In this document: one piece after another, positions 1 to 64,000 of the stretch
How positions within the stretch are numbered: the stretch's first letter is position 1
How the letters are laid out: each line of letters starts with the position of its first letter
DNA from: DASRDR01 sp963812945 [NCBI: uncultured Candidatus Rokubacteria bacterium]
GTDB taxonomy: Bacteria > Methylomirabilota > Methylomirabilia > Rokubacteriales
Direction: 5' to 3'
Assembly (NCBI GenBank): GCA_963812945.1
Contig: CAWEXD010000008.1
Coordinates: 1,364,001 to 1,428,000, forward strand
DNA: 64,000 nucleotides
Made by a program: the position numbers and the translations under genes
Notes under the pieces: generated by a model
What the model was told of the DNA's origin: nothing
Databases searched by the model: none
What the model saw: the letters and a program-made list of their open reading frames with translations, nothing else

Positions 1-1772
1 AGGGGGAAGAACACCGCCCGGCCCCCCAGGGCGCGGTAGACGCTCCGCGCGTCGCCGAGCGGCACGCCCAGGATCTCACCGCCACGGAGCCGCATGGCCA
101 GGGTGAGCCCGTTCAGCTCCACCAGGCGGTCAGCCGAGCCCGGAAGCGTGAAGAAGACGAGCAGCACGACACCGCGGCCCCGCCACTCGCGGAGCGCGCG
201 CCCCTCGCCCACGCCGGTGGTGAACGTGAAGTCGGGGGCAACGGCCACACCGCCGGACGACACCTCCGGGCCGAGGTCGCGGGTCCGCTCGGCCGCGCCG
301 AGGGCCCGGACGAAGTTGATGAGGTCCCAGCGCTCGTCGGGAGCCAGCTCGGCGGCGAAGCCCGGCATGCCGGAGCCCGTGATCCCGTGGCTGATCCACC
401 AGAAGAGATCCCCCGCCGTGTGATCGCTCGCGTGCTTGGCCGTCAGGTCGGCGGGGCGCCGGGGCAGGGCGGCGGCGGCCGGCCCGCGGCCGTCTCCGCC
501 GACGCCGTGACAGCTCTGGCAGTGCGCCCGGTAGAAGCCGTGGCCCTGGACGATCGACGCGGCGGCGTAGGGCACCGCTGGGCGGAGATAGGTTGCCGTG
601 TTCGCATCCACCGCCAGTGGATGGAGCGCCACCGTCACACCGAGTGCGAGCGCCACAGCGCCGGCCAGCGCGGCCAGGCGCCATCGCCGCGGCCGGATCA
701 CCAGGGCCAGCAGCAGCGCGACGAGTCCCAGGGTCGCCACCTGGCTCCCGATCGCGACACGAGGCTGGACGCCGGGGACCGTCTTCGTCGCCTCCCAGTC
801 GAACCGGAAGGACAGCGGCCACGCGATCTCGTCGTGCCGCGCCGGCGTCGTGAGCCCGAGCACGGCGACCGCCGCCAGGATCGCTGCGGCCAGCGCGGCC
901 TCGCCCAGCACATTGCGCTGGAGCGCCTTAGCGGCCCCGGGCTCACCGGGACCGCCGGCCGCGAGCCGGCGCCGCCACACCAGGAGGTTCCGGGCGGCCA
1001 GCGGGACGAGCGCCCCGAAGAGAATGAGCTTCACGGCCAGCCACCGGCCGTAGGCAGTCCCGAGAAAGGCCGGCACGGAGCCGACCTGCTTCCATGCCGC
1101 GAACGCCCCCGTGGCCGCGAGGGTCACGACGGCGGCGAGCCCGAGTCGCGAGAAGCGCTCGGCGGCCACCGCCGCGATGCCGGGGACCGCCAGGCGGCTC
1201 GCCCACGCCAGACAGAGCGCGAGCGGCACCAGGCCGCCCGCCCAGGCTCCGCTCGCCAGAAGGTGGAGCGCGTCGAGCCCCACCGAGACGAGGGCGCCCT
1301 CCACCGCGGAAGCGTGGCCCGCCAGCGCGCCGAGGGCGAGGCTCGCCGCCGAGAGCGCGAGGGCCTGGAGCCGGAGCGCCAGCCAGTCGCCCTCGCCGTC
1401 CTCGCTCGCCAGACGGAGGAGCGCCGCCAGCAGGACCAGCAGCCCGGTCCGGGCGAGCCAGACCGTCCCGTAGCGGGTATCGAGCAGGACGGCGAGGATC
1501 CGACCTCCGTCGAGGCTCTCCCAAGGGCCGGCCCCTGTCGCCACGCCGACCTGGCGCCAGAGGTCGAGGACGCCGGCGCTCAGCGTGATCGCCAGCGCCC
1601 AGCCGGCGACCCCGAGTAGCCGGGCATCGAGCTCACGCCGTCGGTCTCGCCCCACGGACCCGGCGGCCCGGACCGCGGGACGCACGACCAGCACGAGGCA
1701 CGCGAAGACGCCGACCAGCGAGACGGCGCCGACGGCGTGGAGCCAGCGAACCGCGACGCCGACGATCTCCAT
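1..1772 (-). CDS. CopD-like membrane protein fused to cytochrome c and a redoxin-like domain (3' end outside window)
   Basis: Reads off the left edge, so the C-terminus is missing; 590 codons are visible. Residues 1 to about 380 are hydrophobic with many predicted membrane helices and resemble the CopD family of copper-resistance/copper-import proteins. A class I cytochrome c domain follows, with heme motif CQSCH at residues 418-422 and a probable axial Met469 in a GMPGF context. After it comes a thioredoxin-fold-like stretch starting APDFTFTTG; where SCO/TlpA-type redoxins carry CxxC this one reads LPGSADR, so it has no visible redox cysteines. The likely role is periplasmic electron transfer tied to copper handling; this is inferred from domains only. 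The ATG at 1772 is chosen because it starts the first membrane helix; the frame stays open further upstream. Confidence 0.8.
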   Translation of the reverse strand, partial: MEIVGVAVRWLHAVGAVSLVGVFACLVLVVRPAVRAAGSVGRDRRRELDARLLGVAGWALAITLSAGVLDLWRQVGVATGAGPWESLDGGRILAVLLDTRYGTVWLARTGLLVLLAALLRLASEDGEGDWLALRLQALALSAASLALGALAGHASAVEGALVSVGLDALHLLASGAWAGGLVPLALCLAWASRLAVPGIAAVAAERFSRLGLAAVVTLAATGAFAAWKQVGSVPAFLGTAYGRWLAVKLILFGALVPLAARNLLVWRRRLAAGGPGEPGAAKALQRNVLGEAALAAAILAAVAVLGLTTPARHDEIAWPLSFRFDWEATKTVPGVQPRVAIGSQVATLGLVALLLALVIRPRRWRLAALAGAVALALGVTVALHPLAVDANTATYLRPAVPYAAASIVQGHGFYRAHCQSCHGVGGDGRGPAAAALPRRPADLTAKHASDHTAGDLFWWISHGITGSGMPGFAAELAPDERWDLINFVRALGAAERTRDLGPEVSSGGVAVAPDFTFTTGVGEGRALREWRGRGVVLLVFFTLPGSADRLVELNGLTLAMRLRGGEILGVPLGDARSVYRALGGRAVFFP

Positions 1773-1832
1773 CCGGACGCGATCAGGCCACCAGGCCGAC
1801 GCGGCTCGGCCGGGCGGATGCGGGGAAACGGC

Positions 1833-2060
1833 TCATCGAGCGGGGGGCTCCGGCCCGTCTTGACGCGAGGCGCCCGGGCCGCCGTCCGGGTGATCCGGCG
1901 CGAAGAATGCCCACGCCGCCAGGCCCACCGCGATCACCGCGCCCCCCACCAGGAGCCACGACATCCAGCCAAACCCACTCCGGGTGGGCGCGGGGACCCC
2001 GTGGTCGGCCAAGGCGGGGGCCGTCGCCAGGAGACAGACGGCCATCACGATCCATTGCAT
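1833..2060 (-). CDS. small membrane protein upstream of the CopD fusion
   Basis: A 75-residue protein with an N-terminal signal-like segment (MQWIVMAVCLLATAPALA, probable cleavage after ALA) and one membrane helix around residues 32-52, followed by a short hydrophilic Pro/Gly/Arg-rich tail. It ends 60 bases before the CopD-cytochrome gene on the same strand and is probably co-transcribed with it. I do not recognise a family. The signal peptide plus single anchor would fit an accessory periplasmic protein of the copper/cytochrome system, but that rests only on position. A longer reading frame on the same strand in another phase lacks these protein-like features. Confidence 0.6.
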   Translation of the reverse strand: MQWIVMAVCLLATAPALADHGVPAPTRSGFGWMSWLLVGGAVIAVGLAAWAFFAPDHPDGGPGASRQDGPEPPAR

Positions 2061-2218
2061 GTCGGAAGGCTTATTTTCTCACGGGTTTCCGGCAGCCCCG
2101 CAAACCTTGACTTCCGCGGGGAGCGGCGACGAGAATGAGCCGTTCGGCGCCCGGGTGGCGTGTTCCCGCGCCGCATCGGGCCTCGCGTCCCACCGAGGTC
2201 TAGGTCAGGGGAGGGGCA

Positions 2219-3361
2219 ATGGAGTTGGCCGGCGTCCTGCGGGAGGCCATGAGCATCGGGGCGTCCGACGTCCATCTCAAGGCGCGGCAGTTCCCCGTCC
2301 TCCGGGCGCGCGGGCATCTCATGCGCCTGGAAAACTGGCCGCTCCTGGACCCGAAGGACCTCGAGCAGATGGCCGGGGCGATGCTCAACCAGCTCCAGCG
2401 CCAGCGGTTCGAGCGCGAGGGCGGCGTCGACGTCCAGTACACCGTCGCCGGGATCGGGCGCTTCCGGGCGAGCATCTTCCGGGCGCGGGGGTCCGTCGGG
2501 ATCGCGCTCCGCGTCGTGCCGTACGAGCCGCCGACCTTCGAGGAGCTGCACCTGCCGCCGGTCGTGGCGAAGCTGGCCATGGAGCCCCGCGGTCTGGTCC
2601 TGGTGACGGGCCCGGCCGGCTCCGGCAAGACCACGACGCTGGCGTCGATGATCAACCACATGAACCACCACCGCGCCGACCACATCGTCACGATCGAGGA
2701 CCCGATCGAGTACCTGTTCGAGGACGGCACCAGCATCATCACCCAGCGGGAGGTGGGAATGGACGCACCGGCCTTCGCCGAGGCGCTCCGGATCTGCCTC
2801 CGCCAGGATCCGAACGTGGTCATGGTCGGCGAGATGCGCGACGTCGAGACCACGCAGACGGTGCTGACCCTGGCCGAGACGGGCCACCTCGTCCTCTCGA
2901 CGCTCCACACGATCACGGCCGCGGAGACGGTCAACCGGATCATCTCCCAGTTCCCGCCGGATTACGAGCGCCAGATCCGCCAGCAGCTCGGGCAGGTCCT
3001 GAAGGGCGTCATCTCCCAGCGCCTCATGGAGCGGGGCGACGAGCCGGGGCTCATCCCCGCGGTGGAGGTGCTCGTCGGTACGCTGACCGTGCAGCGGTGC
3101 ATCGAGGAGCCGAGCCGAACGGCCCAGCTCGGGCAGGTGATCGCCGAGGGCCGGGACACCTACGGCATGCAGACGTTCAACCAGAGCGCCATCGAGTGGT
3201 ACCAGAAGGGCATGGTCTCCTACGAGGAGGCCCGGCGCACCGCCACCTCCCAGACCGACTTCGAGGTCGAGGTCGAGCGGCTCTCGCTGGCCCAGGACGT
3301 CGCCACGCGCAAGGCGGCGGCGGCGGCGCCGTCAGCGCCCCGGCGCTCGGCCACCCGGTAG
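2219..3361 (+). CDS. PilT/PilU-family type IV pilus retraction ATPase
   Basis: A 380-residue secretion-type hexameric ATPase that would depolymerise type IV pili and power twitching or DNA uptake at the inner membrane. Visible signatures are Walker A GPAGSGKT at 131-138, Asp box HIVTIEDPIEY at 155-165, atypical Walker B VVMVGEMRD around 200-208 and His box TGHLVLSTLHT at 221-231. Length fits PilT/PilU (about 340-390). The start has a strong GGGGAGGGG Shine-Dalgarno. The C-terminal tail is Ala/Lys/Arg-rich and poorly conserved. No other pilus gene lies nearby, so this is an orphan copy; the choice between PilT and PilU cannot be made from sequence inspection. Confidence 0.9.
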   Translation: MELAGVLREAMSIGASDVHLKARQFPVLRARGHLMRLENWPLLDPKDLEQMAGAMLNQLQRQRFEREGGVDVQYTVAGIGRFRASIFRARGSVGIALRVVPYEPPTFEELHLPPVVAKLAMEPRGLVLVTGPAGSGKTTTLASMINHMNHHRADHIVTIEDPIEYLFEDGTSIITQREVGMDAPAFAEALRICLRQDPNVVMVGEMRDVETTQTVLTLAETGHLVLSTLHTITAAETVNRIISQFPPDYERQIRQQLGQVLKGVISQRLMERGDEPGLIPAVEVLVGTLTVQRCIEEPSRTAQLGQVIAEGRDTYGMQTFNQSAIEWYQKGMVSYEEARRTATSQTDFEVEVERLSLAQDVATRKAAAAAPSAPRRSATR

Positions 3362-3429
3362 CGAGCGCCACCCCCCGATCCTCTCCCGTTCCTCGGTCGC
3401 GCGCGGCCGAGAGGGCTCCGAGGCGTTTC

Positions 3430-4872
3430 GTGCAGGTCGAGCAGGTCCGCCCGTATCTCTGGCGCATTCCGAAGGACGCGCGCCCCGGCATGCGGGTCCC
3501 CGGGCTGATCTACGCCGACGAGGCCCTCATGGCGGCGATCCAGGGTGATCTCGCCCTCGAGCAGGTGGCGAACGCCGCGGCGTTGCCCGGGATCGTCAAG
3601 GCGTCGCTCGCGATGCCCGACATCCACCAGGGATACGGCCTTCCGGTCGGCGGCGTCGTCGCCACCGACGCGGAGGACGGCGTCGTGAGCCCGGGCGGGG
3701 TCGGCTACGACATCAACTGCGGCGTGCGCCTCCTGCGGACGGACCTCGTGGCCGCCGACGTCCGGCCGCGGATGGAGCGGCTGATCGACGCGCTCGCCCA
3801 GGCGATTCCATCGGGAGTCGGGTCGACCGGGCGGGTCTCGCTCTCGGCGGCCGAGATGCGGCGCGGGCCGGCCCGGGAGGGCGCCCGGTGGACGGTGGCG
3901 CGGGGGTACGGGGACGCCGAGGAGCTCGGCCGGATGGAATCCCACGGGCAGCTACCGGGCGCCGATCCGGACAGCGTGTCGGCGAAGGCGTACGAGCGCG
4001 GCCGGAGCCAGCTCGGCTCGCTCGGATCGGGCAACCACTTCCTCGAGGTGCAGGTCGTCGAGACCGTGCTCCTGCCCGACGTCGCGGCGGCGCTGGGCCT
4101 CGACGAGGGGCAAGTCACCGTGATGATCCACACCGGGTCCCGCGGGTTCGGCCACCAGGTCTGCACGGACGCCCTCGGTGTGATGCAAGGGGCCATGCGC
4201 CGCTACCAGATCACCCTCCCGGACCGGCAGCTGGCCTGCGCGCCGCTCTCGTCCCCCGAGGCGCGCACGTATCTCGGCGCCATGCGGGCCGCCGCGAACT
4301 TCGCCTTCGCCAACCGGCAGTGTCTCGCCCACTTCGCCCGGGAGGCGATCGAGCGGACCCTCGGCGTCTCGCCCCGGGCTCTCGGCTGGCGCCTGGTCTA
4401 CGACGTGGCGCACAACATCGCCAAGGAGGAGGAGCACGAGGTCGACGGGCGCCGCCGGCGCCTCCTCGTGCACCGGAAGGGGGCCACGCGGGCGTTCCCG
4501 CCCGGCCATCCCGAGCTGCCGGACGCGTACCGCGCGGTGGGGCAGCCGGTCCTGATCCCCGGTGACATGGGCCGGTACTCCTACGTCCTCGTGGGGGCGC
4601 CCGGCGCGATGCGGGAGACGTTCGGGAGCACGTGCCACGGCGCGGGACGGGTGCTCAGCCGGACGGCCGCGGTCCGCGCGGCGCGAGGACGGTCGATCGC
4701 CGACGAGCTCCGGGCGCGCGGCATCGTGGCGCGGGCGGGCGGCCGGGAATCGCTCGCCGAGGAGATGTCGGAGGCGTACAAGGACGTCCGGAACGTCGTG
4801 GACGTCGTCGAACGGGCCGGCCTCTCCCGCGTCGTCGCGCGGCTCCGCCCCCTCGGCGTCGTCAAGGGTTAG
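3430..4872 (+). CDS. rtcB: RNA-splicing ligase RtcB
   Basis: A 480-residue RtcB, the Mn/GTP-dependent ligase that joins 2',3'-cyclic phosphate or 3'-phosphate ends to 5'-OH ends in tRNA splicing or RNA repair. Metal and active-site features visible: DINCGVR with Asp94 and Cys97, SLGSGNHFLE, HTGSRGFGH and TCHGAGR, whose His403 corresponds to the guanylylated histidine. No intein interrupts it. The GTG at 3430 is preferred because VQVEQVRPYLWRIPK matches the family N-terminus; the frame is open far upstream through the pilT region but that extension is low-complexity and out of phase with pilT. No archease gene accompanies it in the window. Confidence 0.93.
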   Translation: MQVEQVRPYLWRIPKDARPGMRVPGLIYADEALMAAIQGDLALEQVANAAALPGIVKASLAMPDIHQGYGLPVGGVVATDAEDGVVSPGGVGYDINCGVRLLRTDLVAADVRPRMERLIDALAQAIPSGVGSTGRVSLSAAEMRRGPAREGARWTVARGYGDAEELGRMESHGQLPGADPDSVSAKAYERGRSQLGSLGSGNHFLEVQVVETVLLPDVAAALGLDEGQVTVMIHTGSRGFGHQVCTDALGVMQGAMRRYQITLPDRQLACAPLSSPEARTYLGAMRAAANFAFANRQCLAHFAREAIERTLGVSPRALGWRLVYDVAHNIAKEEEHEVDGRRRRLLVHRKGATRAFPPGHPELPDAYRAVGQPVLIPGDMGRYSYVLVGAPGAMRETFGSTCHGAGRVLSRTAAVRAARGRSIADELRARGIVARAGGRESLAEEMSEAYKDVRNVVDVVERAGLSRVVARLRPLGVVKG

Positions 4873-4881
4873 GGGTGAGCG

Positions 4882-5190
4882 ATGAACGTCAAGGGGATCC
4901 TAATGGACGGCAGGGACAGGCAGGAGTACCTGCTCGGGTTCGCGCGTCGGCCGATGGGGGAGTTCTCCGGACCGCCCACGCTGAGTCGCCGCGGGTCGGA
5001 CGGGACGTTCCAGGTCTACGAGGACCTTCAGGAGGCGTCGCGGGTGGCGGCGTCGCAGCTCGTGCGCCGGGAGGCGCACCTGATCGGATCCGGCTGGGGG
5101 AAGGAGCTGTTCCTCTGGAGGGCCTTCGCGGACGCGCTCACGTCACTGCCGTCCCCGCCCCGCTGGCCCACCTGGCGCCCGCCCGAGTAG
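4882..5190 (+). CDS. hypothetical protein downstream of rtcB
   Basis: A 102-residue frame beginning nine bases after the rtcB stop with a GAG-type ribosome site. Codon third positions are GC-rich like those of neighbouring genes and the amino-acid composition is balanced. It is rich in Arg/Glu with a Trp-rich C-terminus and no membrane helix or signal peptide. I do not recognise a family. Tight spacing suggests co-transcription with rtcB, but no function follows from that. It could still be a chance open frame. Confidence 0.5.
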   Translation: MNVKGILMDGRDRQEYLLGFARRPMGEFSGPPTLSRRGSDGTFQVYEDLQEASRVAASQLVRREAHLIGSGWGKELFLWRAFADALTSLPSPPRWPTWRPPE

Positions 5191-5218
5191 CCGGTCCGTC
5201 CCCTGAGTGGCACGCCGG

Positions 5219-6262
5219 TCAGCCGCAGGCGACCGAATAGATGTGCTGCACCTCGCCAGGGAGCGGCGTGGCCTGCCAGCTCTTGCCGCCGTCCTGGGTG
5301 CCGAAGACCTCACCATCGTAGCGCGCCCCGATATAGACCAGCGCCGGATCGCGCTGGTGCAGGCCGATCGACATGATCGTGCCGTGTACCTGGACCTTGT
5401 CGAAGCGCTTCCAGCTCTTGCCGCCGTCGTCGCTGCGATAGAGCCCGCCGTCGTGGCTCGCCGCGGCGACGGAGAGGGCGGCGTAGAGCGTGTTGCGCTC
5501 GGTCGGCGAGGCCTTGACGTCGCGGCCGTAGGTGGTCGGCGAGAAGCGGCCGACATCCATGTCCTGCCAGCTTCGGCCCTGGTCGCTGGTGCGGAACAGC
5601 CCCATGCGCAGCGCCACGATCGCCGCGTCGGGATCGGCGGGATTGATGGTGACGGCGTGGCCGTCGAGCATGCCCTCGGCGGTGGTGTCGCTCACGATCT
5701 TGCTCTTCAGGTGCGGTAGCTCGGCGAGCTTGATCAGCCCGTCGCTGCAGTCGCGCCAGGTCTCGCCGCCGTCAGTGCTGCCCATGACGCCATTGATCTC
5801 GAGCGCGGCGTAGATCTCGTCCGGGTTGGCGGGATGCTGCGCGAAGCGCATCACGCGCGAGGCGAACGGTCCCTTGCAATGCGCGGCGATCCCTGGCGCC
5901 GGCAGCTTGCGCCAGCTCTGCCCGGTGTCGTCGCTGCGATAGACGTCGATCGGAGAGGCGCCGGCCAGCATCCTCTTCGGATCGCGGCTGTCGACCATGA
6001 AGCACCAGATCTGCTTGCTCGTGTCCGGTAGGTCGGCCCGCGTGAAGGTGGTGCCGCGATCCGTGCTGCGCCACACGCCGTCGCTGGTGCCGGCGAACAC
6101 CAACTCGGGATTGTCGGGGTGGACGAAGACGGTGAAGGCCTGGACGCTACCCAGCACGTGCCGCCAGTCGCCGCCTTTGGCGGCGCGCTGGAACACGCCG
6201 ACCTGGCCGGGGTGATCGGGCTTGCCGAAGTAGCCTGCGACGCCGACGTAGACGTTGGACAT
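5219..6262 (-). CDS. BNR/Asp-box beta-propeller protein (VPS10/sialidase-like repeats)
   Basis: A 347-residue repeat protein with at least six Asp-boxes of the form S/T-x-D-x-G-x-S/T-W/F (for example STDRGTTF, SDDTGQSW, STDGGETW, TSDQGRSW, SDDGGKSW, TQDGGKSW), typical of BNR propeller blades in sialidase/VPS10-like proteins. There is no sialidase catalytic set that I can identify and no signal peptide: it starts MSNVYVGVAGYF after a GGGAGG ribosome site. It stands alone on the minus strand between two plus-strand units. Families of this kind are usually annotated only as WD40/YVTN/BNR-like; ligand and role are unknown. Confidence 0.8.
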   Translation of the reverse strand: MSNVYVGVAGYFGKPDHPGQVGVFQRAAKGGDWRHVLGSVQAFTVFVHPDNPELVFAGTSDGVWRSTDRGTTFTRADLPDTSKQIWCFMVDSRDPKRMLAGASPIDVYRSDDTGQSWRKLPAPGIAAHCKGPFASRVMRFAQHPANPDEIYAALEINGVMGSTDGGETWRDCSDGLIKLAELPHLKSKIVSDTTAEGMLDGHAVTINPADPDAAIVALRMGLFRTSDQGRSWQDMDVGRFSPTTYGRDVKASPTERNTLYAALSVAAASHDGGLYRSDDGGKSWKRFDKVQVHGTIMSIGLHQRDPALVYIGARYDGEVFGTQDGGKSWQATPLPGEVQHIYSVACG

Positions 6263-6458
6263 GTCCAGTCCTCCCGCTCGGGCAGCTTGCCACCCAGTGT
6301 CCCATAGCGCCACCGCACGATGTGACGGCTCTCGGGCCCGCCGATTCCCCTGATCGCCGGGGCCGCCAGCGGCCCCGGCTGAGGAGGCGTGTCGTTCAGT
6401 GGACCAGCGGTCTCTTTGACTCTTTGCGGCCTCTCGGGAATCGGCGGGTGCCGCTTCC

Positions 6459-6487
6459 TTGCTCGCACTTCCGCCGTCTGTTAAGCT
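6459..6487 (+). promoter_or_regulatory. sigma-70-like promoter, leaderless radical SAM gene
   Basis: TTGCTC (6459-6464), 17-base spacer, TAAGCT (6482-6487). The ATG of the next gene is at 6497, nine bases after the -10 box, with no Shine-Dalgarno between, so transcription should begin within about three bases of the start codon. The same -35 hexamer and spacing recur before the ABC exporter at 46185. Confidence 0.5.
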
Positions 6488-6496
6488 GTAGCCCGC

Positions 6497-8215
6497 ATGT
6501 CCTGGAGTCTCAAGGAAAAAGCCGACCGCCTTCTCTCGCAGGAGACCGGCACCATCCGCAAGGACTGGGGGGGGCGCGTCTCGTTCGCGCTGGTCTACCC
6601 GAACACCTACGCGGTCGGGATGTCGAACCTCGGGTTCCAGACGATCTACCGCCATCTCAACGCCCTCCCCGACGTCGTGTGCGAGCGCGCGTTCCTGCCC
6701 GACCCGGAGGACCTCCCCGAGTACAAGCGGACCGGGGCCGGACCCTTCTCCCTCGAGTCCAAGCGACCCCTGGGCGACTTCGACCTGGTCGGCTTCTCGA
6801 TCACCTACGAGGGCGACTACATCAACACGCTCCGCCTCCTCGGCATGGCCGGCATCCCGCTCCGCCCCGAGGATCGCCGGCCCGCGGATCCCTTCGTCCT
6901 GATGGGCGGCGTGTGCGCCTTCGCCAACCCGGAGCCCGTCGCGCCCTTCATGGACTTCGTGGTGGTCGGCGAGGGGGAGGAGATCGTCGGGGAGATCGTC
7001 GCGGCGTACCGGGAGGCGTTCGGGGCGACCTCCCTCGACGACCGCCGGCGCGAGGCGCTCATGGATCGGCTCGCCCCGATCCCCGGTATCTACGTCCCCC
7101 AGCGCTACGCGGTCTCCTACGGGGACGACGGCACGCTCGCCGCCGTGCGCCCGGAGGACGGCGTCCCCGCCATCGTGGCGAAGCGACGCCTGAAGAAGGT
7201 CGACGACTTCCGCACGATCTCCCTTCTCCGGACGCCCAACGCGGAATACGGCCACCTGGCGCTCCTCGAGGTCGGGAAGGGATGCGGGCGCGGCTGCCGC
7301 TTCTGCCTGGAGGGACAGATCTACCGCCCGGTCCGCCACCGGAGCCTCGACGCGCTCCGGGAGACGGTGCGGGAGATCAAGAAGGATTCGACGCGGGTCG
7401 GGCTCGTCGGGGCGTGCGTGTCCGACTATCCGTGGATCGGCGGGCTGATGCAGGTGCTCGAGGAGGAGGGGCTCGAGGTCTCCATCTCCTCGATTCGCGC
7501 CGACAGCCTCACCGAGGAGCTGGTCTCGTCGCTCCGGCGCGGCGGCCACCGGACCCTCACGGTGGCGCCGGAGGCCGGCACCGAGCGGCTCCGGCACGTG
7601 ATCCGCAAGGACATCTCGGACGCCCAGCTCTACGAGGCCTGCGACCTGGTGCGCGCCCATGGCCTCCCGAACCTCAAGTGCTACTTCATGATCGGGCTCC
7701 CGACCGAAACGGACGAGGACATCCTGGCTATCCCGAGCCTGGCCGCCCGGCTCCTCGAGCGGCTGCGCGTCCCGTCGCCGAAGGGCGAGCCGTTCGGCCG
7801 CCTGACGCTGTCGATCAGCTCCTTCGTGCCGAAGCCGTGGACGCCGTTCCAGTGGGCGCCCTTCGATGCCGTGAGCCGGCTCGAGTCGAAGCTCCGGACG
7901 ATCAAGGCCGGCGTGCGGCGGTTCCCCAACGTGCGCGTCCTCCACGAGAACCCGCGCGAGGCGTACCTCCAGGCGATGCTCGCGCGCGGCGACCGCCGGG
8001 TCGCGGACTTCCTGGAGCAGGCCGCGCGGCTCGAGGGCGACTGGCGGACGGCGCTTCGCGAGTGGGACGGCGATCCCGACTTCTACACGCACCGCGAGCG
8101 CGGGCTCGACGAGGCCCTGCCGTGGGACCATCTCGACGTCGGCGTGCGGAAGGCCGGGCTGGTCCGCGAGCACCAGCGCGCCGGGCTGTCGGCCGAGCCC
8201 GCCGCGGCCGGCTAG
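6497..8215 (+). CDS. B12-binding/radical SAM protein (TIGR03960-like)
   Basis: A 572-residue protein. The N-terminal third resembles a cobalamin-binding Rossmann domain (YPNTYAVGMSNLGFQTIYRHLN; VGFSITYEGDYINTL), followed by a radical SAM barrel with the cluster motif C263-x3-C267-x2-C270. The set matches the TIGR03960 family, which in many bacteria is paired with or fused to a DUF2344 (TIGR03936) domain. Here the protein stops without that domain and the next gene is a chlorite-dismutase relative. Substrate is unknown; a tRNA or cofactor modification role is only a guess. Start at ATG 6497 is the first in frame and gives the family N-terminus. Confidence 0.8.
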   Translation: MSWSLKEKADRLLSQETGTIRKDWGGRVSFALVYPNTYAVGMSNLGFQTIYRHLNALPDVVCERAFLPDPEDLPEYKRTGAGPFSLESKRPLGDFDLVGFSITYEGDYINTLRLLGMAGIPLRPEDRRPADPFVLMGGVCAFANPEPVAPFMDFVVVGEGEEIVGEIVAAYREAFGATSLDDRRREALMDRLAPIPGIYVPQRYAVSYGDDGTLAAVRPEDGVPAIVAKRRLKKVDDFRTISLLRTPNAEYGHLALLEVGKGCGRGCRFCLEGQIYRPVRHRSLDALRETVREIKKDSTRVGLVGACVSDYPWIGGLMQVLEEEGLEVSISSIRADSLTEELVSSLRRGGHRTLTVAPEAGTERLRHVIRKDISDAQLYEACDLVRAHGLPNLKCYFMIGLPTETDEDILAIPSLAARLLERLRVPSPKGEPFGRLTLSISSFVPKPWTPFQWAPFDAVSRLESKLRTIKAGVRRFPNVRVLHENPREAYLQAMLARGDRRVADFLEQAARLEGDWRTALREWDGDPDFYTHRERGLDEALPWDHLDVGVRKAGLVREHQRAGLSAEPAAAG

Positions 8216-8252
8216 GAGCGGGCGCCCGAGGCGGGCGCGGCGGAGGCGAGGC

Positions 8253-8963
8253 ATGACACGACCCGAAGGCGCCAAGGTAGACATCCTGGAGCACGGCGCG
8301 AACCAGCAGACCTCGACCCGGCGCCTCTACTTCCAGCTCCAGGCCTTCGGCGACTGCGACGATCCCAAGCGTCTCGCCGGCGCGCTCGAGCGCGCCCGTG
8401 TCGAAGGCGTCCTCTACGCGGACGTGGCCGATCCCCTCGGCGTCGCCATTCTCGGGATCGCCGAGGACCCCGCGTTCTTCGTGGGCCGATGGCGGGAGCT
8501 CCTCGGGGGCGAGCCCTTCCTGGGGCTCCGGCGGAAACCGGAGCTCACGATGTTCGGGCGGACCTACTCGAGCGGCTTCGAGGCGGATCTCGAGGACTGG
8601 CTCCTGGCGCGCCCGCGGCGGACCGCCCTCAGCCCGGACTGGCCGTGGGCCATCTGGTACCCCCTCCGCCGGACCGGCACCTTCGCCCGGCTCACGCCCC
8701 AGGAGCAAGGCGCGATCCTCAAGGAGCACGCCGCGCTCGGGCGCACCTACGGCGAGGCCGACCTCGCCCACGACGTCCGCCTCGCCTGCCACGGGCTCGA
8801 CACCCACGACAACGACTTCGTGATCGGCCTGGTCGGGCGCGAGCTCCACCCCCTCTCGCAGCTCGTCCAGACGATGCGCCGCACCGCCCAGACGTCGGAG
8901 TTCATCCAGACGCTCGGGCCCTTCTTCGTGGGCCACGCCCTCTGGCGCGGCGCCTCCGTGTAG
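8253..8963 (+). CDS. chlorite dismutase/HemQ-family heme protein
   Basis: A 236-residue member of the Cld superfamily (dimeric alpha-beta barrels binding heme or coproheme). The region from about 135 to 230 carries the family pattern: WYPLRR, a helix EHAALGRTYGE, a GLDTHDNDFVIGL strand, LVQTMRRT and GPFFVGHAL. Members include coproheme decarboxylases of heme biosynthesis, true chlorite dismutases and DyP-like peroxidases. The histidines in HDVRLACHGLDTHD are candidates for the proximal ligand, but I could not assign it. The gene follows the radical SAM gene by 37 bases. No other heme-pathway gene is present, so I prefer the neutral family name. Confidence 0.75.
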   Translation: MTRPEGAKVDILEHGANQQTSTRRLYFQLQAFGDCDDPKRLAGALERARVEGVLYADVADPLGVAILGIAEDPAFFVGRWRELLGGEPFLGLRRKPELTMFGRTYSSGFEADLEDWLLARPRRTALSPDWPWAIWYPLRRTGTFARLTPQEQGAILKEHAALGRTYGEADLAHDVRLACHGLDTHDNDFVIGLVGRELHPLSQLVQTMRRTAQTSEFIQTLGPFFVGHALWRGASV

Positions 8964-9048
8964 GTCCCTCTCCCAGGGGCCCACTCTCGCCTCACTCGAG
9001 CGGCATGCGGCAGTCCGGACCGTCGCGCGAGAACGCGGCCGCGCCGCC

Positions 9049-10059
9049 GTGACGCGCCGCCTCAGCGTAGTAATCCCCGTCTACAACAGCCGGGACAACC
9101 TGGCCCCCCTGCATGCCGCGCTCGTGGAATCGCTGTCCGCGTTCCGCACGGAGCTCATCTTCGTCAACGACGGCAGCACCGACGACAGCTGGACTCAGAT
9201 CGAGGCGCTCTCCGCTCGGGACCCCGGCGTGGTCGGAGTGGATCTCCGCCGGAACTTCGGTCAGGACTGCGCGATCATGGCCGGGCTGCGCTACGCCAGC
9301 GGGGAGTACGTCGTCATCATGGACGACGACCTGCAGCATCATCCGCGCGACATCCCGCGCCTCTACGAGGCGATCGTCGAGGGATACGACGTCTGCTACG
9401 CCAACTTCCGGATCAAGCGTCAGGCATGGTGGAAGAACCTCGGAAGCTATCTGAACGGCAAGATGGCGGAGATCGTGATGCGCAAGCCGCCGCAGGTGTA
9501 CCTGTCGGCGTTCAAGATCATCACCCGGGCCGTGGCTGCCGAGATCCTCACGTACCGGGGCCCGTATCCCTACGTCGACGGGCTCCTCTTCCAGTGCACC
9601 GACAAGGTCACGCAAGTCGCCGTCGAGCACCATCGACGCCACGCGGGCCGGAGCAACATGACGTTTTGGAAGTCGTTCATGACCTTCGTGACGCTCTCGA
9701 CCAACTTCTCGCTCTTCCCGCTCCGCGTTGTCACCACGGCCGGGCTCCTCCTGTCGACGCTGAGCTTCTCGCTCGGGACATACTTCCTGTTCGTGCATCT
9801 GACGGTCGGGATCGCCGTCGCCGGCTGGACCTCCATCGCCCTCACCCTCCTGTTCCTCGGCGGTGCCATCCTCACGTCACTCGGGATCATCGGCGAGTAT
9901 GTCGGCCGGGTTCTGATGAACGTCAACGGCGCTCCGCAGTTCGTCGTCCGACGAAGCACTCCTGCCGAGCGGAAGCCGGGGTCTCTCGACGCTGCGAGCG
10001 GTTGGAGCGCGATCGACCCGGGGCGCGGCGGCACGGGGCGTGGCAACGCTGGCCCTTGA
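9049..10059 (+). CDS. family 2 glycosyltransferase, DPM1/ArnC-like
   Basis: A 336-residue GT2 enzyme. Catalytic domain spans about 1-220 with LSVVIPVYNS, a nucleotide-binding DGSTDD and a DDDLQHHP metal motif; two membrane helices follow around 228-252 and 260-292. This architecture is that of dolichol/undecaprenyl-phosphate sugar transferases such as ArnC or GtrB, which load a sugar onto a lipid carrier at the inner membrane. The start is GTG; no ATG gives a complete N-terminus. The 3' end overlaps the CapK-like gene, and with the downstream membrane protein it forms a surface-glycan cluster. The sugar is unknown. Confidence 0.85.
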   Translation: MTRRLSVVIPVYNSRDNLAPLHAALVESLSAFRTELIFVNDGSTDDSWTQIEALSARDPGVVGVDLRRNFGQDCAIMAGLRYASGEYVVIMDDDLQHHPRDIPRLYEAIVEGYDVCYANFRIKRQAWWKNLGSYLNGKMAEIVMRKPPQVYLSAFKIITRAVAAEILTYRGPYPYVDGLLFQCTDKVTQVAVEHHRRHAGRSNMTFWKSFMTFVTLSTNFSLFPLRVVTTAGLLLSTLSFSLGTYFLFVHLTVGIAVAGWTSIALTLLFLGGAILTSLGIIGEYVGRVLMNVNGAPQFVVRRSTPAERKPGSLDAASGWSAIDPGRGGTGRGNAGP

Positions 10060-11485
10060 CCGTGGATCGCCAGCCGGGCCCGTCACGGGGGCGCCGTCAA
10101 TGATCACCCGGAGCGTGGAGGCCGCGTACGCCCTCCTCGCCCGGACCTCTCCCTTCGACGCCTGGCGCCAGTTCCGGGCGTTCCAGCAGAACCAGTGGCG
10201 GCCGGCGGAGGAGCTTCGAGAGCTCCAGTGGCGGAAGCTGCAGGCGTTGCTGCTGACCGCCTACGCTCAGGTTCCGTTCTACCGGAAGCTCTGGTCGAAG
10301 CACGGGGTCGATCCTCGCCGCTTTCGATCCATGACGGACGTCGCGAATCTTCCCGTGGTGTGGAAGCAGGATCTGCAGCGCGGCCAAGCGGAGGACGAGT
10401 TCGGGCTCAGCCGGTTCGGGCGGCTCGAAACCGTACACACGTCCGGGACCACGGGCGTGCCCTTGGCACTACCGACGACCGCATCGAACTTTCAAAGCAA
10501 GTACGCGGGACATCTCCGGCAGTGGTACGCCACCGGCTGGAGGCTCGGCATGCGGTCGGCCGTGCTCTACCACTCGGGGCATCCCCAGTTTCACGGGCGC
10601 TATGGAGGTCAGGCGGCGAAGGACTCCTTCGCGCTGGTCCGCAGGCTGGCGCTCAGCGCCGCGCACCGCCGTGTGTGGCTCGAGCCGTACTCCGTGTCCG
10701 TCTCGGGGGACGAGCGGTTCCCCGCCGACTGGTACCGCGCCCTTAGCCGTCGCCCGCCCTACCTCCTGGAAACACTGGAGTTCAATCTGCCCGTCCTGCA
10801 CGGCTTCATCGAGCGCCACGAGCTGCCCCGACTCCGGATCCCGAAGACCTTCGTCCTGGGCACGCTGAGTCCTCAACGCCGAGCCCTCTACGAAGACGCC
10901 TTGTCCACCGAGATCTTCAACCGCTATTCGCCGCACGAGATGGAGGGGGTCGCCTTCGCCTGCGATCGCCACCGCGGGATGCACGTCGCGATCGACGCCT
11001 ATCACGTCGAGTTCCTGGATGACCAGGACGCCGGTGTCGGCCCCGGAGAGACCGCGAATCTCGTGATCACGGATCTCGACAGCTCCGTCATGCCGCTGAT
11101 CCGATACCGGATCGGTGATCTGGGCTTCTACTACGAGGACCGCTGTGTCTGCGGACGGGGGTTCCCCTTGATGGGGGATCTCTCCGGTCGAGCGTTCGAC
11201 GGTTTCCGGCTCGCCGGGGGCCGAGTGATCGCTCCGTCCCAAATCACCGCCGTCCTGCAGGATGAACCTTCGGTCAGCCTGTTCCAGGTGGTCGAGGATC
11301 GTGCTCGAGGCATCGCGGTCAACGTCGTTCCGGGCAGGGGATGGGGCCGAGAGGTCGCCGAGCGGCTCCGAGTGAAGCTCGCGGTCCTCCTGGGTGGCGA
11401 CGCGATCGTGACCGTCGACGCCGTCGCCGGCATTCACCTCGAACCCAACGGCAAGGTGGCCTGGTGCAAGCCGTCGAGCGCGTAG
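10040..11485 (+). CDS. CapK/PaaK-like adenylate-forming protein
   Basis: An acyl-adenylate-forming protein of the phenylacetate-CoA ligase/CapK group, 481 residues from GTG 10040 or 461 from ATG 10100. The phosphate-binding loop TSGTTGVPL is visible near residue 134 and the mid-region has the usual YRIGDLG and CVCGRGFP segments. CapK-type proteins sit in capsule and exopolysaccharide loci, where their exact reaction is unsettled. It overlaps the upstream glycosyltransferase by 20 bases if the GTG start is right; the ATG start would leave a 40-base gap. Context favours a polysaccharide role over aromatic degradation. Confidence 0.8.
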   Translation: MATLALDRGSPAGPVTGAPSMITRSVEAAYALLARTSPFDAWRQFRAFQQNQWRPAEELRELQWRKLQALLLTAYAQVPFYRKLWSKHGVDPRRFRSMTDVANLPVVWKQDLQRGQAEDEFGLSRFGRLETVHTSGTTGVPLALPTTASNFQSKYAGHLRQWYATGWRLGMRSAVLYHSGHPQFHGRYGGQAAKDSFALVRRLALSAAHRRVWLEPYSVSVSGDERFPADWYRALSRRPPYLLETLEFNLPVLHGFIERHELPRLRIPKTFVLGTLSPQRRALYEDALSTEIFNRYSPHEMEGVAFACDRHRGMHVAIDAYHVEFLDDQDAGVGPGETANLVITDLDSSVMPLIRYRIGDLGFYYEDRCVCGRGFPLMGDLSGRAFDGFRLAGGRVIAPSQITAVLQDEPSVSLFQVVEDRARGIAVNVVPGRGWGREVAERLRVKLAVLLGGDAIVTVDAVAGIHLEPNGKVAWCKPSSA

Positions 11486-11747
11486 CGCCGGCGGCGCGGC
11501 CCAGGTCGGCGAGATCGGCCCGCCGTCGGAACGAGGGCGGCTGCGGGGCGTCGCGCCGGCGCTTTCCGGCCACGGCGCCCGCGTCGGTCAGGCGCTCCTG
11601 AGCGCTTCCGACCTCGCGGGCCGGCGGGACGGCGCCGCACCAGGCGCACCGGGCCCGCCTCGCGGAGTCTGGGCGGCGGTCGAGACCGCCACCGCGGGCG
11701 TCCACCTGCTCGTCCTGGGGTGGCTCTTCTATCTTCACGCGCGGATC

Positions 11748-13241
11748 GTGGCCCACCCCTTTCAGGGGGAATACCGCGAGGGCGCCATGCTGAACACGAC
11801 CCGCGCGCTCCTCGCCGGGCGGAACCCGTTCACCCTCGGGAACGGCCCCCAGGACTTCAACCAGTACGGCATCCTCTACCACGCCGTGACGGCTCCCCTC
11901 GCGTTCGCCTTCGGACCGTCGCTGTGGGTCCATCGGACGATGTCGGCGGTATTCGTGCTCCTCTCGCTGGCAACCCTGGCCTGGGCATGTCGGCAGCGAG
12001 GATGCCGCTGGTCGGCCAGTCTCGGCCTGACGGCCCTCCTCTACGTGTCGCTCTTCATGCATGCGGCGAGCTTCGGGCTGCTGGCGCGGCCGGACAGCCT
12101 GGGGCTCTGGCTCATGCTCCTCTCGGTCGTCGTGCCCTGGCATCGCGGCTTCAGCTCGAGGTCCCTGGCGGCGTCCGCGGGCCTGGCCATGCTCGCCTGC
12201 CTCACGAAGACCTACTTCGTCGTGGGATTCCCGTTCGTGTGCGCGTATGTGTTCCTGTTCGTGTCGCGGCGCCGCGCGGTGGAGGCCGCGGTCCTCTTCG
12301 CGGCTCTCGGTACGCTGACGGTCGTCGCTCTCGAGATGCTCCTGCCCATCTACGCGAGCACGGTCTTCTTCAGCACCGCCAACTTCGCGTCGGGGCCAGG
12401 CTACGCCGGTGGCGTCTACGCCGTTCGACAGCTGGCCCGGTTCGCCATCTGGTACGCACCCGCGGGCGTCGTCGGGGTGGTCTGGGCGGTGGGCCGGATC
12501 CTCGACCATTCGCGGTCGCCCGCCCTCGCGGCGTCCCGCAGTCTCGGCAGCCGCTGGCGGGGTCTGCCGGCGGACCCTTTCCTGTTCGCGTTCGTCGGAG
12601 CCTCGGCGGTGGTGTACGCGAGCCTCGGCCGGAACGGAGGCTCGTACATGGCCTACCTCGTCCACCTGATGCTCCCGTTTCTCCTCCTCTACGTGGCGGA
12701 GCCGCTGGCCCACGCTCGCCCGCGAGCCCGGCGCCTCTATCAGCTCCTGATTCTGGCGAACGTGCTGCTCCTCACGGGGAGATACGGTCGTCCCGTTGAC
12801 TTGAACGCGAGTCGCCCCGCGTGGATTCGCCTCGCGGAGATCGTCGGGTCGAGCGAGCGACTCTTCAACAGCCCGATTCTCGTCAGCATGCTGGTCGCGA
12901 AGCACCGGCCCGTCTACGATTCCGGGCACTCCCAGTACTTCGGCCTGGGCGCGCTCAGGCCGGGCATCTTCGGGCGGTTCTTGGCCGAGGACACGCGGGT
13001 CTCGGATCGGCATCGGGAGTACAGGGAGGAGCTAGGCCGGGCCGTCGAGACGGGGGCGTTCGACGCGATCGTCGTCACCCGCCGGGAGCACCAGCTCCTG
13101 AGCCCCACGCTCCTCCGGCGACACTACCGGGTAGCGGAGCGGCTCGAAGTCCACATGCCGCTCGCTGCCCAGACCTGGGACCTGACGGTCTACCGCCCGA
13201 TCACGCCGCCGACGAGCCGCCCGGCCCCCCGGGAACCGTGA
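11748..13241 (+). CDS. polytopic membrane glycosyltransferase-like protein (GT-C type)
   Basis: About 497 residues with roughly nine hydrophobic segments and a soluble C-terminal region after about residue 350. The acidic loop after the first helix (HPFQGEYREG), followed by NTTRALLAGRNPF and QYGILYH, looks like GT-C/GT39-family lipid-linked-sugar transferases. The start is uncertain: GTG 11748 omits a clear membrane helix encoded just upstream in the same frame (about 11670-11747). That frame stays open back into the CapK gene without an ATG, GTG or TTG. Either a rare start codon is used or the 5' end holds a sequence error. Probably the third member of the glycan cluster. Confidence 0.65.
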   Translation: MAHPFQGEYREGAMLNTTRALLAGRNPFTLGNGPQDFNQYGILYHAVTAPLAFAFGPSLWVHRTMSAVFVLLSLATLAWACRQRGCRWSASLGLTALLYVSLFMHAASFGLLARPDSLGLWLMLLSVVVPWHRGFSSRSLAASAGLAMLACLTKTYFVVGFPFVCAYVFLFVSRRRAVEAAVLFAALGTLTVVALEMLLPIYASTVFFSTANFASGPGYAGGVYAVRQLARFAIWYAPAGVVGVVWAVGRILDHSRSPALAASRSLGSRWRGLPADPFLFAFVGASAVVYASLGRNGGSYMAYLVHLMLPFLLLYVAEPLAHARPRARRLYQLLILANVLLLTGRYGRPVDLNASRPAWIRLAEIVGSSERLFNSPILVSMLVAKHRPVYDSGHSQYFGLGALRPGIFGRFLAEDTRVSDRHREYREELGRAVETGAFDAIVVTRREHQLLSPTLLRRHYRVAERLEVHMPLAAQTWDLTVYRPITPPTSRPAPREP

Positions 13242-13460
13242 GATCCGGACCGGGCGGGCGCGGAGCTGTGGGTGCGCTGCTGCGAGACACGAAGGCGAAT
13301 GGCGGTCCGCGCCGGTCAGGGCTTGGGAGCGGGCAGCTTCGGGCCCCCGGGCACCTGCTTCACGCGACCGGGACGATGCGGCCGGTGATTACCCTCATGC
13401 GGGGCCACGTAAGCATCCGCGCCGTCGAGAGGCCGGCGGGCCGACTTCGACGAGCGAGCG

Positions 13461-14909
13461 CTAGGCGAGGGGAGCGGGAAGGTCCGAGCGGCTCATGAGG
13501 TACTGATCGACGCCGCGGGCGGCGCTCCGGCCCTCGGCGAGGGCCCACACGATCAGGGACTGGCCGCGCTGCATGTCCCCGGCGGCGAAGACCCCGGGCA
13601 CGCTCGTCATCCAGCCGGGGTCCCGCCAGACGTTGCCCCGCTCGGTGAGGCGAACGCCGAGCTTCTCCAGCATGCCGGGGCGCTCGGGCCCCAGGAAGCC
13701 CATGGCCAGGAGGACCAGCTCGCAGGGGAGCGTGAACTCCGACCCCGCGACCTCGCGGAACACCGGGCGCCCGGCCTCCCGGGCGACCTCGACACGGACG
13801 GCCTCGAGGCCGCGCACACGGCCCCGCTCGTCGCCGAGGAAGCGCTTCGTGGACGCGGCGTAGACGCGATCGCCGCCCTCCTCGTGGGCCGAGGAGACGC
13901 GATAGACGTTCGGATACTGCGGCCACGGGTTGTCGAGCGCGCGCTGGCCGGGCGGACGCGGCAGGATCTCCATCTGGTGGACGGAGCGCGCGCCCTGGCG
14001 GTGCACCGTGCCGAGACAGTCCGCCCCCGTGTCACCCCCGCCGAGGATGACGACGTGCTTGCCCTCGGCGGTGATGAACTCGCCTTCGGGGACGGCATCG
14101 CCCTCGCAGCGTCGGTTCTGGAGGGGCAGGAAATCCATGGCGAAATGGATCCCGCCGAGCTCGCGCCCCGGGATCGGAAGGTCGCGCGCGTGGCACGCGC
14201 CGCCCGCCAGGAGGAGCGCGTCGTGCTCCTGGCGCAGGCGCTCGACGTCCGCGTCGACGCCCACGTGGGCCCCGGTCACGAAGCGGACGCCCTCGGCGCG
14301 CATCTGCTCGAGCCGGCGGTCCAGCACGCGCTTCTCCATCTTGAACTCGGGGATGCCGTAGCGGAGGAGGCCCCCGATCCGGTCGGCGCGCTCGAAGACC
14401 GTGACGTCGTGGCCGGCGCGGCAGAGCTGCTGGGCGGCGGCAAGCCCGGCGGGGCCGGACCCCACGATCGCCACGCGCTTGCCGGTCCGGACGGCCGGGG
14501 GCTCGGGGACGATCCAGCCCTCGGCGAACGCGCGGTCGACGATCTGAAGCTCGATTGCCTTGATCGTGACGGGGTCGTCGTTGATCCCGAGGACGCAGGA
14601 TCCCTCGCAGGGCGCGGGGCAGAGCGTCCCGGTGAACTCGGGGAAGTTGTTCGTCGCGTGGAGGCGGTCGATGGCCTCTCGCCAGTCGTCCCGGTAGGCG
14701 AGGTCGTTCCAGTCGGGGATCAGGTTGCCCAGCGGGCAGCCCTGGTGGCAGAAGGGAATGCCGCAGTCCATGCACCGGGCGGCCTGCTTCTGGAGCGTCG
14801 GCACCGCCCACGGGAGCATGACCTGGCTCCAGTCACGCAGCCGCTCGGCGACCGGCCGGTAGGGCTGCTTGTCCCGCGTGAACTCGAGGAAGCCGGTGAC
14901 CTTGCCCAT
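13461..14909 (-). CDS. gltD: glutamate synthase small subunit
   Basis: The 482-residue beta subunit of NADPH-dependent glutamate synthase (GOGAT). It takes electrons from NADPH and passes them through FAD and two 4Fe-4S clusters to the large subunit. The N-terminal cysteine clusters ([17 protein letters not shown] near 42-58 and [10 protein letters not shown] near 95-105), the FAD site VGSGPAG and the NADPH site GGGDTGAD are visible. The gene lies seven bases after gltB on the same strand, so they form a gltBD operon. Length matches the family. Confidence 0.96.
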
Positions 14910-14916
14910 CGCCCGG

Positions 14917-17900
14917 CTAGCCGTGGGCTCCTTCCATTACCGCGCGCTCCCAGGGGATGCCCTCGGCGCGGGCGCGTTCCATCGCGGCGAGCGCGCGCTT
15001 GTAATCCCGGGGCATGACCTTGACGAACCGCGGCTGAGCGGCGGCCCAGTCCACCAGGATCTCCGCCGCGACCGCGCTCTCCGTGTAGCGCACGTGGCGC
15101 TGCAGGAGCTCCCGCACCTCCTCGACGTCCTCGTCCCGGACGAGCGGCTCGAGGTCGACCATGCCGAGGTTGACGCGCTGCCGGAAATCGCCGGCCGCGT
15201 CGAGCACGTACGCGACGCCGCCGGACATGCCGGCGGCGAAGTTCCGCCCGGTCTTGCCGATCACCACGACCCGGCCGCCGGTCATGTACTCGCACGCGTG
15301 GTCCCCGACGCCCTCGACCACGGCGAGCGCCCCGCTGTTGCGGACGGCGAAGCGCTCTCCGGCCACGCCACGGACGTACGCCTCTCCGCTGGTCGCGCCG
15401 TAGAGCACCACGTTCCCCACCAGGATGTTGTCCTGGGGCGCGAACGTCGCCTCGCGCGGCGGGAAGGCCACGAGCTTCCCGCCCGAGAGCCCCTTGCCCA
15501 GGTAATCGTTCGAGTCCCCCTCGAGGACGAGGGTGATGCCACGGGGCACGAAGGCCCCGAAGCTCTGGCCGGCCGAGCCGGTGAAGTGGATGCGGATCGT
15601 GTCGTCGGGGAGGCCCTCCCCGCCGTACCGGGACGTGACCTCGTAGCCGAGGATCGTCCCCACGGTCCGGTGCACGTTCCGGATGGGCAGCCGGATGTCG
15701 ACGGGCGTGCGCGAGTCGAGCGCGGGCTGGCAGAGCGGCACGATGGTGCTCCGGTCCAGCGAGCGCTCGAGTCCGTGGTCCTGGTCGCGGACCCGGCGGA
15801 TCGCGACCTCCGGGGCCATGGGCGGGCGGTAGAGGATCGCCGTGAAGTCGAGACCCCGCGCCTTCCAGTGGTCGACGGCTTGGCGCACGTCCAGCCGGTC
15901 GACCCGCCCGATCATCTCGTCCATCGTCCGGAACCCGAGCTGGGCCATGAGCTCCCGGACCTCCTCCGCGATGAACCGGAAGAAGGTCGTGACGAACTCC
16001 GGCGCGCCCGTGAACCGCTTGCGGAGCTCCGGGTCCTGGGTCGCGATGCCGACGGGGCAGGTGTTCAGGTGGCAGACGCGCATCATGACGCAGCCCAGGA
16101 CGACGAGCGGCGCGGTGGCGAACCCGAACTCCTCGGCGCCCAGCAGCGCGGCGATCACGACGTCGCGGCCCGTCTTCAGCTGGCCGTCCACCTGGACGAC
16201 GATGCGGTCGCGCAGCTTGTTGAGCACCAGCACCTGCTGGGTCTCGGCGAGACCGAGCTCCCACGGGACGCCGCCGTGCTTGATCGACGTCAGCGGCGAG
16301 GCGCCGGTCCCGCCGTCGTGCCCGGAGATCAGGACGACGTCCGAGAAGGCCTTCGCCACCCCCGCCGCCACCGTGCCGACGCCAACCTCGGCGACCAGCT
16401 TCACGTGGATGCGCGCGCGGGGGTTCGCGTTCTTCAGGTCGTGGATGAGCTGCTTGAGATCCTCGATCGAGTAGATGTCGTGGTGCGGGGGAGGGGAGAT
16501 GAGCCCAACGCCCGGCGTCGAGTGCCGCACCTTGGCGATCCACGGGTACACCTTGTGGCCGGGTAGCTGCCCGCCCTCGCCGGGCTTCGCGCCCTGCGCC
16601 ATCTTGATCTGGAGGTCGTCGCAGTTGACCAGGTACTCGCTGGTCACGCCGAACCGCCCCGAGGCGACTTGGTGGATCGCGCTCCGGCGCCAGTCGCCGT
16701 TGGTCTCCTTCCGGTAGCGGGCGGAATCCTCCCCGCCCTCGCCGGTGTTCGACTTGCCGCCGATGCGGTTCATCGCGATGGCCAGGGTCTCGTGGGCCTC
16801 CTGGCTGATCGAGCCGTACGACATGGCCCCGGTGGCGAAGTGCTTGACGATCGCCTCGACCGGCTCGACCTCGTCGAGCGGCACGGGCGCCGCCGCGGCC
16901 CGGAGCCCGAACAGCCCGCGAAGCGTCGCCATGTTCCGGCTCTGCTCGTCCACCGAGCGGGTGTAGTCCTTGAAGATCTGGTACTGGCCGCTCCGCGTCG
17001 CGTGCTGGAGCTTCTGGACCGTGTCGGGGTTGAACAGGTGGTACTCGCCGTCGCGGCGCCACTGGTACTCGCCGCCCCAGTCGAGCTCCGCGGGCCCGAC
17101 CGGGCGCTCGGGGAACGCGCGCTCGTGCCGGCGGCGGGCCTCCTCGGCGATGACGTCGAGGCCGATCCCGCTGACCCGGGACAGCGTGCCCGTGAAGTAG
17201 CGCTCGACCACGTCCTTGTTGAGGCCGATGGCCTCGAAGATCTGGGCGCCGCAGTAGCTCTGGAGCGCCGAGATCCCCATCTTGGCCATGACCTTGAGGA
17301 TGCCCTTGTTGAGCGCCTTGACGTAGTGCTTGACCGCCGTCTTGTGGTCGATCCCCGGCAGGAGGCCCTGGCGGATCATGTCGTCCAGGGTCTCGAAGGC
17401 GACCCACGGGTTCACGGCTCCGGCGCCGTACCCGATGAGGAGGCACATGTGGTGCACCTCGCGGGCGTCGCCCGTCTCCAGGAGGAGCCCCACGCGGGTG
17501 CGCTCGCCCCGGCGCACCAGGTGGTGATGGACGGCCCCCGTCGCGAGGAGGCTCGGCACGGCCGCCTGCGCGCGGGAGATCCCGCGGTCGGACAGGATCA
17601 GGATGTTGTGCCCGTCGGCGATCGCCTGGCTGGCCTGCGTCTGGAGCGCCTCGAGCGCGCGCGCGAGCCCGTCCGCCCCCTCGGCCACCGGGTAGAGCAT
17701 GGGGAGCGTCACGGCCTTGAACCACGGGTGCCGCACGTGGCGGAGCCGGGCCAGCTCCCCGTTCGAGAGGACGGGATCGGGGATCACGATCTGGCGGCAC
17801 GATTCGGGCCGGGGGTCGAGGAGGTTCCCCTCCGGACCGACCGTGGACTCCATCGACGTCACGAGCTCCTCCCGGATCTGGTCCAGGGGAGGGTTCGTGA

Positions 17901-19479
17901 CCTGGGCGAACAGCTGCTTGAAGTAGTCGTAGAGCGGCCGCGGCCGGTTCGACAGGACGGCGAGCGCCGTGTCGGTGCCCATCGAGCCGAGCGCCTCCTC
18001 GCCCTTCATCGCCATCGGCGCCAGCAGGATGCGAAGGTCCTCGTGGGTGTAGCCGAACGCGATCTGCCGCTGCAGCACCGTCTTGGGGGCGGACCTGGGA
18101 GCGCCCGGCCGTGGCAGGTCGTCCAACCGAACGGTGTTCTCGCGGAGCCAGTCGGCGTAGGGATGCTGGGCCGCGAGCTCCGCCTTGATCTCCTCGTCGT
18201 CGACGATCCGGCCGCGCGCGGTGTCGACCAGGAAGATCCGGCCCGGGTGGAGGCGCTCCTTGATGAGGACGTTCTCGGGCGGGATGTCCAGCACGCCCAC
18301 CTCGGAGGCCATGACGACGAGCCCGTCCTTGGTCACGTAGTAGCGGGACGGCCGGAGCCCGTTCCGGTCGAGGATCGCCCCGATCACGGTTCCGTCGGTG
18401 AAGGCGATCGACGCCGGGCCGTCCCACGGCTCCATCAGCGCCGAGTGGTACTCGTAGAAGGCCCGGCGCTCCGGGCTCATGGACTCGTGCTTCTGCCACG
18501 GCTCCGGGATCATCATCAGGATCGCGTGGGGCAGGGAGCGCCCGCTCATGACCAGGAACTCGAGGACGTTGTCGAACGTGGCCGAGTCCGACAGGCCGTC
18601 GCGGGTGACCGGCAGGACCTTCCACAGCTCGTCGCCGAACACGCTGGACCGGCAGAGCGCCTCCCGGGCGCGCATCCAGTTGATGTTGCCCCGGAGCGTG
18701 TTGATCTCGCCGTTGTGGGCGATGTACCGGTAGGGGTGGGCCAGCGGCCAGGACGGGAACGTGTTCGTGCTGAACCGCTGGTGCACGAGCGCCAGCGCCG
18801 ACTCGACGTCCGGATCGACGACGTCGGGGTACATCGCCTCGATCTGGTCGGCGCTCAGCATCCCCTTGTAGATGAGCGTGTTGCAGGAGAGGCTCGGGAG
18901 ATAGGCGAAGGTCTGCTCGCGCACGTCGGCGGCGGCGACCGCCTTCTCGAAGAGCTTCCGGATGATGTAGAGCGTGCGCTCGAAGTGCTGCCGGTCGCGG
19001 ATCTCGGGCCCCTGGCCGACGAACACCTGCTTGATGACCGGCTCGACGGAGCGTGCCGTCTCGCCGAGAAGCTGGTCGTCGGTCGGGACGTCCCGCCAGC
19101 CGAGGAGCCGCTGGCCCTCGTGGTCCACGATCGAGTGGAGGAGCGCCTGGATCCGGTGGCGCGCCGCGGTCTCGGTCGGCAGGAAGACGAGCCCGCAGCC
19201 GTACTCGCCCGGCGCGGGCAGGGGGATCTCGAGGCGCGCGCACTCCCGCCGGAGGAACCGGTCGGGCATCTGGACGAGGATACCGGCGCCGTCGCCGGTG
19301 TTCGGCTCCGAGCCGCACGCGCCCCGGTGAAGGAGGTTCTTCAGCACGGTGAGCGCCTGGGCGACGATCGCGTGGGACTTCCGGCCCTTCAGGTCGACCA
19401 CGAAGCCGACCCCGCAGGCGTCGTGCTCGTGGCGGGGATCGTAGAGGCCCTGGGCCGGCGGCATTCCTGGCGTCGTCAT
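14917..19479 (-). CDS. gltB: glutamate synthase large subunit
   Basis: The 1520-residue alpha subunit of GOGAT, which makes two glutamates from glutamine and 2-oxoglutarate. Order of domains: N-terminal amidotransferase with nucleophile Cys22 after a short propeptide (HDACGVGF), a central linker, the FMN/3Fe-4S synthase barrel ([49 protein letters not shown]) and the C-terminal beta-helix ([31 protein letters not shown]). The ATG at 19479 has a GGGGAG ribosome site and gives the expected short propeptide; a longer frame reaches 19692 but runs through the regulatory intergenic region. Divergent from the LysR gene, with a dyad operator between them. Confidence 0.97.
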
Positions 19480-19575
19480 CCACTCACTCCCCGCGGTCAC
19501 CCGCATCTCCGGCCCGTCCCGCGTCTTTGTGAACGCGGAGACAAGCCGGTGGCAGGACAGTACACCAGTGTTGAG

Positions 19576-19624
19576 CATTAGCCTAGCCCAAAAGCACGAA
19601 AACACTGCATTAGTAACTCTAATG
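19576..19624. promoter_or_regulatory. probable LysR operator between gltB and the regulator
   Basis: The AT-rich gap between the divergent genes holds a perfect dyad CATTAG-TAACT-CTAATG (19608-19624), which fits the LysR T-N11-A consensus (T19610, A19622). A second CATTAG half-site lies at 19576-19581, 32 bases away, about three helical turns. Paired recognition and activation sites of this kind are usual for LysR proteins controlling a divergent gene and themselves. Confidence 0.6.
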
Positions 19625-19627
19625 ATG

Positions 19628-19633
19628 TAAGCT
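19628..19633 (+). promoter_or_regulatory. possible -10 box of the LysR gene
   Basis: TAAGCT six bases before the GTG at 19640, immediately beside the dyad operator, with no Shine-Dalgarno. It matches the -10 hexamer before the 6497 gene. No good -35 is seen, which would be consistent with autoregulation from the overlapping operator. Confidence 0.35.
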
Positions 19634-19639
19634 CGGGCC

Positions 19640-20581
19640 GTGCAGCTCGAGACGCTCAAGCTCTTCTGCGACGTCGTGCGGCTCCGGAGCATCTCGCGGG
19701 GCGCGGCCCAGAGCGGGGTGACCCAGTCGGCGGCCAGCCAGGCGATCCAGCAGCTCGAGGCCGAGCTCGACGTCCAGCTCCTCGACCGGTCCCAGCGGCC
19801 GCTTCAGCCGTCGGCCGAGGGGCGGGGCTTCTACGAGGCGTGCCGGACGCTCCTGGCGGGCTTCGAGCGGGCGCGGGCCGATCTCGCCGCGTCGCGCCAG
19901 CGGGTGGAGGGCACCGTGCGCGTGGCGGCGATCTACTCGGTGGGCCTCCACGACATGAGCCGGCACATGCAGCCCTTCATGGCCATGCACCCCAACGCCC
20001 GCGTGCTCCTCGAGTGCCTTCATCCCCACAAGGTGGTCGAGGCGGTCCTCGGCGACGGGGCCGACCTGGGGATCCTCTCGTACCCCCCGTCCAGCCGGGC
20101 GCTCAGCGTGCTCCCGCTCCGCGAGGAGCCGATGGTGCTCGTCCTCCACCCGACCCACCGGCTGGCCCGCCGGCGGATCGTGGCCCCGGCCGACCTCCAG
20201 GGGGAACGCTTCGTCGCCTTCGACCACGACCTGGCCATTCGCCGGGCCATCGACCGGGTGCTGAGGCGGGCAGGGGTCCGGGTCGAGGTGGTGATGGAGT
20301 TCGACAACATCGAGACCATCAAGCAGGCGATCGCGATCGCCGCGGGGGTGAGCATCCTCCCGCGCCGGGCCGTGGCCATGGAGGTGGGGAACCGGATGCT
20401 CAGCGCGGTCCCGCTCGCGATCGGCGGGCTGGTGCGGCCGGTCGCGATCATCCACCGGAAGGGGCGGCGCCTGGCGCCCGCCGTGGCGCGCTTCATCGAC
20501 GTCCTCCGGAAGGCCGGCGACGGCCCGGACGGCGCCTTGACCGGGCCCCGCGCGGGAACTGCCAGGACCGATCGCGCCTGA
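19640..20581 (+). CDS. LysR-family transcriptional regulator
   Basis: A 313-residue LTTR. The winged helix-turn-helix covers about 1-60 ([35 protein letters not shown] pattern) and the periplasmic-binding-like effector domain follows from about 90. It is transcribed away from gltB across a 160-base gap containing a T-N11-A dyad, so gltBD is the likeliest target, together with its own promoter; korAB downstream is another candidate. The effector cannot be read from sequence; 2-oxoglutarate or glutamine would suit the neighbours but this is a guess. Start is GTG with no usable ATG. Confidence 0.88.
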
Positions 20582-20670
20582 CCCCGCCGCCGAGCGGGGG
20601 CGCCCACCGGCGGTCCCGGGACCGCGGGCCCCGTCGAGCGGCGGACGCCCCCCGTGGACAGGTCTTAACC

Positions 20671-20699
20671 TTGCGGTCCCTAGGGGGTTTGGGTACCAT
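20671..20699 (+). promoter_or_regulatory. candidate promoter of korAB
   Basis: TTGCGG (20671-20676), 17-base spacer, TACCAT (20694-20699). It lies about 106 bases before korA, which in contrast to the leaderless genes here has a clear AAGGAG ribosome site about a dozen bases before its ATG. Confidence 0.4.
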
Positions 20700-20805
20700 G
20701 TGGCCCGTGTGCTCACGACCGGGTGATGCCTGTCCCCGGGGTGCCCGCCGGCCACCGTGTTGGCCCGCTCGAGAGCTTCACCAAAGGTAAGGAGACAAAG
20801 GCTCC

Positions 20806-22677
20806 ATGAGCCAGCCCACGGCCACCGCGCCGGCCCCTGTCAAGCCCAGGCGCATCCTGGACCGCGCCGTCGTGCGGTTCGCAGGGGACTCCGGCGACGG
20901 CATGCAGCTGACCGGCGAGCAGTTCACCAGCGAGGCCGCCTGGGCCGGCAACGACATCGCCACCCTGCCGAACTTCCCCGCCGAGATCCGCGCGCCCGCG
21001 GGAACGCTGTTCGGCGTCTCCAGCTTCCAGCTCCAGTTCGGCAGCCGCCGGGTCTACACGCCGGGGGATCGGCTCGACTGCCTCGTGGCGATGAATCCGG
21101 CCGCGCTGAAGGTCCACCTGGCGGACCTCAAGGAGGGCGGGCTCCTCATTCTGAACACGAGCGCCTTCGAGAAGAAGAACCTCGACCGCGCCGGCTACGC
21201 GACGAACCCGCTGGAAGACGCGACGCTCGACGAGCGCTACCGCACCCACAAGATCGACATCACGCGCCTGACGATCGACGGCCTTACCGGCCTCCCGCTC
21301 AACGCGAAGGAGAAGGACCGCTGCAAGAACTTCTTCGCCCTCGGGCTCGTCTCGTGGATCTACACGCGGCCGATCGAGCCGACGCTCGACTGGATCAAGA
21401 AGCGCTTCACGAAGAGCGCGGACGTGGCCGAGGCGAACACGCGGGCGCTGAAGGCCGGCTACCACTTCGGCGAGACGGCCGAGATCTTCGCCGAGTGCTA
21501 CGGGGTCGAGCCGGCCGAGATGGCGCCAGGCGTCTACCGGAGCATGACCGGGAACCGGGCGCTTGCCTGGGGGATCCTGGCGGCCGCCCAGCGCACCGGG
21601 CTGCCGGTCGTCTACGGCGCCTATCCCATCACGCCGGCCAGCGACATCCTGCACGAGCTCTCGATGCACAAGCGGTTCCACGTGCGGACCTTCCAGGCGG
21701 AGGACGAGATCGCCGCGGTGGGGGCGATCATCGGCGCCGCGTTCGGCGGCGGGATCGGGCTCTGCGCGACCAGCGGCCCGGGCCTGGCGCTCAAGTCCGA
21801 GGGGATCGCGCTCGCGGTCATGGCCGAGCTGCCGATCGTGATCTTCGACGTCCAGCGGGGCGGGCCGTCCACCGGCCTCCCGACGAAGACGGAGCAGGCG
21901 GACCTCATGCAGGCGCTCTACGGGCGCAACAGCGAGTGCCCGGTGGTGGTCATCGCCCCGGCGACGCCGGGGGACTGCTTCTTCATCGCCTACGAGGCGA
22001 TCCGGCTCGCCATCAAGTACATGGTCCCGGTGATCGTGCTCTCGGACGGGTATCTGGCGAACGGCGCCGAGCCCTGGCTGATCCCCGACCCGAAGAACCT
22101 CCCGGACATCGACGTCCGCTTCCGCACCGACCCCGAGGGGTTCCAGCCCTACGCCCGCGAGGAGGCGACGCTCGCGCGGCCGTGGGTCCGGCCCGGGACG
22201 CCGGGACTCGAGCACCGGATCGGCGGGCTCGAGAAGCAGCACATCACCGGCAACGTGTCCTACGACCCCGACAACCACGACCTGATGGTGCGCCTCCGCG
22301 CGGAGAAGGTCCGGCGGGTGGCGCAGGAGATCCCGCCGACGACGATCAACGGCCCCGCCGGCGGCGACCTCCTGGTCGTGGGCTGGGGCGGGACGTACGG
22401 CGCCATCACGGCCGCCGTCGAGGAGGCCCAGGCGGCCGGCAAGTCCGTCGCCAGCATCCACCTCCGGCACCTCAGCCCGCTCCCGCCCGATCTCGGCCAG
22501 ATCCTCCGCCAGTACCGGCGGGTGCTGGTGCCCGAGATCAACAGCGGGCAGCTCGTGCGGGTGCTGCGGGCGGAGTACCTGGTGGACGCCGTCGGCTTCA
22601 ACCGCGTCCGGGGCGTGCCGCTGGCCACCCAGGAGCTCCTGGACACGATCAACCAACTGGTCGAGGGAAACCGATGA
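20806..22677 (+). CDS. korA: 2-oxoacid:ferredoxin oxidoreductase, gamma-alpha subunit (probably 2-oxoglutarate)
   Basis: A 623-residue fused gamma-alpha subunit. The N-terminal ~190 residues are the gamma domain (RFAGDSGDGMQLTGEQF), then the alpha pyrimidine-binding domain with YPITPASDILHEL and FQAEDEIAAVGAIIGAAFGG. With KorB it forms the thiamine-dependent enzyme that converts 2-oxoglutarate plus CoA to succinyl-CoA and reduced ferredoxin, or runs in reverse in the reductive TCA cycle. Substrate assignment follows from the two-gene KorAB layout and overall pattern; pyruvate or other 2-oxoacids are not excluded. It is followed 28 bases later by korB. Confidence 0.88.
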   Translation: MSQPTATAPAPVKPRRILDRAVVRFAGDSGDGMQLTGEQFTSEAAWAGNDIATLPNFPAEIRAPAGTLFGVSSFQLQFGSRRVYTPGDRLDCLVAMNPAALKVHLADLKEGGLLILNTSAFEKKNLDRAGYATNPLEDATLDERYRTHKIDITRLTIDGLTGLPLNAKEKDRCKNFFALGLVSWIYTRPIEPTLDWIKKRFTKSADVAEANTRALKAGYHFGETAEIFAECYGVEPAEMAPGVYRSMTGNRALAWGILAAAQRTGLPVVYGAYPITPASDILHELSMHKRFHVRTFQAEDEIAAVGAIIGAAFGGGIGLCATSGPGLALKSEGIALAVMAELPIVIFDVQRGGPSTGLPTKTEQADLMQALYGRNSECPVVVIAPATPGDCFFIAYEAIRLAIKYMVPVIVLSDGYLANGAEPWLIPDPKNLPDIDVRFRTDPEGFQPYAREEATLARPWVRPGTPGLEHRIGGLEKQHITGNVSYDPDNHDLMVRLRAEKVRRVAQEIPPTTINGPAGGDLLVVGWGGTYGAITAAVEEAQAAGKSVASIHLRHLSPLPPDLGQILRQYRRVLVPEINSGQLVRVLRAEYLVDAVGFNRVRGVPLATQELLDTINQLVEGNR

Positions 22678-22705
22678 GCCCACAGGCCGCCCCGGGGGTA
22701 TCCCA

Positions 22706-23731
22706 GTGAGCACCCCGACGAACGCGCCGCAGGCGCCGCGCTACACGAAGAAGGACTTCGAGTCCGATCAGGACGTGCGCTGGTGCCCGGGGTGCGGGGA
22801 CTACGCGATCCTCTCCACGATCCAGAAGATGATGCCGGACCTGGGCGTCCCGCGGGAGGACGTCGTGTTCGTCTCGGGGATCGGCTGCTCGAGCCGGTTC
22901 CCCTACTACATGAACACCTACGGGTTCCACACGATCCACGGCCGGGCGCCGGCGATCGCGACCGGCCTCCGGCTCGCGCGGCCGGACCTCAAGGTGTTCG
23001 TCGTGACCGGGGACGGGGACGGCCTCTCCATCGGCGGCAACCACATGCTCCACGTCCTCCGGCGCAACGTGAACCTGACGATCCTCCTCTTCAACAACCG
23101 GATCTACGGGCTCACGAAGGGCCAGTACTCGCCGACGAGCGAGCTCGGGAAGGTGACGAAGTCGACGCCGCTCGGCTCGACCGACCGGCCCATCAACCCC
23201 TGCGCGTTCGCGCTGGGGGTCGGGGCCTCGTTCGTCGCCCGCACGGTGGACCGGAACATCGCGCACATGGAGGAGACCTTGAAGCGGGCGGCCGCCCACC
23301 GCGGCGCGGCGTTCGTCGAGATCCTCCAGAACTGCAACATCTACAACGATATGGCCTGGAACATCCTCTACGATCGCGAGTCGAAGGTCGAGCACGAGCT
23401 CCGGGTCGAGCACGGGAAGCCCCTCCTCTTCGGGCCCGCCGCCGCCCGGAAGGGCCTGGTCCTCGACGGGGTGAGGGCCCGGGTCGTCCCGGCCAGCGAG
23501 GTCCCGGTCGAGCGGCTGTGGGTCCACGACCAGGCCGACCTCGCCTCGGCCCTCGTCCTGGCGAGCCTCCAGACGCCCCAGTTCCCGATCCCGATCGGCG
23601 TCCTGGCCAAGGTCGAGGCGCCGATCTACGAGGACCTGATCGCCGATCAGGAGAAGCGGGCCGTGTCGGAGCGGGGTCCGGGTGACATCGCGCGGCTCTT
23701 GACGTCGGGCGACACCTGGACGATCCGCTGA
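22706..23731 (+). CDS. korB: 2-oxoacid:ferredoxin oxidoreductase, beta subunit
   Basis: A 341-residue beta subunit holding the thiamine diphosphate site and one 4Fe-4S cluster. Cluster cysteines appear in RWCPGCGDYAIL and GIGCSSRFPYY; the TPP/Mg motif is VTGDGDGLSIGGNHMLH with NNRIYGLTKGQ. The partner of KorA, with a GTG start after a short gap and no ferredoxin-like delta subunit in the operon, as in other KorAB enzymes. The C-terminal region beyond residue 290 is the usual variable tail. Confidence 0.9.
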   Translation: MSTPTNAPQAPRYTKKDFESDQDVRWCPGCGDYAILSTIQKMMPDLGVPREDVVFVSGIGCSSRFPYYMNTYGFHTIHGRAPAIATGLRLARPDLKVFVVTGDGDGLSIGGNHMLHVLRRNVNLTILLFNNRIYGLTKGQYSPTSELGKVTKSTPLGSTDRPINPCAFALGVGASFVARTVDRNIAHMEETLKRAAAHRGAAFVEILQNCNIYNDMAWNILYDRESKVEHELRVEHGKPLLFGPAAARKGLVLDGVRARVVPASEVPVERLWVHDQADLASALVLASLQTPQFPIPIGVLAKVEAPIYEDLIADQEKRAVSERGPGDIARLLTSGDTWTIR

Positions 23732-23834
23732 GCGACTCGATCGCGATCCCGCCGGCGCGCCGGAGCCGCCCGGAGCGTCGGCGAGCCCTCCGGCCGGACG
23801 CCGCCCGACCGAGTCTGCCCCCGCGAGCCTGACC

Positions 23835-25277
23835 ATGGACCGCCGTCTCCTGGACGCGCTCCGCGAGATCGTGGGCCCCGACGGCCTCGTGACCGCGGCC
23901 GACCAGCGCCTGGTCTACGAGTCCGACATGCTCGTCTACTACCGCGGCATGCCGGACCTGGTCGCCCTCCCGCGATCGACCGCCGAGGTCGTGGCCGTCG
24001 TCCGGCGGTGTCTCGAGGCCGGCGTGCCGATCGTCGCGCGGGGATCAGGCACCGGCCTCATCGGCGGCGCGACAGCGCCGAACGGCGGCGTGATGATCGG
24101 GGTCAACCGCCTGGACCGCATCCTGGAGGTGGACCTCCGGAACCGCTACGCGGTCGTCGAGCCCGGCGTGATCAATCTCGACCTGACGCGCCGGGTGCAG
24201 GACCAGGGCTACTTCTTCGCCCCCGACCCCTCGAGCCAGATGGTCTCCTCGATCGGGGGGAACGCCGCGACCAACGCCGGGGGGCCGCACGCGCTCAAGT
24301 ACGGGAACGTGGCGCATCACGTCCTCGGTCTCGAGGTGGTGACGGGCACCGGCGAGGTGCTGACCCTCGGCGGCCCGGTCGCCGAGCGCCCCGGGTACGA
24401 CCTGGCGGGCGTCGTCGTGGGCTCCGAAGGCACGCTCGGGATCGTGACCAAGGTGGTGGTGAAGCTGACGCGCGACGCCGAGGCCGTCAGGACGGCGCTC
24501 GCCACCTTCGACTCGATCGAGGTCGCCTCGGCCGCCGTCTCCGCGATCATCGCCGAGGGCATCGTCCCCGCGGCGCTCGAGGCGATGGACGAGCCGATCA
24601 TCCGGGCGGTCGAGGCGGGCGTCCACGCCGGGTACCCGACCGAGGCCAAGGCCGTGCTCCTGATCGAGCTCGACGGGCCGGCCGCCGAGGTCGAGGCGGA
24701 GGCGGTGGCGGTGGCGCGGATCTGCCGCGACCAGGGGGCCCTGACGATGCGCATCGCTCGGGACGACGCCGAGCGTGCCCTCCTCTGGAAGGGGCGCAAG
24801 GAGGCCGCCGGGGCCGTGGGGCGGATCACCCACAACTACGTCCTCCAGGACGCCGTGGTGCCGCGCTCGAAGCTGCCGACGGTGATGGCGCAGATCCAGG
24901 CGATCGCCGCGCGTCACGGCCTGGTCGTCGCCAACGTGTTCCACGCGGGAGACGGGAACCTCCACCCCATGATCTGCTACGACGAGCGGGTTCCCGGCGA
25001 GTTCGCCCGGGCGCTCGAGGCGAACGAGGAGATCCTCCACGCGTGCATCGATCTCGGCGGCACGGTGACCGGCGAGCACGGCGTCGGCCTCGACAAGGCC
25101 GAGAAGCTCGCCCTCCTGTTCAACCAGGACGACCTCGAGGTGATGCGCGCGGTCCGCCGCGTCTTCGACCCGCGCGGGCTCATGAACCCCGCCAAGGTGC
25201 TCCCGTCCGGGCAGCACGCCTGCCAGCCCGTGTCGTCCGGCGCGGGCCGGCCCGTCCCGGAGGGGATGTGGGTCTGA
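23835..25277 (+). CDS. glcD: glycolate oxidase subunit GlcD (FAD-linked)
   Basis: A 480-residue FAD oxidase of the GlcD/D-lactate dehydrogenase group. The PCMH-type FAD domain spans about 38-220 (VARGSGTGLIGGA, PDPSSQMVSSIGGNAATNAGG, VVGSEGTLGIVTK) and the C-terminal oxidase domain ends with HAGDGNLHP and GEHGVGLDK. With GlcE and GlcF directly downstream it makes the membrane-associated enzyme oxidising glycolate to glyoxylate. D-lactate or another 2-hydroxyacid is an alternative substrate. The extra ~25 residues after the conserved end are unremarkable. Confidence 0.9.
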   Translation: MDRRLLDALREIVGPDGLVTAADQRLVYESDMLVYYRGMPDLVALPRSTAEVVAVVRRCLEAGVPIVARGSGTGLIGGATAPNGGVMIGVNRLDRILEVDLRNRYAVVEPGVINLDLTRRVQDQGYFFAPDPSSQMVSSIGGNAATNAGGPHALKYGNVAHHVLGLEVVTGTGEVLTLGGPVAERPGYDLAGVVVGSEGTLGIVTKVVVKLTRDAEAVRTALATFDSIEVASAAVSAIIAEGIVPAALEAMDEPIIRAVEAGVHAGYPTEAKAVLLIELDGPAAEVEAEAVAVARICRDQGALTMRIARDDAERALLWKGRKEAAGAVGRITHNYVLQDAVVPRSKLPTVMAQIQAIAARHGLVVANVFHAGDGNLHPMICYDERVPGEFARALEANEEILHACIDLGGTVTGEHGVGLDKAEKLALLFNQDDLEVMRAVRRVFDPRGLMNPAKVLPSGQHACQPVSSGAGRPVPEGMWV

Positions 25278-25308
25278 GCCCGCGGGCCGCCACCGGCCGG
25301 CCAGCCTC

Positions 25309-26622
25309 GTGAGCGAGACGGACCTCGGCCCGGCCCTCGCGGAGGCGGTGGCGCCCGGGACCTGTCTCTCGGGCGACCGCGCCGCCGCGTACGTGGTGGA
25401 CGGACTCCCGCCGCGGTTCGTCGCGGCGCCGACGACCGTGGAGGGCGTGAGCCGCGTCCTGGCGCTCGCCAGCGCCCACGGGCTCGCGGTCGTCCCGGCC
25501 GGGGGCGGGGCGCGCCTCGGGTGGGGCGCGCCGCCGCGCCGGCTGGACGTCGTCCTCTCGCTCGCCCGGCTGGACCGCGTCCTGGCGCACGAGCCGGCCG
25601 ATCTGACGCTGTCGGCCGAGTGCGGGGTGACCCTCGACGCGCTCGACAGCGTCCTCCGCCCGTTCCGCCAGTTCGTCCCGCTCGACCCGGCGCGCCCGCG
25701 GGCGTCGACGATCGGCGGCCTGATCGCGACGGGCGCCGCCGGGCCCTACCGGGCTCGATACGGCACGATGCGAGATCTTCTGGTGGGGCTCACCGTCGTG
25801 CGGGCCGACGGAACCGTCGTCAAGGGCGGCGGCCGCGTCGTCAAGAACGTGAGCGGCTACGACATCCCGAAGCTCCACGTGGGCGCCTACGGCACGCTCG
25901 GCATCGTCGTGGAGGCGCACCTCCGGCTCCATCCGAGGCCGGCCGAGGAGCGCAGCTGGGTACTCGGGTTCGCGAGCGCCGAGGGGGCCCTCGAGGCGGC
26001 GCTGGACGTCCGGGACACTCCGATCGCGCTCAGCCGATGCCAGCTCCTGCTCGGCGGATCGCTCCGCGCGCTGGGGGAGACCACCCCGTACGGCGCCGCG
26101 CTGGCCGTGACCATCGGCAGCGTGCCCGAGGCCGTCCGCGCGCAAGGCGCGCGGGTCGCCGAGATCTGTGGCCGGCGGGGCAGCGCGGTGATCGAGGTGC
26201 CGGCCGCCGACGCCTGGTGGGAGCGGGTCGCGGACCTCACGTGGGTCGAGGACGGGGCGACGAGCCTCTCGGTGCGCATCGGCACCCGGCCGACCGACGT
26301 CGTCAAGGCGTTCCGCCTGGTCGAGGCCGCGTGGCCAGGCGACGAGGGGCTCCGGGCGACGGCCGACGTGGCGAGCGGCGTGCTCCGCGCCGCTCTCACG
26401 CCCGTCGAGGCGCGACGGGCGCCCGAGATCGTCGCGCGCGCCCGGAGCGCCCTCGCGGCGCTCGACGGGACGTGCGTCGTCGAGCACGCGCCCCTGGCGG
26501 CCAAGGCCGGCCTCGACGTCTGGGGGGACGTGGGCCCGGCGCTCGAGCCCATGCGGCGTCTGAAGGCCGAGCTGGACCCGGCGGGCGTCCTCAACCCCGG
26601 CCGCTACGTGGGCGGCATCTAG
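25309..26622 (+). CDS. glcE: glycolate oxidase subunit GlcE (FAD-binding)
   Basis: A 437-residue second FAD-binding subunit. The GlcD-like FAD fold is recognisable (VVPAGGGARLGWGAPP, ASTIGGLIATGAAGPYRARYG, GGGRVVKNVSGYDIPKLHVGAYGTLGIV). It starts with GTG 31 bases after glcD and its stop codon abuts the GTG of glcF, indicating translational coupling. It is longer than E. coli GlcE (about 350), with the extra length in the C-terminal half. Acts with GlcD and GlcF as one electron-transfer enzyme. Confidence 0.88.
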   Translation: MSETDLGPALAEAVAPGTCLSGDRAAAYVVDGLPPRFVAAPTTVEGVSRVLALASAHGLAVVPAGGGARLGWGAPPRRLDVVLSLARLDRVLAHEPADLTLSAECGVTLDALDSVLRPFRQFVPLDPARPRASTIGGLIATGAAGPYRARYGTMRDLLVGLTVVRADGTVVKGGGRVVKNVSGYDIPKLHVGAYGTLGIVVEAHLRLHPRPAEERSWVLGFASAEGALEAALDVRDTPIALSRCQLLLGGSLRALGETTPYGAALAVTIGSVPEAVRAQGARVAEICGRRGSAVIEVPAADAWWERVADLTWVEDGATSLSVRIGTRPTDVVKAFRLVEAAWPGDEGLRATADVASGVLRAALTPVEARRAPEIVARARSALAALDGTCVVEHAPLAAKAGLDVWGDVGPALEPMRRLKAELDPAGVLNPGRYVGGI

Positions 26623-27954
26623 GTGTCGACCGTGGAGACCACCCTGCCGGGCACGGCCACGACGCATCCCCACTCTCACGGCGCATTCGACGCCAACGAG
26701 CCGCCCGACCTCGAGGGCATCCTCGACTGCGTACACTGCGGGATCTGCCTGCCCCAGTGCCCGACCTACCGGGTGCTGGGCCAGGAGATGGACTCGCCGC
26801 GAGGCCGCGTCTACCTGATGCGAGCCGCCACGGAGGGCCGCATCGGGCTCACCGAGAACTTCGTCCTCCACATGGATCGCTGCCTCGGGTGTCGTGCGTG
26901 CGAGACGGCGTGCCCGGCCGGCGTCCCGTTCGGCCGCCTCCTCGAGGAGACGCGCGGGCAGATCGAGCGCCACGTGCCGCGCCCCCTCGGACGTCGGCTC
27001 CTGGGCCGGCTGGCGCTGGGCGTGTTCCCCGAGCCGCGGCGGCTCGGCCAGCTGCTGACCCTGACGCGGCTCTACCAGCGGTCGGGACTCCAGGCCCTCG
27101 TCCGGGGGACGGGCCTCCTGGGAGCATTCCCGCGCCTGGCGGCGATGGAGCGGCTCCTGCCGGCGCTACCCTCCACGCCGGTGCCCCGGCTCCCGGCGGA
27201 GACGCTCCCGGAAGGCACGCCGCGCGGCACCGTCGCGCTCCTCGAGGGCTGCGTCCAGGCGCTCCTCTTTCCGGGGGTCAACCGTGCGACGGTCGCGCTC
27301 CTCGCTCGGGCCGGCTATCGCGTCGTGGTGCCCAAGGGACAGGGGTGCTGCGGGGCGCTGCATCTGCACTGGGGCGATCGGGCAGGGGGCCGCGAGCGTG
27401 CGCGGCAGAACCTGGGGGCCTTCGCGGATGCCGACTGGATCGTCACGAACGCGGCCGGCTGCGGGGCCGCGCTGCGTGATTACGGGCATCTCTTTCCCGA
27501 CGACCCGCGGGCGGCCGCCCTCGGGGGTCGCGTGCGCGACGTGACCGAGCTCCTGGCCCAGCATCTCCCGGAGCCGCGCCGGCCGCTCGACCTCAGCGTG
27601 ACGTACCACGAGCCCTGTCACCTGGCGCACGGCCAGCGCGTGCGCGAAGCGCCGCGCGCGGTCCTCCGCGCGATCCCGGGGCTCCGGCTGGTCGAGCTCG
27701 CCGAGTCGGACACGTGCTGCGGCTCCGCAGGCGTCTACAACCTCCTCGAGCCCGAGATCGCCGGACAGCTCCTCGCCCGGAAGCTCGACCGGATCGCCGC
27801 CACCGGCGCGGAGGTCGTCGCGTCCGGCAACCCGGGGTGCCTCCTGCAGCTCCGCCAGGGGCTCGCGGCGCGCGGCCTTGCGGTCCGGGCCTGCCATCCC
27901 GTCGAGCTCCTGGCGTGGTCGGTCGAGGGGCGCGACCCGGGAGAGACGGCCTGA
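26623..27954 (+). CDS. glcF: glycolate oxidase iron-sulfur subunit GlcF
   Basis: A 443-residue Fe-S subunit that takes electrons from the FAD subunits to the quinone pool. Two 4Fe-4S ferredoxin motifs are seen (CVHCGICLPQCP near 37-48 and CLGCRACETACP near 87-98), followed by two CCG domains (GCCGALHLHWGDRAG with AAGCG, and DTCCGSAGVYNLLEPE). The GTG start directly follows the glcE stop. The first ~25 residues hold a His-rich stretch (TATTHPHSHG) that is not part of the conserved core. Confidence 0.92.
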   Translation: MSTVETTLPGTATTHPHSHGAFDANEPPDLEGILDCVHCGICLPQCPTYRVLGQEMDSPRGRVYLMRAATEGRIGLTENFVLHMDRCLGCRACETACPAGVPFGRLLEETRGQIERHVPRPLGRRLLGRLALGVFPEPRRLGQLLTLTRLYQRSGLQALVRGTGLLGAFPRLAAMERLLPALPSTPVPRLPAETLPEGTPRGTVALLEGCVQALLFPGVNRATVALLARAGYRVVVPKGQGCCGALHLHWGDRAGGRERARQNLGAFADADWIVTNAAGCGAALRDYGHLFPDDPRAAALGGRVRDVTELLAQHLPEPRRPLDLSVTYHEPCHLAHGQRVREAPRAVLRAIPGLRLVELAESDTCCGSAGVYNLLEPEIAGQLLARKLDRIAATGAEVVASGNPGCLLQLRQGLAARGLAVRACHPVELLAWSVEGRDPGETA

Positions 27955-27979
27955 CGGCCCCTGACGACCCCTAACGACC

Positions 27980-28306
27980 ATGGAGCGGATCCGCCTCGCA
28001 GACCGTATCGCGTTCCAGGACGCCAAGATGGCCCGGCATCGTCTGGCCGGCACGCCGCGAGTCCACACCGACCTCTACTGCCTCCGTCCCGGTCAGGCCC
28101 AGGCGGCCCACGTCCACGCCGACCAGGACAAGCTCTACGTCGGGATCGAGGGGAGGGCGCGGATTCGTGTCGGACCGGAGGTCGACTGGCTCGAGCCGGG
28201 TATGCTGGTGGTGGCGCCGGCGGGCGCCGAGCACGGGCTGGAGAACCCTACGGCGGAGCCGTGCGTCGTCCTCGTCGTCGTGGTGCCGCCGCCCCCTCAC
28301 GCGTGA
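27980..28306 (+). CDS. small cupin-domain protein
   Basis: A 108-residue single cupin barrel. Motif 1 is visible as HVHADQDKLYVGIEGRARIRVG with metal-ligand candidates His, His and a downstream acidic residue; motif 2 is less regular (PAGAEHGLENP, with His). The family covers isomerases, dioxygenases and sensors, so no substrate can be named. It follows glcF by 25 bases and may be the last gene of that operon. Composition and length are ordinary for stand-alone cupins. Confidence 0.72.
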   Translation: MERIRLADRIAFQDAKMARHRLAGTPRVHTDLYCLRPGQAQAAHVHADQDKLYVGIEGRARIRVGPEVDWLEPGMLVVAPAGAEHGLENPTAEPCVVLVVVVPPPPHA

Positions 28307-28467
28307 GGGGATGGCGATCCGTGTGTGGTGAGACGACGGGTTCAAGTGATCGAGCAGGGAGAGAAAGCTAACATGGTGTGGCAGCACGTCCGGATGGACC
28401 AGGGATCTCGGCGCCTGCACGGCCGTGTCACGACCATGGGCGGAGCCTAGAGGAGCCGTCGAGGCGC

Positions 28468-28899
28468 ATGTCGGACGAGCCCAGGCAGTATTTCACGGTG
28501 CGGGCCGTCGAGGCGCTGATCCCCCGGCTCGAGGCGCTGATGGGCCGGATCATGGACGCCCATGCCCAGGCGGCCCGCCTGCGAACCGCGCTCGAGACCG
28601 CCCAGCGGGAGGTCGTCCTGGCCGGCGGCATGCGGCTCCGGGCGGAGTGGTGGCGCGTCCGGCGAGCCGGCATCGCCAAGGCCACCCGCGAGCTCCGCGG
28701 CGGGCTCGGGGACATCCTCGCCACCGGGGGCGTGCCCAAGGACCTCGAGCTCGGCCTCGTCGACTTCCTGGGCCTCGTGGACGGGCGCGAGGTCAATCTC
28801 TGCTGGCGCTACGGCGAGAAACGAATCCGATTCTGGCACGGGCTCGATGAGGGCTTCGGCGGCCGGAAGGCCATTCCGGAGAGCGAGATGGAGGAATGA
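28468..28899 (+). CDS. DUF2203 family protein
   Basis: A 143-residue protein matching DUF2203: N-terminal FTVRAVEALIPRLEALM with a long helix, then GLVDFLGLVDGREVNLCWRYGEKRIRFWHGLDEGF near the C-terminus. The family has no established function. The ATG at 28468 removes an upstream extension of the same frame that starts in the intergenic region and lacks conservation. Its stop overlaps the start of the first MetE-like gene (ATGATGG junction), so the two are translationally coupled; this coupling is the only hint about its role. Confidence 0.75.
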   Translation: MSDEPRQYFTVRAVEALIPRLEALMGRIMDAHAQAARLRTALETAQREVVLAGGMRLRAEWWRVRRAGIAKATRELRGGLGDILATGGVPKDLELGLVDFLGLVDGREVNLCWRYGEKRIRFWHGLDEGFGGRKAIPESEMEE

Positions 28900-29891
28900 T
28901 GGACCTGATCCTGACCAGCGCAGGCTCCTACCCGCGCATCGGCGAGACCACCGAGGCCCAGCGCCACCGTCGGGCCTACGGCCAGCGCGAGCGCGGGGAG
29001 ATCTCCGACGTCGAATGGCGCGCCGTGGAGGACGAGGTCGCCGGGCAGGTGGTGCGGGAGCAGACCGCCGCCGGGCTCGACGTGGTGACCGACGGCCAGG
29101 TGCGCTGGTACGACCCGATCTCGCACATCGCCCGGCATTGCGACGGGATCCAGATCAACGGACTCCTGCGCTACTTCGACACCAACTTCTACTTCCGCCA
29201 GCCGGTCGTGTCGGGGCCGATCCGCCGCCGGGAGCCCGTGCTTCGGCGGGAGTTCGAGGTTGCCCGAGCCGCCACCGACCGCGTCGTCAAACCGGTCCTG
29301 ACCGGCCCCTACAGCCTCGCGCAGGGGTCGATTCTCGAGGGCGGGTACCGGAGCCGGCGGGAGCTGGCCCGCGCCTATGCGGAGGTCCTGGCCCAGGAGG
29401 TCGCCGAGCTCGTGCACGCGGGCGCGGCCCTGATCCAGGTGGACGAGCCGTACCTCCTCCGGCATCCCGAGGACGCGGACCTCGTGCGCGAGGGCCTGGC
29501 CACCCTCGCGGCCGCCCGGGGGCGGGCGCATCTCGCGCTCTACACCTTCTTCGGGGACGCCCTCCCGCTCTGGGATGTCATCATGGGGATGCCGGTGGAC
29601 CTCGTCGGGCTCGACCTCACCTACGGGCCCGGGCTCGCCGATCGCATCGCCGCCGCTGGCGCGCCGCGGACCCTGGTGCTCGGCCTGGTGGACGGACGGA
29701 ACACGAAGCTCGAGACGCGGGACAGCCTGTTCCGGCTCCTCGACCGGGCGCTCAAGGGGCTCCGGGGGCCGGTCGCGATGGGGCCGTCCTGCGGCCTCGA
29801 GCTCCTGCCGCGCGCCCGGGCGCGGGCGAAGCTCGAGAACATGGTCGCGCTCGCCCGCGAGTACACGGGACACGAGGGGAGGACCCGATGA
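28896..29891 (+). CDS. MetE-like TIM-barrel protein lacking the His-x-Cys zinc pair
   Basis: A 331-residue protein of the cobalamin-independent methionine synthase (MetE) superfamily: TSAGSYPRIGETTEAQRHRRAY, LTGPYSLAQGS, LIQVDEPYL, and a late Cys299 in MGPSCGLELLPR. True MetE enzymes bind the catalytic zinc through His-x-Cys plus a later Cys. Here the first pair reads Tyr216-Thr-Phe218, so only the late cysteine remains. It may use a different methyl acceptor or donor, or act only together with the next gene, which overlaps it by four bases (ATGA). Annotation as methionine synthase would be unsafe. Confidence 0.75.
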   Translation: MMDLILTSAGSYPRIGETTEAQRHRRAYGQRERGEISDVEWRAVEDEVAGQVVREQTAAGLDVVTDGQVRWYDPISHIARHCDGIQINGLLRYFDTNFYFRQPVVSGPIRRREPVLRREFEVARAATDRVVKPVLTGPYSLAQGSILEGGYRSRRELARAYAEVLAQEVAELVHAGAALIQVDEPYLLRHPEDADLVREGLATLAAARGRAHLALYTFFGDALPLWDVIMGMPVDLVGLDLTYGPGLADRIAAAGAPRTLVLGLVDGRNTKLETRDSLFRLLDRALKGLRGPVAMGPSCGLELLPRARARAKLENMVALAREYTGHEGRTR

Positions 29892-30889
29892 GCCGCGCGA
29901 AGCTCGAGCGTCTGGGATTGAAGCTGCCGCTCCTGCCGACCTCCACGGTCGGGAGCTTCCCGAAGCCGCCGTACCTCGTGGAGGCGCGAGCGAAGGCAAC
30001 CCGCAACGCCATCACGAAGATGGAGCTCGACACCCTGGAGCGCCGGGCCACGGAGTTCTGGGTGCGCACCCAGGAGGAGCTCGGGCTCGACGTCCTGGTG
30101 GACGGCGAGCAGTACCGGGGCGACATGGTCGCCTACTTCGCCGAGACGATGCCCGGATTCGCCCGGGGCGGGCTCGTCCGCTCGTACGGGAACCGCTACT
30201 ACCACAAGCCCGTCATGGTCGGCCCCGTTCGCTGGCCCGGCCCCATCACGGTCGACTGGTGGCGCTGGACGCAGTCGCTCACGACCCGCCCGGTGAAGGG
30301 GATGCTGACCGGCCCCTACACCATCATGGACTGGTCGTTCGACGATCACTATCCGGACCGCCGGGCGGCGTGCCTTGCCCTCGCGCGCGAGGTGCGCAAG
30401 GAAGTCGAGGCGCTCCTCGAGGCTGGCGTCCGCATCGTCCAGATCGACGAGCCCGCGCTGTCCGTGCGGCCCGAGGAGCTCGGCTTCGCGGTGGAGGCGA
30501 TGCACCTGGTCGTCGACGGCCTCCCGGCCTACTACGTGGTCCACGCGTGCTTCGGCGCGTTCGACACGATCTACGCCGGGCTCCTGGACCTTCCGGTGGA
30601 CAACCTGGACCTCGCCATCTCCCACAGCGCCCTCGACCTCCTGGCGATGTTCGAGAAGGACCCGTTCACCAAGGACCTCTCGCTCGGCGTGCTGGACGTC
30701 CACAACCACACGGTGGAGCCGGTCGACGAGATCCGCGCCCGGATCCGCCGGGGGACCGCCGTGCTGCCCGCCGACCGGATCTGGGTCGACCCGGACTGCG
30801 GCCTCAAGACCCGCACCGTGGAGGAGAGCCGCGACAAGCTCGCCGCGATGATGACCGCGGTCGGGGCGGCGCGCGCCGAGCTCACCTGA
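29888..30889 (+). CDS. MetE-like methyltransferase with zinc-site His and Cys residues
   Basis: A 333-residue MetE-superfamily protein about half the length of classical MetE, covering mainly the catalytic barrel. Zinc-ligand candidates are His219 and Cys221 (HACFG) and Cys304 (DPDCGLKTR). The position that normally provides a glutamate ligand reads LAISHSALD. The N-terminus STVGSFPKPPYL is typical of short core MetE proteins, which act on methylated corrinoid or other donors rather than polyglutamyl folate. It overlaps the preceding MetE-like gene by four bases, suggesting a two-component enzyme. Transfer of a methyl group to homocysteine is likely but unproven. Confidence 0.75.
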   Translation: MSRAKLERLGLKLPLLPTSTVGSFPKPPYLVEARAKATRNAITKMELDTLERRATEFWVRTQEELGLDVLVDGEQYRGDMVAYFAETMPGFARGGLVRSYGNRYYHKPVMVGPVRWPGPITVDWWRWTQSLTTRPVKGMLTGPYTIMDWSFDDHYPDRRAACLALAREVRKEVEALLEAGVRIVQIDEPALSVRPEELGFAVEAMHLVVDGLPAYYVVHACFGAFDTIYAGLLDLPVDNLDLAISHSALDLLAMFEKDPFTKDLSLGVLDVHNHTVEPVDEIRARIRRGTAVLPADRIWVDPDCGLKTRTVEESRDKLAAMMTAVGAARAELT

Positions 30890-30907
30890 GGCGGGTCGAA
30901 GCCGGCG

Positions 30908-31672
30908 ATGGCGCGGTACGCCGCGGTCCTCTTCGACATGTTCGACACCCTCGTCCGGCTGGATCGGCAGCGGCTGCCCCCGGCCCTGATCCGCGGCCAG
31001 GAGGTCCGCTCGTCGGTGCCCCAGCTCCACGGCATCGCCAGGACGGCCCTGCCGGGGGTCGGCCTCGAAGCCTTCTACGACGCGTTCCTCTGGAGCTACA
31101 AAGAGGCTGAGCGGCGCCGCGCCGACACCCACGAGGAGGTGCCCGCCCACCGCCGGCTCGAGCTCTTCTATCGCCGGGTGGGGGCCGATCCTGCGGCGAT
31201 CCCGCCCGACGTGACCGAGCGCATCCTGGCAGCCCACATGGCGTGCCTGGCCGCGGCCGCCCAGCCCATGGCCGGGCAGGCCGAGCTCCTCGACTGGCTC
31301 CGGGGCCGGTATCGGCTCGCGGTCGTGTCGAACTTCGACTACACGCCCACGGTCCTGCGCATCCTGGAGGACGGCGGCATCCTGGACCGCTTCGAGACCG
31401 TGATCGTCTCCGACACCGTGGGCTGGCGGAAGCCCCGGGCGGTCATCTTCGAGCGGGCGCTGGCCGACCTGGGGGTCGGGGCGGGGGAGTGCCTCTTCAT
31501 CGGGGACCGGGCGGACATCGACGTGGCGGGCGCCAAGGGGATCGGGATGGCGGCCGCCTGGCTCAACCCCGACCGGGCCCCCGTGCCCTCCGGGCTGCCC
31601 GCTCCGGACCTCGACCTGGCAGGCCTTTCGGGCCTCCGGGAGGCGCTCGAGACCGGCCGAAAAGGTGCTTGA
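30908..31672 (+). CDS. HAD-superfamily hydrolase
   Basis: A 254-residue HAD protein. Motif I is VLFDMFDTLV, so the nucleophile Asp is followed at +2 by Phe rather than the Asp of phosphatases, as in haloacid-dehalogenase-like members. Motif II is VVSNFDYTP, the Lys-bearing region is GWRKPRAVIF, and motif IV is FIGDRADIDVAGAKGIGM. The cap domain lies between residues 20 and 120. It follows the MetE pair by 18 bases and is probably in the same operon. The substrate is unknown. Confidence 0.8.
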   Translation: MARYAAVLFDMFDTLVRLDRQRLPPALIRGQEVRSSVPQLHGIARTALPGVGLEAFYDAFLWSYKEAERRRADTHEEVPAHRRLELFYRRVGADPAAIPPDVTERILAAHMACLAAAAQPMAGQAELLDWLRGRYRLAVVSNFDYTPTVLRILEDGGILDRFETVIVSDTVGWRKPRAVIFERALADLGVGAGECLFIGDRADIDVAGAKGIGMAAAWLNPDRAPVPSGLPAPDLDLAGLSGLREALETGRKGA

Positions 31673-31698
31673 CGCCCGGGGCCGCGTTTCGTTAGTGT
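31669..31698 (+). promoter_or_regulatory. candidate promoter of the cold-shock gene
   Basis: TTGACG (31669-31674), 18-base spacer, TAGTGT (31693-31698), overlapping the end of the HAD gene. The downstream leader carries a good AGGAGG ribosome site before the ATG at 31750. Confidence 0.45.
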
Positions 31699-31749
31699 TC
31701 TGCCGCAATTATCCGGCCGCCGGCCCTCACCACAGGAGGAGAGCGAGGC

Positions 31750-31953
31750 ATGAGCGAGAGCGGAGTGGTGAAGTGGTTCAACGACGCCAAGGGGTACGGG
31801 TTCATCGAGCGTGAGGGCAAGGAGGACGTCTTCGTCCACTACACCGCGGTCGAGGGCAGCGGATTCCGCACCCTAGCCGAGGGGCAGGCGGTCGAGTTCG
31901 ACGTCGTCGAGGGTCCCAAAGGCAAGCAGGCGGCCAACGTCGTCAAGAAGTAG
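31750..31953 (+). CDS. cold-shock domain protein (CspA family)
   Basis: A 67-residue nucleic-acid chaperone: a complete five-strand OB-fold with RNP1 GYGFIERE and RNP2 DVFVHYTAV, beginning [15 protein letters not shown]. It binds single-stranded RNA/DNA and melts mRNA structure. Length and sequence are canonical. It has its own promoter-like sequence, a strong AGGAGG Shine-Dalgarno and a possible terminator right after the stop, so it is probably monocistronic. Confidence 0.95.
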
Positions 31954-31985
31954 CCCCACGCGCACTCGCGCAACGGCCCTGGGGC
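31953..31985 (+). terminator. possible hairpin terminator after csp
   Basis: GCCCCA (31953-31958) can pair with TGGGGC (31980-31985), with a smaller GCG/CGC stem inside. The tract after it (ACCTTGTCT) is only moderately T-rich, so intrinsic termination is uncertain. Confidence 0.3.
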
Positions 31986-32140
31986 ACCTTGTCTCGGGGC
32001 CGCTTCGGTTCCGGCGCACGCCGCGAATCCCGAGGGGGCGCGCGGCCGTCTCATGGACGCCAGTGGCTCCCGTCGGCGTACGATGAGATATCCTGCGATG
32101 AATCCCAATGCGTGGCCCAATACGCGGCGAGGGTAGCCCA

Positions 32141-33070
32141 GTGAGCGACATCCGCAACGTCGTCATCGTCGGGTCCGGGCCGGCCGGGCTCACCGCCGCC
32201 ATCTACGCGGGCCGGGCCAACCTGATGCCGCTGATCGTGGCGGGGAGCCAGCCTGGCGGGCAGCTCACCCTCACGTCCGACGTCGAGAACTACCCGGGGT
32301 TCGCCGAGGCGATCCTGGGCCCCGAGCTGATGGACACGATGCGGCGGCAGGCGGAGCGTTTCGGCACCGAGTTCGTGGACGACGACGTGGTCGGGGTCGA
32401 CCTGTCCTCGCGGCCCTTCTCCGTCAAGACCGCGGAGCGGACGTGGGGGGCGCGCGCCCTCATCGTGGCGACAGGGGCCTCGGCCCGCCTGCTCGGACTC
32501 GAGTCCGAGCGGCGCCTCCTGGGGCGGGGCCTGTCGACGTGCGCGACCTGCGACGGCTTCTTCTTCAAGGGCCAGGAGCTGGTGGTCGTCGGAGGCGGCG
32601 ACTCCGCGATGGAAGAGGCGACGTTCCTCACCAAGTTCGCGACCAAGGTGACGGTCGTCCACCGGCGGGACACGCTCCGGGCGTCGAAGATCATGCAGGA
32701 CCGGGCGCGACGGAACCCGAAGATCGACTGGGCGCTCAACCAGGAGGTCGACGAGGTCCTCGGCACCGACCGCGTCACGGGCGTCCGGCTCCGGAACGCC
32801 CAGACCGGGGACGCGCGGGAGATGGCCGCCGGCGGCGTCTTCGTCGCCATCGGGCACACGCCGAACACCCAGCTCTTCGCGGGCCACCTCACGATGGACG
32901 CGACCGGCTACCTGGTCACCGAGTCCGGATCGACCCGCACGAGCGTCCCCGGCGTCTTCGCGGCCGGCGACGTCGCCGACCACGTCTACCGCCAGGCGGT
33001 CACCGCCGCGGGGACCGGCTGCATGGCCGCGATCGACGCCGAGCGCTTCCTCGAGGCCGAGGGGCACTAA
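32141..33070 (+). CDS. trxB: thioredoxin reductase
   Basis: A 309-residue low-molecular-weight thioredoxin reductase. FAD motif GSGPAG at 11-16, active-site dithiol Cys134-Ala-Thr-Cys137, NADPH motif [12 protein letters not shown] and C-terminal FAD contact [10 protein letters not shown]. It transfers NADPH electrons to thioredoxin, which would also feed the peroxiredoxin elsewhere in this window. GTG 32141 is chosen over an in-frame ATG at 32108 because a GAGGG ribosome site precedes it and it gives the usual short N-terminus. Confidence 0.93.
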
Positions 33071-33140
33071 CCTCGGGGGCCCACGCCCCGATCCGGCCCC
33101 GGGAGAAGTGGTTAGCGGGCCCTCCTGCCGATCGAGGCGA

Positions 33141-33951
33141 TCAGGTCCCGATACGGAGCGGCGCGGCGAGGTCGCGGAGGTACGCGATCGTCGACAGGTA
33201 GGAGAGCTTCCCCGTCCGGGGGTTCTCCGACGGCACGTTCTCGATCTCGATCCGGAGCCGTCCGAATCGGCCCTCGGCGGTGACCGTGTGGCGGTTCCGG
33301 TCGATCGTGGGATCGGCGAGGATCCGGATGCGCGTCCGGTCCGGCCCGAGCCCGGCCAGGGAGACCGCCGCCACCACGTTGACGTTGGCCGGGAACGCGC
33401 GGCACGCCTCGCGGGCGGTGCCCTCGAAGACCACGGTCGGCGCCGTGATCGCCGGCAGGTCGAGCCCGGCGACGCCCGGGGCGCCGGCGAGCCCGCGCGG
33501 CGGCTTCCGCGTCTCCATGACGACCGAGTCGAGATGCCCGTCCACCGCGGCCCCCTTCAGCCCGTCGAGCCCCGCGATCGCCGCCGAGGGCGCGTGGATG
33601 CGCGCGCCGTGGGCCGCGGCGCACGCCACCCACTCGGGGTGGTCCAGGAGCGCCCCGACGGAGAGGACCAGCAGGTCACGGCCCGCCTCCAGGATCGATG
33701 GCGCGTGCTCGGTCAGGGCCGCCTGGGTGGCCGCCTCCACGACGAGGTCGGCGCGGTCGACGAGCTCCTCGAACCTGGAGGCAAGGGGGCGAGCCGGCCA
33801 GGCTCGAGAGAAACTCGCGGGCCCGCCCGCCGTCCCGGCTGGTCGCGCCGGCGAGCGTCAGGCCCGGCAGCCCGCCGGCGAGCGCCCGCGCCACGGCCCG
33901 TCCGATCGTGCCCAGCCCGAGGATGCCGACGCGGCGGACCGGATCGCCCAT
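33141..33951 (-). pseudogene. aspartate dehydrogenase-like gene with a frameshift
   Basis: Two overlapping frames together make one protein of about 269 residues resembling L-aspartate dehydrogenase (NAD(P)-dependent oxidation of aspartate to iminoaspartate, feeding NAD synthesis). The N-terminal frame has the Rossmann motif VGILGLGTIGRAVA; the C-terminal frame has DLVVEAATQAAL, VLSVGAL, GLDGLKGAAV and NVNVVAAVSLAG. The switch occurs at a run of five G (33785-33789, five C on the coding strand); deleting one base restores SPLASRFEEL and full-length continuity. The total is 811 bases, one more than a multiple of three. A sequencing or assembly indel in the homopolymer is as likely as a real mutation. 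Confidence 0.75.
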
Positions 33952-33957
33952 TCGCGC

Positions 33958-33985
33958 ACCGTACCATCGCACGCCGGGAAATCAA
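33958..33985 (-). promoter_or_regulatory. candidate promoter of the aspartate dehydrogenase gene
   Basis: On the minus strand: TTGATT (33985-33980), 16-base spacer, TACGGT (33963-33958), then six bases to the ATG at 33951 with no Shine-Dalgarno. Another leaderless arrangement, back-to-back with the next one. Confidence 0.4.
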
Positions 33986-33995
33986 GGCGGCGGCG

Positions 33996-34004
33996 TGCTA
34001 TCCT
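33996..34004 (+). promoter_or_regulatory. extended -10 before the TIGR02757 gene
   Basis: TG-C-TATCCT (33996-34004), an extended -10 element without an obvious -35. The ATG at 34013 is eight bases beyond it and no Shine-Dalgarno intervenes. Confidence 0.35.
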
Positions 34005-34012
34005 TCGGCGCG

Positions 34013-34897
34013 ATGGCGCGGGGGATCAGCGCGGCGCGGGCGGCGCGGCTCCGCGAGCCGATGGAGCGCCTGTATCGCCACTACGACTACGGCGCCCGGA
34101 TCGCGAGCGACGCCATCCAGTTTCCCGCCCGGTACTCGGATCCCTTGGACCGTGAGATCGTCGCGCTCCTGGCGTCCTGTCTCGCCTACGGGCGCGTGTC
34201 CCTGTTCGGGCCGTGGGTGGCGCGCCTCCTCGGCTGGCTCACCCCGTCGCCCCGGGCCTTCGTCCTGGGCTTCGACCCGGCGCGCGACGCGCCGCGCTTC
34301 GCCCCGTTCCACTACCGCTTCACGCGCGGGCGCGACGTCGCGGCGGCCGTGCTCGCGATCCACCGGCTGATCGAGCGGCACGGGACGCTCCGGGCCGCCT
34401 TCGTCACCGGCTACTCCGCCGACGAGCCGGACATCCGGCCGGCGCTCGGCCGCTTCGCCGTGTCGATCCTCGAGCAGGACTTCCGGCCCGTCGGCATGCC
34501 GCGACCGACACGCGGCTTCAAGCACCTCTTCCCGGATCCCGCCACGGGGGGTGCGTGCAAGCGGTGGCACCTCTTCCTCCGCTGGATGATCCGCCGGGAC
34601 CCGCCGGACTTCGGCGACTGGCGGGAGGTCTCGCCGTCGAAGCTCCTGATCCCGCTCGACACCCACATCGCGAACATGGCCCACGCGATCCGGCTGACCC
34701 GGCTCCGATCGCGCACGGGGCGCATGGCCGCCGACGTCACCGAGACGCTCCGCCGTCTCGATCCGGCGGATCCGGTGAAGTACGACTTCGCGCTCTGCCA
34801 CACGCGGATGCGGGGCGACTGCCTCGACCGGCGCGACGCGCGCGTCTGCCCCGGCTGCGGGCTCCGGCCCGTCTGCCGGCACTGGCGGGGCCAGTGA
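34013..34897 (+). CDS. TIGR02757/DUF2400 family protein
   Basis: A 294-residue protein matching the TIGR02757 family: REIVALLASCLAYGRV, RGFKHLFPDPATGGACKRWHLFLRWMIRR, PLDTHIANMA and a C-terminal cysteine cluster (CHTRMRGDC and VCPGCGLRPVC) that could hold a metal or Fe-S cluster. The family resembles base-excision-type helix-hairpin-helix folds but has no proven activity. The ATG at 34013 replaces a much longer upstream frame that runs over the divergent aspartate dehydrogenase gene. The stop overlaps the GTG of rmuC. Confidence 0.82.
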   Translation: MARGISAARAARLREPMERLYRHYDYGARIASDAIQFPARYSDPLDREIVALLASCLAYGRVSLFGPWVARLLGWLTPSPRAFVLGFDPARDAPRFAPFHYRFTRGRDVAAAVLAIHRLIERHGTLRAAFVTGYSADEPDIRPALGRFAVSILEQDFRPVGMPRPTRGFKHLFPDPATGGACKRWHLFLRWMIRRDPPDFGDWREVSPSKLLIPLDTHIANMAHAIRLTRLRSRTGRMAADVTETLRRLDPADPVKYDFALCHTRMRGDCLDRRDARVCPGCGLRPVCRHWRGQ

Positions 34898-36075
34898 CCG
34901 ACGTGGCGCTCGTCCTCCTCATCGTCCTGGCCGCACTGGTCGTGCTGGCCGTGGTGGTCTGGGGCGTGGTGATCCTGGCCGGGCGCTCGCGCCAGCCTCC
35001 GGGCGATCGCCTGGATCCCGGGCTGGAGATCCTTCAGCGCGAGATCGCGCGTGTCCGCGAGGAAGGCCAGCGTGGCCAGGACGCCACGCTGACCGCGGTA
35101 CACGCAGACGTGACCACCTTCGGCGGGCAGGTGGCGGCACAGCTCGGCCAGCTCCAGAGCACGGTCGCGATGGAGCTCCAGCAGGTGACGGCCGAGGTGA
35201 ACCGGCGCCTCCAGGACGGCATGGCGCTCATGCAGGACGCCCAGAAGACGATGGGCCAGCGCCTCGAGGACGCGTCCCGGGCCGTGACCGAGGTGCACGG
35301 CCAGCTGGGCGCGCTCGGCGAGGCCACGCGCCGCATGGAGCAGGTGGGTCGGGACATCTCCGGCCTCGAGCAGATCCTCCGGGCCCCGAAGATGCGAGGG
35401 GGATTCGGAGAGACCCTGCTCGAGCGCCTGCTGGCCGAGATCCTGCCGCCGGACAGCTACCGTCTCCAGCACGGCTTCCGGAGCGGCGACAAGGTCGACG
35501 CGGCCATCGTCGTCGCGGGGCGCCTCGTGCCGGTGGACTCGAAGTTCCCGCTGGAGAACTTCCGGCGCATGCTCGAGGAGCCGGACGAGGAGCGGCGGCG
35601 CCAGGTCCGGCGGACCTTCATGCGGGACGTGCGCGGCCGGGTCGACGAGATCGCCCGGAAGTACATCGTGCCCGACGAGGAGACCTTCGACTTCGCCCTC
35701 ATGTACATCCCGGCCGAGAACGTCTACTACGAGGTGATCCTCCGGGACGAGGCGGAGGAGGAGTCGCTCCTCGGCTACTCGCTCGCGCGCCGCGTGGTGC
35801 CCGTCTCGCCCAATTCCTTCTACGCGTACCTCCAGGTGATCCTGCTCGGACTCCGGGGGCTCCGCATCGAGCAGAACGCCCGTGAGATCCTCGGCATGCT
35901 CGGGCGCCTCCAGAACGACGCGGCCCGGGTCCGGGAGCACTTCGACACGCTCGGCCGCCACATCACCAACGCCAAGAACAAGTACGACGAGACGACGACG
36001 TCGCTCGCGCGGCTCGAGGGCAAGATCGAGGACGTGGCCGGGCGCGGCGGGCAGCCCGCGCTACCGGGGGTATGA
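34894..36075 (+). CDS. rmuC: RmuC-family protein (DNA recombination)
   Basis: A 393-residue protein: one N-terminal membrane helix (about residues 3-28), a long coiled coil (about 45-150, Gln/Glu/Leu-rich), and the conserved RmuC nuclease-like domain ([55 protein letters not shown] segment). RmuC limits inversions at short repeats and is associated with the restriction-like nuclease fold. The GTG start overlaps the previous stop (GTGA), indicating translational coupling. Length is within the family range. Confidence 0.9.
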
Positions 36076-36100
36076 GGCTCCCGGACGCGGGCGACGGCCC

Positions 36101-37084
36101 GTGAGCGGCCCGGCGGCGGGGCACCCCGTCGGCGAGGCCGGACGCGGCGCGCTGACCGCCCTGCCTCCGCCCGAAGGGGAGTGGACACGGGACGAGCACG
36201 GGGCGCTCGTGCGCACCGACTTCCGCGATTTGCCGCTCCGATCCCGGGGCAAGGTGCGCGACGTCTACGACCTCGGCGAGCATCTCCTCTTCGTGGCCAC
36301 CGACCGGATCAGCGCCTTCGACTGGGTGCTCCCGAACGGCATCCCGGAGAAGGGACAGGTGCTCACCCAGCTCTCGCGCTTCTGGTTCGACGCCCTCGGC
36401 GACCTGGTGCCCACGCATCTCACCGGCGCGGCTCCGGACACGGACCCCCGCGTCCCGGCCCGCTATCGGGCGGCGCTCGCCGGCCGCGCGATGATCGTCC
36501 GGAAGGCCCGCGTCTTCCCCGTGGAGTGCGTCGCCCGGGGCTATCTCGCGGGCTCCGGGTGGAAGGACTACCAGCGGACGGGGGCCGTGTGCGGGATCCC
36601 GCTGCCCACCGGGCTCCGCCAGGCCTCGCGGCTCCCCGCGCCCGTCTTCACCCCGGCCACGAAGGCCGCCTCTGGCCACGACGAGAACATCGACTTCGAG
36701 ACCGTGTGCCGCGCCGTGGGACAGGAGACGGCGGAGCGCCTCCGCCGGCTCACGCTCCGGTGCTACGAGCGCGGCGCGACGGTCGCCGAAGCCCGGGGCA
36801 TCATCGTCGCCGACACGAAGTTCGAGTTCGGGCTGGAGGGCGAGCGCCTCCTCCTGGTCGACGAGGTCCTCACGCCCGACTCGTCGCGGTTCTGGCCGGC
36901 CGACCGCTACGCGCCGGGCCAGTCGCCGCCGTCGTTCGACAAGCAGTTCGTCCGCGACTGGCTCGAGCGCACGACGTGGGACAAGAGCTCGCCGCCACCC
37001 CGGCTCCCGGCGGACGTGGTCGCCGAGACGCGGGCGAAGTACGTCGAGGCGCTCGAGCGGTTGACCGGCCGCGGCCTCGACTGA
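36101..37084 (+). CDS. purC: phosphoribosylaminoimidazole-succinocarboxamide synthase
   Basis: A 327-residue SAICAR synthetase that adds aspartate to CAIR in purine biosynthesis. Signatures: [67 protein letters not shown] and [14 protein letters not shown]. It resembles the longer yeast/plant-type PurC rather than the ~240-residue E. coli form. GTG 36101 is the first plausible start after rmuC; about 35 N-terminal residues before the conserved domain are Gly/Ala/Pro-rich, so the true start could be a little later. No other purine gene is nearby. Confidence 0.93.
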
Positions 37085-37129
37085 GGGACGGCGGCGGTGG
37101 GCTCCGCCCGGAGCCGCGCGCGGACGCTG

Positions 37130-37138
37130 TGGTATGAT
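37130..37138 (+). promoter_or_regulatory. extended -10 before the GroES-like gene
   Basis: TG-G-TATGAT (37130-37138), a near-consensus extended -10 with no clear -35. The ATG at 37148 lies nine bases downstream with no strong Shine-Dalgarno. Confidence 0.45.
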
Positions 37139-37147
37139 CCGAGCGAG

Positions 37148-37453
37148 ATGGCGACGACCGCTCCGTGTCAGGTCTACGGCATCAACATCCTGGTGAAGCT
37201 CCTCGAGGAGGCGCCGCCCGGGGTTCGCATCTACTGCCCGAAGGGATCCCCGATCCGCTACGGCGTGGTCGTGGGCCGCGGCGACGGGTTCGACGAGGGC
37301 GCGAACGCCTTCCGGGACATGCCGCCGGTCGAGGCCGTCGTCGCGTTCGAGGAGCCCGCGGAGGAGGTCGAGGGCCACTACTTCTACGTCAACGGTGAGG
37401 AGTTCCGGGTCCTGCGCCTCGACTCCGTGATCCTGGCGTTCCCGCGAGAGTAG
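37148..37453 (+). CDS. GroES-like co-chaperonin domain protein
   Basis: A 101-residue protein with the GroES-like beta-barrel pattern: an N-terminal strand (YGINILVKLLEEAPPG), a middle GVVVGRGDGFD segment, and a C-terminal GHYFYVNGEEFRVLRLDSVILAF like the GroES ending. The mobile-loop region is divergent and no groEL lies beside it, so it is not the housekeeping GroES. It might be a specialised co-chaperonin or an unrelated protein with the fold. ATG 37148 is preferred over one at 37097 because the -10 element lies between them. Confidence 0.6.
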   Translation: MATTAPCQVYGINILVKLLEEAPPGVRIYCPKGSPIRYGVVVGRGDGFDEGANAFRDMPPVEAVVAFEEPAEEVEGHYFYVNGEEFRVLRLDSVILAFPRE

Positions 37454-37484
37454 CCGCCCCGCCCGCCCGGCGTCCGCCGGTCCG

Positions 37485-38720
37485 ATGTCCCGTTCCCCCG
37501 TCGACCGCGTCCTCGGCGAGATCCACGAGGCCGAGGTGGTCGATCTCACCTCCGAGCTGGTCCGGATCCCGAGCGTCTTCAAGCCCGACGTGCCCGACGC
37601 CAACGAGCGCGAGGTCGCCGCCACTGTGGAGGCCTGGCTCCGCCGCGAGGGCTTCGCCGTCGAGGTGCAGGAGGTGGCCCCGGGGCGCCCGAACGTGATC
37701 GGCTGGCTGGACGGGGGGACGCCCGGGCCGACGCTCTGTCTCGAGGGCCACACCGACGTCGTGACCGAGGGCGATCCCGCCGCGTGGCGGCATCCGCCGT
37801 GGAGCGGTCTCGTCGACGACGGCCGGGTGCACGGCCGCGGCAGCGCCGACATGAAGGGCGGGCTGGCGGCCGCGATGGTCGCCGCCGCCGCCGTGCGCCG
37901 GGCGGGCGTTCCCTTCGCGGGGCGCCTCATGGTCGCGGCCCTGGTGGACGAGGAAGACCAGATGCTCGGCGCGAAGCACTTCGTGACGACGCCGCTCGGC
38001 CGGGCCGTGTCCGCCGCCGTCATCTGCGAGCCGGAGCAGAACGAGCTCTGCCTCGAGCAGAAGGGCGTCCTCTGGGCGCGCGTCACCGTCCACGGCCGCA
38101 TGGCCCACGGCGCGATGCCGTACGCCGCCGTCAACCCGATCGCAGCGGCGGGCCAGTTCCTCGCGCGGCTGACGGCGCTCGAGCGGAAGATCCAGCGCGG
38201 CGTCCGGCGAAGCCGGTTCCTCGGTGTGCCCCACGTCACGCCGACGATCGCCGCGGCGCCGCCGGCCGGGCAGGTCGGGCAGAACAACGTCATCCCGGCG
38301 ACGGCCGAGCTGCGCCTCGACGTGCGGCTCACGCCCGGCCTCGAGCCCGACGGCGTCCTCGGTGCGCTCCAAGAGCTCGCGCGGGACACCGAGGGCCGGT
38401 GCCCCGGCACGCGCGTGACCGTGGAGCCCGTCGCGGCCCCGCGCCCGGCGACCCGCGTCGACCGGGGCGAGGCGATCGTCAAGGCGCTCGAGTGGGCCGT
38501 GCGGCGCGTCGCCGGACGCCGGCCGGTCTTCGGCGGCGTGCCGGGATCGACCGACGGCACGATCCTTCGCACCGCGCTCGGGATCCCGATCGTGACGTTC
38601 GGCCCGGGCAACCGGCTGATCCCGCACCAGGTGGACGAGCACGTGCCCGTCGCCGAGCTGGTGGAGGCCGCGCGCTGCTACGCCGCGGCGGCGCTCAGGT
38701 TCCTGTCGCGCCGTGGCTGA
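37485..38720 (+). CDS. M20-family metallopeptidase/deacylase (ArgE/DapE-like)
   Basis: A 411-residue zinc amidohydrolase. Metal and catalytic motifs: CLEGHTDVV (metal His and catalytic Asp), GRGSADMKGG (bridging Asp), ALVDEEDQ (catalytic Glu pair), ICEPEQNELCLEQKG, and PGSTDG near the C-terminus; the dimerisation lid lies at about 195-305. The family includes acetylornithine deacetylase, succinyl-diaminopimelate desuccinylase and carboxypeptidases. Nothing nearby fixes the substrate. The stop overlaps the GTG of the following Memo gene by eight bases. Confidence 0.87.
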   Translation: MSRSPVDRVLGEIHEAEVVDLTSELVRIPSVFKPDVPDANEREVAATVEAWLRREGFAVEVQEVAPGRPNVIGWLDGGTPGPTLCLEGHTDVVTEGDPAAWRHPPWSGLVDDGRVHGRGSADMKGGLAAAMVAAAAVRRAGVPFAGRLMVAALVDEEDQMLGAKHFVTTPLGRAVSAAVICEPEQNELCLEQKGVLWARVTVHGRMAHGAMPYAAVNPIAAAGQFLARLTALERKIQRGVRRSRFLGVPHVTPTIAAAPPAGQVGQNNVIPATAELRLDVRLTPGLEPDGVLGALQELARDTEGRCPGTRVTVEPVAAPRPATRVDRGEAIVKALEWAVRRVAGRRPVFGGVPGSTDGTILRTALGIPIVTFGPGNRLIPHQVDEHVPVAELVEAARCYAAAALRFLSRRG

Positions 38721-39990
38721 GCGGCCCGAGACTCCGCAGCTCCGCCCGGTCGACGCCTTCCCGGCCCGCGTGGAGGACCGCGAGGTGATCTGCCTTCGCG
38801 ATCCCTCCGGCCTCACCGACGCCGTCCTGACCGTGCCGAGAGGCCTGGCGCCGATCCTCGCGCTCTTCGACGGAAACCGGTCGTTCGTCGACGTCCAGGC
38901 GGAGATCATGCGCCAGTGCGGGGAGCTCGTGCTCCGGAGCCAGCTCGAGACCATGGTCGACGTTCTCGACCAGCACCTCTTCCTGGAAGGGCCGCGGGTC
39001 GAGGCGGAGCGGGCGCGCCAGCGGACGGTCTTCATCGAGGCGCCGACCCGGCCCGCGTTCCTCGCCGGGCGCTCCTACGACGACGACCCCGGCGCGCTCG
39101 CGGCGGCGCTGTCGGCCGACTTCGACCCGCCGGCCGGGCCAGGACCGATCGACTCGTCCCGCGACGTCACGGTGCCCGGCCTCGTCGCGCCGCACATCGA
39201 CTTCAACCGCGGCGGGCCGGCCTACGCGTGGGCGTACCGCGCCCTGGCCGAAGCCGCCGTCGACGCGGACTGCGTCATCGTGCTCGGCACCGCGCACGCG
39301 GGCCTCGACGGCCACGCCTTCGCGGCCACCGCCAAGGCCTTCGACACGCCGTTCGGCCCGCTCGAGGTGGATCAGGAGGTGCTCGACGCGATCGCCGGCC
39401 GGGCGCCGGGCGACCTCTTCGCCGCCGAGCTCGCGCACCGGAGCGAGCACTCGATCGAGTTCCAGGCGGTCTGGCTCCAGTTCCTGCGCCTGCGCGCGGG
39501 CGGGGGAGAGCGGCGGATCGTGCCCCTCCTCGCGAGCTTCGCGCACGAGTGCCTCGTCCGCGGGGGGAGCCCCGCGAGCGCGCCGGAGGTCGAGGGGGTC
39601 CTGGACGCCGTGCTGAGCGCGATGGCAACCGTTCCGCGCCGCTACTGCGTCGTCGCGGGCGCGGATCTCGCCCACGTCGGCCCTCGCTTCGGCGATCCGT
39701 GGCGGGTCGGCCGGGCGGAGCTGACGCGGGTCCAGGCCGACGACCGTGCCCTCCTTCGTCCGGTCGTCGAGGCGGACGCCGAGGGCTTCTTCGCGGAGGC
39801 CCTCCGGCAGGAGGACCGGAACCGCATCTGCGGGCTCTCGCCGATCTACGCTCTCCTACGCCTCTTGCCCGATGGGCCCGCTGGGCCCGGCGGCCGGGGG
39901 CGGCTCCTCCACTACGGGCAGTGGCCGGATCCGGACGGCACCGTCACCTTCGCCAGCGTGAGCTTCGAGAAGGCCGCCTCGGCCGGATGA
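38713..39990 (+). CDS. Memo-like protein (AmmeMemoRadiSam system protein B)
   Basis: A 425-residue protein whose residues ~150-425 match the Memo family: LVAPHIDFNRGGPAYAWAY, VIVLGTAHAG, ELAHRSEHSIEFQAVWLQF, VVAGADLAHVGPRFGD. These histidines and aspartates correspond to the dioxygenase-like metal pocket. The first ~150 residues are an extra N-terminal domain, possibly PqqD-like (LDQHLFLEG helix pattern). Usual partners, AmmeMemoRadiSam A and the radical SAM protein, are absent from the window. Function of the bacterial family is not established. Overlaps its neighbours on both sides. Confidence 0.85.
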   Translation: MAERPETPQLRPVDAFPARVEDREVICLRDPSGLTDAVLTVPRGLAPILALFDGNRSFVDVQAEIMRQCGELVLRSQLETMVDVLDQHLFLEGPRVEAERARQRTVFIEAPTRPAFLAGRSYDDDPGALAAALSADFDPPAGPGPIDSSRDVTVPGLVAPHIDFNRGGPAYAWAYRALAEAAVDADCVIVLGTAHAGLDGHAFAATAKAFDTPFGPLEVDQEVLDAIAGRAPGDLFAAELAHRSEHSIEFQAVWLQFLRLRAGGGERRIVPLLASFAHECLVRGGSPASAPEVEGVLDAVLSAMATVPRRYCVVAGADLAHVGPRFGDPWRVGRAELTRVQADDRALLRPVVEADAEGFFAEALRQEDRNRICGLSPIYALLRLLPDGPAGPGGRGRLLHYGQWPDPDGTVTFASVSFEKAASAG

Positions 39991-40472
39991 CGGCGACGGC
40001 ATCCGACGCGGCGGCGTTCCCGGACACGAGCCTCTCGGGCGCCTTCCGGATCGACCGCGAGGGCGCGTGGCACCACGAGGGAGTCGAGGTCACCCACCCG
40101 GGCGTCCTCCGGAACCTCTACGCGAACCTCCGGGCGGACGGCGAGACGCACCACCTCCAGGTGGGCCTGCGGCGCGTCCCGGTCCAGGTCGACGACGCCC
40201 CGTTCGTCGTGGTCCGCGCCGAGGCCGGGCCCGAGCCGGAAGCCGTGGCGCTCCATCTCAGCGACGGGAGCCAGGAGCCGCTCGACACCGGCACCCTGGT
40301 CCTGGACCGGCGCGGCGTCCCGTACTGCCGGGTCAAGGACGGGCGGTTCCGGGCGCGCTTCTCGGTCCCGGCCTGGCTCCAGCTTGCCGGGCGAGTCGAG
40401 GACGATCCCGGCTCGGGCGAGCCCGCGCTGATCCTGGGCGGCCGGCGGATTGCGCTCCCTCGCTGCGGGTAG
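39987..40472 (+). CDS. DUF1285 family protein
   Basis: A 161-residue protein resembling DUF1285: SGAFRIDREGAWHHEGVEVTHPGVLRNLYANL at the N-terminus and a beta-rich C-terminal half (DGSQEPLDTGTLVLD, GRFRARFSVPAWLQLAG). No function is known. ATG 39987 overlaps the Memo stop (ATGA), so it is the last gene of the M20-Memo-DUF1285 run. An IS element is inserted just 16 bases beyond its stop codon. Confidence 0.75.
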   Translation: MTATASDAAAFPDTSLSGAFRIDREGAWHHEGVEVTHPGVLRNLYANLRADGETHHLQVGLRRVPVQVDDAPFVVVRAEAGPEPEAVALHLSDGSQEPLDTGTLVLDRRGVPYCRVKDGRFRARFSVPAWLQLAGRVEDDPGSGEPALILGGRRIALPRCG

Positions 40473-40488
40473 ACAGGGAGGTCAGCTG

Positions 40489-40502
40489 ATATGGAAGGAC
40501 CG
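40489..40502 (+). repeat. left inverted repeat of the IS
   Basis: ATATGGAAGGACCG, an exact inverted match to 41976-41989. It lies on the downstream side of the transposase gene. Confidence 0.85.
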
Positions 40503-40800
40503 ACCGTCAAGCGTGTTCTTCACGGGTCCGGGTCCCGTTCGGAGTGGGGTGATTCCTGAGGGCGCCGACGTTGGTCCCGATGGGGCGGCTTCGACGACGA
40601 ATCATGCTGATATACGCGGGTTGCCGGGGGCAGAGCCGCATGACCGTGGTTCGTCGGGAGCTGCCTCTGTCTAGGAGCGCGAGTCGTCCCAGCCCAAGGA
40701 CCAGGCGTCGCATAGCTGACGCGAGGGCTCTCCAATCGTGCCCACATCGTGCCCGCCGCGACGCCACTCAGGAAGCTCATGACCATGCGTGATGCGTGGC
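40503..40800 (-). ncRNA. candidate bridge-RNA region of the IS
   Basis: About 300 noncoding bases between the transposase stop and the left repeat. In IS110-family elements a structured bridge RNA that pairs with donor and target DNA is encoded in a noncoding end; in the IS1111 group it is known to lie downstream of the recombinase, which fits this layout. The strand is assumed from the transposase direction. I have not folded the sequence or identified guide loops. Confidence 0.35.
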
Positions 40801-41904
40801 CTACGCCGCCGAAACGCGCTGCGTCATGGCGGCCCAGATGAAGCCGACGAGTTCGCGAGCGATGGCCGTCACCGCGACGGGCGGGCGTTTGCCGTGTCCG
40901 ACGAGATGACGGTAGCGACGATGCAGCCGCTGTTGCGCGCGCCAGGCTTGGGTGCGGCACGCAGGGGGCTGTCCTTGCGCGCGGGCCGCCAACGCCCGCC
41001 CAAGCGTGGGACGGTGGCGATAGTGCCACGCGGCCTCCACGAGGACGCGCCGCGCGTGGGTGTTGCCGGCCTTGGTAATGGCCCCGCGGCGCTCCCGGTC
41101 GCCCGAAGAATACTCGCTCGGGACCAGGCCCAGGTACGCCATCAACTCCCGTGGGTGGATGAACCGCTGGAAGTCGACGAGCTCGGCGAGGAGGATCATG
41201 GCCGACAGGGTGTCGATCCCCCGGAAGCAGCGCAGCCACCCGACCGGCTCGCGGTAAGGCGGCTGTTCCGCGAGCGCCGCGATCTCCTTGTTCAGTTCGG
41301 CCTGGTGGGCGAGCGCCTGTTCGAGGGCGAACAGGGTCGCCTCGAACGTCCGCTGCAGCGGCGCCAGCTCGAACCGTTGGGCCCGGATCCAGGTCCAGTG
41401 GCGCTGCGTCCAGTTCTTCCCCGTGACGTAGAGCCGCCCGTGCCGATCCAGAAACTTCAACAGCCGATGGCGCCATCGCAGGACGTCGCGGCGCACGTCC
41501 TCCCGGCACCGCGTCAGATCACGGACCGCTTCCTCGGCCTCGTCGGGCACATGGATCGCCGTCAGCTCGCCCGCGCGCAAGAGCCGGACCAGCTTGACGG
41601 CGTCGCGGCGATCGGTCTTGATCCGCTGGCCCGGGCGCCGCGGGGTCAACGCCGGGGCGATCACCTGACAGGCGACCCCGCAGGCGGTGATCTGTCGGTA
41701 GAGGTCGTACCCCGAGACGCCCGCCTCGTAGCAGGCCGTGACGGGACCCTCGCGCGCCAGTCGCCGAAACACGCGCTGGATCAGATGCGGCTCCTTCGGC
41801 ATCTCGCGCGGCTCCGGCTCCCCCTCCCCGGGGCGCAAGACCGCCACCACGAGCTTCCGCTTGCTGTCATCAAGCGCCACGTAGGTCGTAGTATCCTTCT
41901 CCAT
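40801..41904 (-). CDS. IS110-family transposase (DEDD RuvC-like recombinase)
   Basis: A 367-residue transposase. The N-terminal RuvC-like DEDD domain shows YVALDDSK (Asp), TACYEAG (Glu) and KTDRRDAVKLVRLL (two Asp). The C-terminal Tnp domain has FRGIDTLSAMILLAELVDFQRF, AYLGLVPSEYSSGDRERRGAITKAGNTHARRVLVEAAW, which includes the serine region used for strand exchange. The ATG at 41904 is preceded by AAAGGAGG; an upstream ATG extension of 15 residues is rejected. The frame is intact, so the element may still be active. Confidence 0.93.
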   Translation of the reverse strand: MEKDTTTYVALDDSKRKLVVAVLRPGEGEPEPREMPKEPHLIQRVFRRLAREGPVTACYEAGVSGYDLYRQITACGVACQVIAPALTPRRPGQRIKTDRRDAVKLVRLLRAGELTAIHVPDEAEEAVRDLTRCREDVRRDVLRWRHRLLKFLDRHGRLYVTGKNWTQRHWTWIRAQRFELAPLQRTFEATLFALEQALAHQAELNKEIAALAEQPPYREPVGWLRCFRGIDTLSAMILLAELVDFQRFIHPRELMAYLGLVPSEYSSGDRERRGAITKAGNTHARRVLVEAAWHYRHRPTLGRALAARAQGQPPACRTQAWRAQQRLHRRYRHLVGHGKRPPVAVTAIARELVGFIWAAMTQRVSAA

Positions 41905-41975
41905 GACCGGCCTCCTTTCGCATGTGGCTCTGTTCCGTCCCCGGAACAACCCACGCTAATGTGCGATAGGTAGGC

Positions 41976-41989
41976 CGGTCCTTCCATAT
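41976..41989 (-). repeat. right inverted repeat of the IS
   Basis: CGGTCCTTCCATAT on the plus strand, the reverse complement of the left repeat. It lies 71 bases upstream of the transposase start. Confidence 0.85.
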
Positions 41990-42091
41990 GGTCTAGGCAA
42001 ATCAGAAGGCTTGATGCAGGTCTGAGTCGCGTTTTTCGGGCGGTCACGTCCCGAGCTATGCTGAGCCCGCTCGTCGCAACCGGAGGTCGAT

Positions 42092-43096
42092 GTGATTGGT
42101 CCAACAGCCATCCTCACGGTCTTCCTCTCCTTGGCCTTCCTCGTCGCGCCGCTCGCCGCCCAGGGGCAGGCGGGGAAGGTGTACCGGCTCGCGATCGTGG
42201 CCACGACGCTGCCGGTCGCCGAGTACACGGCTGACCCGGCCGTCCGCGCGTTCTTCGTCGAGTTGCAACGCCTCGGGTACGTGGAGGGAAAGAACCTCGT
42301 GGTGGAGGGGCGGTCCGCCCTCGGCCGTCCCGAGCGCTTCCCGGAGATCGCCGCCGAGGTGGTGCGCCTCAATCCCGACGTCATCCTGGCTGGAAGCAAC
42401 CGCGTTCTCCGGGCCCTCAGGGCCGCCACTACCACGATCCCGATCGTGGGCACGTCCCTCAGCTTCCCCGTCGAATACGGTCTCGCCACGAGCCTGGCCC
42501 GGCCCGGCGCCAACCTGACGGGTCTGACAGACGATGCCGGCTCGGAGATCTACGCCAAAGGGCTCGAGCTCCTCAGAGACGCCGTGCCGGGGATCTCTCG
42601 GGTGGCGAACCTCACGACGACCGCGAGCTCGAATGGCCCGGTGGGAACACTCCAACGGGACGGCGCCCGGCGGCTCGGCGTGACGCTCATACCCGCCCTG
42701 ATGGACGGCCCCTTCCAAGAGGCACAGTATCTGGAGGCGTTTCAGGCGATGACACGGAACGGTGCCCAAGCGGTTCTGATCGGGAACATCGCGGAGCACT
42801 TCGCCAACCGGCGGCTCATCGCCGAGCTGGCCATCCGGCACCGGCTACCGACGATCGCTCCCGGACGAGAATTCGTGGGCGTCGGGAGTCTCATGGCGTA
42901 CGGCGTCAGCTACCCGGACAACTGGCGCCGTGCCGCCACCTACGTGGACAAGATCCTGAAGGGCGCCAAGCCCGCCGACCTGCCCATCGAACAGCCCACG
43001 AAGTTCGAGCTGATCATCAACCTCAAGACGGCGAAGGCGCTCGGTCTCGCGATCCCGCCGTCGGTACTGGCACGGGCCGACGAGATCATTGAGTAG
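42092..43096 (+). CDS. ABC-type substrate-binding protein, COG2984/TrpX-like
   Basis: A 334-residue periplasmic binding protein with a signal peptide (cleavage probably after LAAQGQA near residue 28). The body has FFVELQRLGYVEGKNLVVEGRSALG, LNPDVILAGSNRVLRALR, IPIVGTSL, LARPGANLTGL and the C-terminal KTAKALGLAIPPSVLARADEIIE that marks this family. Such proteins are often encoded without a transporter, as here, and ligands are usually unknown. It has a GGAGG ribosome site before the GTG. The gene lies directly beside the IS element, so any original upstream partner may have been separated. Confidence 0.85.
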   Translation: MIGPTAILTVFLSLAFLVAPLAAQGQAGKVYRLAIVATTLPVAEYTADPAVRAFFVELQRLGYVEGKNLVVEGRSALGRPERFPEIAAEVVRLNPDVILAGSNRVLRALRAATTTIPIVGTSLSFPVEYGLATSLARPGANLTGLTDDAGSEIYAKGLELLRDAVPGISRVANLTTTASSNGPVGTLQRDGARRLGVTLIPALMDGPFQEAQYLEAFQAMTRNGAQAVLIGNIAEHFANRRLIAELAIRHRLPTIAPGREFVGVGSLMAYGVSYPDNWRRAATYVDKILKGAKPADLPIEQPTKFELIINLKTAKALGLAIPPSVLARADEIIE

Positions 43097-43177
43097 TGAT
43101 CATGCCGAGAACCAAGTAGTCGCCTCTCGCATTTTCCACCAGACCGGAGACGCTACCGATCGCGCCCTAGTCCAGGG

Positions 43178-44596
43178 TCAGCCGCGGAGGTGCAGGACCA
43201 CCGCCTTCAGCTCCGTCATCTCCTCGACGGCGTAGCGGGGCCCTTCCTTCCCGAAGCCCGAGTCCTTCACGCCCCCGTAGGGCATGAGGTCCGCGCGCCA
43301 CTGCGGCCCCCAGTTCACGTGGAGGTTCCCCGAGTGGACCTCGCGCGCGAACTTCATGGCGGATTCCAGGCTCTCCGTGAAGATGGCCGCCGACAGGCCG
43401 TAGGGCGTGTCGTTGGCGAGGGCGATCGCCTGCTCGATGGAGTCGAAGGGCGTCACCGCGACCGCCGGGCCGAACAGCTCCTCGGCGGAGATGCGCATCT
43501 CGGGCTTGACGTCCGCCACGATCGTCGGCGCGTAGACGGCGCCGCGGCGCTCGCCGCCGGTGACGAGGCGCGCGCCGGCCTGCACGGCCTCCCGCACCCA
43601 CTCCTCGACGCGGACGGCCTCCTTCTCGCGGACCATGGGGCCCATCTTCACCTTCTCGTCCAGCTGACTCCCTGTGGTGATGGCCTCCACGCGCGGCTTC
43701 AACGCCGCCAGGAAGTCCGAGTAGATGCGGTCCGACGCGAGGACTCGCTGGGTCGAGATGCACACCTGGCCGGCGTTCGCGTAGCCGGTGGCGGCCACGG
43801 CCTCGGCCACGCGGTCGAGGTCGGCGTCCGGCATCACGATGACCGGCGAGTTCGAGCCGAGCTCCATGGTGACGCGCTTGATCCCGGCGGTCCGGCAGAT
43901 GCGCTCCCCGACGTCCCGGCTGCCGGTGAAGGTGATCTTCCGGACGCGCGGGTCCGCCGAGAGGAGGTCACCCAGCTCCCCGCCGGGGCCCGTGAGGCAC
44001 TGGATCCCCTCGGGGGGCAGCCCCGCCTCGAGGAGGATCTCGGTGAGCTTGAGGGCGGAGAGCGGCGTGTCCGTGGCTGGCTTCACGATGACCGCGTTCC
44101 CACCGGCGAGCGCGGGCCCGACCTTGTGGCAGACCAGGTTCAGCGGGAAGTTGAACGGGCTGATCGCCAGGACCACCCCGCAGGGCACGCGGAGCGTGAA
44201 GGCGAGCTTGCCGGCTCCACCCGGGGCGCCGTCGACGGGGATCGTCTCGCCGTGGATCCGCTTGGCCTCCTCCGCGGAGCCGAGAATGGTCTCGACGGCG
44301 CGGCTGGCCTCGAGGCGCCCCTCGGCGATCGCCTTGCCCTCCTCCGAGCTGATGGTGCGCCCGAGGTCCTCCTGGCGCGCGGCCATCAGGTCCGCCGCCT
44401 TGCGGAGGATCCGGAAGCGGTCGTACCCGGACAGGCGGGCCATCGCCTTGGCGCCCCTCACGGCGCTCTCCAGCGCGCGCTCCACGTCGCCCCGGTCGGC
44501 CCGCGGCACCGTGTCGATGACGGAGCGATCGTAGGGATTGTCGACCGGGATCACCACGCTCTTGGACACCCATTCGCCGGCGACGTACATGCGCAT
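43178..44596 (-). CDS. NAD(P)-dependent aldehyde dehydrogenase
   Basis: A 472-residue ALDH-superfamily enzyme. Cofactor and catalytic motifs: ISPFNFPLNLVCHK, KPATDTPLSALKL, ITFTGSRDVGERI, general base Glu in TMELGSNSP, nucleophile Cys279 in GQVCIST, and EELFGPAVAVTPFDS. It oxidises an aldehyde to an acid; resemblance is to succinate-semialdehyde/lactaldehyde-type enzymes but the substrate cannot be fixed. ATG 44596 has a GGGAGG ribosome site. No pathway partner is adjacent; the next gene on this strand is a DUF2889 protein 125 bases upstream. Confidence 0.92.
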   Translation of the reverse strand: MRMYVAGEWVSKSVVIPVDNPYDRSVIDTVPRADRGDVERALESAVRGAKAMARLSGYDRFRILRKAADLMAARQEDLGRTISSEEGKAIAEGRLEASRAVETILGSAEEAKRIHGETIPVDGAPGGAGKLAFTLRVPCGVVLAISPFNFPLNLVCHKVGPALAGGNAVIVKPATDTPLSALKLTEILLEAGLPPEGIQCLTGPGGELGDLLSADPRVRKITFTGSRDVGERICRTAGIKRVTMELGSNSPVIVMPDADLDRVAEAVAATGYANAGQVCISTQRVLASDRIYSDFLAALKPRVEAITTGSQLDEKVKMGPMVREKEAVRVEEWVREAVQAGARLVTGGERRGAVYAPTIVADVKPEMRISAEELFGPAVAVTPFDSIEQAIALANDTPYGLSAAIFTESLESAMKFAREVHSGNLHVNWGPQWRADLMPYGGVKDSGFGKEGPRYAVEEMTELKAVVLHLRG

Positions 44597-44721
44597 CTGG
44601 CAGTCCTCCCCTGGGCGCTCGTCGAGTCGGAGTCGAGGGACCCATCGGTCCCCCTGAGATCGATTATCCCGCCCGAGTCCGAGAGCCACAAGGCCGGCCC
44701 CCGGCACACGGGATGGGCGGG

Positions 44722-45315
44722 TCAGTCCTGGGGAGGCGCCTCCGAAGCGAGCTCCGGATGGAACTGTCGATGCAGGGGCCCGCCCTCGCGCCAGGCCTGG
44801 CAGGAGTTGATGAACCAGGGCATCGCGCCGGAGCCTGGCTTCACGAAGCCGAACGCCGCGCCGGCCCCTTGGCGCACGACGGGTCCCATGGCCAGGATGA
44901 GGGCGGCCACGTGAGTGCACCCGCGCTCGCGGCCGATGCGCTCGTTGACGGCTCGGGTGAAGCCGCGTCCCACGGCGACCCCGACGAGCGACTGGAGCGG
45001 CGGCAGGGCGTCGGGGCAGACGCCCGGGTGGGGGAAGGTCCGCATCGTCCCCTCGATCGCGCTGATGACGAGCTCCGGCCAGGCGACGGTCAGCGTGACC
45101 TCCATGTAGTGGATCACGTCGCCGTCGTGCTGGATCCAGTCCGGCATGTTGCGCGGCCGGCGGTCCTCGAGGACGCCATGGATGCGGAGACTGGCCGGCG
45201 TGTCCTCGGAGGCGAGCGTCTCCACGGCGTCGATCCGGATCTCGCGGACGTGGACGGGCAGGGGATGGGACGGCGCCGCGGTGGTCCGCGTCCCGGAGGC
45301 GCGCTCGCGTGTCAC
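44722..45315 (-). CDS. DUF2889 family protein
   Basis: A 197-residue protein with the DUF2889 layout: VREIRIDAVETL, a central HDGDVIHYMEVTLTVAWPELVISAIEGTMRTFPHPGVCPDA, then LVGVAVGRGFTRAVNERIGRERGCTHVAALILAMGP. The family has no established biochemical role and is often found near aromatic or acyl-CoA metabolism genes. The GTG start overlaps the stop of the inositol monophosphatase gene (GTGA), so the pair is translationally coupled. C-terminal ~35 residues are less conserved. Confidence 0.78.
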   Translation of the reverse strand: MTRERASGTRTTAAPSHPLPVHVREIRIDAVETLASEDTPASLRIHGVLEDRRPRNMPDWIQHDGDVIHYMEVTLTVAWPELVISAIEGTMRTFPHPGVCPDALPPLQSLVGVAVGRGFTRAVNERIGRERGCTHVAALILAMGPVVRQGAGAAFGFVKPGSGAMPWFINSCQAWREGGPLHRQFHPELASEAPPQD

Positions 45316-46115
45316 GGGCGCGCCTCGCGCACCGCGTCGAGCCCCGTGAGGATCGCGTCGTGGACCAGCCCGTTGGTGGCGAGGATCCCCGGCCCCTCGA
45401 GCCGCCAGGGCCCGCCGTTCACGTTCGTGACGCGCCCCCCGGCCTCCTGGACGATCAGCCCGCCGGCCGCCATGTCCCAGGGCCCGACGCTGAACTCCCA
45501 GTAGCCCTCGAGGCGTCCGCAGGCGACGTAGCAGAGATCGAGCACGGCGGACCCCAGCCGGCGGACCGCCTGGGCGCGGACCGAGAGCGCCGCGTACTCG
45601 GGCAGGTTGGTCTCGGACGTCGTGCGGATGTCGTACGGGAAGCCCGTCACGAGGAGCGCCTGGTCGAGCGTCTCGATGCCGGACACGCGGATCGGCTCGC
45701 CGTTCAGGGTGGCGCCGCGCCCGCGCTCGGCCACGAAGCACTCGTCCCGGCTCGGGTCGTAGCCCACGCCCAGCTCGACGACGCCCGCGCGCTCGAGCGC
45801 GACCGACACGGAGTAGAGCGGCAGGCCGTGCGCGTAGTTCGTGGTTCCGTCCAGCGGGTCGATCACCCAGCGGTACTCGGAGCGCCCGTCGGTCGCGCCG
45901 CTCTCCTCGGCCAGGACGGCGTGATCCGGAAACTCGCCGAGCAGCCGCTTCACGATGAACGCCTCGGCGCGCTGGTCCATCTCCGTCACCAGGTCGATCA
46001 CCGAGCGCTTGTGGCGGATCCGCCGGGTGCCGCCGAGCTCAGCCTGGAGGAGACGGCCCGCGCCGCGAGCCGCGTCCAGCGCGGCGGAGAGGAAGGGGCT
46101 CGGTATCGCGCTCAC
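45312..46115 (-). CDS. inositol monophosphatase family protein
   Basis: A 267-residue Mg-dependent phosphatase. Motifs: VTEMDQRAE, AEESGA, WVIDPLDGTTNYAHGLP (metal-binding DPLDGTTN) and the C-terminal WDMAAGGLIVQEAGG. The family dephosphorylates inositol phosphates, 3'-phosphoadenosine nucleotides, histidinol phosphate or related substrates. The GTG start is used because the nearby ATG is out of frame. It is divergent from the ABC exporter, with their promoters in a 69-base gap. Confidence 0.9.
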   Translation of the reverse strand: MSAIPSPFLSAALDAARGAGRLLQAELGGTRRIRHKRSVIDLVTEMDQRAEAFIVKRLLGEFPDHAVLAEESGATDGRSEYRWVIDPLDGTTNYAHGLPLYSVSVALERAGVVELGVGYDPSRDECFVAERGRGATLNGEPIRVSGIETLDQALLVTGFPYDIRTTSETNLPEYAALSVRAQAVRRLGSAVLDLCYVACGRLEGYWEFSVGPWDMAAGGLIVQEAGGRVTNVNGGPWRLEGPGILATNGLVHDAILTGLDAVREARP

Positions 46116-46148
46116 GCATCGGAGCGTACCACACGGAGTCTCGTCGCG

Positions 46149-46177
46149 TTGCTCGGCGCGGAGCCGGCCGGTATACT
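46149..46177 (+). promoter_or_regulatory. promoter of the ABC exporter operon, leaderless
   Basis: TTGCTC (46149-46154), 17-base spacer, TATACT (46172-46177). The ATG at 46185 is seven bases past the -10 box, so transcription should start at or beside the start codon. The same -35 and spacing occur at 6459. Confidence 0.55.
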
Positions 46178-46184
46178 CGCGATG

Positions 46185-47933
46185 ATGCCCGTGCGAATCC
46201 TCGCCCGGTATCTCGCGCAGCACCGGGCGCGGTACGCGGCCGGCATTCTGCTCCTGGTCGCGACCAACGCCTGCGCCCTCCTCATCCCCTGGGTGACCAA
46301 GGACGTGATCGACGCGCTCGGGGATCCGGCCCGCTCGGGCGCGACGCGGGAGACGGTGGTGGCCGCCGCACTGGTGGTCGCCGCGCTCGCGCTCGTCCAG
46401 GCGATCGTCCGCACCGTGTCGCGCCTCGTGCTTCTCGGGGCCGGTCAGCGGGTCGAGGCGGCAATCCGGTCGGACCTCTTCGACGCGTTCCTCCGGCTCG
46501 AGCCGGCGTTCTATCAGGCCCGCCGCACGGGAGACCTCATGTCGCGTGCGACGAACGATCTCCAGAGCGTCGCGATGCTCGTCGGATTCGGCCTGTTGTC
46601 CCTGGTGAATACGGCGATCGTCTACGTGGGGACCCTCGCCGCGATGCTCCGCCTCGATCCCTGGCTCACCCTGGCGGCGCTCGCGCCGATTCCGTTGCTG
46701 GTGGGCGTGGCGCGTCGCTTCACCGCCCGGTCCCACGCCGAGGCCCTCGCGGTCCAGGAGCAGCTGGCCCGGCTGTCCGACAAGGCCCAGGAGAACCTGA
46801 GCGGCATGTCCGTGGTGCGCGCCTACACGCTCGCGCCACGCGAGATCGAGGAGTTCGACCGGCTGAACCGGGAGCACCTCGCGCGCGTGCTCCGGCAGGC
46901 ACGGACCCAGGGCCTCTTCGCGCCGCTCCTGGCGGTGACGAGCGGCATCGGCGCGCTCGTCGTCCTGTGGATCGGCGGCCGGGCAGTCCTCGAGGGCCGG
47001 ATGTCGCTGGGCGCCCTGGTCGCGTTCTCCGGCTACGTCGCCTACCTGGCATGGCCGACCATGGCGCTCGGCTGGATGCTGGCCATCGTCCGGCGAGGCC
47101 TCGCCGCCTTCGAGCGCGTGACCGAGGTGTTCGCCACCCGGCCCGGGATCGTCGACGGGCCCGGTGTCGCGGAACCTGCGGGCGCCCCGCGGGGCGAGGT
47201 CGAGCTCCGGCACCTCACGTTCCGGTACGCGCCGGACCGCCCCCTGGCGCTCGACGACGTCAGCCTCCGGATCCCGGCCGGCAGCTCGGTCGCAATCGTG
47301 GGGCCGACGGGCGCCGGCAAGACCACGCTGGCCCTGCTGTTGCCGCGGCTCTGGAATCCGCCGCCCGGGACCGTGTTCATCGACGGGCAGGAGATCCACA
47401 CGATTCCCCTCCGGCAGCTCCGCGCGTCGATCGGCCTCGTGCCCCAGGAGGCGTTCCTCTTCTCCCGGACCCTGCGCGAGAACATCGCGTTCGGCGAGCC
47501 GGACGCGGGGGTGGAGGCGGCCGCGCTCGTGGCCGGGCTCCTCCCCGACGTCGCGCGGCTCCCGCGCGGCTGGGACACCATCGTCGGGGAGCGCGGCCTC
47601 ATGCTCTCGGGCGGGCAGCGCCAGCGCGCAACGCTGGCCCGGGCGCTCCTCCGGGATCCGCGGATCCTGGTCCTCGACGACGCCTTCGCCGCTGTCGACG
47701 CCGAGACCGAGGCCGCCATCCTGGCGCGGCTCCTGGAGCGGATCCAGGGACGCACCACGCTCGTGATCACGCACCGGCTCCGCGTTGCGGCGGTGCTCGA
47801 CCGGATCCTCGTCCTCGACGGCGGGCGGCTGGTCGAGGACGGGAACCACGCCGAGCTCCTCGCGCGCGGGGGCCTCTACGCCCGCCTGTGGCGGCGGCAG
47901 CTGCTCGAGTCGACGCTCGAGGCCGCCGGATGA
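46185..47933 (+). CDS. ABC exporter half-transporter with degenerate catalytic site
   Basis: A 582-residue half-transporter: six membrane helices over about 1-305 and a nucleotide-binding domain from about 330. Walker A is GPTGAGKT at 373-380 and the signature is LSGGQRQR. Walker B reads LVLDD with Asp499 in place of the catalytic Glu. That substitution marks the degenerate subunit of heterodimeric exporters such as BmrCD or TM287/288, and the next gene supplies the other half. Substrate (drug, lipid or peptide) is unknown. An adjacent ATG at 46182 is possible; 46185 fits the -10 spacing better. Confidence 0.9.
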   Translation: MPVRILARYLAQHRARYAAGILLLVATNACALLIPWVTKDVIDALGDPARSGATRETVVAAALVVAALALVQAIVRTVSRLVLLGAGQRVEAAIRSDLFDAFLRLEPAFYQARRTGDLMSRATNDLQSVAMLVGFGLLSLVNTAIVYVGTLAAMLRLDPWLTLAALAPIPLLVGVARRFTARSHAEALAVQEQLARLSDKAQENLSGMSVVRAYTLAPREIEEFDRLNREHLARVLRQARTQGLFAPLLAVTSGIGALVVLWIGGRAVLEGRMSLGALVAFSGYVAYLAWPTMALGWMLAIVRRGLAAFERVTEVFATRPGIVDGPGVAEPAGAPRGEVELRHLTFRYAPDRPLALDDVSLRIPAGSSVAIVGPTGAGKTTLALLLPRLWNPPPGTVFIDGQEIHTIPLRQLRASIGLVPQEAFLFSRTLRENIAFGEPDAGVEAAALVAGLLPDVARLPRGWDTIVGERGLMLSGGQRQRATLARALLRDPRILVLDDAFAAVDAETEAAILARLLERIQGRTTLVITHRLRVAAVLDRILVLDGGRLVEDGNHAELLARGGLYARLWRRQLLESTLEAAG

Positions 47934-47943
47934 GCCGCCGCCC

Positions 47944-49845
47944 GTGAGCCCTCGCACCGGCCATCGCCCGTGGGAGGACGAGGACGCCATCGGCCGGCTT
48001 TACGACGGGCGTCTCGCCCGGCGGGTCTGGGGATACACGCGCCCCTACCGCGGGTCGGTGGCCCTCTCGGCCGCGCTGTTCCCCCTCCTGGCGGCAGTGG
48101 ATCTCGTCCAGCCCTATCTCGTGAAGGTCGCCATCGATGCCCACATCCTCCAGGGGGACTGGCCCGGGCTGACGCGGATCGCCTTCCTCTTCCTCGGGAC
48201 CCTCCTGGTCCAGTACGCGCTCCGGTTCTGGCAGACGTACGTCGCGACGTGGACGGGCCAGCGAGTGGTGCACGATCTGAGGGCGGCGCTCTTCGCCCAC
48301 GTCCAGCGCCTGCCCGCAGCCTTCTTCGATCGGAACCCGGTCGGCCGCGTCATGACCCGGATCCTCGGCGACGTGGAGGCGATCGGCGAGGTCTTCACGG
48401 CCGGCATCGTCGCGATCGTGGGCGACGTCGTCACCCTGGTGGGTGTGGTCGCCGTGATGCTCCTCCTGCACCTCCGCCTCACGCTGATCACGTTCACCGT
48501 GCTACCGCTCCTCGTGGGGCTCGCACTCCTCCTTCGGGAGCCGGTCCGGCAGGCCTACCGGGTGACGCGGGCCCGGCTGGCGCACCTGAACGCCGAGCTC
48601 CAGGAGACGATCTCGGGGATGACCGTGATCCAGCTCTTCGGGCGCGAGGCGGCGCGGGCCGGCGAGCTCGGCGCCCTCAACGACCGCTACCGGCAGGCCC
48701 AGTACCGGCGCGTGACCTTCGACGCGGCCTTCTACGCCATCACCGAGGCGATCGGCGCGATCGTGGTCGCCGGTCTGCTCTGGTGGGGGGGGATCGAGAT
48801 CCTCGACGGCACGCTGACCTTCGGCGTCCTCGTCGCCTTCATGCAATACACCCACCGCTTCTACCTGCCGCTCCGCGACGCGTCGGCGAAGTTCTCGGTC
48901 ATGCAGTCCGCCACCGTCGCCGCCGAGCGGGTGTTCGCGCTGCTCGACACACCGCCCGAGACCGGCGGGACCGCAGTGCCCGAGCCCGCGGCAGGCGCCG
49001 CGCCGCGATCGGCGCCGGGGCGGAGCGTCGCGGCCATCGAGCTGCGGGACGTCTGGTTCGCCTATCCCGCGCCGGGGGCCGGGCCGCCGACGCCGGACTC
49101 CCAGGGGGCGGCCGATCCGCCCGCCTGGGCCCTTCGCGGCGTCTCGCTCCGCATCGAGTCCGGCGAGCGGATCGCCGTCGTCGGCGCCACCGGGGCGGGG
49201 AAGACGACGCTCGCGCGTCTCCTCACCCGGACCTACGACGTCCAGCGCGGCGCCGTCCTGGTGGAGGGCGTCGACGTGCGGGACTGGGACCTGGTCGCGC
49301 TCCGGCGCCACGTCGGCCTGGTGCTGCAGGACGTGGTGCTCTTCGCCGGCACCGTCGCCGACAACCTGACGCTCGGCCGGACGATCCCGCGGGCCGAGGT
49401 GGAGGACGTCGCGCAGCGCGTCCACGCCGATCGCTTCGTCCACACGCTCGCCGGCGCCTACGAGGCCCCGCTGCAGGAGCGCGGCGCGAATCTCTCGCAC
49501 GGACAGCGCCAGCTCCTTTCGGTCGCCCGGGCGCTCTTGTATAATCCCCCCGTTCTGGTGCTCGACGAAGCCACGTCGAGCGTCGATCCCGAGACCGAGC
49601 ACTTGCTCCAGGATGCCGTCGATCAGCTCGTCAGCGGACGGACCAGCGTCGTGATCGCCCATCGCTTCTCGACCATCCAGCGAGCGGACCGCGTCGTGGT
49701 CCTCCAGAAGGGCCACCTCGTCGAGGAGGGCCCCCACGCCGTGCTGCTCCAGCGGGACGGTCTCTACCGGACGCTCTGGGAGCTCCAGGCCGGCTTCGAC
49801 GGGTCGGACGGGGGCCGTGCGGCCGGCGCCGCCGCGCGGGCATGA
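47944..49845 (+). CDS. ABC exporter half-transporter, partner subunit
   Basis: A 633-residue half-transporter. Membrane domain about 25-335; nucleotide-binding domain from about 360 with Walker A GATGAGKT and canonical Walker B LVLDEAT (Glu542). Its signature is altered to LSHGQ (517-521). In heterodimers the consensus site combines one subunit's Walker motifs with the other's signature; here the degenerate site would combine Asp499 of the first protein with LSHGQ of this one, leaving one intact ATP site. Starts with GTG 10 bases after the first subunit. A 50-residue Pro/Ala-rich linker separates the domains. Confidence 0.9.
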   Translation: MSPRTGHRPWEDEDAIGRLYDGRLARRVWGYTRPYRGSVALSAALFPLLAAVDLVQPYLVKVAIDAHILQGDWPGLTRIAFLFLGTLLVQYALRFWQTYVATWTGQRVVHDLRAALFAHVQRLPAAFFDRNPVGRVMTRILGDVEAIGEVFTAGIVAIVGDVVTLVGVVAVMLLLHLRLTLITFTVLPLLVGLALLLREPVRQAYRVTRARLAHLNAELQETISGMTVIQLFGREAARAGELGALNDRYRQAQYRRVTFDAAFYAITEAIGAIVVAGLLWWGGIEILDGTLTFGVLVAFMQYTHRFYLPLRDASAKFSVMQSATVAAERVFALLDTPPETGGTAVPEPAAGAAPRSAPGRSVAAIELRDVWFAYPAPGAGPPTPDSQGAADPPAWALRGVSLRIESGERIAVVGATGAGKTTLARLLTRTYDVQRGAVLVEGVDVRDWDLVALRRHVGLVLQDVVLFAGTVADNLTLGRTIPRAEVEDVAQRVHADRFVHTLAGAYEAPLQERGANLSHGQRQLLSVARALLYNPPVLVLDEATSSVDPETEHLLQDAVDQLVSGRTSVVIAHRFSTIQRADRVVVLQKGHLVEEGPHAVLLQRDGLYRTLWELQAGFDGSDGGRAAGAAARA

Positions 49846-49848
49846 CAC

Positions 49849-50301
49849 ATGAGACCTTGGCGCGAGCGCTCCGCCGCCCGGTCCGCCCGGCGCGCCCGAC
49901 CCGCCGCGGGACCGCGCGGTGACGCGGATACAGGCTCCCGCACGCGCGCGCTCCGCCAGCGCGTGTACGCGCTGGTGCGGCGCGTCCCGGTGGGGCGCGT
50001 GGTGACCTACGGACAGGTCGCGGCGCTGGCGGGGGCGCCCCGTGCCGCCCGGGCGGTGGGACAGGCCATGCGGATCTGTCCGGCCGGCGTGCCGTGGCAC
50101 CGCGTCGTGAACGGACGGGGGACGATCAGCCGCCGGGGCGACGGCAGCGGAGCGCTCAGCCAGCGCCTCCTCCTGGAAGGGGAGGGGATCCGCTTCGCGC
50201 GAGGCCGGATCGACCTCGGACGTTTCCGCTGGCCCGCGGGGGGGCGATCCAGGGGACGATCCGGGCCCGCCCGCCGGTTCCGTCCGGAGCTCCTCGCGTG
50301 A
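49849..50301 (+). CDS. alkyltransferase-like protein (ATL), MGMT fold
   Basis: A 150-residue protein with the DNA-binding domain of O6-alkylguanine-DNA alkyltransferase: VGRVVTYGQVAALAGAPRAARAVGQAM. The acceptor site, PCHRV in true alkyltransferases, reads PWHRV here (Trp83 replaces the Cys). Such ATL proteins bind and flip O6-alkylguanine and hand the lesion to nucleotide excision repair instead of removing it. The first ~30 residues are Arg/Ala-rich and unconserved, so the real start may be later. It lies three bases after the ABC gene and overlaps the YbaK gene by four bases. Confidence 0.88.
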   Translation: MRPWRERSAARSARRARPAAGPRGDADTGSRTRALRQRVYALVRRVPVGRVVTYGQVAALAGAPRAARAVGQAMRICPAGVPWHRVVNGRGTISRRGDGSGALSQRLLLEGEGIRFARGRIDLGRFRWPAGGRSRGRSGPARRFRPELLA

Positions 50302-50798
50302 CGCGCGAGCCCGCTCCGGTCCGGGTCCGGACGGCGCTCCAGGCCCTCGGGGTGGACAGCGACGTGATCGAGCTGGCGGACAGCGCGCGCACGGCCGCCC
50401 AGGCGGCAGCCGCGTGCGGCGTCGGCGTCGGGCAGATCGTGAAGTCGCTCGTGTTCCTGGCCGGGGACGAGGACGAGCCCATCCTGGTGCTCGTCTCCGG
50501 GGCGAACCAGGCCGACGAGCGCCGGCTCGCGGCGCTCAGCGGCCAGAGCGTGCGCCGGGCCGACGCCGACGCCGTGCGCGCCCACACGGGCTACGCGATC
50601 GGCGGCGTCCCGCCCGTCGGCCACCCGCGGCCGCTCCGCGTGTTCATCGACGCGGATCTCCTCGGCCACGACCGCCTGATCGCCGCCGCGGGCACGCCGA
50701 ACGCCGTGTTCCCGATCACCCCGGCGGAGCTCTGCCGCGTGACCGGCGGCGACGTCGTCGATCTCAAGCGCCACTCCGACGAGGCTAGCCGGACATGA
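50298..50798 (+). CDS. YbaK/EbsC-family aminoacyl-tRNA editing protein
   Basis: A 166-residue YbaK-type hydrolase fold. Seen: TAAQAAAACGVGVGQIVKSLVF (the Lys marks the active site), VSGANQADERRLAALSG, TGYAIGGVPPVGH and IDADLLGHDRLIAAAGTPNAVFPITPAEL. Proteins of this group deacylate mischarged tRNAs such as Cys-tRNAPro or Ala-tRNAPro. GTG start overlaps the ATL stop (GTGA). Whether it edits Cys or Ala cannot be read from the sequence. Confidence 0.87.
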   Translation: MTREPAPVRVRTALQALGVDSDVIELADSARTAAQAAAACGVGVGQIVKSLVFLAGDEDEPILVLVSGANQADERRLAALSGQSVRRADADAVRAHTGYAIGGVPPVGHPRPLRVFIDADLLGHDRLIAAAGTPNAVFPITPAELCRVTGGDVVDLKRHSDEASRT

Positions 50799-50826
50799 CC
50801 GTCCGGGCGCCAGCCGGGAGACGCCC

Positions 50827-51705
50827 GTGCGGGTGATGCCGCTGGCCGCGGACTCGCTCGGCACGCGGTCGATGGCGACCTACGTCGAGGCCGGGCGCCT
50901 GCGCCTGCTCCTCGATCCGGGCGTCACGCTGGCCCCGCGGCGCTACGGCCTCGGGCCCGCGCCCGAGGAAGAGGAGGCGCTCGCGCGCGCGCGCCTCCGG
51001 ATCGAGGGCTGGGCCGTCCGGGCGACGCACGTGACCGTGAGCCACTTCCACGCCGATCACTACCGGACGGAGACGGCGCTCTACGCGGGCCGGCAAGTCT
51101 GGGCGAAGGACCCGCGGCGGATGATCGACCCGCACCAGGCGGCCCAGGGGCGCGACTTCTGGCGGACGGTCGGTCCCCACTGCCGCCTCGAGCCGGCCGA
51201 GAGCCGCACGGTCGAGCTCGACGGGGCGACGATCCGCTTCTCGCCCGCGCTGCCGCACGGCCTCGAGGGCTCGGGGTTCGGGTACGTCGTGGCGGTGACG
51301 GTGGACGACGGCGGCGAGCGGTTCGTCCACGCGTCCGACCTCCAGGGACCCGCGTCGCCGGTCGCCACGGCGTATCTCCTGCGAGAGCGCCCGGACCTCG
51401 TCTACCTCTCGGGCCCGCCGACCTACCTCCAGGGGCAGGTCGGCCGCGACGTTGTGCAGCGCGGGATCGACAATCTCGTGCGGCTGGTCGGGGAGACCGG
51501 GTGCCGCGTCATCGTGGACCACCATGCCGTGCGAGAGCCGCGATTCCGCGACCGGCTCGCGGCGGCCTTCGCCACCGGCCGGGTGGTGACCGCGGCCGAG
51601 TACCTCGGGCGGGGCGACGAGTGCCTCGAGGCGCGGCGGGCGGCGCTCTGGGCGCGGCGGCGCCGGGGCGAGCCGGGCGCGCGCGGGACCGTCACGGGAT
51701 CGTGA
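50827..51705 (+). CDS. UPF0282-like metallo-beta-lactamase-fold hydrolase
   Basis: A 292-residue metallo-hydrolase with the HxHxDH motif in VSHFHADHYRTE, an N-terminal LGTRSMATYVE/LLLDPGV segment, LPHGLEGSGFGYVVAV, HASDLQGPAS and a C-terminal IVDHHAVREPRFRDRL. The pattern matches the UPF0282 family, best known from archaea, whose substrates are unknown. GTG 50827 is the first start giving the complete fold; it is 28 bases after the ybaK-like stop. Presence of an archaeal-type family suggests old transfer but base composition is like its neighbours. Confidence 0.75.
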   Translation: MRVMPLAADSLGTRSMATYVEAGRLRLLLDPGVTLAPRRYGLGPAPEEEEALARARLRIEGWAVRATHVTVSHFHADHYRTETALYAGRQVWAKDPRRMIDPHQAAQGRDFWRTVGPHCRLEPAESRTVELDGATIRFSPALPHGLEGSGFGYVVAVTVDDGGERFVHASDLQGPASPVATAYLLRERPDLVYLSGPPTYLQGQVGRDVVQRGIDNLVRLVGETGCRVIVDHHAVREPRFRDRLAAAFATGRVVTAAEYLGRGDECLEARRAALWARRRRGEPGARGTVTGS

Positions 51706-51742
51706 TCCGCGCCCATCATCGGGCACGGAAGGAGGGCCGACC

Positions 51743-52204
51743 ATGTCGGAGATGCCGAGAGTTGGCGAGCCGGCGCCGGAGATCCGGCTGCAGGGAATCG
51801 GCGGCAAGGAATGGAGCCTCGCCGCGCAGCGGGGCCACCACGTCGTCCTGCTCTTCTACGTCCTCGACTGGACGCCCGGCTGAACCCGGGAGATGCCGGC
51901 CTTCGAAGCCCGGATCCGGGACTTCGAGGCCGCGGGTGCCCAGGTCGTGGGCATCTCGTGCGACTCCATATACAGCCACGACGCGTGGGCGAAGTCGCTC
52001 GGCGGCATCTCCTACCCGCTGCTCTCCGACGTGCAGCGGGACGTCGTCGAGCGCTACGGCATCCACTGGCCGGAGCTCAACGCGTGCCACCGCGCCACGT
52101 TCGTGATCGACCGCCAGGGCGTGGTCCGGTTCGCCCAGCGCTACGGCCGGGGGGAGCTGCCGGACCCCGCGAAGATCCTCGCGGAGGTGAAGACGCTCGG
52201 CTGA
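51743..52204 (+). CDS. selenocysteine-containing peroxiredoxin (UGA at the peroxidatic position)
   Basis: A peroxiredoxin of the AhpE/BCP type, 153 residues if UGA codon 47 (51881-51883) is read as selenocysteine. It starts at ATG 51743 after a perfect AAGGAGG. Before the UGA: VGEPAPEIRL, then VVLLFYVLDWTPG; the next residue in the family is the peroxidatic Cys, here UGA, followed by TREMPAFEAR. After it come VGISCDS, HDAWAKSLGG, YPLLSDV and RATFVIDRQG with the conserved Arg117. Cys73 or Cys115 may resolve, or thioredoxin may act directly. Pro of the PxxxTxxC motif is Val40. The hairpin at 51885-51920 could be the SECIS. A nonsense mutation of Cys is the alternative, but the intact downstream frame argues against decay. 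Confidence 0.85.
51885..51920 (+). promoter_or_regulatory. candidate bacterial SECIS element
   Basis: One base after the UGA a 36-base stem-loop can form: CCCGG (51885-51889) with CCGGG (51916-51920), AT (51893-51894) with AT (51914-51915), CC (51896-51897) with GG (51912-51913), GGC (51898-51900) with GCC (51908-51910), apical loop CTTCGAA. Size and distance suit a bacterial SECIS, the SelB recognition hairpin that lies within the coding region just past UGA. Paired by eye only. Confidence 0.5.
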
Positions 52205-52236
52205 GCGCCCAGAGCCCCGGGAGCGACAGCGCCCGG

Positions 52237-53112
52237 GTGGGCGCCGCGCCCGACAACCTGGGGGCGCACATGTCCATCGCCGGTGGCCTGCCCAACGCGG
52301 TCCAGCGCGGGGTGGCCGCCGGCTGCGGCGTCATCCAGCTCTTCCTGAAAAACCAGCTTCGCTGGGCGGGCCCGCGGCTCGCCGACGACGAGGCCGTCCT
52401 CTTCCGTCAGGCGCTCGCGACGTCGGGGCTCCGCGCCGCGTGCGCCCACGCGAACTACCTGATCAACCTGGCCACGCCCGATCCGGACGAGGGGACGCGC
52501 GCCGTGGCCGCCCTGGTCGACGAGCTCGAGCGCGCGGAACGGCTCGGCCTGCCCTTCGTCGTGCTCCACCCGGGGTCCCACAAGGGCGCCGGCGCCCGGG
52601 CGGGGCTCGCCCGGCTCGGCCGCGCGCTCGACGAGGTCGCCCGGCGCACCGCGGGCTGGCGGGTCCGGGTGGCCCTCGAGAACAGCGCCGGCGCCGGGCA
52701 CACGCTCTGCGCCCGGGCCGAGGAGCTGGGCCAGACGCTCGACCGCGTGCGCGAGCCCGAGCGCCTGGCGCTCTGCCTCGACACCTGCCATCTCTTCGCG
52801 GCCGGGCACGACATCCGGACGCCCCGGGGGTTCGCGGCGGTGCTCGACGAGTTCGACCGCGTCGTGGGGCTCGAGCGGGTGGTGGCCTTTCACCTGAACG
52901 ACTCGCGGGCCGGGCTCGGCGCGCGCCTCGATCGCCACGAGAACATCGGGGCCGGCCAGATCGGCCTCCGGGCGTTCCGCTTCCTGCTGACCCACCCGCG
53001 GCTGGGCGCGCTGCCCATGGTGCTGGAGACGCCGAAGCGGGACGATGGCGACGCGCGAAACCTCGCCACCCTGCGCGCGCTTCGCCGCGCGGCATGCCGG
53101 CGTCGCCGATGA
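52237..53112 (+). CDS. nfo: endonuclease IV (AP endonuclease)
   Basis: A 291-residue zinc TIM-barrel AP endonuclease that cuts 5' of abasic sites. Seen: LGAHMSIAGGL, QLFLKNQLRW, HANYLINLATP, VLHPGSHKGAG, VALENSAGAGHTLC, LCLDTCHLFAAGHD, FHLNDSRAGLGARLDRHENIGAGQIG and VLETPK. The metal-binding His/Glu/Asp set is present. GTG 52237 is chosen because the conserved LGAH comes before the first ATG. It sits between the peroxiredoxin and a methyltransferase and with the ATL gene suggests a DNA-damage/oxidative-stress cluster. Confidence 0.92.
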   Translation: MGAAPDNLGAHMSIAGGLPNAVQRGVAAGCGVIQLFLKNQLRWAGPRLADDEAVLFRQALATSGLRAACAHANYLINLATPDPDEGTRAVAALVDELERAERLGLPFVVLHPGSHKGAGARAGLARLGRALDEVARRTAGWRVRVALENSAGAGHTLCARAEELGQTLDRVREPERLALCLDTCHLFAAGHDIRTPRGFAAVLDEFDRVVGLERVVAFHLNDSRAGLGARLDRHENIGAGQIGLRAFRFLLTHPRLGALPMVLETPKRDDGDARNLATLRALRRAACRRRR

Positions 53113-53885
53113 CGGGACCGAGCAGCGCGACCCACGAGCCCGATGGGCCCGCCGCGCTCGAGCGAGCCGCGGCGCGTGTCCTGGCCTTCGGACGCGGGGG
53201 TCTCGCCGGACGCCCCGAGTGCTCGAACATCGCGAGCCCGATCGGACTCGCCCAGTACGTCGCGATCGCCGCCGAGATCGCCGCCTGGGCGGGGCAGGGA
53301 CGGGTGCTCGACTGGGGCGCCGGATGGGGGCAGACGAGCCTGCTCCTCCGGGCGCGCGGCGTCCGGGTCGTCGCCTACGACGTCGAGGACAAGGGCGCGG
53401 CCAGCGGGCTTCTCCAAGACGCCGACGTGCCGTACGTGGTGAGCCCCGGGCCGGACCTTCCGTTCCCGGACGGCGCGTTCGACGGGGCGCTCAACTGCGG
53501 GGTCCTCGAGCACGTCGAGGACGAGGCGCGGGCGCTCGCCGAGCTCCGCCGGATCCTCCGCCCCGGCGGCCGACTCTTCACGTACCACCTCCCGAACCGC
53601 CACGCCTACACGGAGTGGCTCGGCCGCCGGCTCGGGCGCTTCCACCACGAGCGGACGTACACGCGGCCGGAGGCGATCGCGCTCTTCGAGCGGGCCGGGT
53701 TCCGCGTCGCGGCGTGCCGCCCGTTCCACGTGCTGCCGCGGAACGTCTGGGGACGCCGGTCAGGGCGTCCGCCGACGCCGGCCTGGACGGGTCTCTACGA
53801 GCGCCTGGACAACGCTCTGGCGCGCACGCCCGGCATCCGGCGCGTGGCGACCGCCTGGGCGCTCCTCGCCGACCGGCCCGCGTGA
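53109..53885 (+). CDS. class I SAM-dependent methyltransferase
   Basis: A 258-residue Rossmann methyltransferase with motif I VLDWGAGWGQTSLLL, acidic motif II VVAYDVED, FPDGAFDGALNCGVLEHVEDEARALAELRRILRPGGRLFTY (Methyltransf_11-like). Substrate is unknown. ATG 53109 overlaps the nfo stop (ATGA); an upstream in-frame ATG at 53094 is possible. Its stop codon lies only a few bases from a tRNA-like remnant. Confidence 0.83.
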   Translation: MTGPSSATHEPDGPAALERAAARVLAFGRGGLAGRPECSNIASPIGLAQYVAIAAEIAAWAGQGRVLDWGAGWGQTSLLLRARGVRVVAYDVEDKGAASGLLQDADVPYVVSPGPDLPFPDGAFDGALNCGVLEHVEDEARALAELRRILRPGGRLFTYHLPNRHAYTEWLGRRLGRFHHERTYTRPEAIALFERAGFRVAACRPFHVLPRNVWGRRSGRPPTPAWTGLYERLDNALARTPGIRRVATAWALLADRPA

Positions 53886-53890
53886 AGCCC

Positions 53891-53938
53891 CGGCCCTCTC
53901 AAGGCCAAAACGCGGGTTCGAATCCCGCCGGCTGACCA
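53891..53938 (+). pseudogene. tRNA-like 3' half fragment
   Basis: Contains an anticodon-arm-like hairpin (GGCC, loop CTCTCAA, GGCC at 53892-53906), a four-base spacer region, and a perfect T arm (GCGGG-TTCGAAT-CCCGC, 53912-53928), then CGGCTGACCA. Read as a tRNA the loop would give anticodon CUC (Glu). No matching 5' acceptor or D arm exists: the upstream bases are the methyltransferase gene. It is probably a remnant of a tRNA, for example left by integration or deletion. Confidence 0.45.
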
Positions 53939-54054
53939 GCCGTGGATGCTCCATGCCGAGATGTCGAGGAGAATCGCGCCGCCGTAGGAGCCACCATCCC
54001 TGACCGCCTTGCGCACCATGATGCTTGGATTCCGGGCGACGGCTCGCGACGCGA

Positions 54055-54084
54055 TTGACACCCGCGGCGGGGTCGCGATAGATT
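54055..54084 (+). promoter_or_regulatory. promoter of the metal-uptake operon
   Basis: TTGACA (54055-54060), 18-base spacer, TAGATT (54079-54084): a near-consensus sigma-70 promoter and the strongest in the window. The start point should fall around 54091, inside the operator and eight bases before the ATG. Confidence 0.65.
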
Positions 54085-54099
54085 GCAACTAACTTGCAA
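54083..54099. promoter_or_regulatory. dyad operator TTGCAA-N5-TTGCAA
   Basis: TTGCAA (54083-54088), CTAAC, TTGCAA (54094-54099). Each hexamer is itself palindromic, so the site is both a direct and an inverted repeat. It covers the -10 end, the transcription start and the A of the first ATG. A metal-responsive repressor such as a Fur/Zur-type protein is the natural candidate given the genes controlled; the identity is inference. Confidence 0.6.
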
Positions 54100-54401
54100 T
54101 GAAGTCGTCTGCCGACCGTCCGTGGTGGGTGCGCGCCGCGCTGCTGGGACTCCTCGTGCTCGTCGTCGTCGGCGTGGAGCTCCCGGAGATCCACGATCAC
54201 ACCGGCACTCCTGGCCTCTACAGCGAGGACTGCCCGCTCGCGCGGCTTGCCCTGCCGAGCTGGGGGTTGCCCGCGCTCGCGTCGCCGACCGTCCCCCAGC
54301 CGGACGTGCTCCCCGATCCCGGCCCGCCGCCCACCGTCGCCTCGCCGTCCACGGCAGGCCGCTGGGCGTTCGCGCCCCGCGCCCCGCCCGCAACCGCCTG
54401 A
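54099..54401 (+). CDS. small membrane-anchored protein, first gene of the metal operon
   Basis: A 100-residue protein: a membrane helix at about 10-27 (VRAALLGLLVLVVVGVEL), then a short loop with possible metal ligands (PEIHDHTGTPGLYSEDCPL) and a Pro/Ala-rich low-complexity tail. I do not recognise a family. Its start codon is embedded in the operator and has no Shine-Dalgarno, so it should be translated from a leaderless or near-leaderless mRNA. The position and HxH...C residues suggest a metal-linked role, not proven. Confidence 0.6.
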   Translation: MKSSADRPWWVRAALLGLLVLVVVGVELPEIHDHTGTPGLYSEDCPLARLALPSWGLPALASPTVPQPDVLPDPGPPPTVASPSTAGRWAFAPRAPPATA

Positions 54402-54490
54402 GCCCTCCCGCGCACTGACTGCCCCGCGGCCCGGAGCTCGCGCTCCGTGGTGCGGTCCGTTTCTCTCCTTGCGCGAAGAGAGGTCACGGC

Positions 54491-55912
54491 ATGCGTTTAC
54501 GAGCCCTCATGATCGTCGCGCTGGGCCTGGTGATCACGCCGATCCCGGTCGGCGCGCAGGACGTCGAGACGTTGCGACGCGAGATCGAGCAGCTCAAACG
54601 TCAGCTTGAGACGACACAGCAGCAGTACCAGCGGGCAATCGAGGCGTTGACCGAGCGGCTCCAGCGCATCGAGGCCCGCCCTCAGGTGGCGGCCGCGCCA
54701 CCGAGTGGCCCGAGCGGCGGCGGGATGACGTTGCCGAGCCTGCTCGATCTGGCGCGCCCCCGGGAGCCCTTCTCCCTCTACGCGCAGACCGCGCCCGGTC
54801 CCGCGGGCGCGGCGCCGGGCGCGCCGCGCGGACGGTTCCTCTTCGACATGGGGATCGCCGGCGACTTTGTCGTCAACCTCACGTCGAGTCGCGTGGAGCG
54901 CGACCAGGTCGGCACGTTCGCCGGGCGTGAGAACCGGGTGATCCCGCGCGAGATCGAGCTGTCCTTCTTCGGCCAGGTCGATCCCTACGCCCGCGCCACG
55001 GTGATTCTCGAGGCGGCCGAGGAGTTCGAGGACGGCGCGCGCGCGCTCGAGCTCGGGCTGGCCGAGGCCTACCTGGAGCTGACGAGCCTGCCCTACGGCC
55101 TCGGCGCCAAGGGAGGTCGCGAACGTCTCCGGTTCGGGCTCCTCAACGAGCTTCACCTCCACGATCGGCCCCAGCCCGACTCGCCGGCGGTCCTCACGCG
55201 CTTCTTCGGCGAGGAGGGGCTGACGGAGGACGGGCTCGAGGTGTCGTGGATCGCGCCGCTCCCCGTGTACCTGCAGGCGATCGTCGGTGTCTTCAACGGC
55301 GACAACGAGGATGCCTTCGGCTACGGCAGCCTCCGGGACCCGCTTCTCTCGGCGCGGCTCCGGACGTTTTTCGAGCTCGGCTCGGCCGCCGCCATCCAGC
55401 TGGGCGCTTCCGGTCTCTACGGCCGGACGGCCGATGGCCCGCGCGCCAGCTACCTGGGCGTCGACGCCAAGTACAAGTTCACACCGGCCGGCTGGTCTCA
55501 CGCGCTCCTGACCGTAGGCGGCGAGGTGCTCTTCGCCCACCGCAAGGTCGCCGTCGGGGGCGAGCCGGACGGTGAGGTGGCCGAGCCCCTCGGCCGGCGG
55601 GTCCGGCAAGAACCGGGTGAGGCGACCTTCGAGACGCGCGACGCCTACGGCTACTACGTGTGGGTGGACGTTCAGCCCTGGAAGCAGTGGCTGTTCGGCC
55701 TCCGCTACGACTGGACCGAGTTCCCCAACGGCCCCGGCCGCGAGTGGGCGCTCGAGCCGTATCTCACCTGGATGCCGTCCGAGTTCCTCCGGTTCCGTCT
55801 GGGCTACAAGCACACGGATCGGTCGGACTTCGGGGCGGGGCCCGACACGCTCAGCGAGCTGTTCCTCCAGGCGAGCTTCATCCTCGGGGCCCATCCGGCG
55901 CACCCGTTCTGA
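54491..55912 (+). CDS. outer-membrane porin-like protein with N-terminal coiled coil
   Basis: A 473-residue secreted protein. Signal peptide about 1-22 (cleavage after VGAQ region), coiled coil about 24-60 (TLRREIEQLKRQLETTQQQ...), a Pro/Gly linker, then a beta-rich domain from about 110 with alternating strands and many aromatic strand ends, closing FLQASFILGAHPAHPF with a terminal Phe typical of outer-membrane barrels. Trimeric porins with such coiled coils bring ions or small solutes across the outer membrane. In this operon it would admit zinc or a zinc chelate; there is no TonB box that I can see. Confidence 0.75.
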   Translation: MRLRALMIVALGLVITPIPVGAQDVETLRREIEQLKRQLETTQQQYQRAIEALTERLQRIEARPQVAAAPPSGPSGGGMTLPSLLDLARPREPFSLYAQTAPGPAGAAPGAPRGRFLFDMGIAGDFVVNLTSSRVERDQVGTFAGRENRVIPREIELSFFGQVDPYARATVILEAAEEFEDGARALELGLAEAYLELTSLPYGLGAKGGRERLRFGLLNELHLHDRPQPDSPAVLTRFFGEEGLTEDGLEVSWIAPLPVYLQAIVGVFNGDNEDAFGYGSLRDPLLSARLRTFFELGSAAAIQLGASGLYGRTADGPRASYLGVDAKYKFTPAGWSHALLTVGGEVLFAHRKVAVGGEPDGEVAEPLGRRVRQEPGEATFETRDAYGYYVWVDVQPWKQWLFGLRYDWTEFPNGPGREWALEPYLTWMPSEFLRFRLGYKHTDRSDFGAGPDTLSELFLQASFILGAHPAHPF

Positions 55913-55922
55913 GGAAAAGGAC

Positions 55923-56840
55923 ATGCGACTCCTGACATCCGGCCTCATCGCAGCCGCCATCGCCCTCGGTCTTCCGGCCGGGGATGCGGGCGCGGCCGGC
56001 AAGCTCCGGGTCGTCGCCTCCCTTCCGGACATCGGCGCGCTCACCGAGGCGGTGGGCGGCGATCTGGTCGAGGTGGACACGCTCGCCCGCGGCGACCAGA
56101 ACCCGCACGACCTCGAGATCCGGCCGAGCCTCATGGTCAAGCTCCGGCGCGCGGACCTGCTCGTCCGGAACGGCATCGACGGCGATCCCTGGGTCGAGCC
56201 CCTCGTGCGCGGCGCGGGCAACGGGCGGCTCGCGCCGGGCGGCGTGGGGCACCTCGATGTCTCGCGCGGGATCCAGGTCCTTGGTGTCCCCCAGGGCCCC
56301 GTGGACCGCTCGCGCGGTGACGTCCATCCCGAGGGCAACCCGCACTACACGCTCGACCCCGCGAGTGCCGCCATCGTGACGGCGAACATCGTCGAGGGGC
56401 TGGCCCGACTGGCTCCCGACCACCGCTCGGCATTCGAGGCGCGGCGGCGTGAATGGTTGACCCGGCTCGACGCGGCGCTGATGCGCTGGCGCGAGTCCCT
56501 GGCCCCATATCGGGGCACCCGCGTCGTCACCTACCACGACACCTGGATCTACTTCCTCGACCGCTTCGGGCTCGTCTCCGCCGGCACGGTCGAGGATCGA
56601 CCCGGCATCCCGCCGGCCCCGGCGCATGTGGCCGAGCTCGTTCGCCGCATGCGGAGCGAGCAGGTCCGCGTGCTCGTGTATGAACCCTGGGCAGATCGGA
56701 AGCTCGTCGAGCGCATCGCGCGCGAGACCGGGGCCCGGGCGGTCGGCCTGGCCACCGCGGTCGGCGCCACGAAGGAGGCGACCTCCTACCTCGAGCTGTT
56801 CGAGTTCAACGTGCGCGCCCTGGCGCAGGCGCTGCGCTGA
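55923..56840 (+). CDS. metal ABC transporter substrate-binding protein (ZnuA/AztC-like)
   Basis: A 305-residue periplasmic cluster A-I binding protein with signal peptide (about 1-24). Metal-ligand candidates: His in DQNPHDLEIRPS, His in GNPHYTLDP, His in TYHDTWIYF and an acidic residue in LVYEPWADRK. It lacks the long His-rich loop of classical ZnuA, as in AztC- or manganese-type proteins. It follows the porin by 11 bases and precedes a permease gene. A second, His-loop-bearing binding protein occurs two genes later. Confidence 0.88.
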   Translation: MRLLTSGLIAAAIALGLPAGDAGAAGKLRVVASLPDIGALTEAVGGDLVEVDTLARGDQNPHDLEIRPSLMVKLRRADLLVRNGIDGDPWVEPLVRGAGNGRLAPGGVGHLDVSRGIQVLGVPQGPVDRSRGDVHPEGNPHYTLDPASAAIVTANIVEGLARLAPDHRSAFEARRREWLTRLDAALMRWRESLAPYRGTRVVTYHDTWIYFLDRFGLVSAGTVEDRPGIPPAPAHVAELVRRMRSEQVRVLVYEPWADRKLVERIARETGARAVGLATAVGATKEATSYLELFEFNVRALAQALR

Positions 56841-56852
56841 GGGAGCGCGCCG

Positions 56853-57707
56853 ATGCCGGCGGACGCCAACGACCTGCTCACCCTCATGTGGGCGCCGTTC
56901 CTGATGTGCCTGGTCCTGACCGGCATCCACGCGTACCTCGGCATCCACGTCATCGCCCGCGAGGTGGTCTTCGTCGACATTGCCCTCGCCCAGATCTCGG
57001 CTCTCGGAGCGGCCGCCGCCCTGCTCGTCGACGCGCCCCTCGAATCACCCCTGGCCTACGCGGCGGGGCTCGGCGCGACCCTGCTGGGCGCCGCGATCCT
57101 CGCGCTGACCCGGAGTCGCGAGCGGCGGGTCTCGCAGGAGGCGGTCATCGGGGTCGTCTACGCGGTCTCGGCGGCGGCGGCGGTACTCCTGGTGGATCGG
57201 GCACCCCACGGGGCGGAGCATCTTAGCCGGATGCTCGTCGGGAGCCTCCTCGCCGTGACGCCGGGCGACGTGGCGCGCATCGCCGGCCTCTACGCCCTGG
57301 TCGGCGTTTTCCACTGGGCGTGTCGACGCCCGTTCTTCCTGATCTCGGCCGACCCCGACGCGGCCTTCCGGGCGGGCTGGCGGGTCCGCCTCTGGGACTT
57401 CCTCTTCTACGCCTCGTTTGGACTCGTCGTGACGAGCTCGGTGCGGGTCGCCGGTGTCTTGCTCGTGTTCTCCTATCTCATCGTGCCGGCCCTGGCGGGC
57501 CTGGTCCGAGGCGGGACGGTGGGCGCGCGCCTCCTGGTCGGGTGGGTCTTCGGCGCGCTGGTGAGCCTGCTCGGGATCCTGGCCTCTGCGCTCCTCGACC
57601 TCCCGACAGGTGCCACGGTTGCCTGCGTGTTCGGTCTCCTGCTCCTGCTGTGGTCCGGCCTCGCGCGGCCGCTCCGCCGCCGGACCGTGATGGAGGAATC
57701 GTCATGA
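56853..57707 (+). CDS. metal ABC transporter permease, first copy
   Basis: A 284-residue inner-membrane permease of the ZnuB/AdcB/MntB family (ABC-3) with about eight helices. Family features: GIHAYLGIHVIAREVVFVDIALAQISALGAA near the N-terminus and VTSSVRVAGVLLVFSYLIVPALAG in the second half. It probably pairs with the first binding protein. It overlaps the start of the second binding protein by four bases (ATGA). It is more divergent from typical ZnuB than the second permease in this operon. Confidence 0.88.
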   Translation: MPADANDLLTLMWAPFLMCLVLTGIHAYLGIHVIAREVVFVDIALAQISALGAAAALLVDAPLESPLAYAAGLGATLLGAAILALTRSRERRVSQEAVIGVVYAVSAAAAVLLVDRAPHGAEHLSRMLVGSLLAVTPGDVARIAGLYALVGVFHWACRRPFFLISADPDAAFRAGWRVRLWDFLFYASFGLVVTSSVRVAGVLLVFSYLIVPALAGLVRGGTVGARLLVGWVFGALVSLLGILASALLDLPTGATVACVFGLLLLLWSGLARPLRRRTVMEESS

Positions 57708-58648
57708 AGATCCGGACGGCGTTCCTGCCGCTCGTCATGGTCGCGGTCGTCGTGGGGACATGCCTGCCGGCCCGCGCCGACAAGCCGCTCGTCGTGGCGA
57801 GCTTCTACCCGCTCTACGAGTTCGCGAAGCAGGTCGCGGGCGTTCACGCCGAGGTGGTCTCCCTGGTCCCGGTGGGGATCGAGCCGCATGACTGGGAGCC
57901 GGCGCCCCAGGATGTCATCCGGGTGCAGCACGCGAAGCTCTTCGTCTACAACGGCGCCGGTCTCGAGCCGTGGGTCGAGAAGCTGCTCCGCGACGCGAAG
58001 GCCCGGGGCACGGCCGTCGTCCGCGCGACCGAGCGCGTCCCGCTCCTCTCTGGGGACCGCCCCGGTCACGAACACGCTCGCGGGGCCAAGGCCGGAGCGG
58101 CGCCCACGCGCGAGACGCACGCGATCGACCCCCACGTCTGGCTCGACCCCGTCCGGGCTCAAGCCCAGGTCGAAGCCATCCGCGCGGGCCTCGCCAAGGT
58201 CGACCCCGCCAACGCCGCGGCCTACGCGAGCAACGCGCAGGCCTACCGGACCAAGCTGGCGGCGCTCGACGCGGCGTTCGCGACCGGGCTCAAGTCGTGC
58301 GCGCGCCGGGACTTCGTGACCACCCATTCGGCCTTCTCCTATCTGGCCCGGCGTTACGGGCTCACCCAGATTCCCATCCAGGGGATCGAGCCCGAAGCGG
58401 AGCCGAACCCGGCGGCCCTGGCGGCCCTCGTGCGGCTGGCGAAGGAACGGAAGATCCGGTACGTCTTCTTCGAGACCCTCGTCAGCTCGAAGCTGGCCGA
58501 GACCCTGGCGCGGGAGATCGGGGCCACGACGCTGGTCCTGAATCCGGTCGAGGGGCTCACCAAGCAGGAAGAGGCGGCCGGCAAGGGCTACCTGAGCGTC
58601 ATGGACGAGAACCTCCGGAACCTCCGCCTCGGGCTCGAGTGCCGGTGA
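57704..58648 (+). CDS. znuA: zinc ABC transporter substrate-binding protein
   Basis: A 314-residue ZnuA-type protein with signal peptide (about 1-25, ending ARA). Ligand candidates are His in GIEPHDWEPAP, His in AIDPHVWLDP and His in FVTTHSAFSY, with a charged His-containing loop between (GHEHARGAKAGAAPTRETH, about 122-146) as in zinc-specific members. The C-terminal FFETLVSSKLAETLAREIG segment is conserved. Overlaps both neighbours by four bases, so translation is coupled with the permease before and the ATPase after it. Confidence 0.9.
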   Translation: MKIRTAFLPLVMVAVVVGTCLPARADKPLVVASFYPLYEFAKQVAGVHAEVVSLVPVGIEPHDWEPAPQDVIRVQHAKLFVYNGAGLEPWVEKLLRDAKARGTAVVRATERVPLLSGDRPGHEHARGAKAGAAPTRETHAIDPHVWLDPVRAQAQVEAIRAGLAKVDPANAAAYASNAQAYRTKLAALDAAFATGLKSCARRDFVTTHSAFSYLARRYGLTQIPIQGIEPEAEPNPAALAALVRLAKERKIRYVFFETLVSSKLAETLAREIGATTLVLNPVEGLTKQEEAAGKGYLSVMDENLRNLRLGLECR

Positions 58649-59391
58649 GCTACTGCGTCGAGCTCCAGCGGGTGACGGTCCGGTACGGCGAGGTCGTCGT
58701 CCTGGAGGGAGTCGATCTGGCCGTGGACGCCGGCGACTTCCTCGGGGTCATCGGCCCGAACGGCGCCGGGAAGACCACGCTCATCCGGGTGATGCTGGGC
58801 CTGCTCGCGCCCGCCGCCGGACAGGTCCGCCTCTTTGGCCGGCCGCCGGCGACGTTCCGCCAGTGGGCGCGGCTGGGCTACGTGCCTCAGCGGGTCAGCC
58901 TGGACGGGGGACTGCCCGCCACGGTCGAGGAGGTGGTCGCGACCGGCCTCGTGGCGGGTCTCGGCGTGCTCCGCCGCGCCCGCGCAGCCGAGCGGGCCCG
59001 TGTTCGCGCGGCGCTCGAGCGCGTAGCGATGGCGGGACACGCCGGGCGGCGGGTCGCCGATCTGTCGGCCGGGCAGCAGCAGCGCGTGCTCATCGCCCGC
59101 GCGCTCGTCTCCACGCCGGAGCTCCTGGTGCTCGACGAGCCCACGGGTAGTGTCGACCCGGAGGCCCAGTCGAGTTTCTATGGCCTCCTGCGCCATCTCA
59201 ACCGGGAGCAGGGGGTCACCCTGGTGCTCGTGAGTCACGACATGGCCGTCGTCGCCCACGAGGTCACGAAGCTCGCGTGCCTGAACCGCCGACTGGTCTA
59301 CCATGGCCCGCCGGCGGACTTCATGACCCCCGCCGCAATGGCGACCCTGTACGGCCCCTCGGTCCGGATCGTGTCGCACGAGCATCGCTGA
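58645..59391 (+). CDS. znuC: metal ABC transporter ATP-binding protein
   Basis: A 248-residue ATPase. Walker A GPNGAGKTT, Q-loop YVPQRVS, signature LSAGQQQRV, Walker B LLVLDEPTGSVD and the switch His in VLVSHDMAVV are all present, so it is catalytically complete. It is the only ATPase of the operon, although there are two permeases and two binding proteins. GTG start overlaps the znuA stop; its own stop shares one base with the ATG of the next permease. Confidence 0.92.
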   Translation: MSYCVELQRVTVRYGEVVVLEGVDLAVDAGDFLGVIGPNGAGKTTLIRVMLGLLAPAAGQVRLFGRPPATFRQWARLGYVPQRVSLDGGLPATVEEVVATGLVAGLGVLRRARAAERARVRAALERVAMAGHAGRRVADLSAGQQQRVLIARALVSTPELLVLDEPTGSVDPEAQSSFYGLLRHLNREQGVTLVLVSHDMAVVAHEVTKLACLNRRLVYHGPPADFMTPAAMATLYGPSVRIVSHEHR

Positions 59392-60233
59392 TGTGGCCGG
59401 AGTTTCTCGAGTACGCCTTCATGCAGCGGGCGCTCGTCGCCGGCGCCGTGACGGCCATCGTCTGCCCGAGCATCGGCGTCTTCCTCGTGCCGCGCCGCCT
59501 GTCCCTGATCGCCGACACCCTGGCGCACGTGGCGCTGGCCGGCGTCGCCTTGGGCCTCCTCCTCGGCATCTCACCCACGCTGGGCGCCTTCGCCGTGACA
59601 CTGGTCGGGGCGGTGGGCATCGAGGGGCTGCGCGCCCGCGGGGCTCTCCGGGGGGACGCGGCCCTGGCGGTGTTCCTCTCCGGGGGGTTCGCCGTCGCGA
59701 TTGTCCTCATCGGGCTCGGCCGGGGCTTCACCGTCGATCTGTTCGCGCTCCTGTTCGGCAGCATCCTGACCGTGAGCCCGGCGGATCTGTGGCTCATCCT
59801 CGGCCTCGGGCTCACGGTGACCGCCATCGTGGGCCTGTTCCGTCGCCAGTTCTTCGCCATCACGTTGAACGAGGACCTCGCCCGGACGAGCGGGATCCCG
59901 GTCGGGCGCTTGAACCTGCTCCTCACCGTCCTGACCGCGCTGACGACGGTCGTCGCCATGCGGATGGTCGGGGTGCTCCTGGTCAGCGCGATGATCGTCG
60001 TGCCGGCGCTGACGGGGTTCGCGGTGAGCCGGAGCTTCCGGCAGGCGACGGGGATCGCGGTGGCGAGCGCGCTCGTCTCGGTGGCGGTCGGGCTGGCCGC
60101 CGCGTACCATCTCGGCCTGGCGGCGGGCGGCGCGATCGTTCTGACCGCCCTGCTCCTGTTCGCCGGCGTCTCCGTGGCCGGTCGTCTCGCTCGGCGCCGT
60201 GTCGCGCCGGCCCGGCGAGGGCCGAGGCGATGA
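59391..60233 (+). CDS. znuB: zinc/metal ABC transporter permease, second copy
   Basis: A 280-residue ABC-3 permease with about eight to nine helices, closer to typical ZnuB/MntB: FMQRALVAGAVTAIVCPSIGVFLVPRRLSLIADTLAHVALAGVALG, FRRQFFAITLNEDLARTSGIPVG (ATPase-contact region) and RMVGVLLVSAMIVVPALTGF. It starts at the base where the ATPase gene stops. Probably works with ZnuA and the ATPase. About 165 bases without a gene follow before the DUF1007 protein. Confidence 0.92.
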   Translation: MWPEFLEYAFMQRALVAGAVTAIVCPSIGVFLVPRRLSLIADTLAHVALAGVALGLLLGISPTLGAFAVTLVGAVGIEGLRARGALRGDAALAVFLSGGFAVAIVLIGLGRGFTVDLFALLFGSILTVSPADLWLILGLGLTVTAIVGLFRRQFFAITLNEDLARTSGIPVGRLNLLLTVLTALTTVVAMRMVGVLLVSAMIVVPALTGFAVSRSFRQATGIAVASALVSVAVGLAAAYHLGLAAGGAIVLTALLLFAGVSVAGRLARRRVAPARRGPRR

Positions 60234-60399
60234 GGCGAAGTTGGCCTGGCCGAATCGTGGATGCGCCTGACGGTCGCACACTGACGATGGGCGGGGACCC
60301 TCGCAGTGGGACGGGTCTGGCATCTGGCTCGCTCCAGCGTCCCCGGCCACGGCCACGGCGCGTTTGTCGCCACGGCGCCACGCCGAGTAGGATCGCACC

Positions 60400-60999
60400 A
60401 TGACGCGACGCGGCCGGCGAGGAGTCGGACTGGTGCGGGCCGTTGTCCTGGCGGGCGCCATCGTCGGCCTCGCGGCGGGCACCGCCAGCGCGCATCCTCA
60501 CGTGTTCATCGACTATGCGGTGACCTTCGTCGTGGCCGGTGACCGCGTCGCTGGGGTGCGGCTCACGTGGACGTTCGACGACCTCTTCAGCGGGTTCATC
60601 CTTCAGGAGTTCGACAAGGATCGAAACGGCACGCTCTCGGCCGCGGAGGCCCAGCGCATCGAGGCGACGCACCTCGCGGAGTTTCAGAAGGTCAACTACT
60701 ACACCACCCTGAGCGTGAACGGGAAGCCGGGGCCGTCGCCAGTGGCCCGCGAATTCCGGGCGACTGCCGCCAAGGGGATCGTGACCTACGAGTTCACGCT
60801 CCCCGTCGGGCTCCCCCTCACATCCATCACGGCGATGGAGGTGTTGGTCGACGATCCCGTCTACTACATCGCCTACACGCCGGTTGGCGTCACCCCTCAG
60901 GCTCAGACGTTCGGCACCCACGTCGTGGAGTGCCGGGTGGTGCGGGACGGCACCGGGGCGACGCCCGACGCCGTGCGCTGCGGGATCCGACGCCGGTGA
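60400..60999 (+). CDS. DUF1007 periplasmic protein
   Basis: A 199-residue protein with signal peptide (about 1-31, ending TASA) and mature N-terminus HPHVFIDY, the hallmark of DUF1007. Other family segments: WTFDDLFSGFILQEFDKDRNGTLSAAE and YYIAYTPVGVTP. The N-terminal His-Pro-His could bind metal. DUF1007 proteins regularly accompany NicO/RcnA-like transporters, as here, where the next gene overlaps by four bases. It is either the tail of the znu operon or a separate two-gene unit. Confidence 0.85.
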   Translation: MTRRGRRGVGLVRAVVLAGAIVGLAAGTASAHPHVFIDYAVTFVVAGDRVAGVRLTWTFDDLFSGFILQEFDKDRNGTLSAAEAQRIEATHLAEFQKVNYYTTLSVNGKPGPSPVAREFRATAAKGIVTYEFTLPVGLPLTSITAMEVLVDDPVYYIAYTPVGVTPQAQTFGTHVVECRVVRDGTGATPDAVRCGIRRR

Positions 61000-61937
61000 C
61001 GGGACGGCACGCGACCCGGCTGGCAGTCGGGGCCGTCCTCGTCTTGATCGTGGCGACGCAGCCAGGCGCGCAGCCGGCCGGTCCCGCTCGGCCAGGCGGA
61101 CCGGGGGGTGTCGGCCCGGTCGGCGGCCTCGCGGGTGAGGCCCAACCCGAGTGGCTCCGCGGGGTGCTGGGACGGGTCAACGCCGCGCAGCGTCAGCTGA
61201 ACCAGGCCCTGTCGCGCGAGCTGCGACGGCTTCGCGGCGGCGAGGTGACGAGCGCGGCGCTCGGCGTGGCCTGGATCGCCTTTCTGTACGGTGTGCTGCA
61301 CGCCATCGGCCCCGGCCACGGTAAGCTCGTGGTGTCCTCGTTGTTCTTGGCCCGGGACGCGCGCCTGCGCACGGCGCTGGGCATCTCGTGGCTGGTATCC
61401 CTCCTCCAGACCGTGTCGGCCATCGCGATCGTGTCCGTGGTGGCCCTCGCCCTCGGCCGCGGCGGCTTTGCCGTCCTGCGCGACTCCCGGCGCATCGAGC
61501 TCGTGTGCTACGGGCTGATCGCGCTGATCGGCCTGGTGATGCTCGCGGTCGCGCTCCGTGAGGCGTGGGGGCATCGGTCGGCCGCACGCGCCGCACCGGT
61601 TGCCCCGGGAACGGGCCAGGGGGTCGTCTCCGCCGGGCTCGTGCTCGCCACCGGACTCACGCCGTGCGCCAGCGCAATCATCATCCTGCTGTTCGCCCTC
61701 GGGCAGGAACTGTACCTGGTGGGCATCGCGGCGTGTCTCGTGATGGCCATCGGCATGGGCCTGACCGTGTCGCTCGTGGGCCTGGCGGCCGTCGCGGCAC
61801 GCCGCGGGACGGTGCGCATGGTCGACCCGTCGTCCGCCGCCGCGCATTGGCTGAAAACGGCGCTCGGCGTCGCGGGCGCCGCCACGATCACCGCGCTCGG
61901 GCTGCTGCTCTTCCTGAGTGCCTGGGCCAGCGGCTAG
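60996..61937 (+). CDS. NicO/RcnA-family nickel/cobalt-type transporter
   Basis: A 313-residue membrane protein with a signal-like N-terminus, a charged periplasmic stretch (about 40-85) and about six helices. The signature LHAIGPGHGKLVV (metal-site histidines) and TGLTPCASAIIILLFALG are those of the NicO family. Known members export Ni/Co or move other divalent ions; in a zinc operon, with DUF1007, a zinc role is plausible. GTG start overlaps the DUF1007 stop. Confidence 0.87.
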   Translation: MTGRHATRLAVGAVLVLIVATQPGAQPAGPARPGGPGGVGPVGGLAGEAQPEWLRGVLGRVNAAQRQLNQALSRELRRLRGGEVTSAALGVAWIAFLYGVLHAIGPGHGKLVVSSLFLARDARLRTALGISWLVSLLQTVSAIAIVSVVALALGRGGFAVLRDSRRIELVCYGLIALIGLVMLAVALREAWGHRSAARAAPVAPGTGQGVVSAGLVLATGLTPCASAIIILLFALGQELYLVGIAACLVMAIGMGLTVSLVGLAAVAARRGTVRMVDPSSAAAHWLKTALGVAGAATITALGLLLFLSAWASG

Positions 61938-62062
61938 CCCGGCGCAACGCCTGGTCGACTTCCAGCGGTGGGGGAACCGCGCCATGTCCCGGCTCGCACC
62001 TCTAGGGCCTGTAGGGCTCCGGCCGAAAGGGGGTCCACCGTCGAAAGGAGGCGGCTGCAGGA

Positions 62063-62545
62063 ATGGTGGTCGATCTTAGCCTGATCACAGCCATGATCAC
62101 TCCAGCTGTACTGATCTCTGCCTGCGGAATGCTGATCCTGTCGACTTCGGCGCGGCTGGCCCGAATCCTCGAGCGGGCTCGCCGGCTGAGCGAACTGACA
62201 GACGCGCAGCCCGCGACGGGCACACCCGACTTCTCCGAGGAGCGACACATCCAGCTCGAACGTCAGCTCTCGGCCTACGCGCGCCGGGGGCGTCTGATTC
62301 AGCGCGCGCTCACAAGCTTCTACCTGGCGCTCGGGATGTTCGTGGCCACGACCATCACCATCGGACTGGTCGTGTTCGCCCCTGTGACGACATGGTTGCC
62401 GACCACGGCGGGCATTGTTGGCATCGCGGTCTTCTTTTACGCTTGCTTAACGCTGATTGGCGAGACGTTGCTTGCGCGGCAGTCTATCAACGAGGAACTC
62501 GAAGACATTGTTCGTCCGAGGAGTCGGGTCCGGGCCGCGTTCTGA
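62063..62545 (+). CDS. DUF2721 family membrane protein
   Basis: A 160-residue protein matching DUF2721: an N-terminal helix (ITPAVLISACGMLILSTSARLARILERARRL), a charged coiled segment (about 60-85) and two further helices with a loop (VATTITIGLVVFAPVTTWLP, VGIAVFFYACLTLIGETLLA). Function unknown. It has an AAAGGAGG ribosome site and stands alone, 125 bases after the metal operon. It has somewhat lower GC than its neighbours. Confidence 0.82.
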   Translation: MVVDLSLITAMITPAVLISACGMLILSTSARLARILERARRLSELTDAQPATGTPDFSEERHIQLERQLSAYARRGRLIQRALTSFYLALGMFVATTITIGLVVFAPVTTWLPTTAGIVGIAVFFYACLTLIGETLLARQSINEELEDIVRPRSRVRAAF

Positions 62546-63200
62546 TGCTCAATCGGAGTGTCCCTTGGCGAGACGGCGACACCCTAGAACTTACTGATCC
62601 AGGAAGCTCAGCGTGAATGAGTGCATCAACCCATCCGCACCGCGACGGGCGCGCCTCGGACAAATGACCACTTCGACGGCCCGGAATGGCGGCTGACCAC
62701 AGCCCGGCTATGTGGGCCTAGGCGAGCCAGGCAGGCACGCCTGCGGCCGGCGGAACTGACCGTTTGTCCCGGCGGACCGGACAGCGCCTGGACTTGGCAC
62801 CGAGCGCGCTCAGGCTTGCCCGTGTCACCGTAGAACCCCGCGAACAGCGAGAGTCCAAAGGCGCTCGAATCCCGTTGGGCCATAGGCGTCCATGGCTAGG
62901 GGGCGAGCGCAACGACTTCGAAAGCTGTCTCCAACGGACTCACAGTCTCTCGGGCACTTCCCGTTCGAGCCACCATCGCTTTAGGTTAACCGTCCCGCTC
63001 CGGGGACAGGTGCGCGCGGCGTAGTGTCCCCGACCCCCTCAGCCCGCCCATCCTCAGCTCGCGCGCGCCCAGACCTAGCGCGAACAAGCCTGAACAGCCG
63101 GGCGAGTGGGGGCCGACGCCGGCGGCGGCGGCTGTCGACTGTCACGCCGGCGTAGCGAGCACGGCGAGCCTGCATCGATGGCGCGGCGATGACGCAACAG
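62546..63200. other. intergenic region without recognisable genes
   Basis: About 655 bases with short open frames on both strands, none with a ribosome site or protein-like composition. I see no tRNA, CRISPR or IS remnant. A short inverted repeat GCAGGC-AC-GCCTGC lies near 62730-62745. The stretch is less strictly GC-biased than the coding regions. Confidence 0.6.

Positions 63201-64000
<800 letters not shown>

Follow-up and report, generated by a model that had tools for sequence, protein, structure and literature searches.

A gene on the forward strand at 51743–52204 of the window (the whole stretch of DNA analysed, 64,000 nucleotides) almost certainly encodes a selenocysteine (Sec) peroxiredoxin of a Rokubacterium, in which the UGA at 51881 would be decoded by SelB and tRNA-Sec through a structure in the downstream mRNA, and Sec47 would be the peroxidatic residue. 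Sequence comparisons show that the TGA at the catalytic codon is conserved, that sel genes are present in the genomes of relatives, and that the RNA structure downstream of the codon is linked to Sec. The protein represents a new clade within an established selenoprotein family, and the two-hairpin region is the unusual, new part.

The gene belongs to the AhpC/TSA family, and its start codon at 51743 lies 7 nt downstream of a Shine-Dalgarno sequence, AAGGAGG (51729–51735, forward strand), read from the sequence. The frame contains a single internal in-frame TGA (51881–51883, codon 47), which is preceded by 46 codons and followed by 106 residues and the final TGA at 52202–52204, giving a product of 153 residues with Sec at 47. 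DWTPG stands on the 5′ side of codon 47 and RATFVIDRQG on the 3′ side, and the match to Pfam AhpC-TSA (PF00578; residues 7–130, E 2.1e-38, 131.5 bits against a cut-off of 26) spans the TGA. The sequence-only reading had claimed an ATG at 51743 behind a perfect AAGGAGG, a TGA exactly in the place of the peroxidatic Cys with 106 conserved residues after it, and a truncated product of 103 residues from standard gene calling. The first two are borne out by the features just given, and ordinary-code translation of this frame does yield an ORF of 103 residues at 51893–52204. The UGA occupies the peroxidatic position of a TxxU motif and is kept as TGA in homologues; Val40 takes the place of the Pro in the PxxxT(S)xxC motif, so that the TxxU part of PxxxTxxU, which gives the family its name, is present and its Pro is replaced, as in a variant member. 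The UxxC motif is absent from the window protein, which reads UTRE, and the conserved C-terminal resolving Cys of typical 2-Cys peroxiredoxins was not found, position 47 being the only invariant Cys/Sec column in an alignment of nine sequences (A1). A scan of the window for in-frame TGAs flanked on each side by coding-like composition returned five, including that of the peroxiredoxin; judged by eye, each of the other four marks the end of a gene, after which the next one begins. No tRNA was found in the 64-kb window by ARAGORN and no Rfam family matched anywhere in it at the gathering score, while a search of 51700–52250 with E values up to 10 gave five Rfam matches, all far under their own gathering scores.

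Judged from its nearest relatives, the peroxiredoxin most likely belongs to a Rokubacteria (Methylomirabilota) lineage. The best full-length relatives in the species-genome collection are seven Rokubacteria MAGs with 64–75% identity, and the next is one Acidobacteria MAG (L009) with 41%. Codon 47 is TGA in all seven close Rokubacteria homologues and also in L009, and therefore the TGA is not a chance occurrence. When 95 Methylomirabilota genomes were searched and a score of at least 177 bits was taken as orthologue-grade, 57 matches were obtained in 57 genomes. Exactly one TGA is present in 56 of them, and each of these, when read, is the peroxidatic codon; the remaining match (L042, in genome G084) has TGC there and no TGA.

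A codon alignment contains group A (10 sequences, including the window) and group B (42 sequences, 41 with TGA), and the peroxidatic codon is TGA in 51/52. The two groups occupy the same locus in different genomes. Group A reads FYVLDWTPGUT[KR][EQ]M and group B mostly FYPLDWTPGUS[TK]C; at the third residue beyond the catalytic position, Cys is present in 42/42 of group B (41 with Sec and one with Cys at that position) and in 0/10 of group A, which reads U-T-R/K-E/Q. Val replaces the motif Pro in 10/10 of group A, in 2/42 of group B and also in L009. In one FastTree tree of 149 tips, rooted at the midpoint only, support is 0.895 for group A and 0.98 for A and B together, and at least 11 changes between Sec and Cys are implied. 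These data answer several points raised by the sequence-only reading: its view of the gene as a selenoprotein is supported by the conserved TGA and by the sel genes of the relative genomes tested, codon 47 is retained as TGA in close homologues, the 57 orthologue-grade matches including a single TGC, and the distinct subgroup that it had suspected from the Val-for-Pro replacement exists as the clade of ten sequences, all with Val.

The exceptional L042 (G084:C1:2918-3376) has a CxxC motif where the others have Sec, its genome keeps selA and a TGA-containing selD, and its second hairpin (hp2, below) is intact; its position inside group B suggests that Sec was replaced by Cys. Additional AhpC/TSA genes that contain exactly one in-frame TGA occur in several Methylomirabilota genomes, a radiation of Sec redoxins with the motifs FTPTU, WGGIU, DWSPGU and FLPAU. 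Two different Sec peroxiredoxin genes, of the FTPTU and WGGIU types, stand in tandem at L097:1037-1504 and 1548-1976. The Rokubacteria locus L013 has a peroxiredoxin-like gene (TATUT) and a second, weak match reading WATWUPDC, which looks like a Sec motif of the TlpA/ResA type.

The machinery for Sec incorporation accompanies the gene in its relatives. selA, selB and tRNA-Sec score above their cut-offs in 8/8 genomes that carry homologues, and they lie on one contig in all seven Rokubacteria genomes. selD is over its cut-off in 10/11 genomes, each time with an in-frame TGA of its own, and the context GU[AS][CS]K is found in the ten read. The folds 3′ of the TGA in these selD genes differ from one another and appear canonical by eye only in L103 and L104. 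Across the phylum, selA is above the cut-off in 83/95 genomes and in 49/56 of those with a TGA orthologue; no selA reaches it in the other seven (G012, G061, G066, G069, G082, G083 and G090), whose completeness values are not given. In Acidobacteria the comparison of selA with Sec or Cys is uninformative, as selA is over the cut-off in 29/30 genomes irrespective of whether the homologue has Sec or Cys.

Two hairpins follow the UGA on the same strand. The first, hp1 (51895–51933), starts 11 nt after the UGA and has an apical loop, GAUC, 29 nt after it; the second, hp2 (51936–51954), consists of TGCCCA/GGTCG/TGGGCA with an outer G-U pair, and its loop (51943–51947) lies 59 nt after the UGA. Third positions in groups A and B are 91–93% G/C, and in group B A/T predominates in just three codons, the UGA itself, +18 and +23 (group A additionally has GAA at +8 in 7/10). 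Codon +18 has T in 52/52 sequences of both groups and codon +23 is GGT in 48/52, and these two codons sit in opposite arms of hp2; in the window codon +23 is GGC, opposite GCC. In hp1, the wobble pair of codons +5 and +16 is CG in 42, GC in 5, TA in 1, TG in 1 and GG in 3 of the 52 sequences. For the two-hairpin structure in 30 sequences of groups A and B (29 distinct), 98.0% of cells are paired and the covariation is 0.092, against 0.000–0.021 when the structure is slid along the alignment, a comparison favoured by the derivation of the structure from the same sequences.

In Sec genes from two phyla, both hairpins are more stable than their synonymous redraws. With codons drawn, within each phylum, according to how the corresponding gene segments use them, the z values of hp1/hp2 are −5.6/−5.7 in group A (9 rows, since L002 was not placed), −12.3/−13.4 in group B (40) and −13.8/−10.2 in 25 Acidobacteria Sec genes, values that overstate independence because the sequences are related. 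The extra stability is absent from 40 Cys homologues (0.6/−0.6; L042 left out), most of which represent other peroxiredoxin subfamilies. A motif rule placed all but 11 of 159 genes (2 Sec and 9 Cys unplaced; 3 in a Cys control set of 20 did not fit the motif), and all seven hp2 pairs form in 78/107 placed Sec genes compared with 3/41 Cys genes. Among genes that code QV or QI at the hp2 site, hp2 is complete in 74/92 with Sec and in 1/12 with Cys, the one being L042.

For a comparison across two phyla, 56 rows (55 distinct) were chosen by hand from the 107 placed Sec genes (alignment A4); this choice reduced group B and excluded the 12 Acidobacteria genes of the FTGG type as well as several paralogues from Methylomirabilota. 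The RNAalifold consensus of A4 is hp2 alone, with hp1 missing. On this alignment hp2 has 97.9% of cells paired and a covariation of 0.220 (0.005–0.077 when slid); its covarying pairs are AU 30, GC 17, GU 6 and other 2 at one position and UA 45, CG 6 and other 4 at the next. One hp2 C-G pair has become G-C in L139, where the protein has E and F and not Q and L/V. For hp1, 77.5% of cells are paired and the covariation of 0.254 (0.058–0.166 when slid) is reached by 0/500 shuffles, while the number of its pairs with two-sided changes, 7, is matched in 210/500. The 12 FTGG-type Acidobacteria Sec genes (L152, L155, L157, L160, L164-L171) have no hp2 as a set (z 2.0) and fold nearer the UGA (+3..+13, z −6.9; +4..+17, z −4.3). 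Two signal layouts thus seem to coexist in one protein family, as far as these predicted folds indicate.

When 46 nt at the UGA were folded as a single sequence, z was only −1.09. With within-gene synonymous shuffles, 0/100 reach the observed alifold value in either group, a result not leaned on because this null breaks conservation. A sliding shuffle test on 20 of the 42 group B sequences peaks at +3..+27 (z −10.8), other positions going down to −4.6; in group A the values are −2.2 at +3..+27 and −5.4 at +27..+51, so that the test is not specific for A alone. A covariance model (R1) was searched in 12 genomes, and among the matches listed all 17 below E 1e-13 fall on one-TGA peroxiredoxin genes; the next-best listed matches include some further peroxiredoxins, Cys ones among them. 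Because R1 matches fall on peroxiredoxin genes, hp2 appears so far to be known only in peroxiredoxins, among the listed matches of these genomes.

These observations bear on other explanations of the TGA. A change of one base from TGC or TGT to TGA would look identical in a single sequence, and one orthologue does have TGC; nevertheless, a nonsense mutation or sequencing error in an ordinary Cys peroxiredoxin is exceedingly improbable, because 56 genomes of one phylum and many genomes of another share the TGA, the frame has no other stop and its downstream protein is conserved, and the downstream RNA structure of the Sec genes is not seen in 40 Cys homologues. Reassignment or general suppression of UGA, for example as Trp, deserves next to no credence in place of specific Sec decoding: UGA terminates the peroxiredoxin gene itself, the preceding MBL-fold hydrolase gene and the four further frames that were taken as ends of genes, the internal TGA stands at the position of the catalytic chalcogen, where the single variant is Cys, and sel genes are found in the relatives. 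The 103-residue ORF from ATG 51893 is what the ordinary code gives, but that it is the real protein, with the upstream part untranslated, is scarcely conceivable, as such a product would have no active site, the segment preceding the TGA is conserved among the nine aligned sequences and the Shine-Dalgarno sequence precedes ATG 51743.

Either of the two hairpins may serve as the SECIS element. As given in the accessible part of its description, the published bSECIS model has a loop of 3–9 nt with G in the first two positions, 16–37 nt from the UGA, and an upper stem of 4–16 bp. The hp1 of the window conforms to it, with GAUC at 29 nt. This conformity adds nothing, because the model does not discriminate at the hp1 region: it fits 36/52 genes and also 658/1040 synonymous shuffles. 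hp2 fails the spacing, its loop lying at 59 nt instead of 16–37 nt. The sequence of this loop, GGU(C/G/U), resembles GGUC, the loop found in E. coli. A 2026 review states, in the portion available, that some elements do not fit the bSECIS model (PMC13188914), and the available text on the E. coli minihelix places it 11 nt from the UGA and singles out U17, G23 and U24 (PMC8659212).

The evidence somewhat favours hp1, with its canonical distance, as the sole SECIS; hp2 would then have an accessory role, in pausing, enhanced recoding or mRNA stability, or reflect a separate constraint. hp1 starts 11 nt past the UGA with its window loop within 16–37 nt, and it has the covarying wobble pair of codons +5/+16 and covaries in two phyla. 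Against this, hp2 is more regular (97.9% of cells paired vs 77.5%), has the GGUN loop and is the sole part of the two-phylum consensus fold. These features suit a more tentative proposal, that hp2 and not hp1 may be the SECIS bound by SelB; hp1 would then fold away the intervening RNA and present hp2 at an effectively normal distance, and the pair would constitute a displaced two-hairpin class of bacterial SECIS common to Methylomirabilota and Acidobacteriota. We lean slightly towards hp1 being the SECIS and hp2 an element that is either required or has an enhancing effect.

The gene neighbourhood is also conserved. The next gene upstream on the same strand encodes an MBL-fold hydrolase (50827–51705; PRK04286-like, though below the cut-offs of the PRK04286-like models), preceded by a protein with a YbaK-type aminoacyl-tRNA editing domain (50094–50798, forward strand), and the next gene downstream is endonuclease IV (nfo; 52264–53112, forward strand). 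The MBL hydrolase lies 5′ of the Sec peroxiredoxin on the same strand in 21/21 Methylomirabilota loci tested, which suggests that the two may form a functional pair; the gap between them is at most about 125 nt in 20 loci and about 0.9 kb in L001. A search of a single Acidobacteria locus did not find the hydrolase. Endonuclease IV is within about 1.5 kb downstream in 6/9 group A loci, the other three pieces ending less than 1.6 kb past the peroxiredoxin, YbaK is upstream in 5/9 of these loci, several of which are short, and MGMT occurs in 6/9.

The predicted structure of the protein has a peroxiredoxin fold (pLDDT 97.1, pTM 0.92). In a structure search the top PDB match is human Prx2, with archaeal Bcp4 and AhpC2 also among the matches; in a profile search archaeal Bcp-like proteins (PDB 2ywn) and AhpE of M. 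tuberculosis (4x0x) rank first. Thr and Arg are the usual partners of the peroxidatic residue in peroxiredoxins. Thr44 is invariant in nine aligned rows, neither Arg117 nor the catalytic position varies across 40 rows, and the other cysteines of the window protein, C73 and C115, are not conserved in the nine-row alignment. From these features a reaction scheme may be proposed. SelB and tRNA-Sec would decode UGA 51881, directed by the structured mRNA just downstream; the Sec47 selenolate, in an active site probably shaped by Thr44 and Arg117, would attack H2O2 or an organic hydroperoxide to give a selenenic acid. Because no other Cys is conserved in the group A clade, its Sec would be reduced by an external thiol or redoxin in a 1-Cys-like manner, and group B may use its own UxxC for reduction.

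Sec peroxiredoxins with TxxU and peroxiredoxin-like proteins with UxxC are established families in the available portions of the literature (PMC1088965, PMC1794560, PMC13188914), and a Methylomirabilota MAG with 63 predicted selenoprotein genes is cited in the accessible sections of the 2026 review (PMC13188914). Searches of the literature on selenoproteins of Rokubacteria and Methylomirabilota gave no paper concerning this gene, and searches on spaced or second stem-loops none on a two-hairpin signal, as judged from titles and the beginnings of abstracts in a collection covering few subscription journals. What the present gene adds is a Sec peroxiredoxin that is widespread, that ordinary gene calling is likely to truncate and that has an MBL hydrolase as its neighbour in the tested loci of Methylomirabilota. 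The RNA matters more than the protein, because bacterial SECIS prediction rests on one hairpin 16–37 nt from the UGA; in one test, a tool built on the bSECIS model failed to find at least 40 (13.0%) of the known selenoprotein genes, according to the part of the report available (PMC12013277). A second hairpin that is linked to Sec, covaries and lies 59 nt from the UGA makes a concrete candidate for another class of signal.

Among known systems, the solved structures closest to the window protein by profile are those of AhpE of Mycobacterium tuberculosis (Rv2238c; PDB 4x0x; E 1.7e-39) and archaeal Bcp-like peroxiredoxins (2ywn; E 1.2e-45). These are likewise short, at about 155 residues, but their catalytic residue is Cys and their motif has the Pro. 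A Sec-containing peroxiredoxin of Eubacterium acidaminophilum was reportedly described by Sohling in 2001. The window protein shares with the Sec peroxiredoxins of the TxxU type, as the accessible text presents them (PMC13188914, PMC1088965), the PF00578 domain, Sec at the peroxidatic position and Thr three residues before it; it differs in having Val for the Pro of PxxxTxxU and in scoring 57.5 bits on the NCBIfam PrxU model NF040737, below the curated cut-off of 270. The two downstream hairpins of its gene may be a further difference. Group B resembles the peroxiredoxin-like UxxC thiol:disulfide oxidoreductases, in the part of the source available (PMC1088965), by its Cys three residues after the catalytic position (42/42), whereas the window protein and its clade are without that Cys (0/10). 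With the E. coli-type bSECIS, as portrayed in the available sections (PMC8659212, PMC13188914), the window gene has in common a hairpin 3′ of the UGA, hp1 being 11 nt from it; in contrast, two hairpins are present here, and the GGUN loop lies at 59 nt and not at 16–37 nt.
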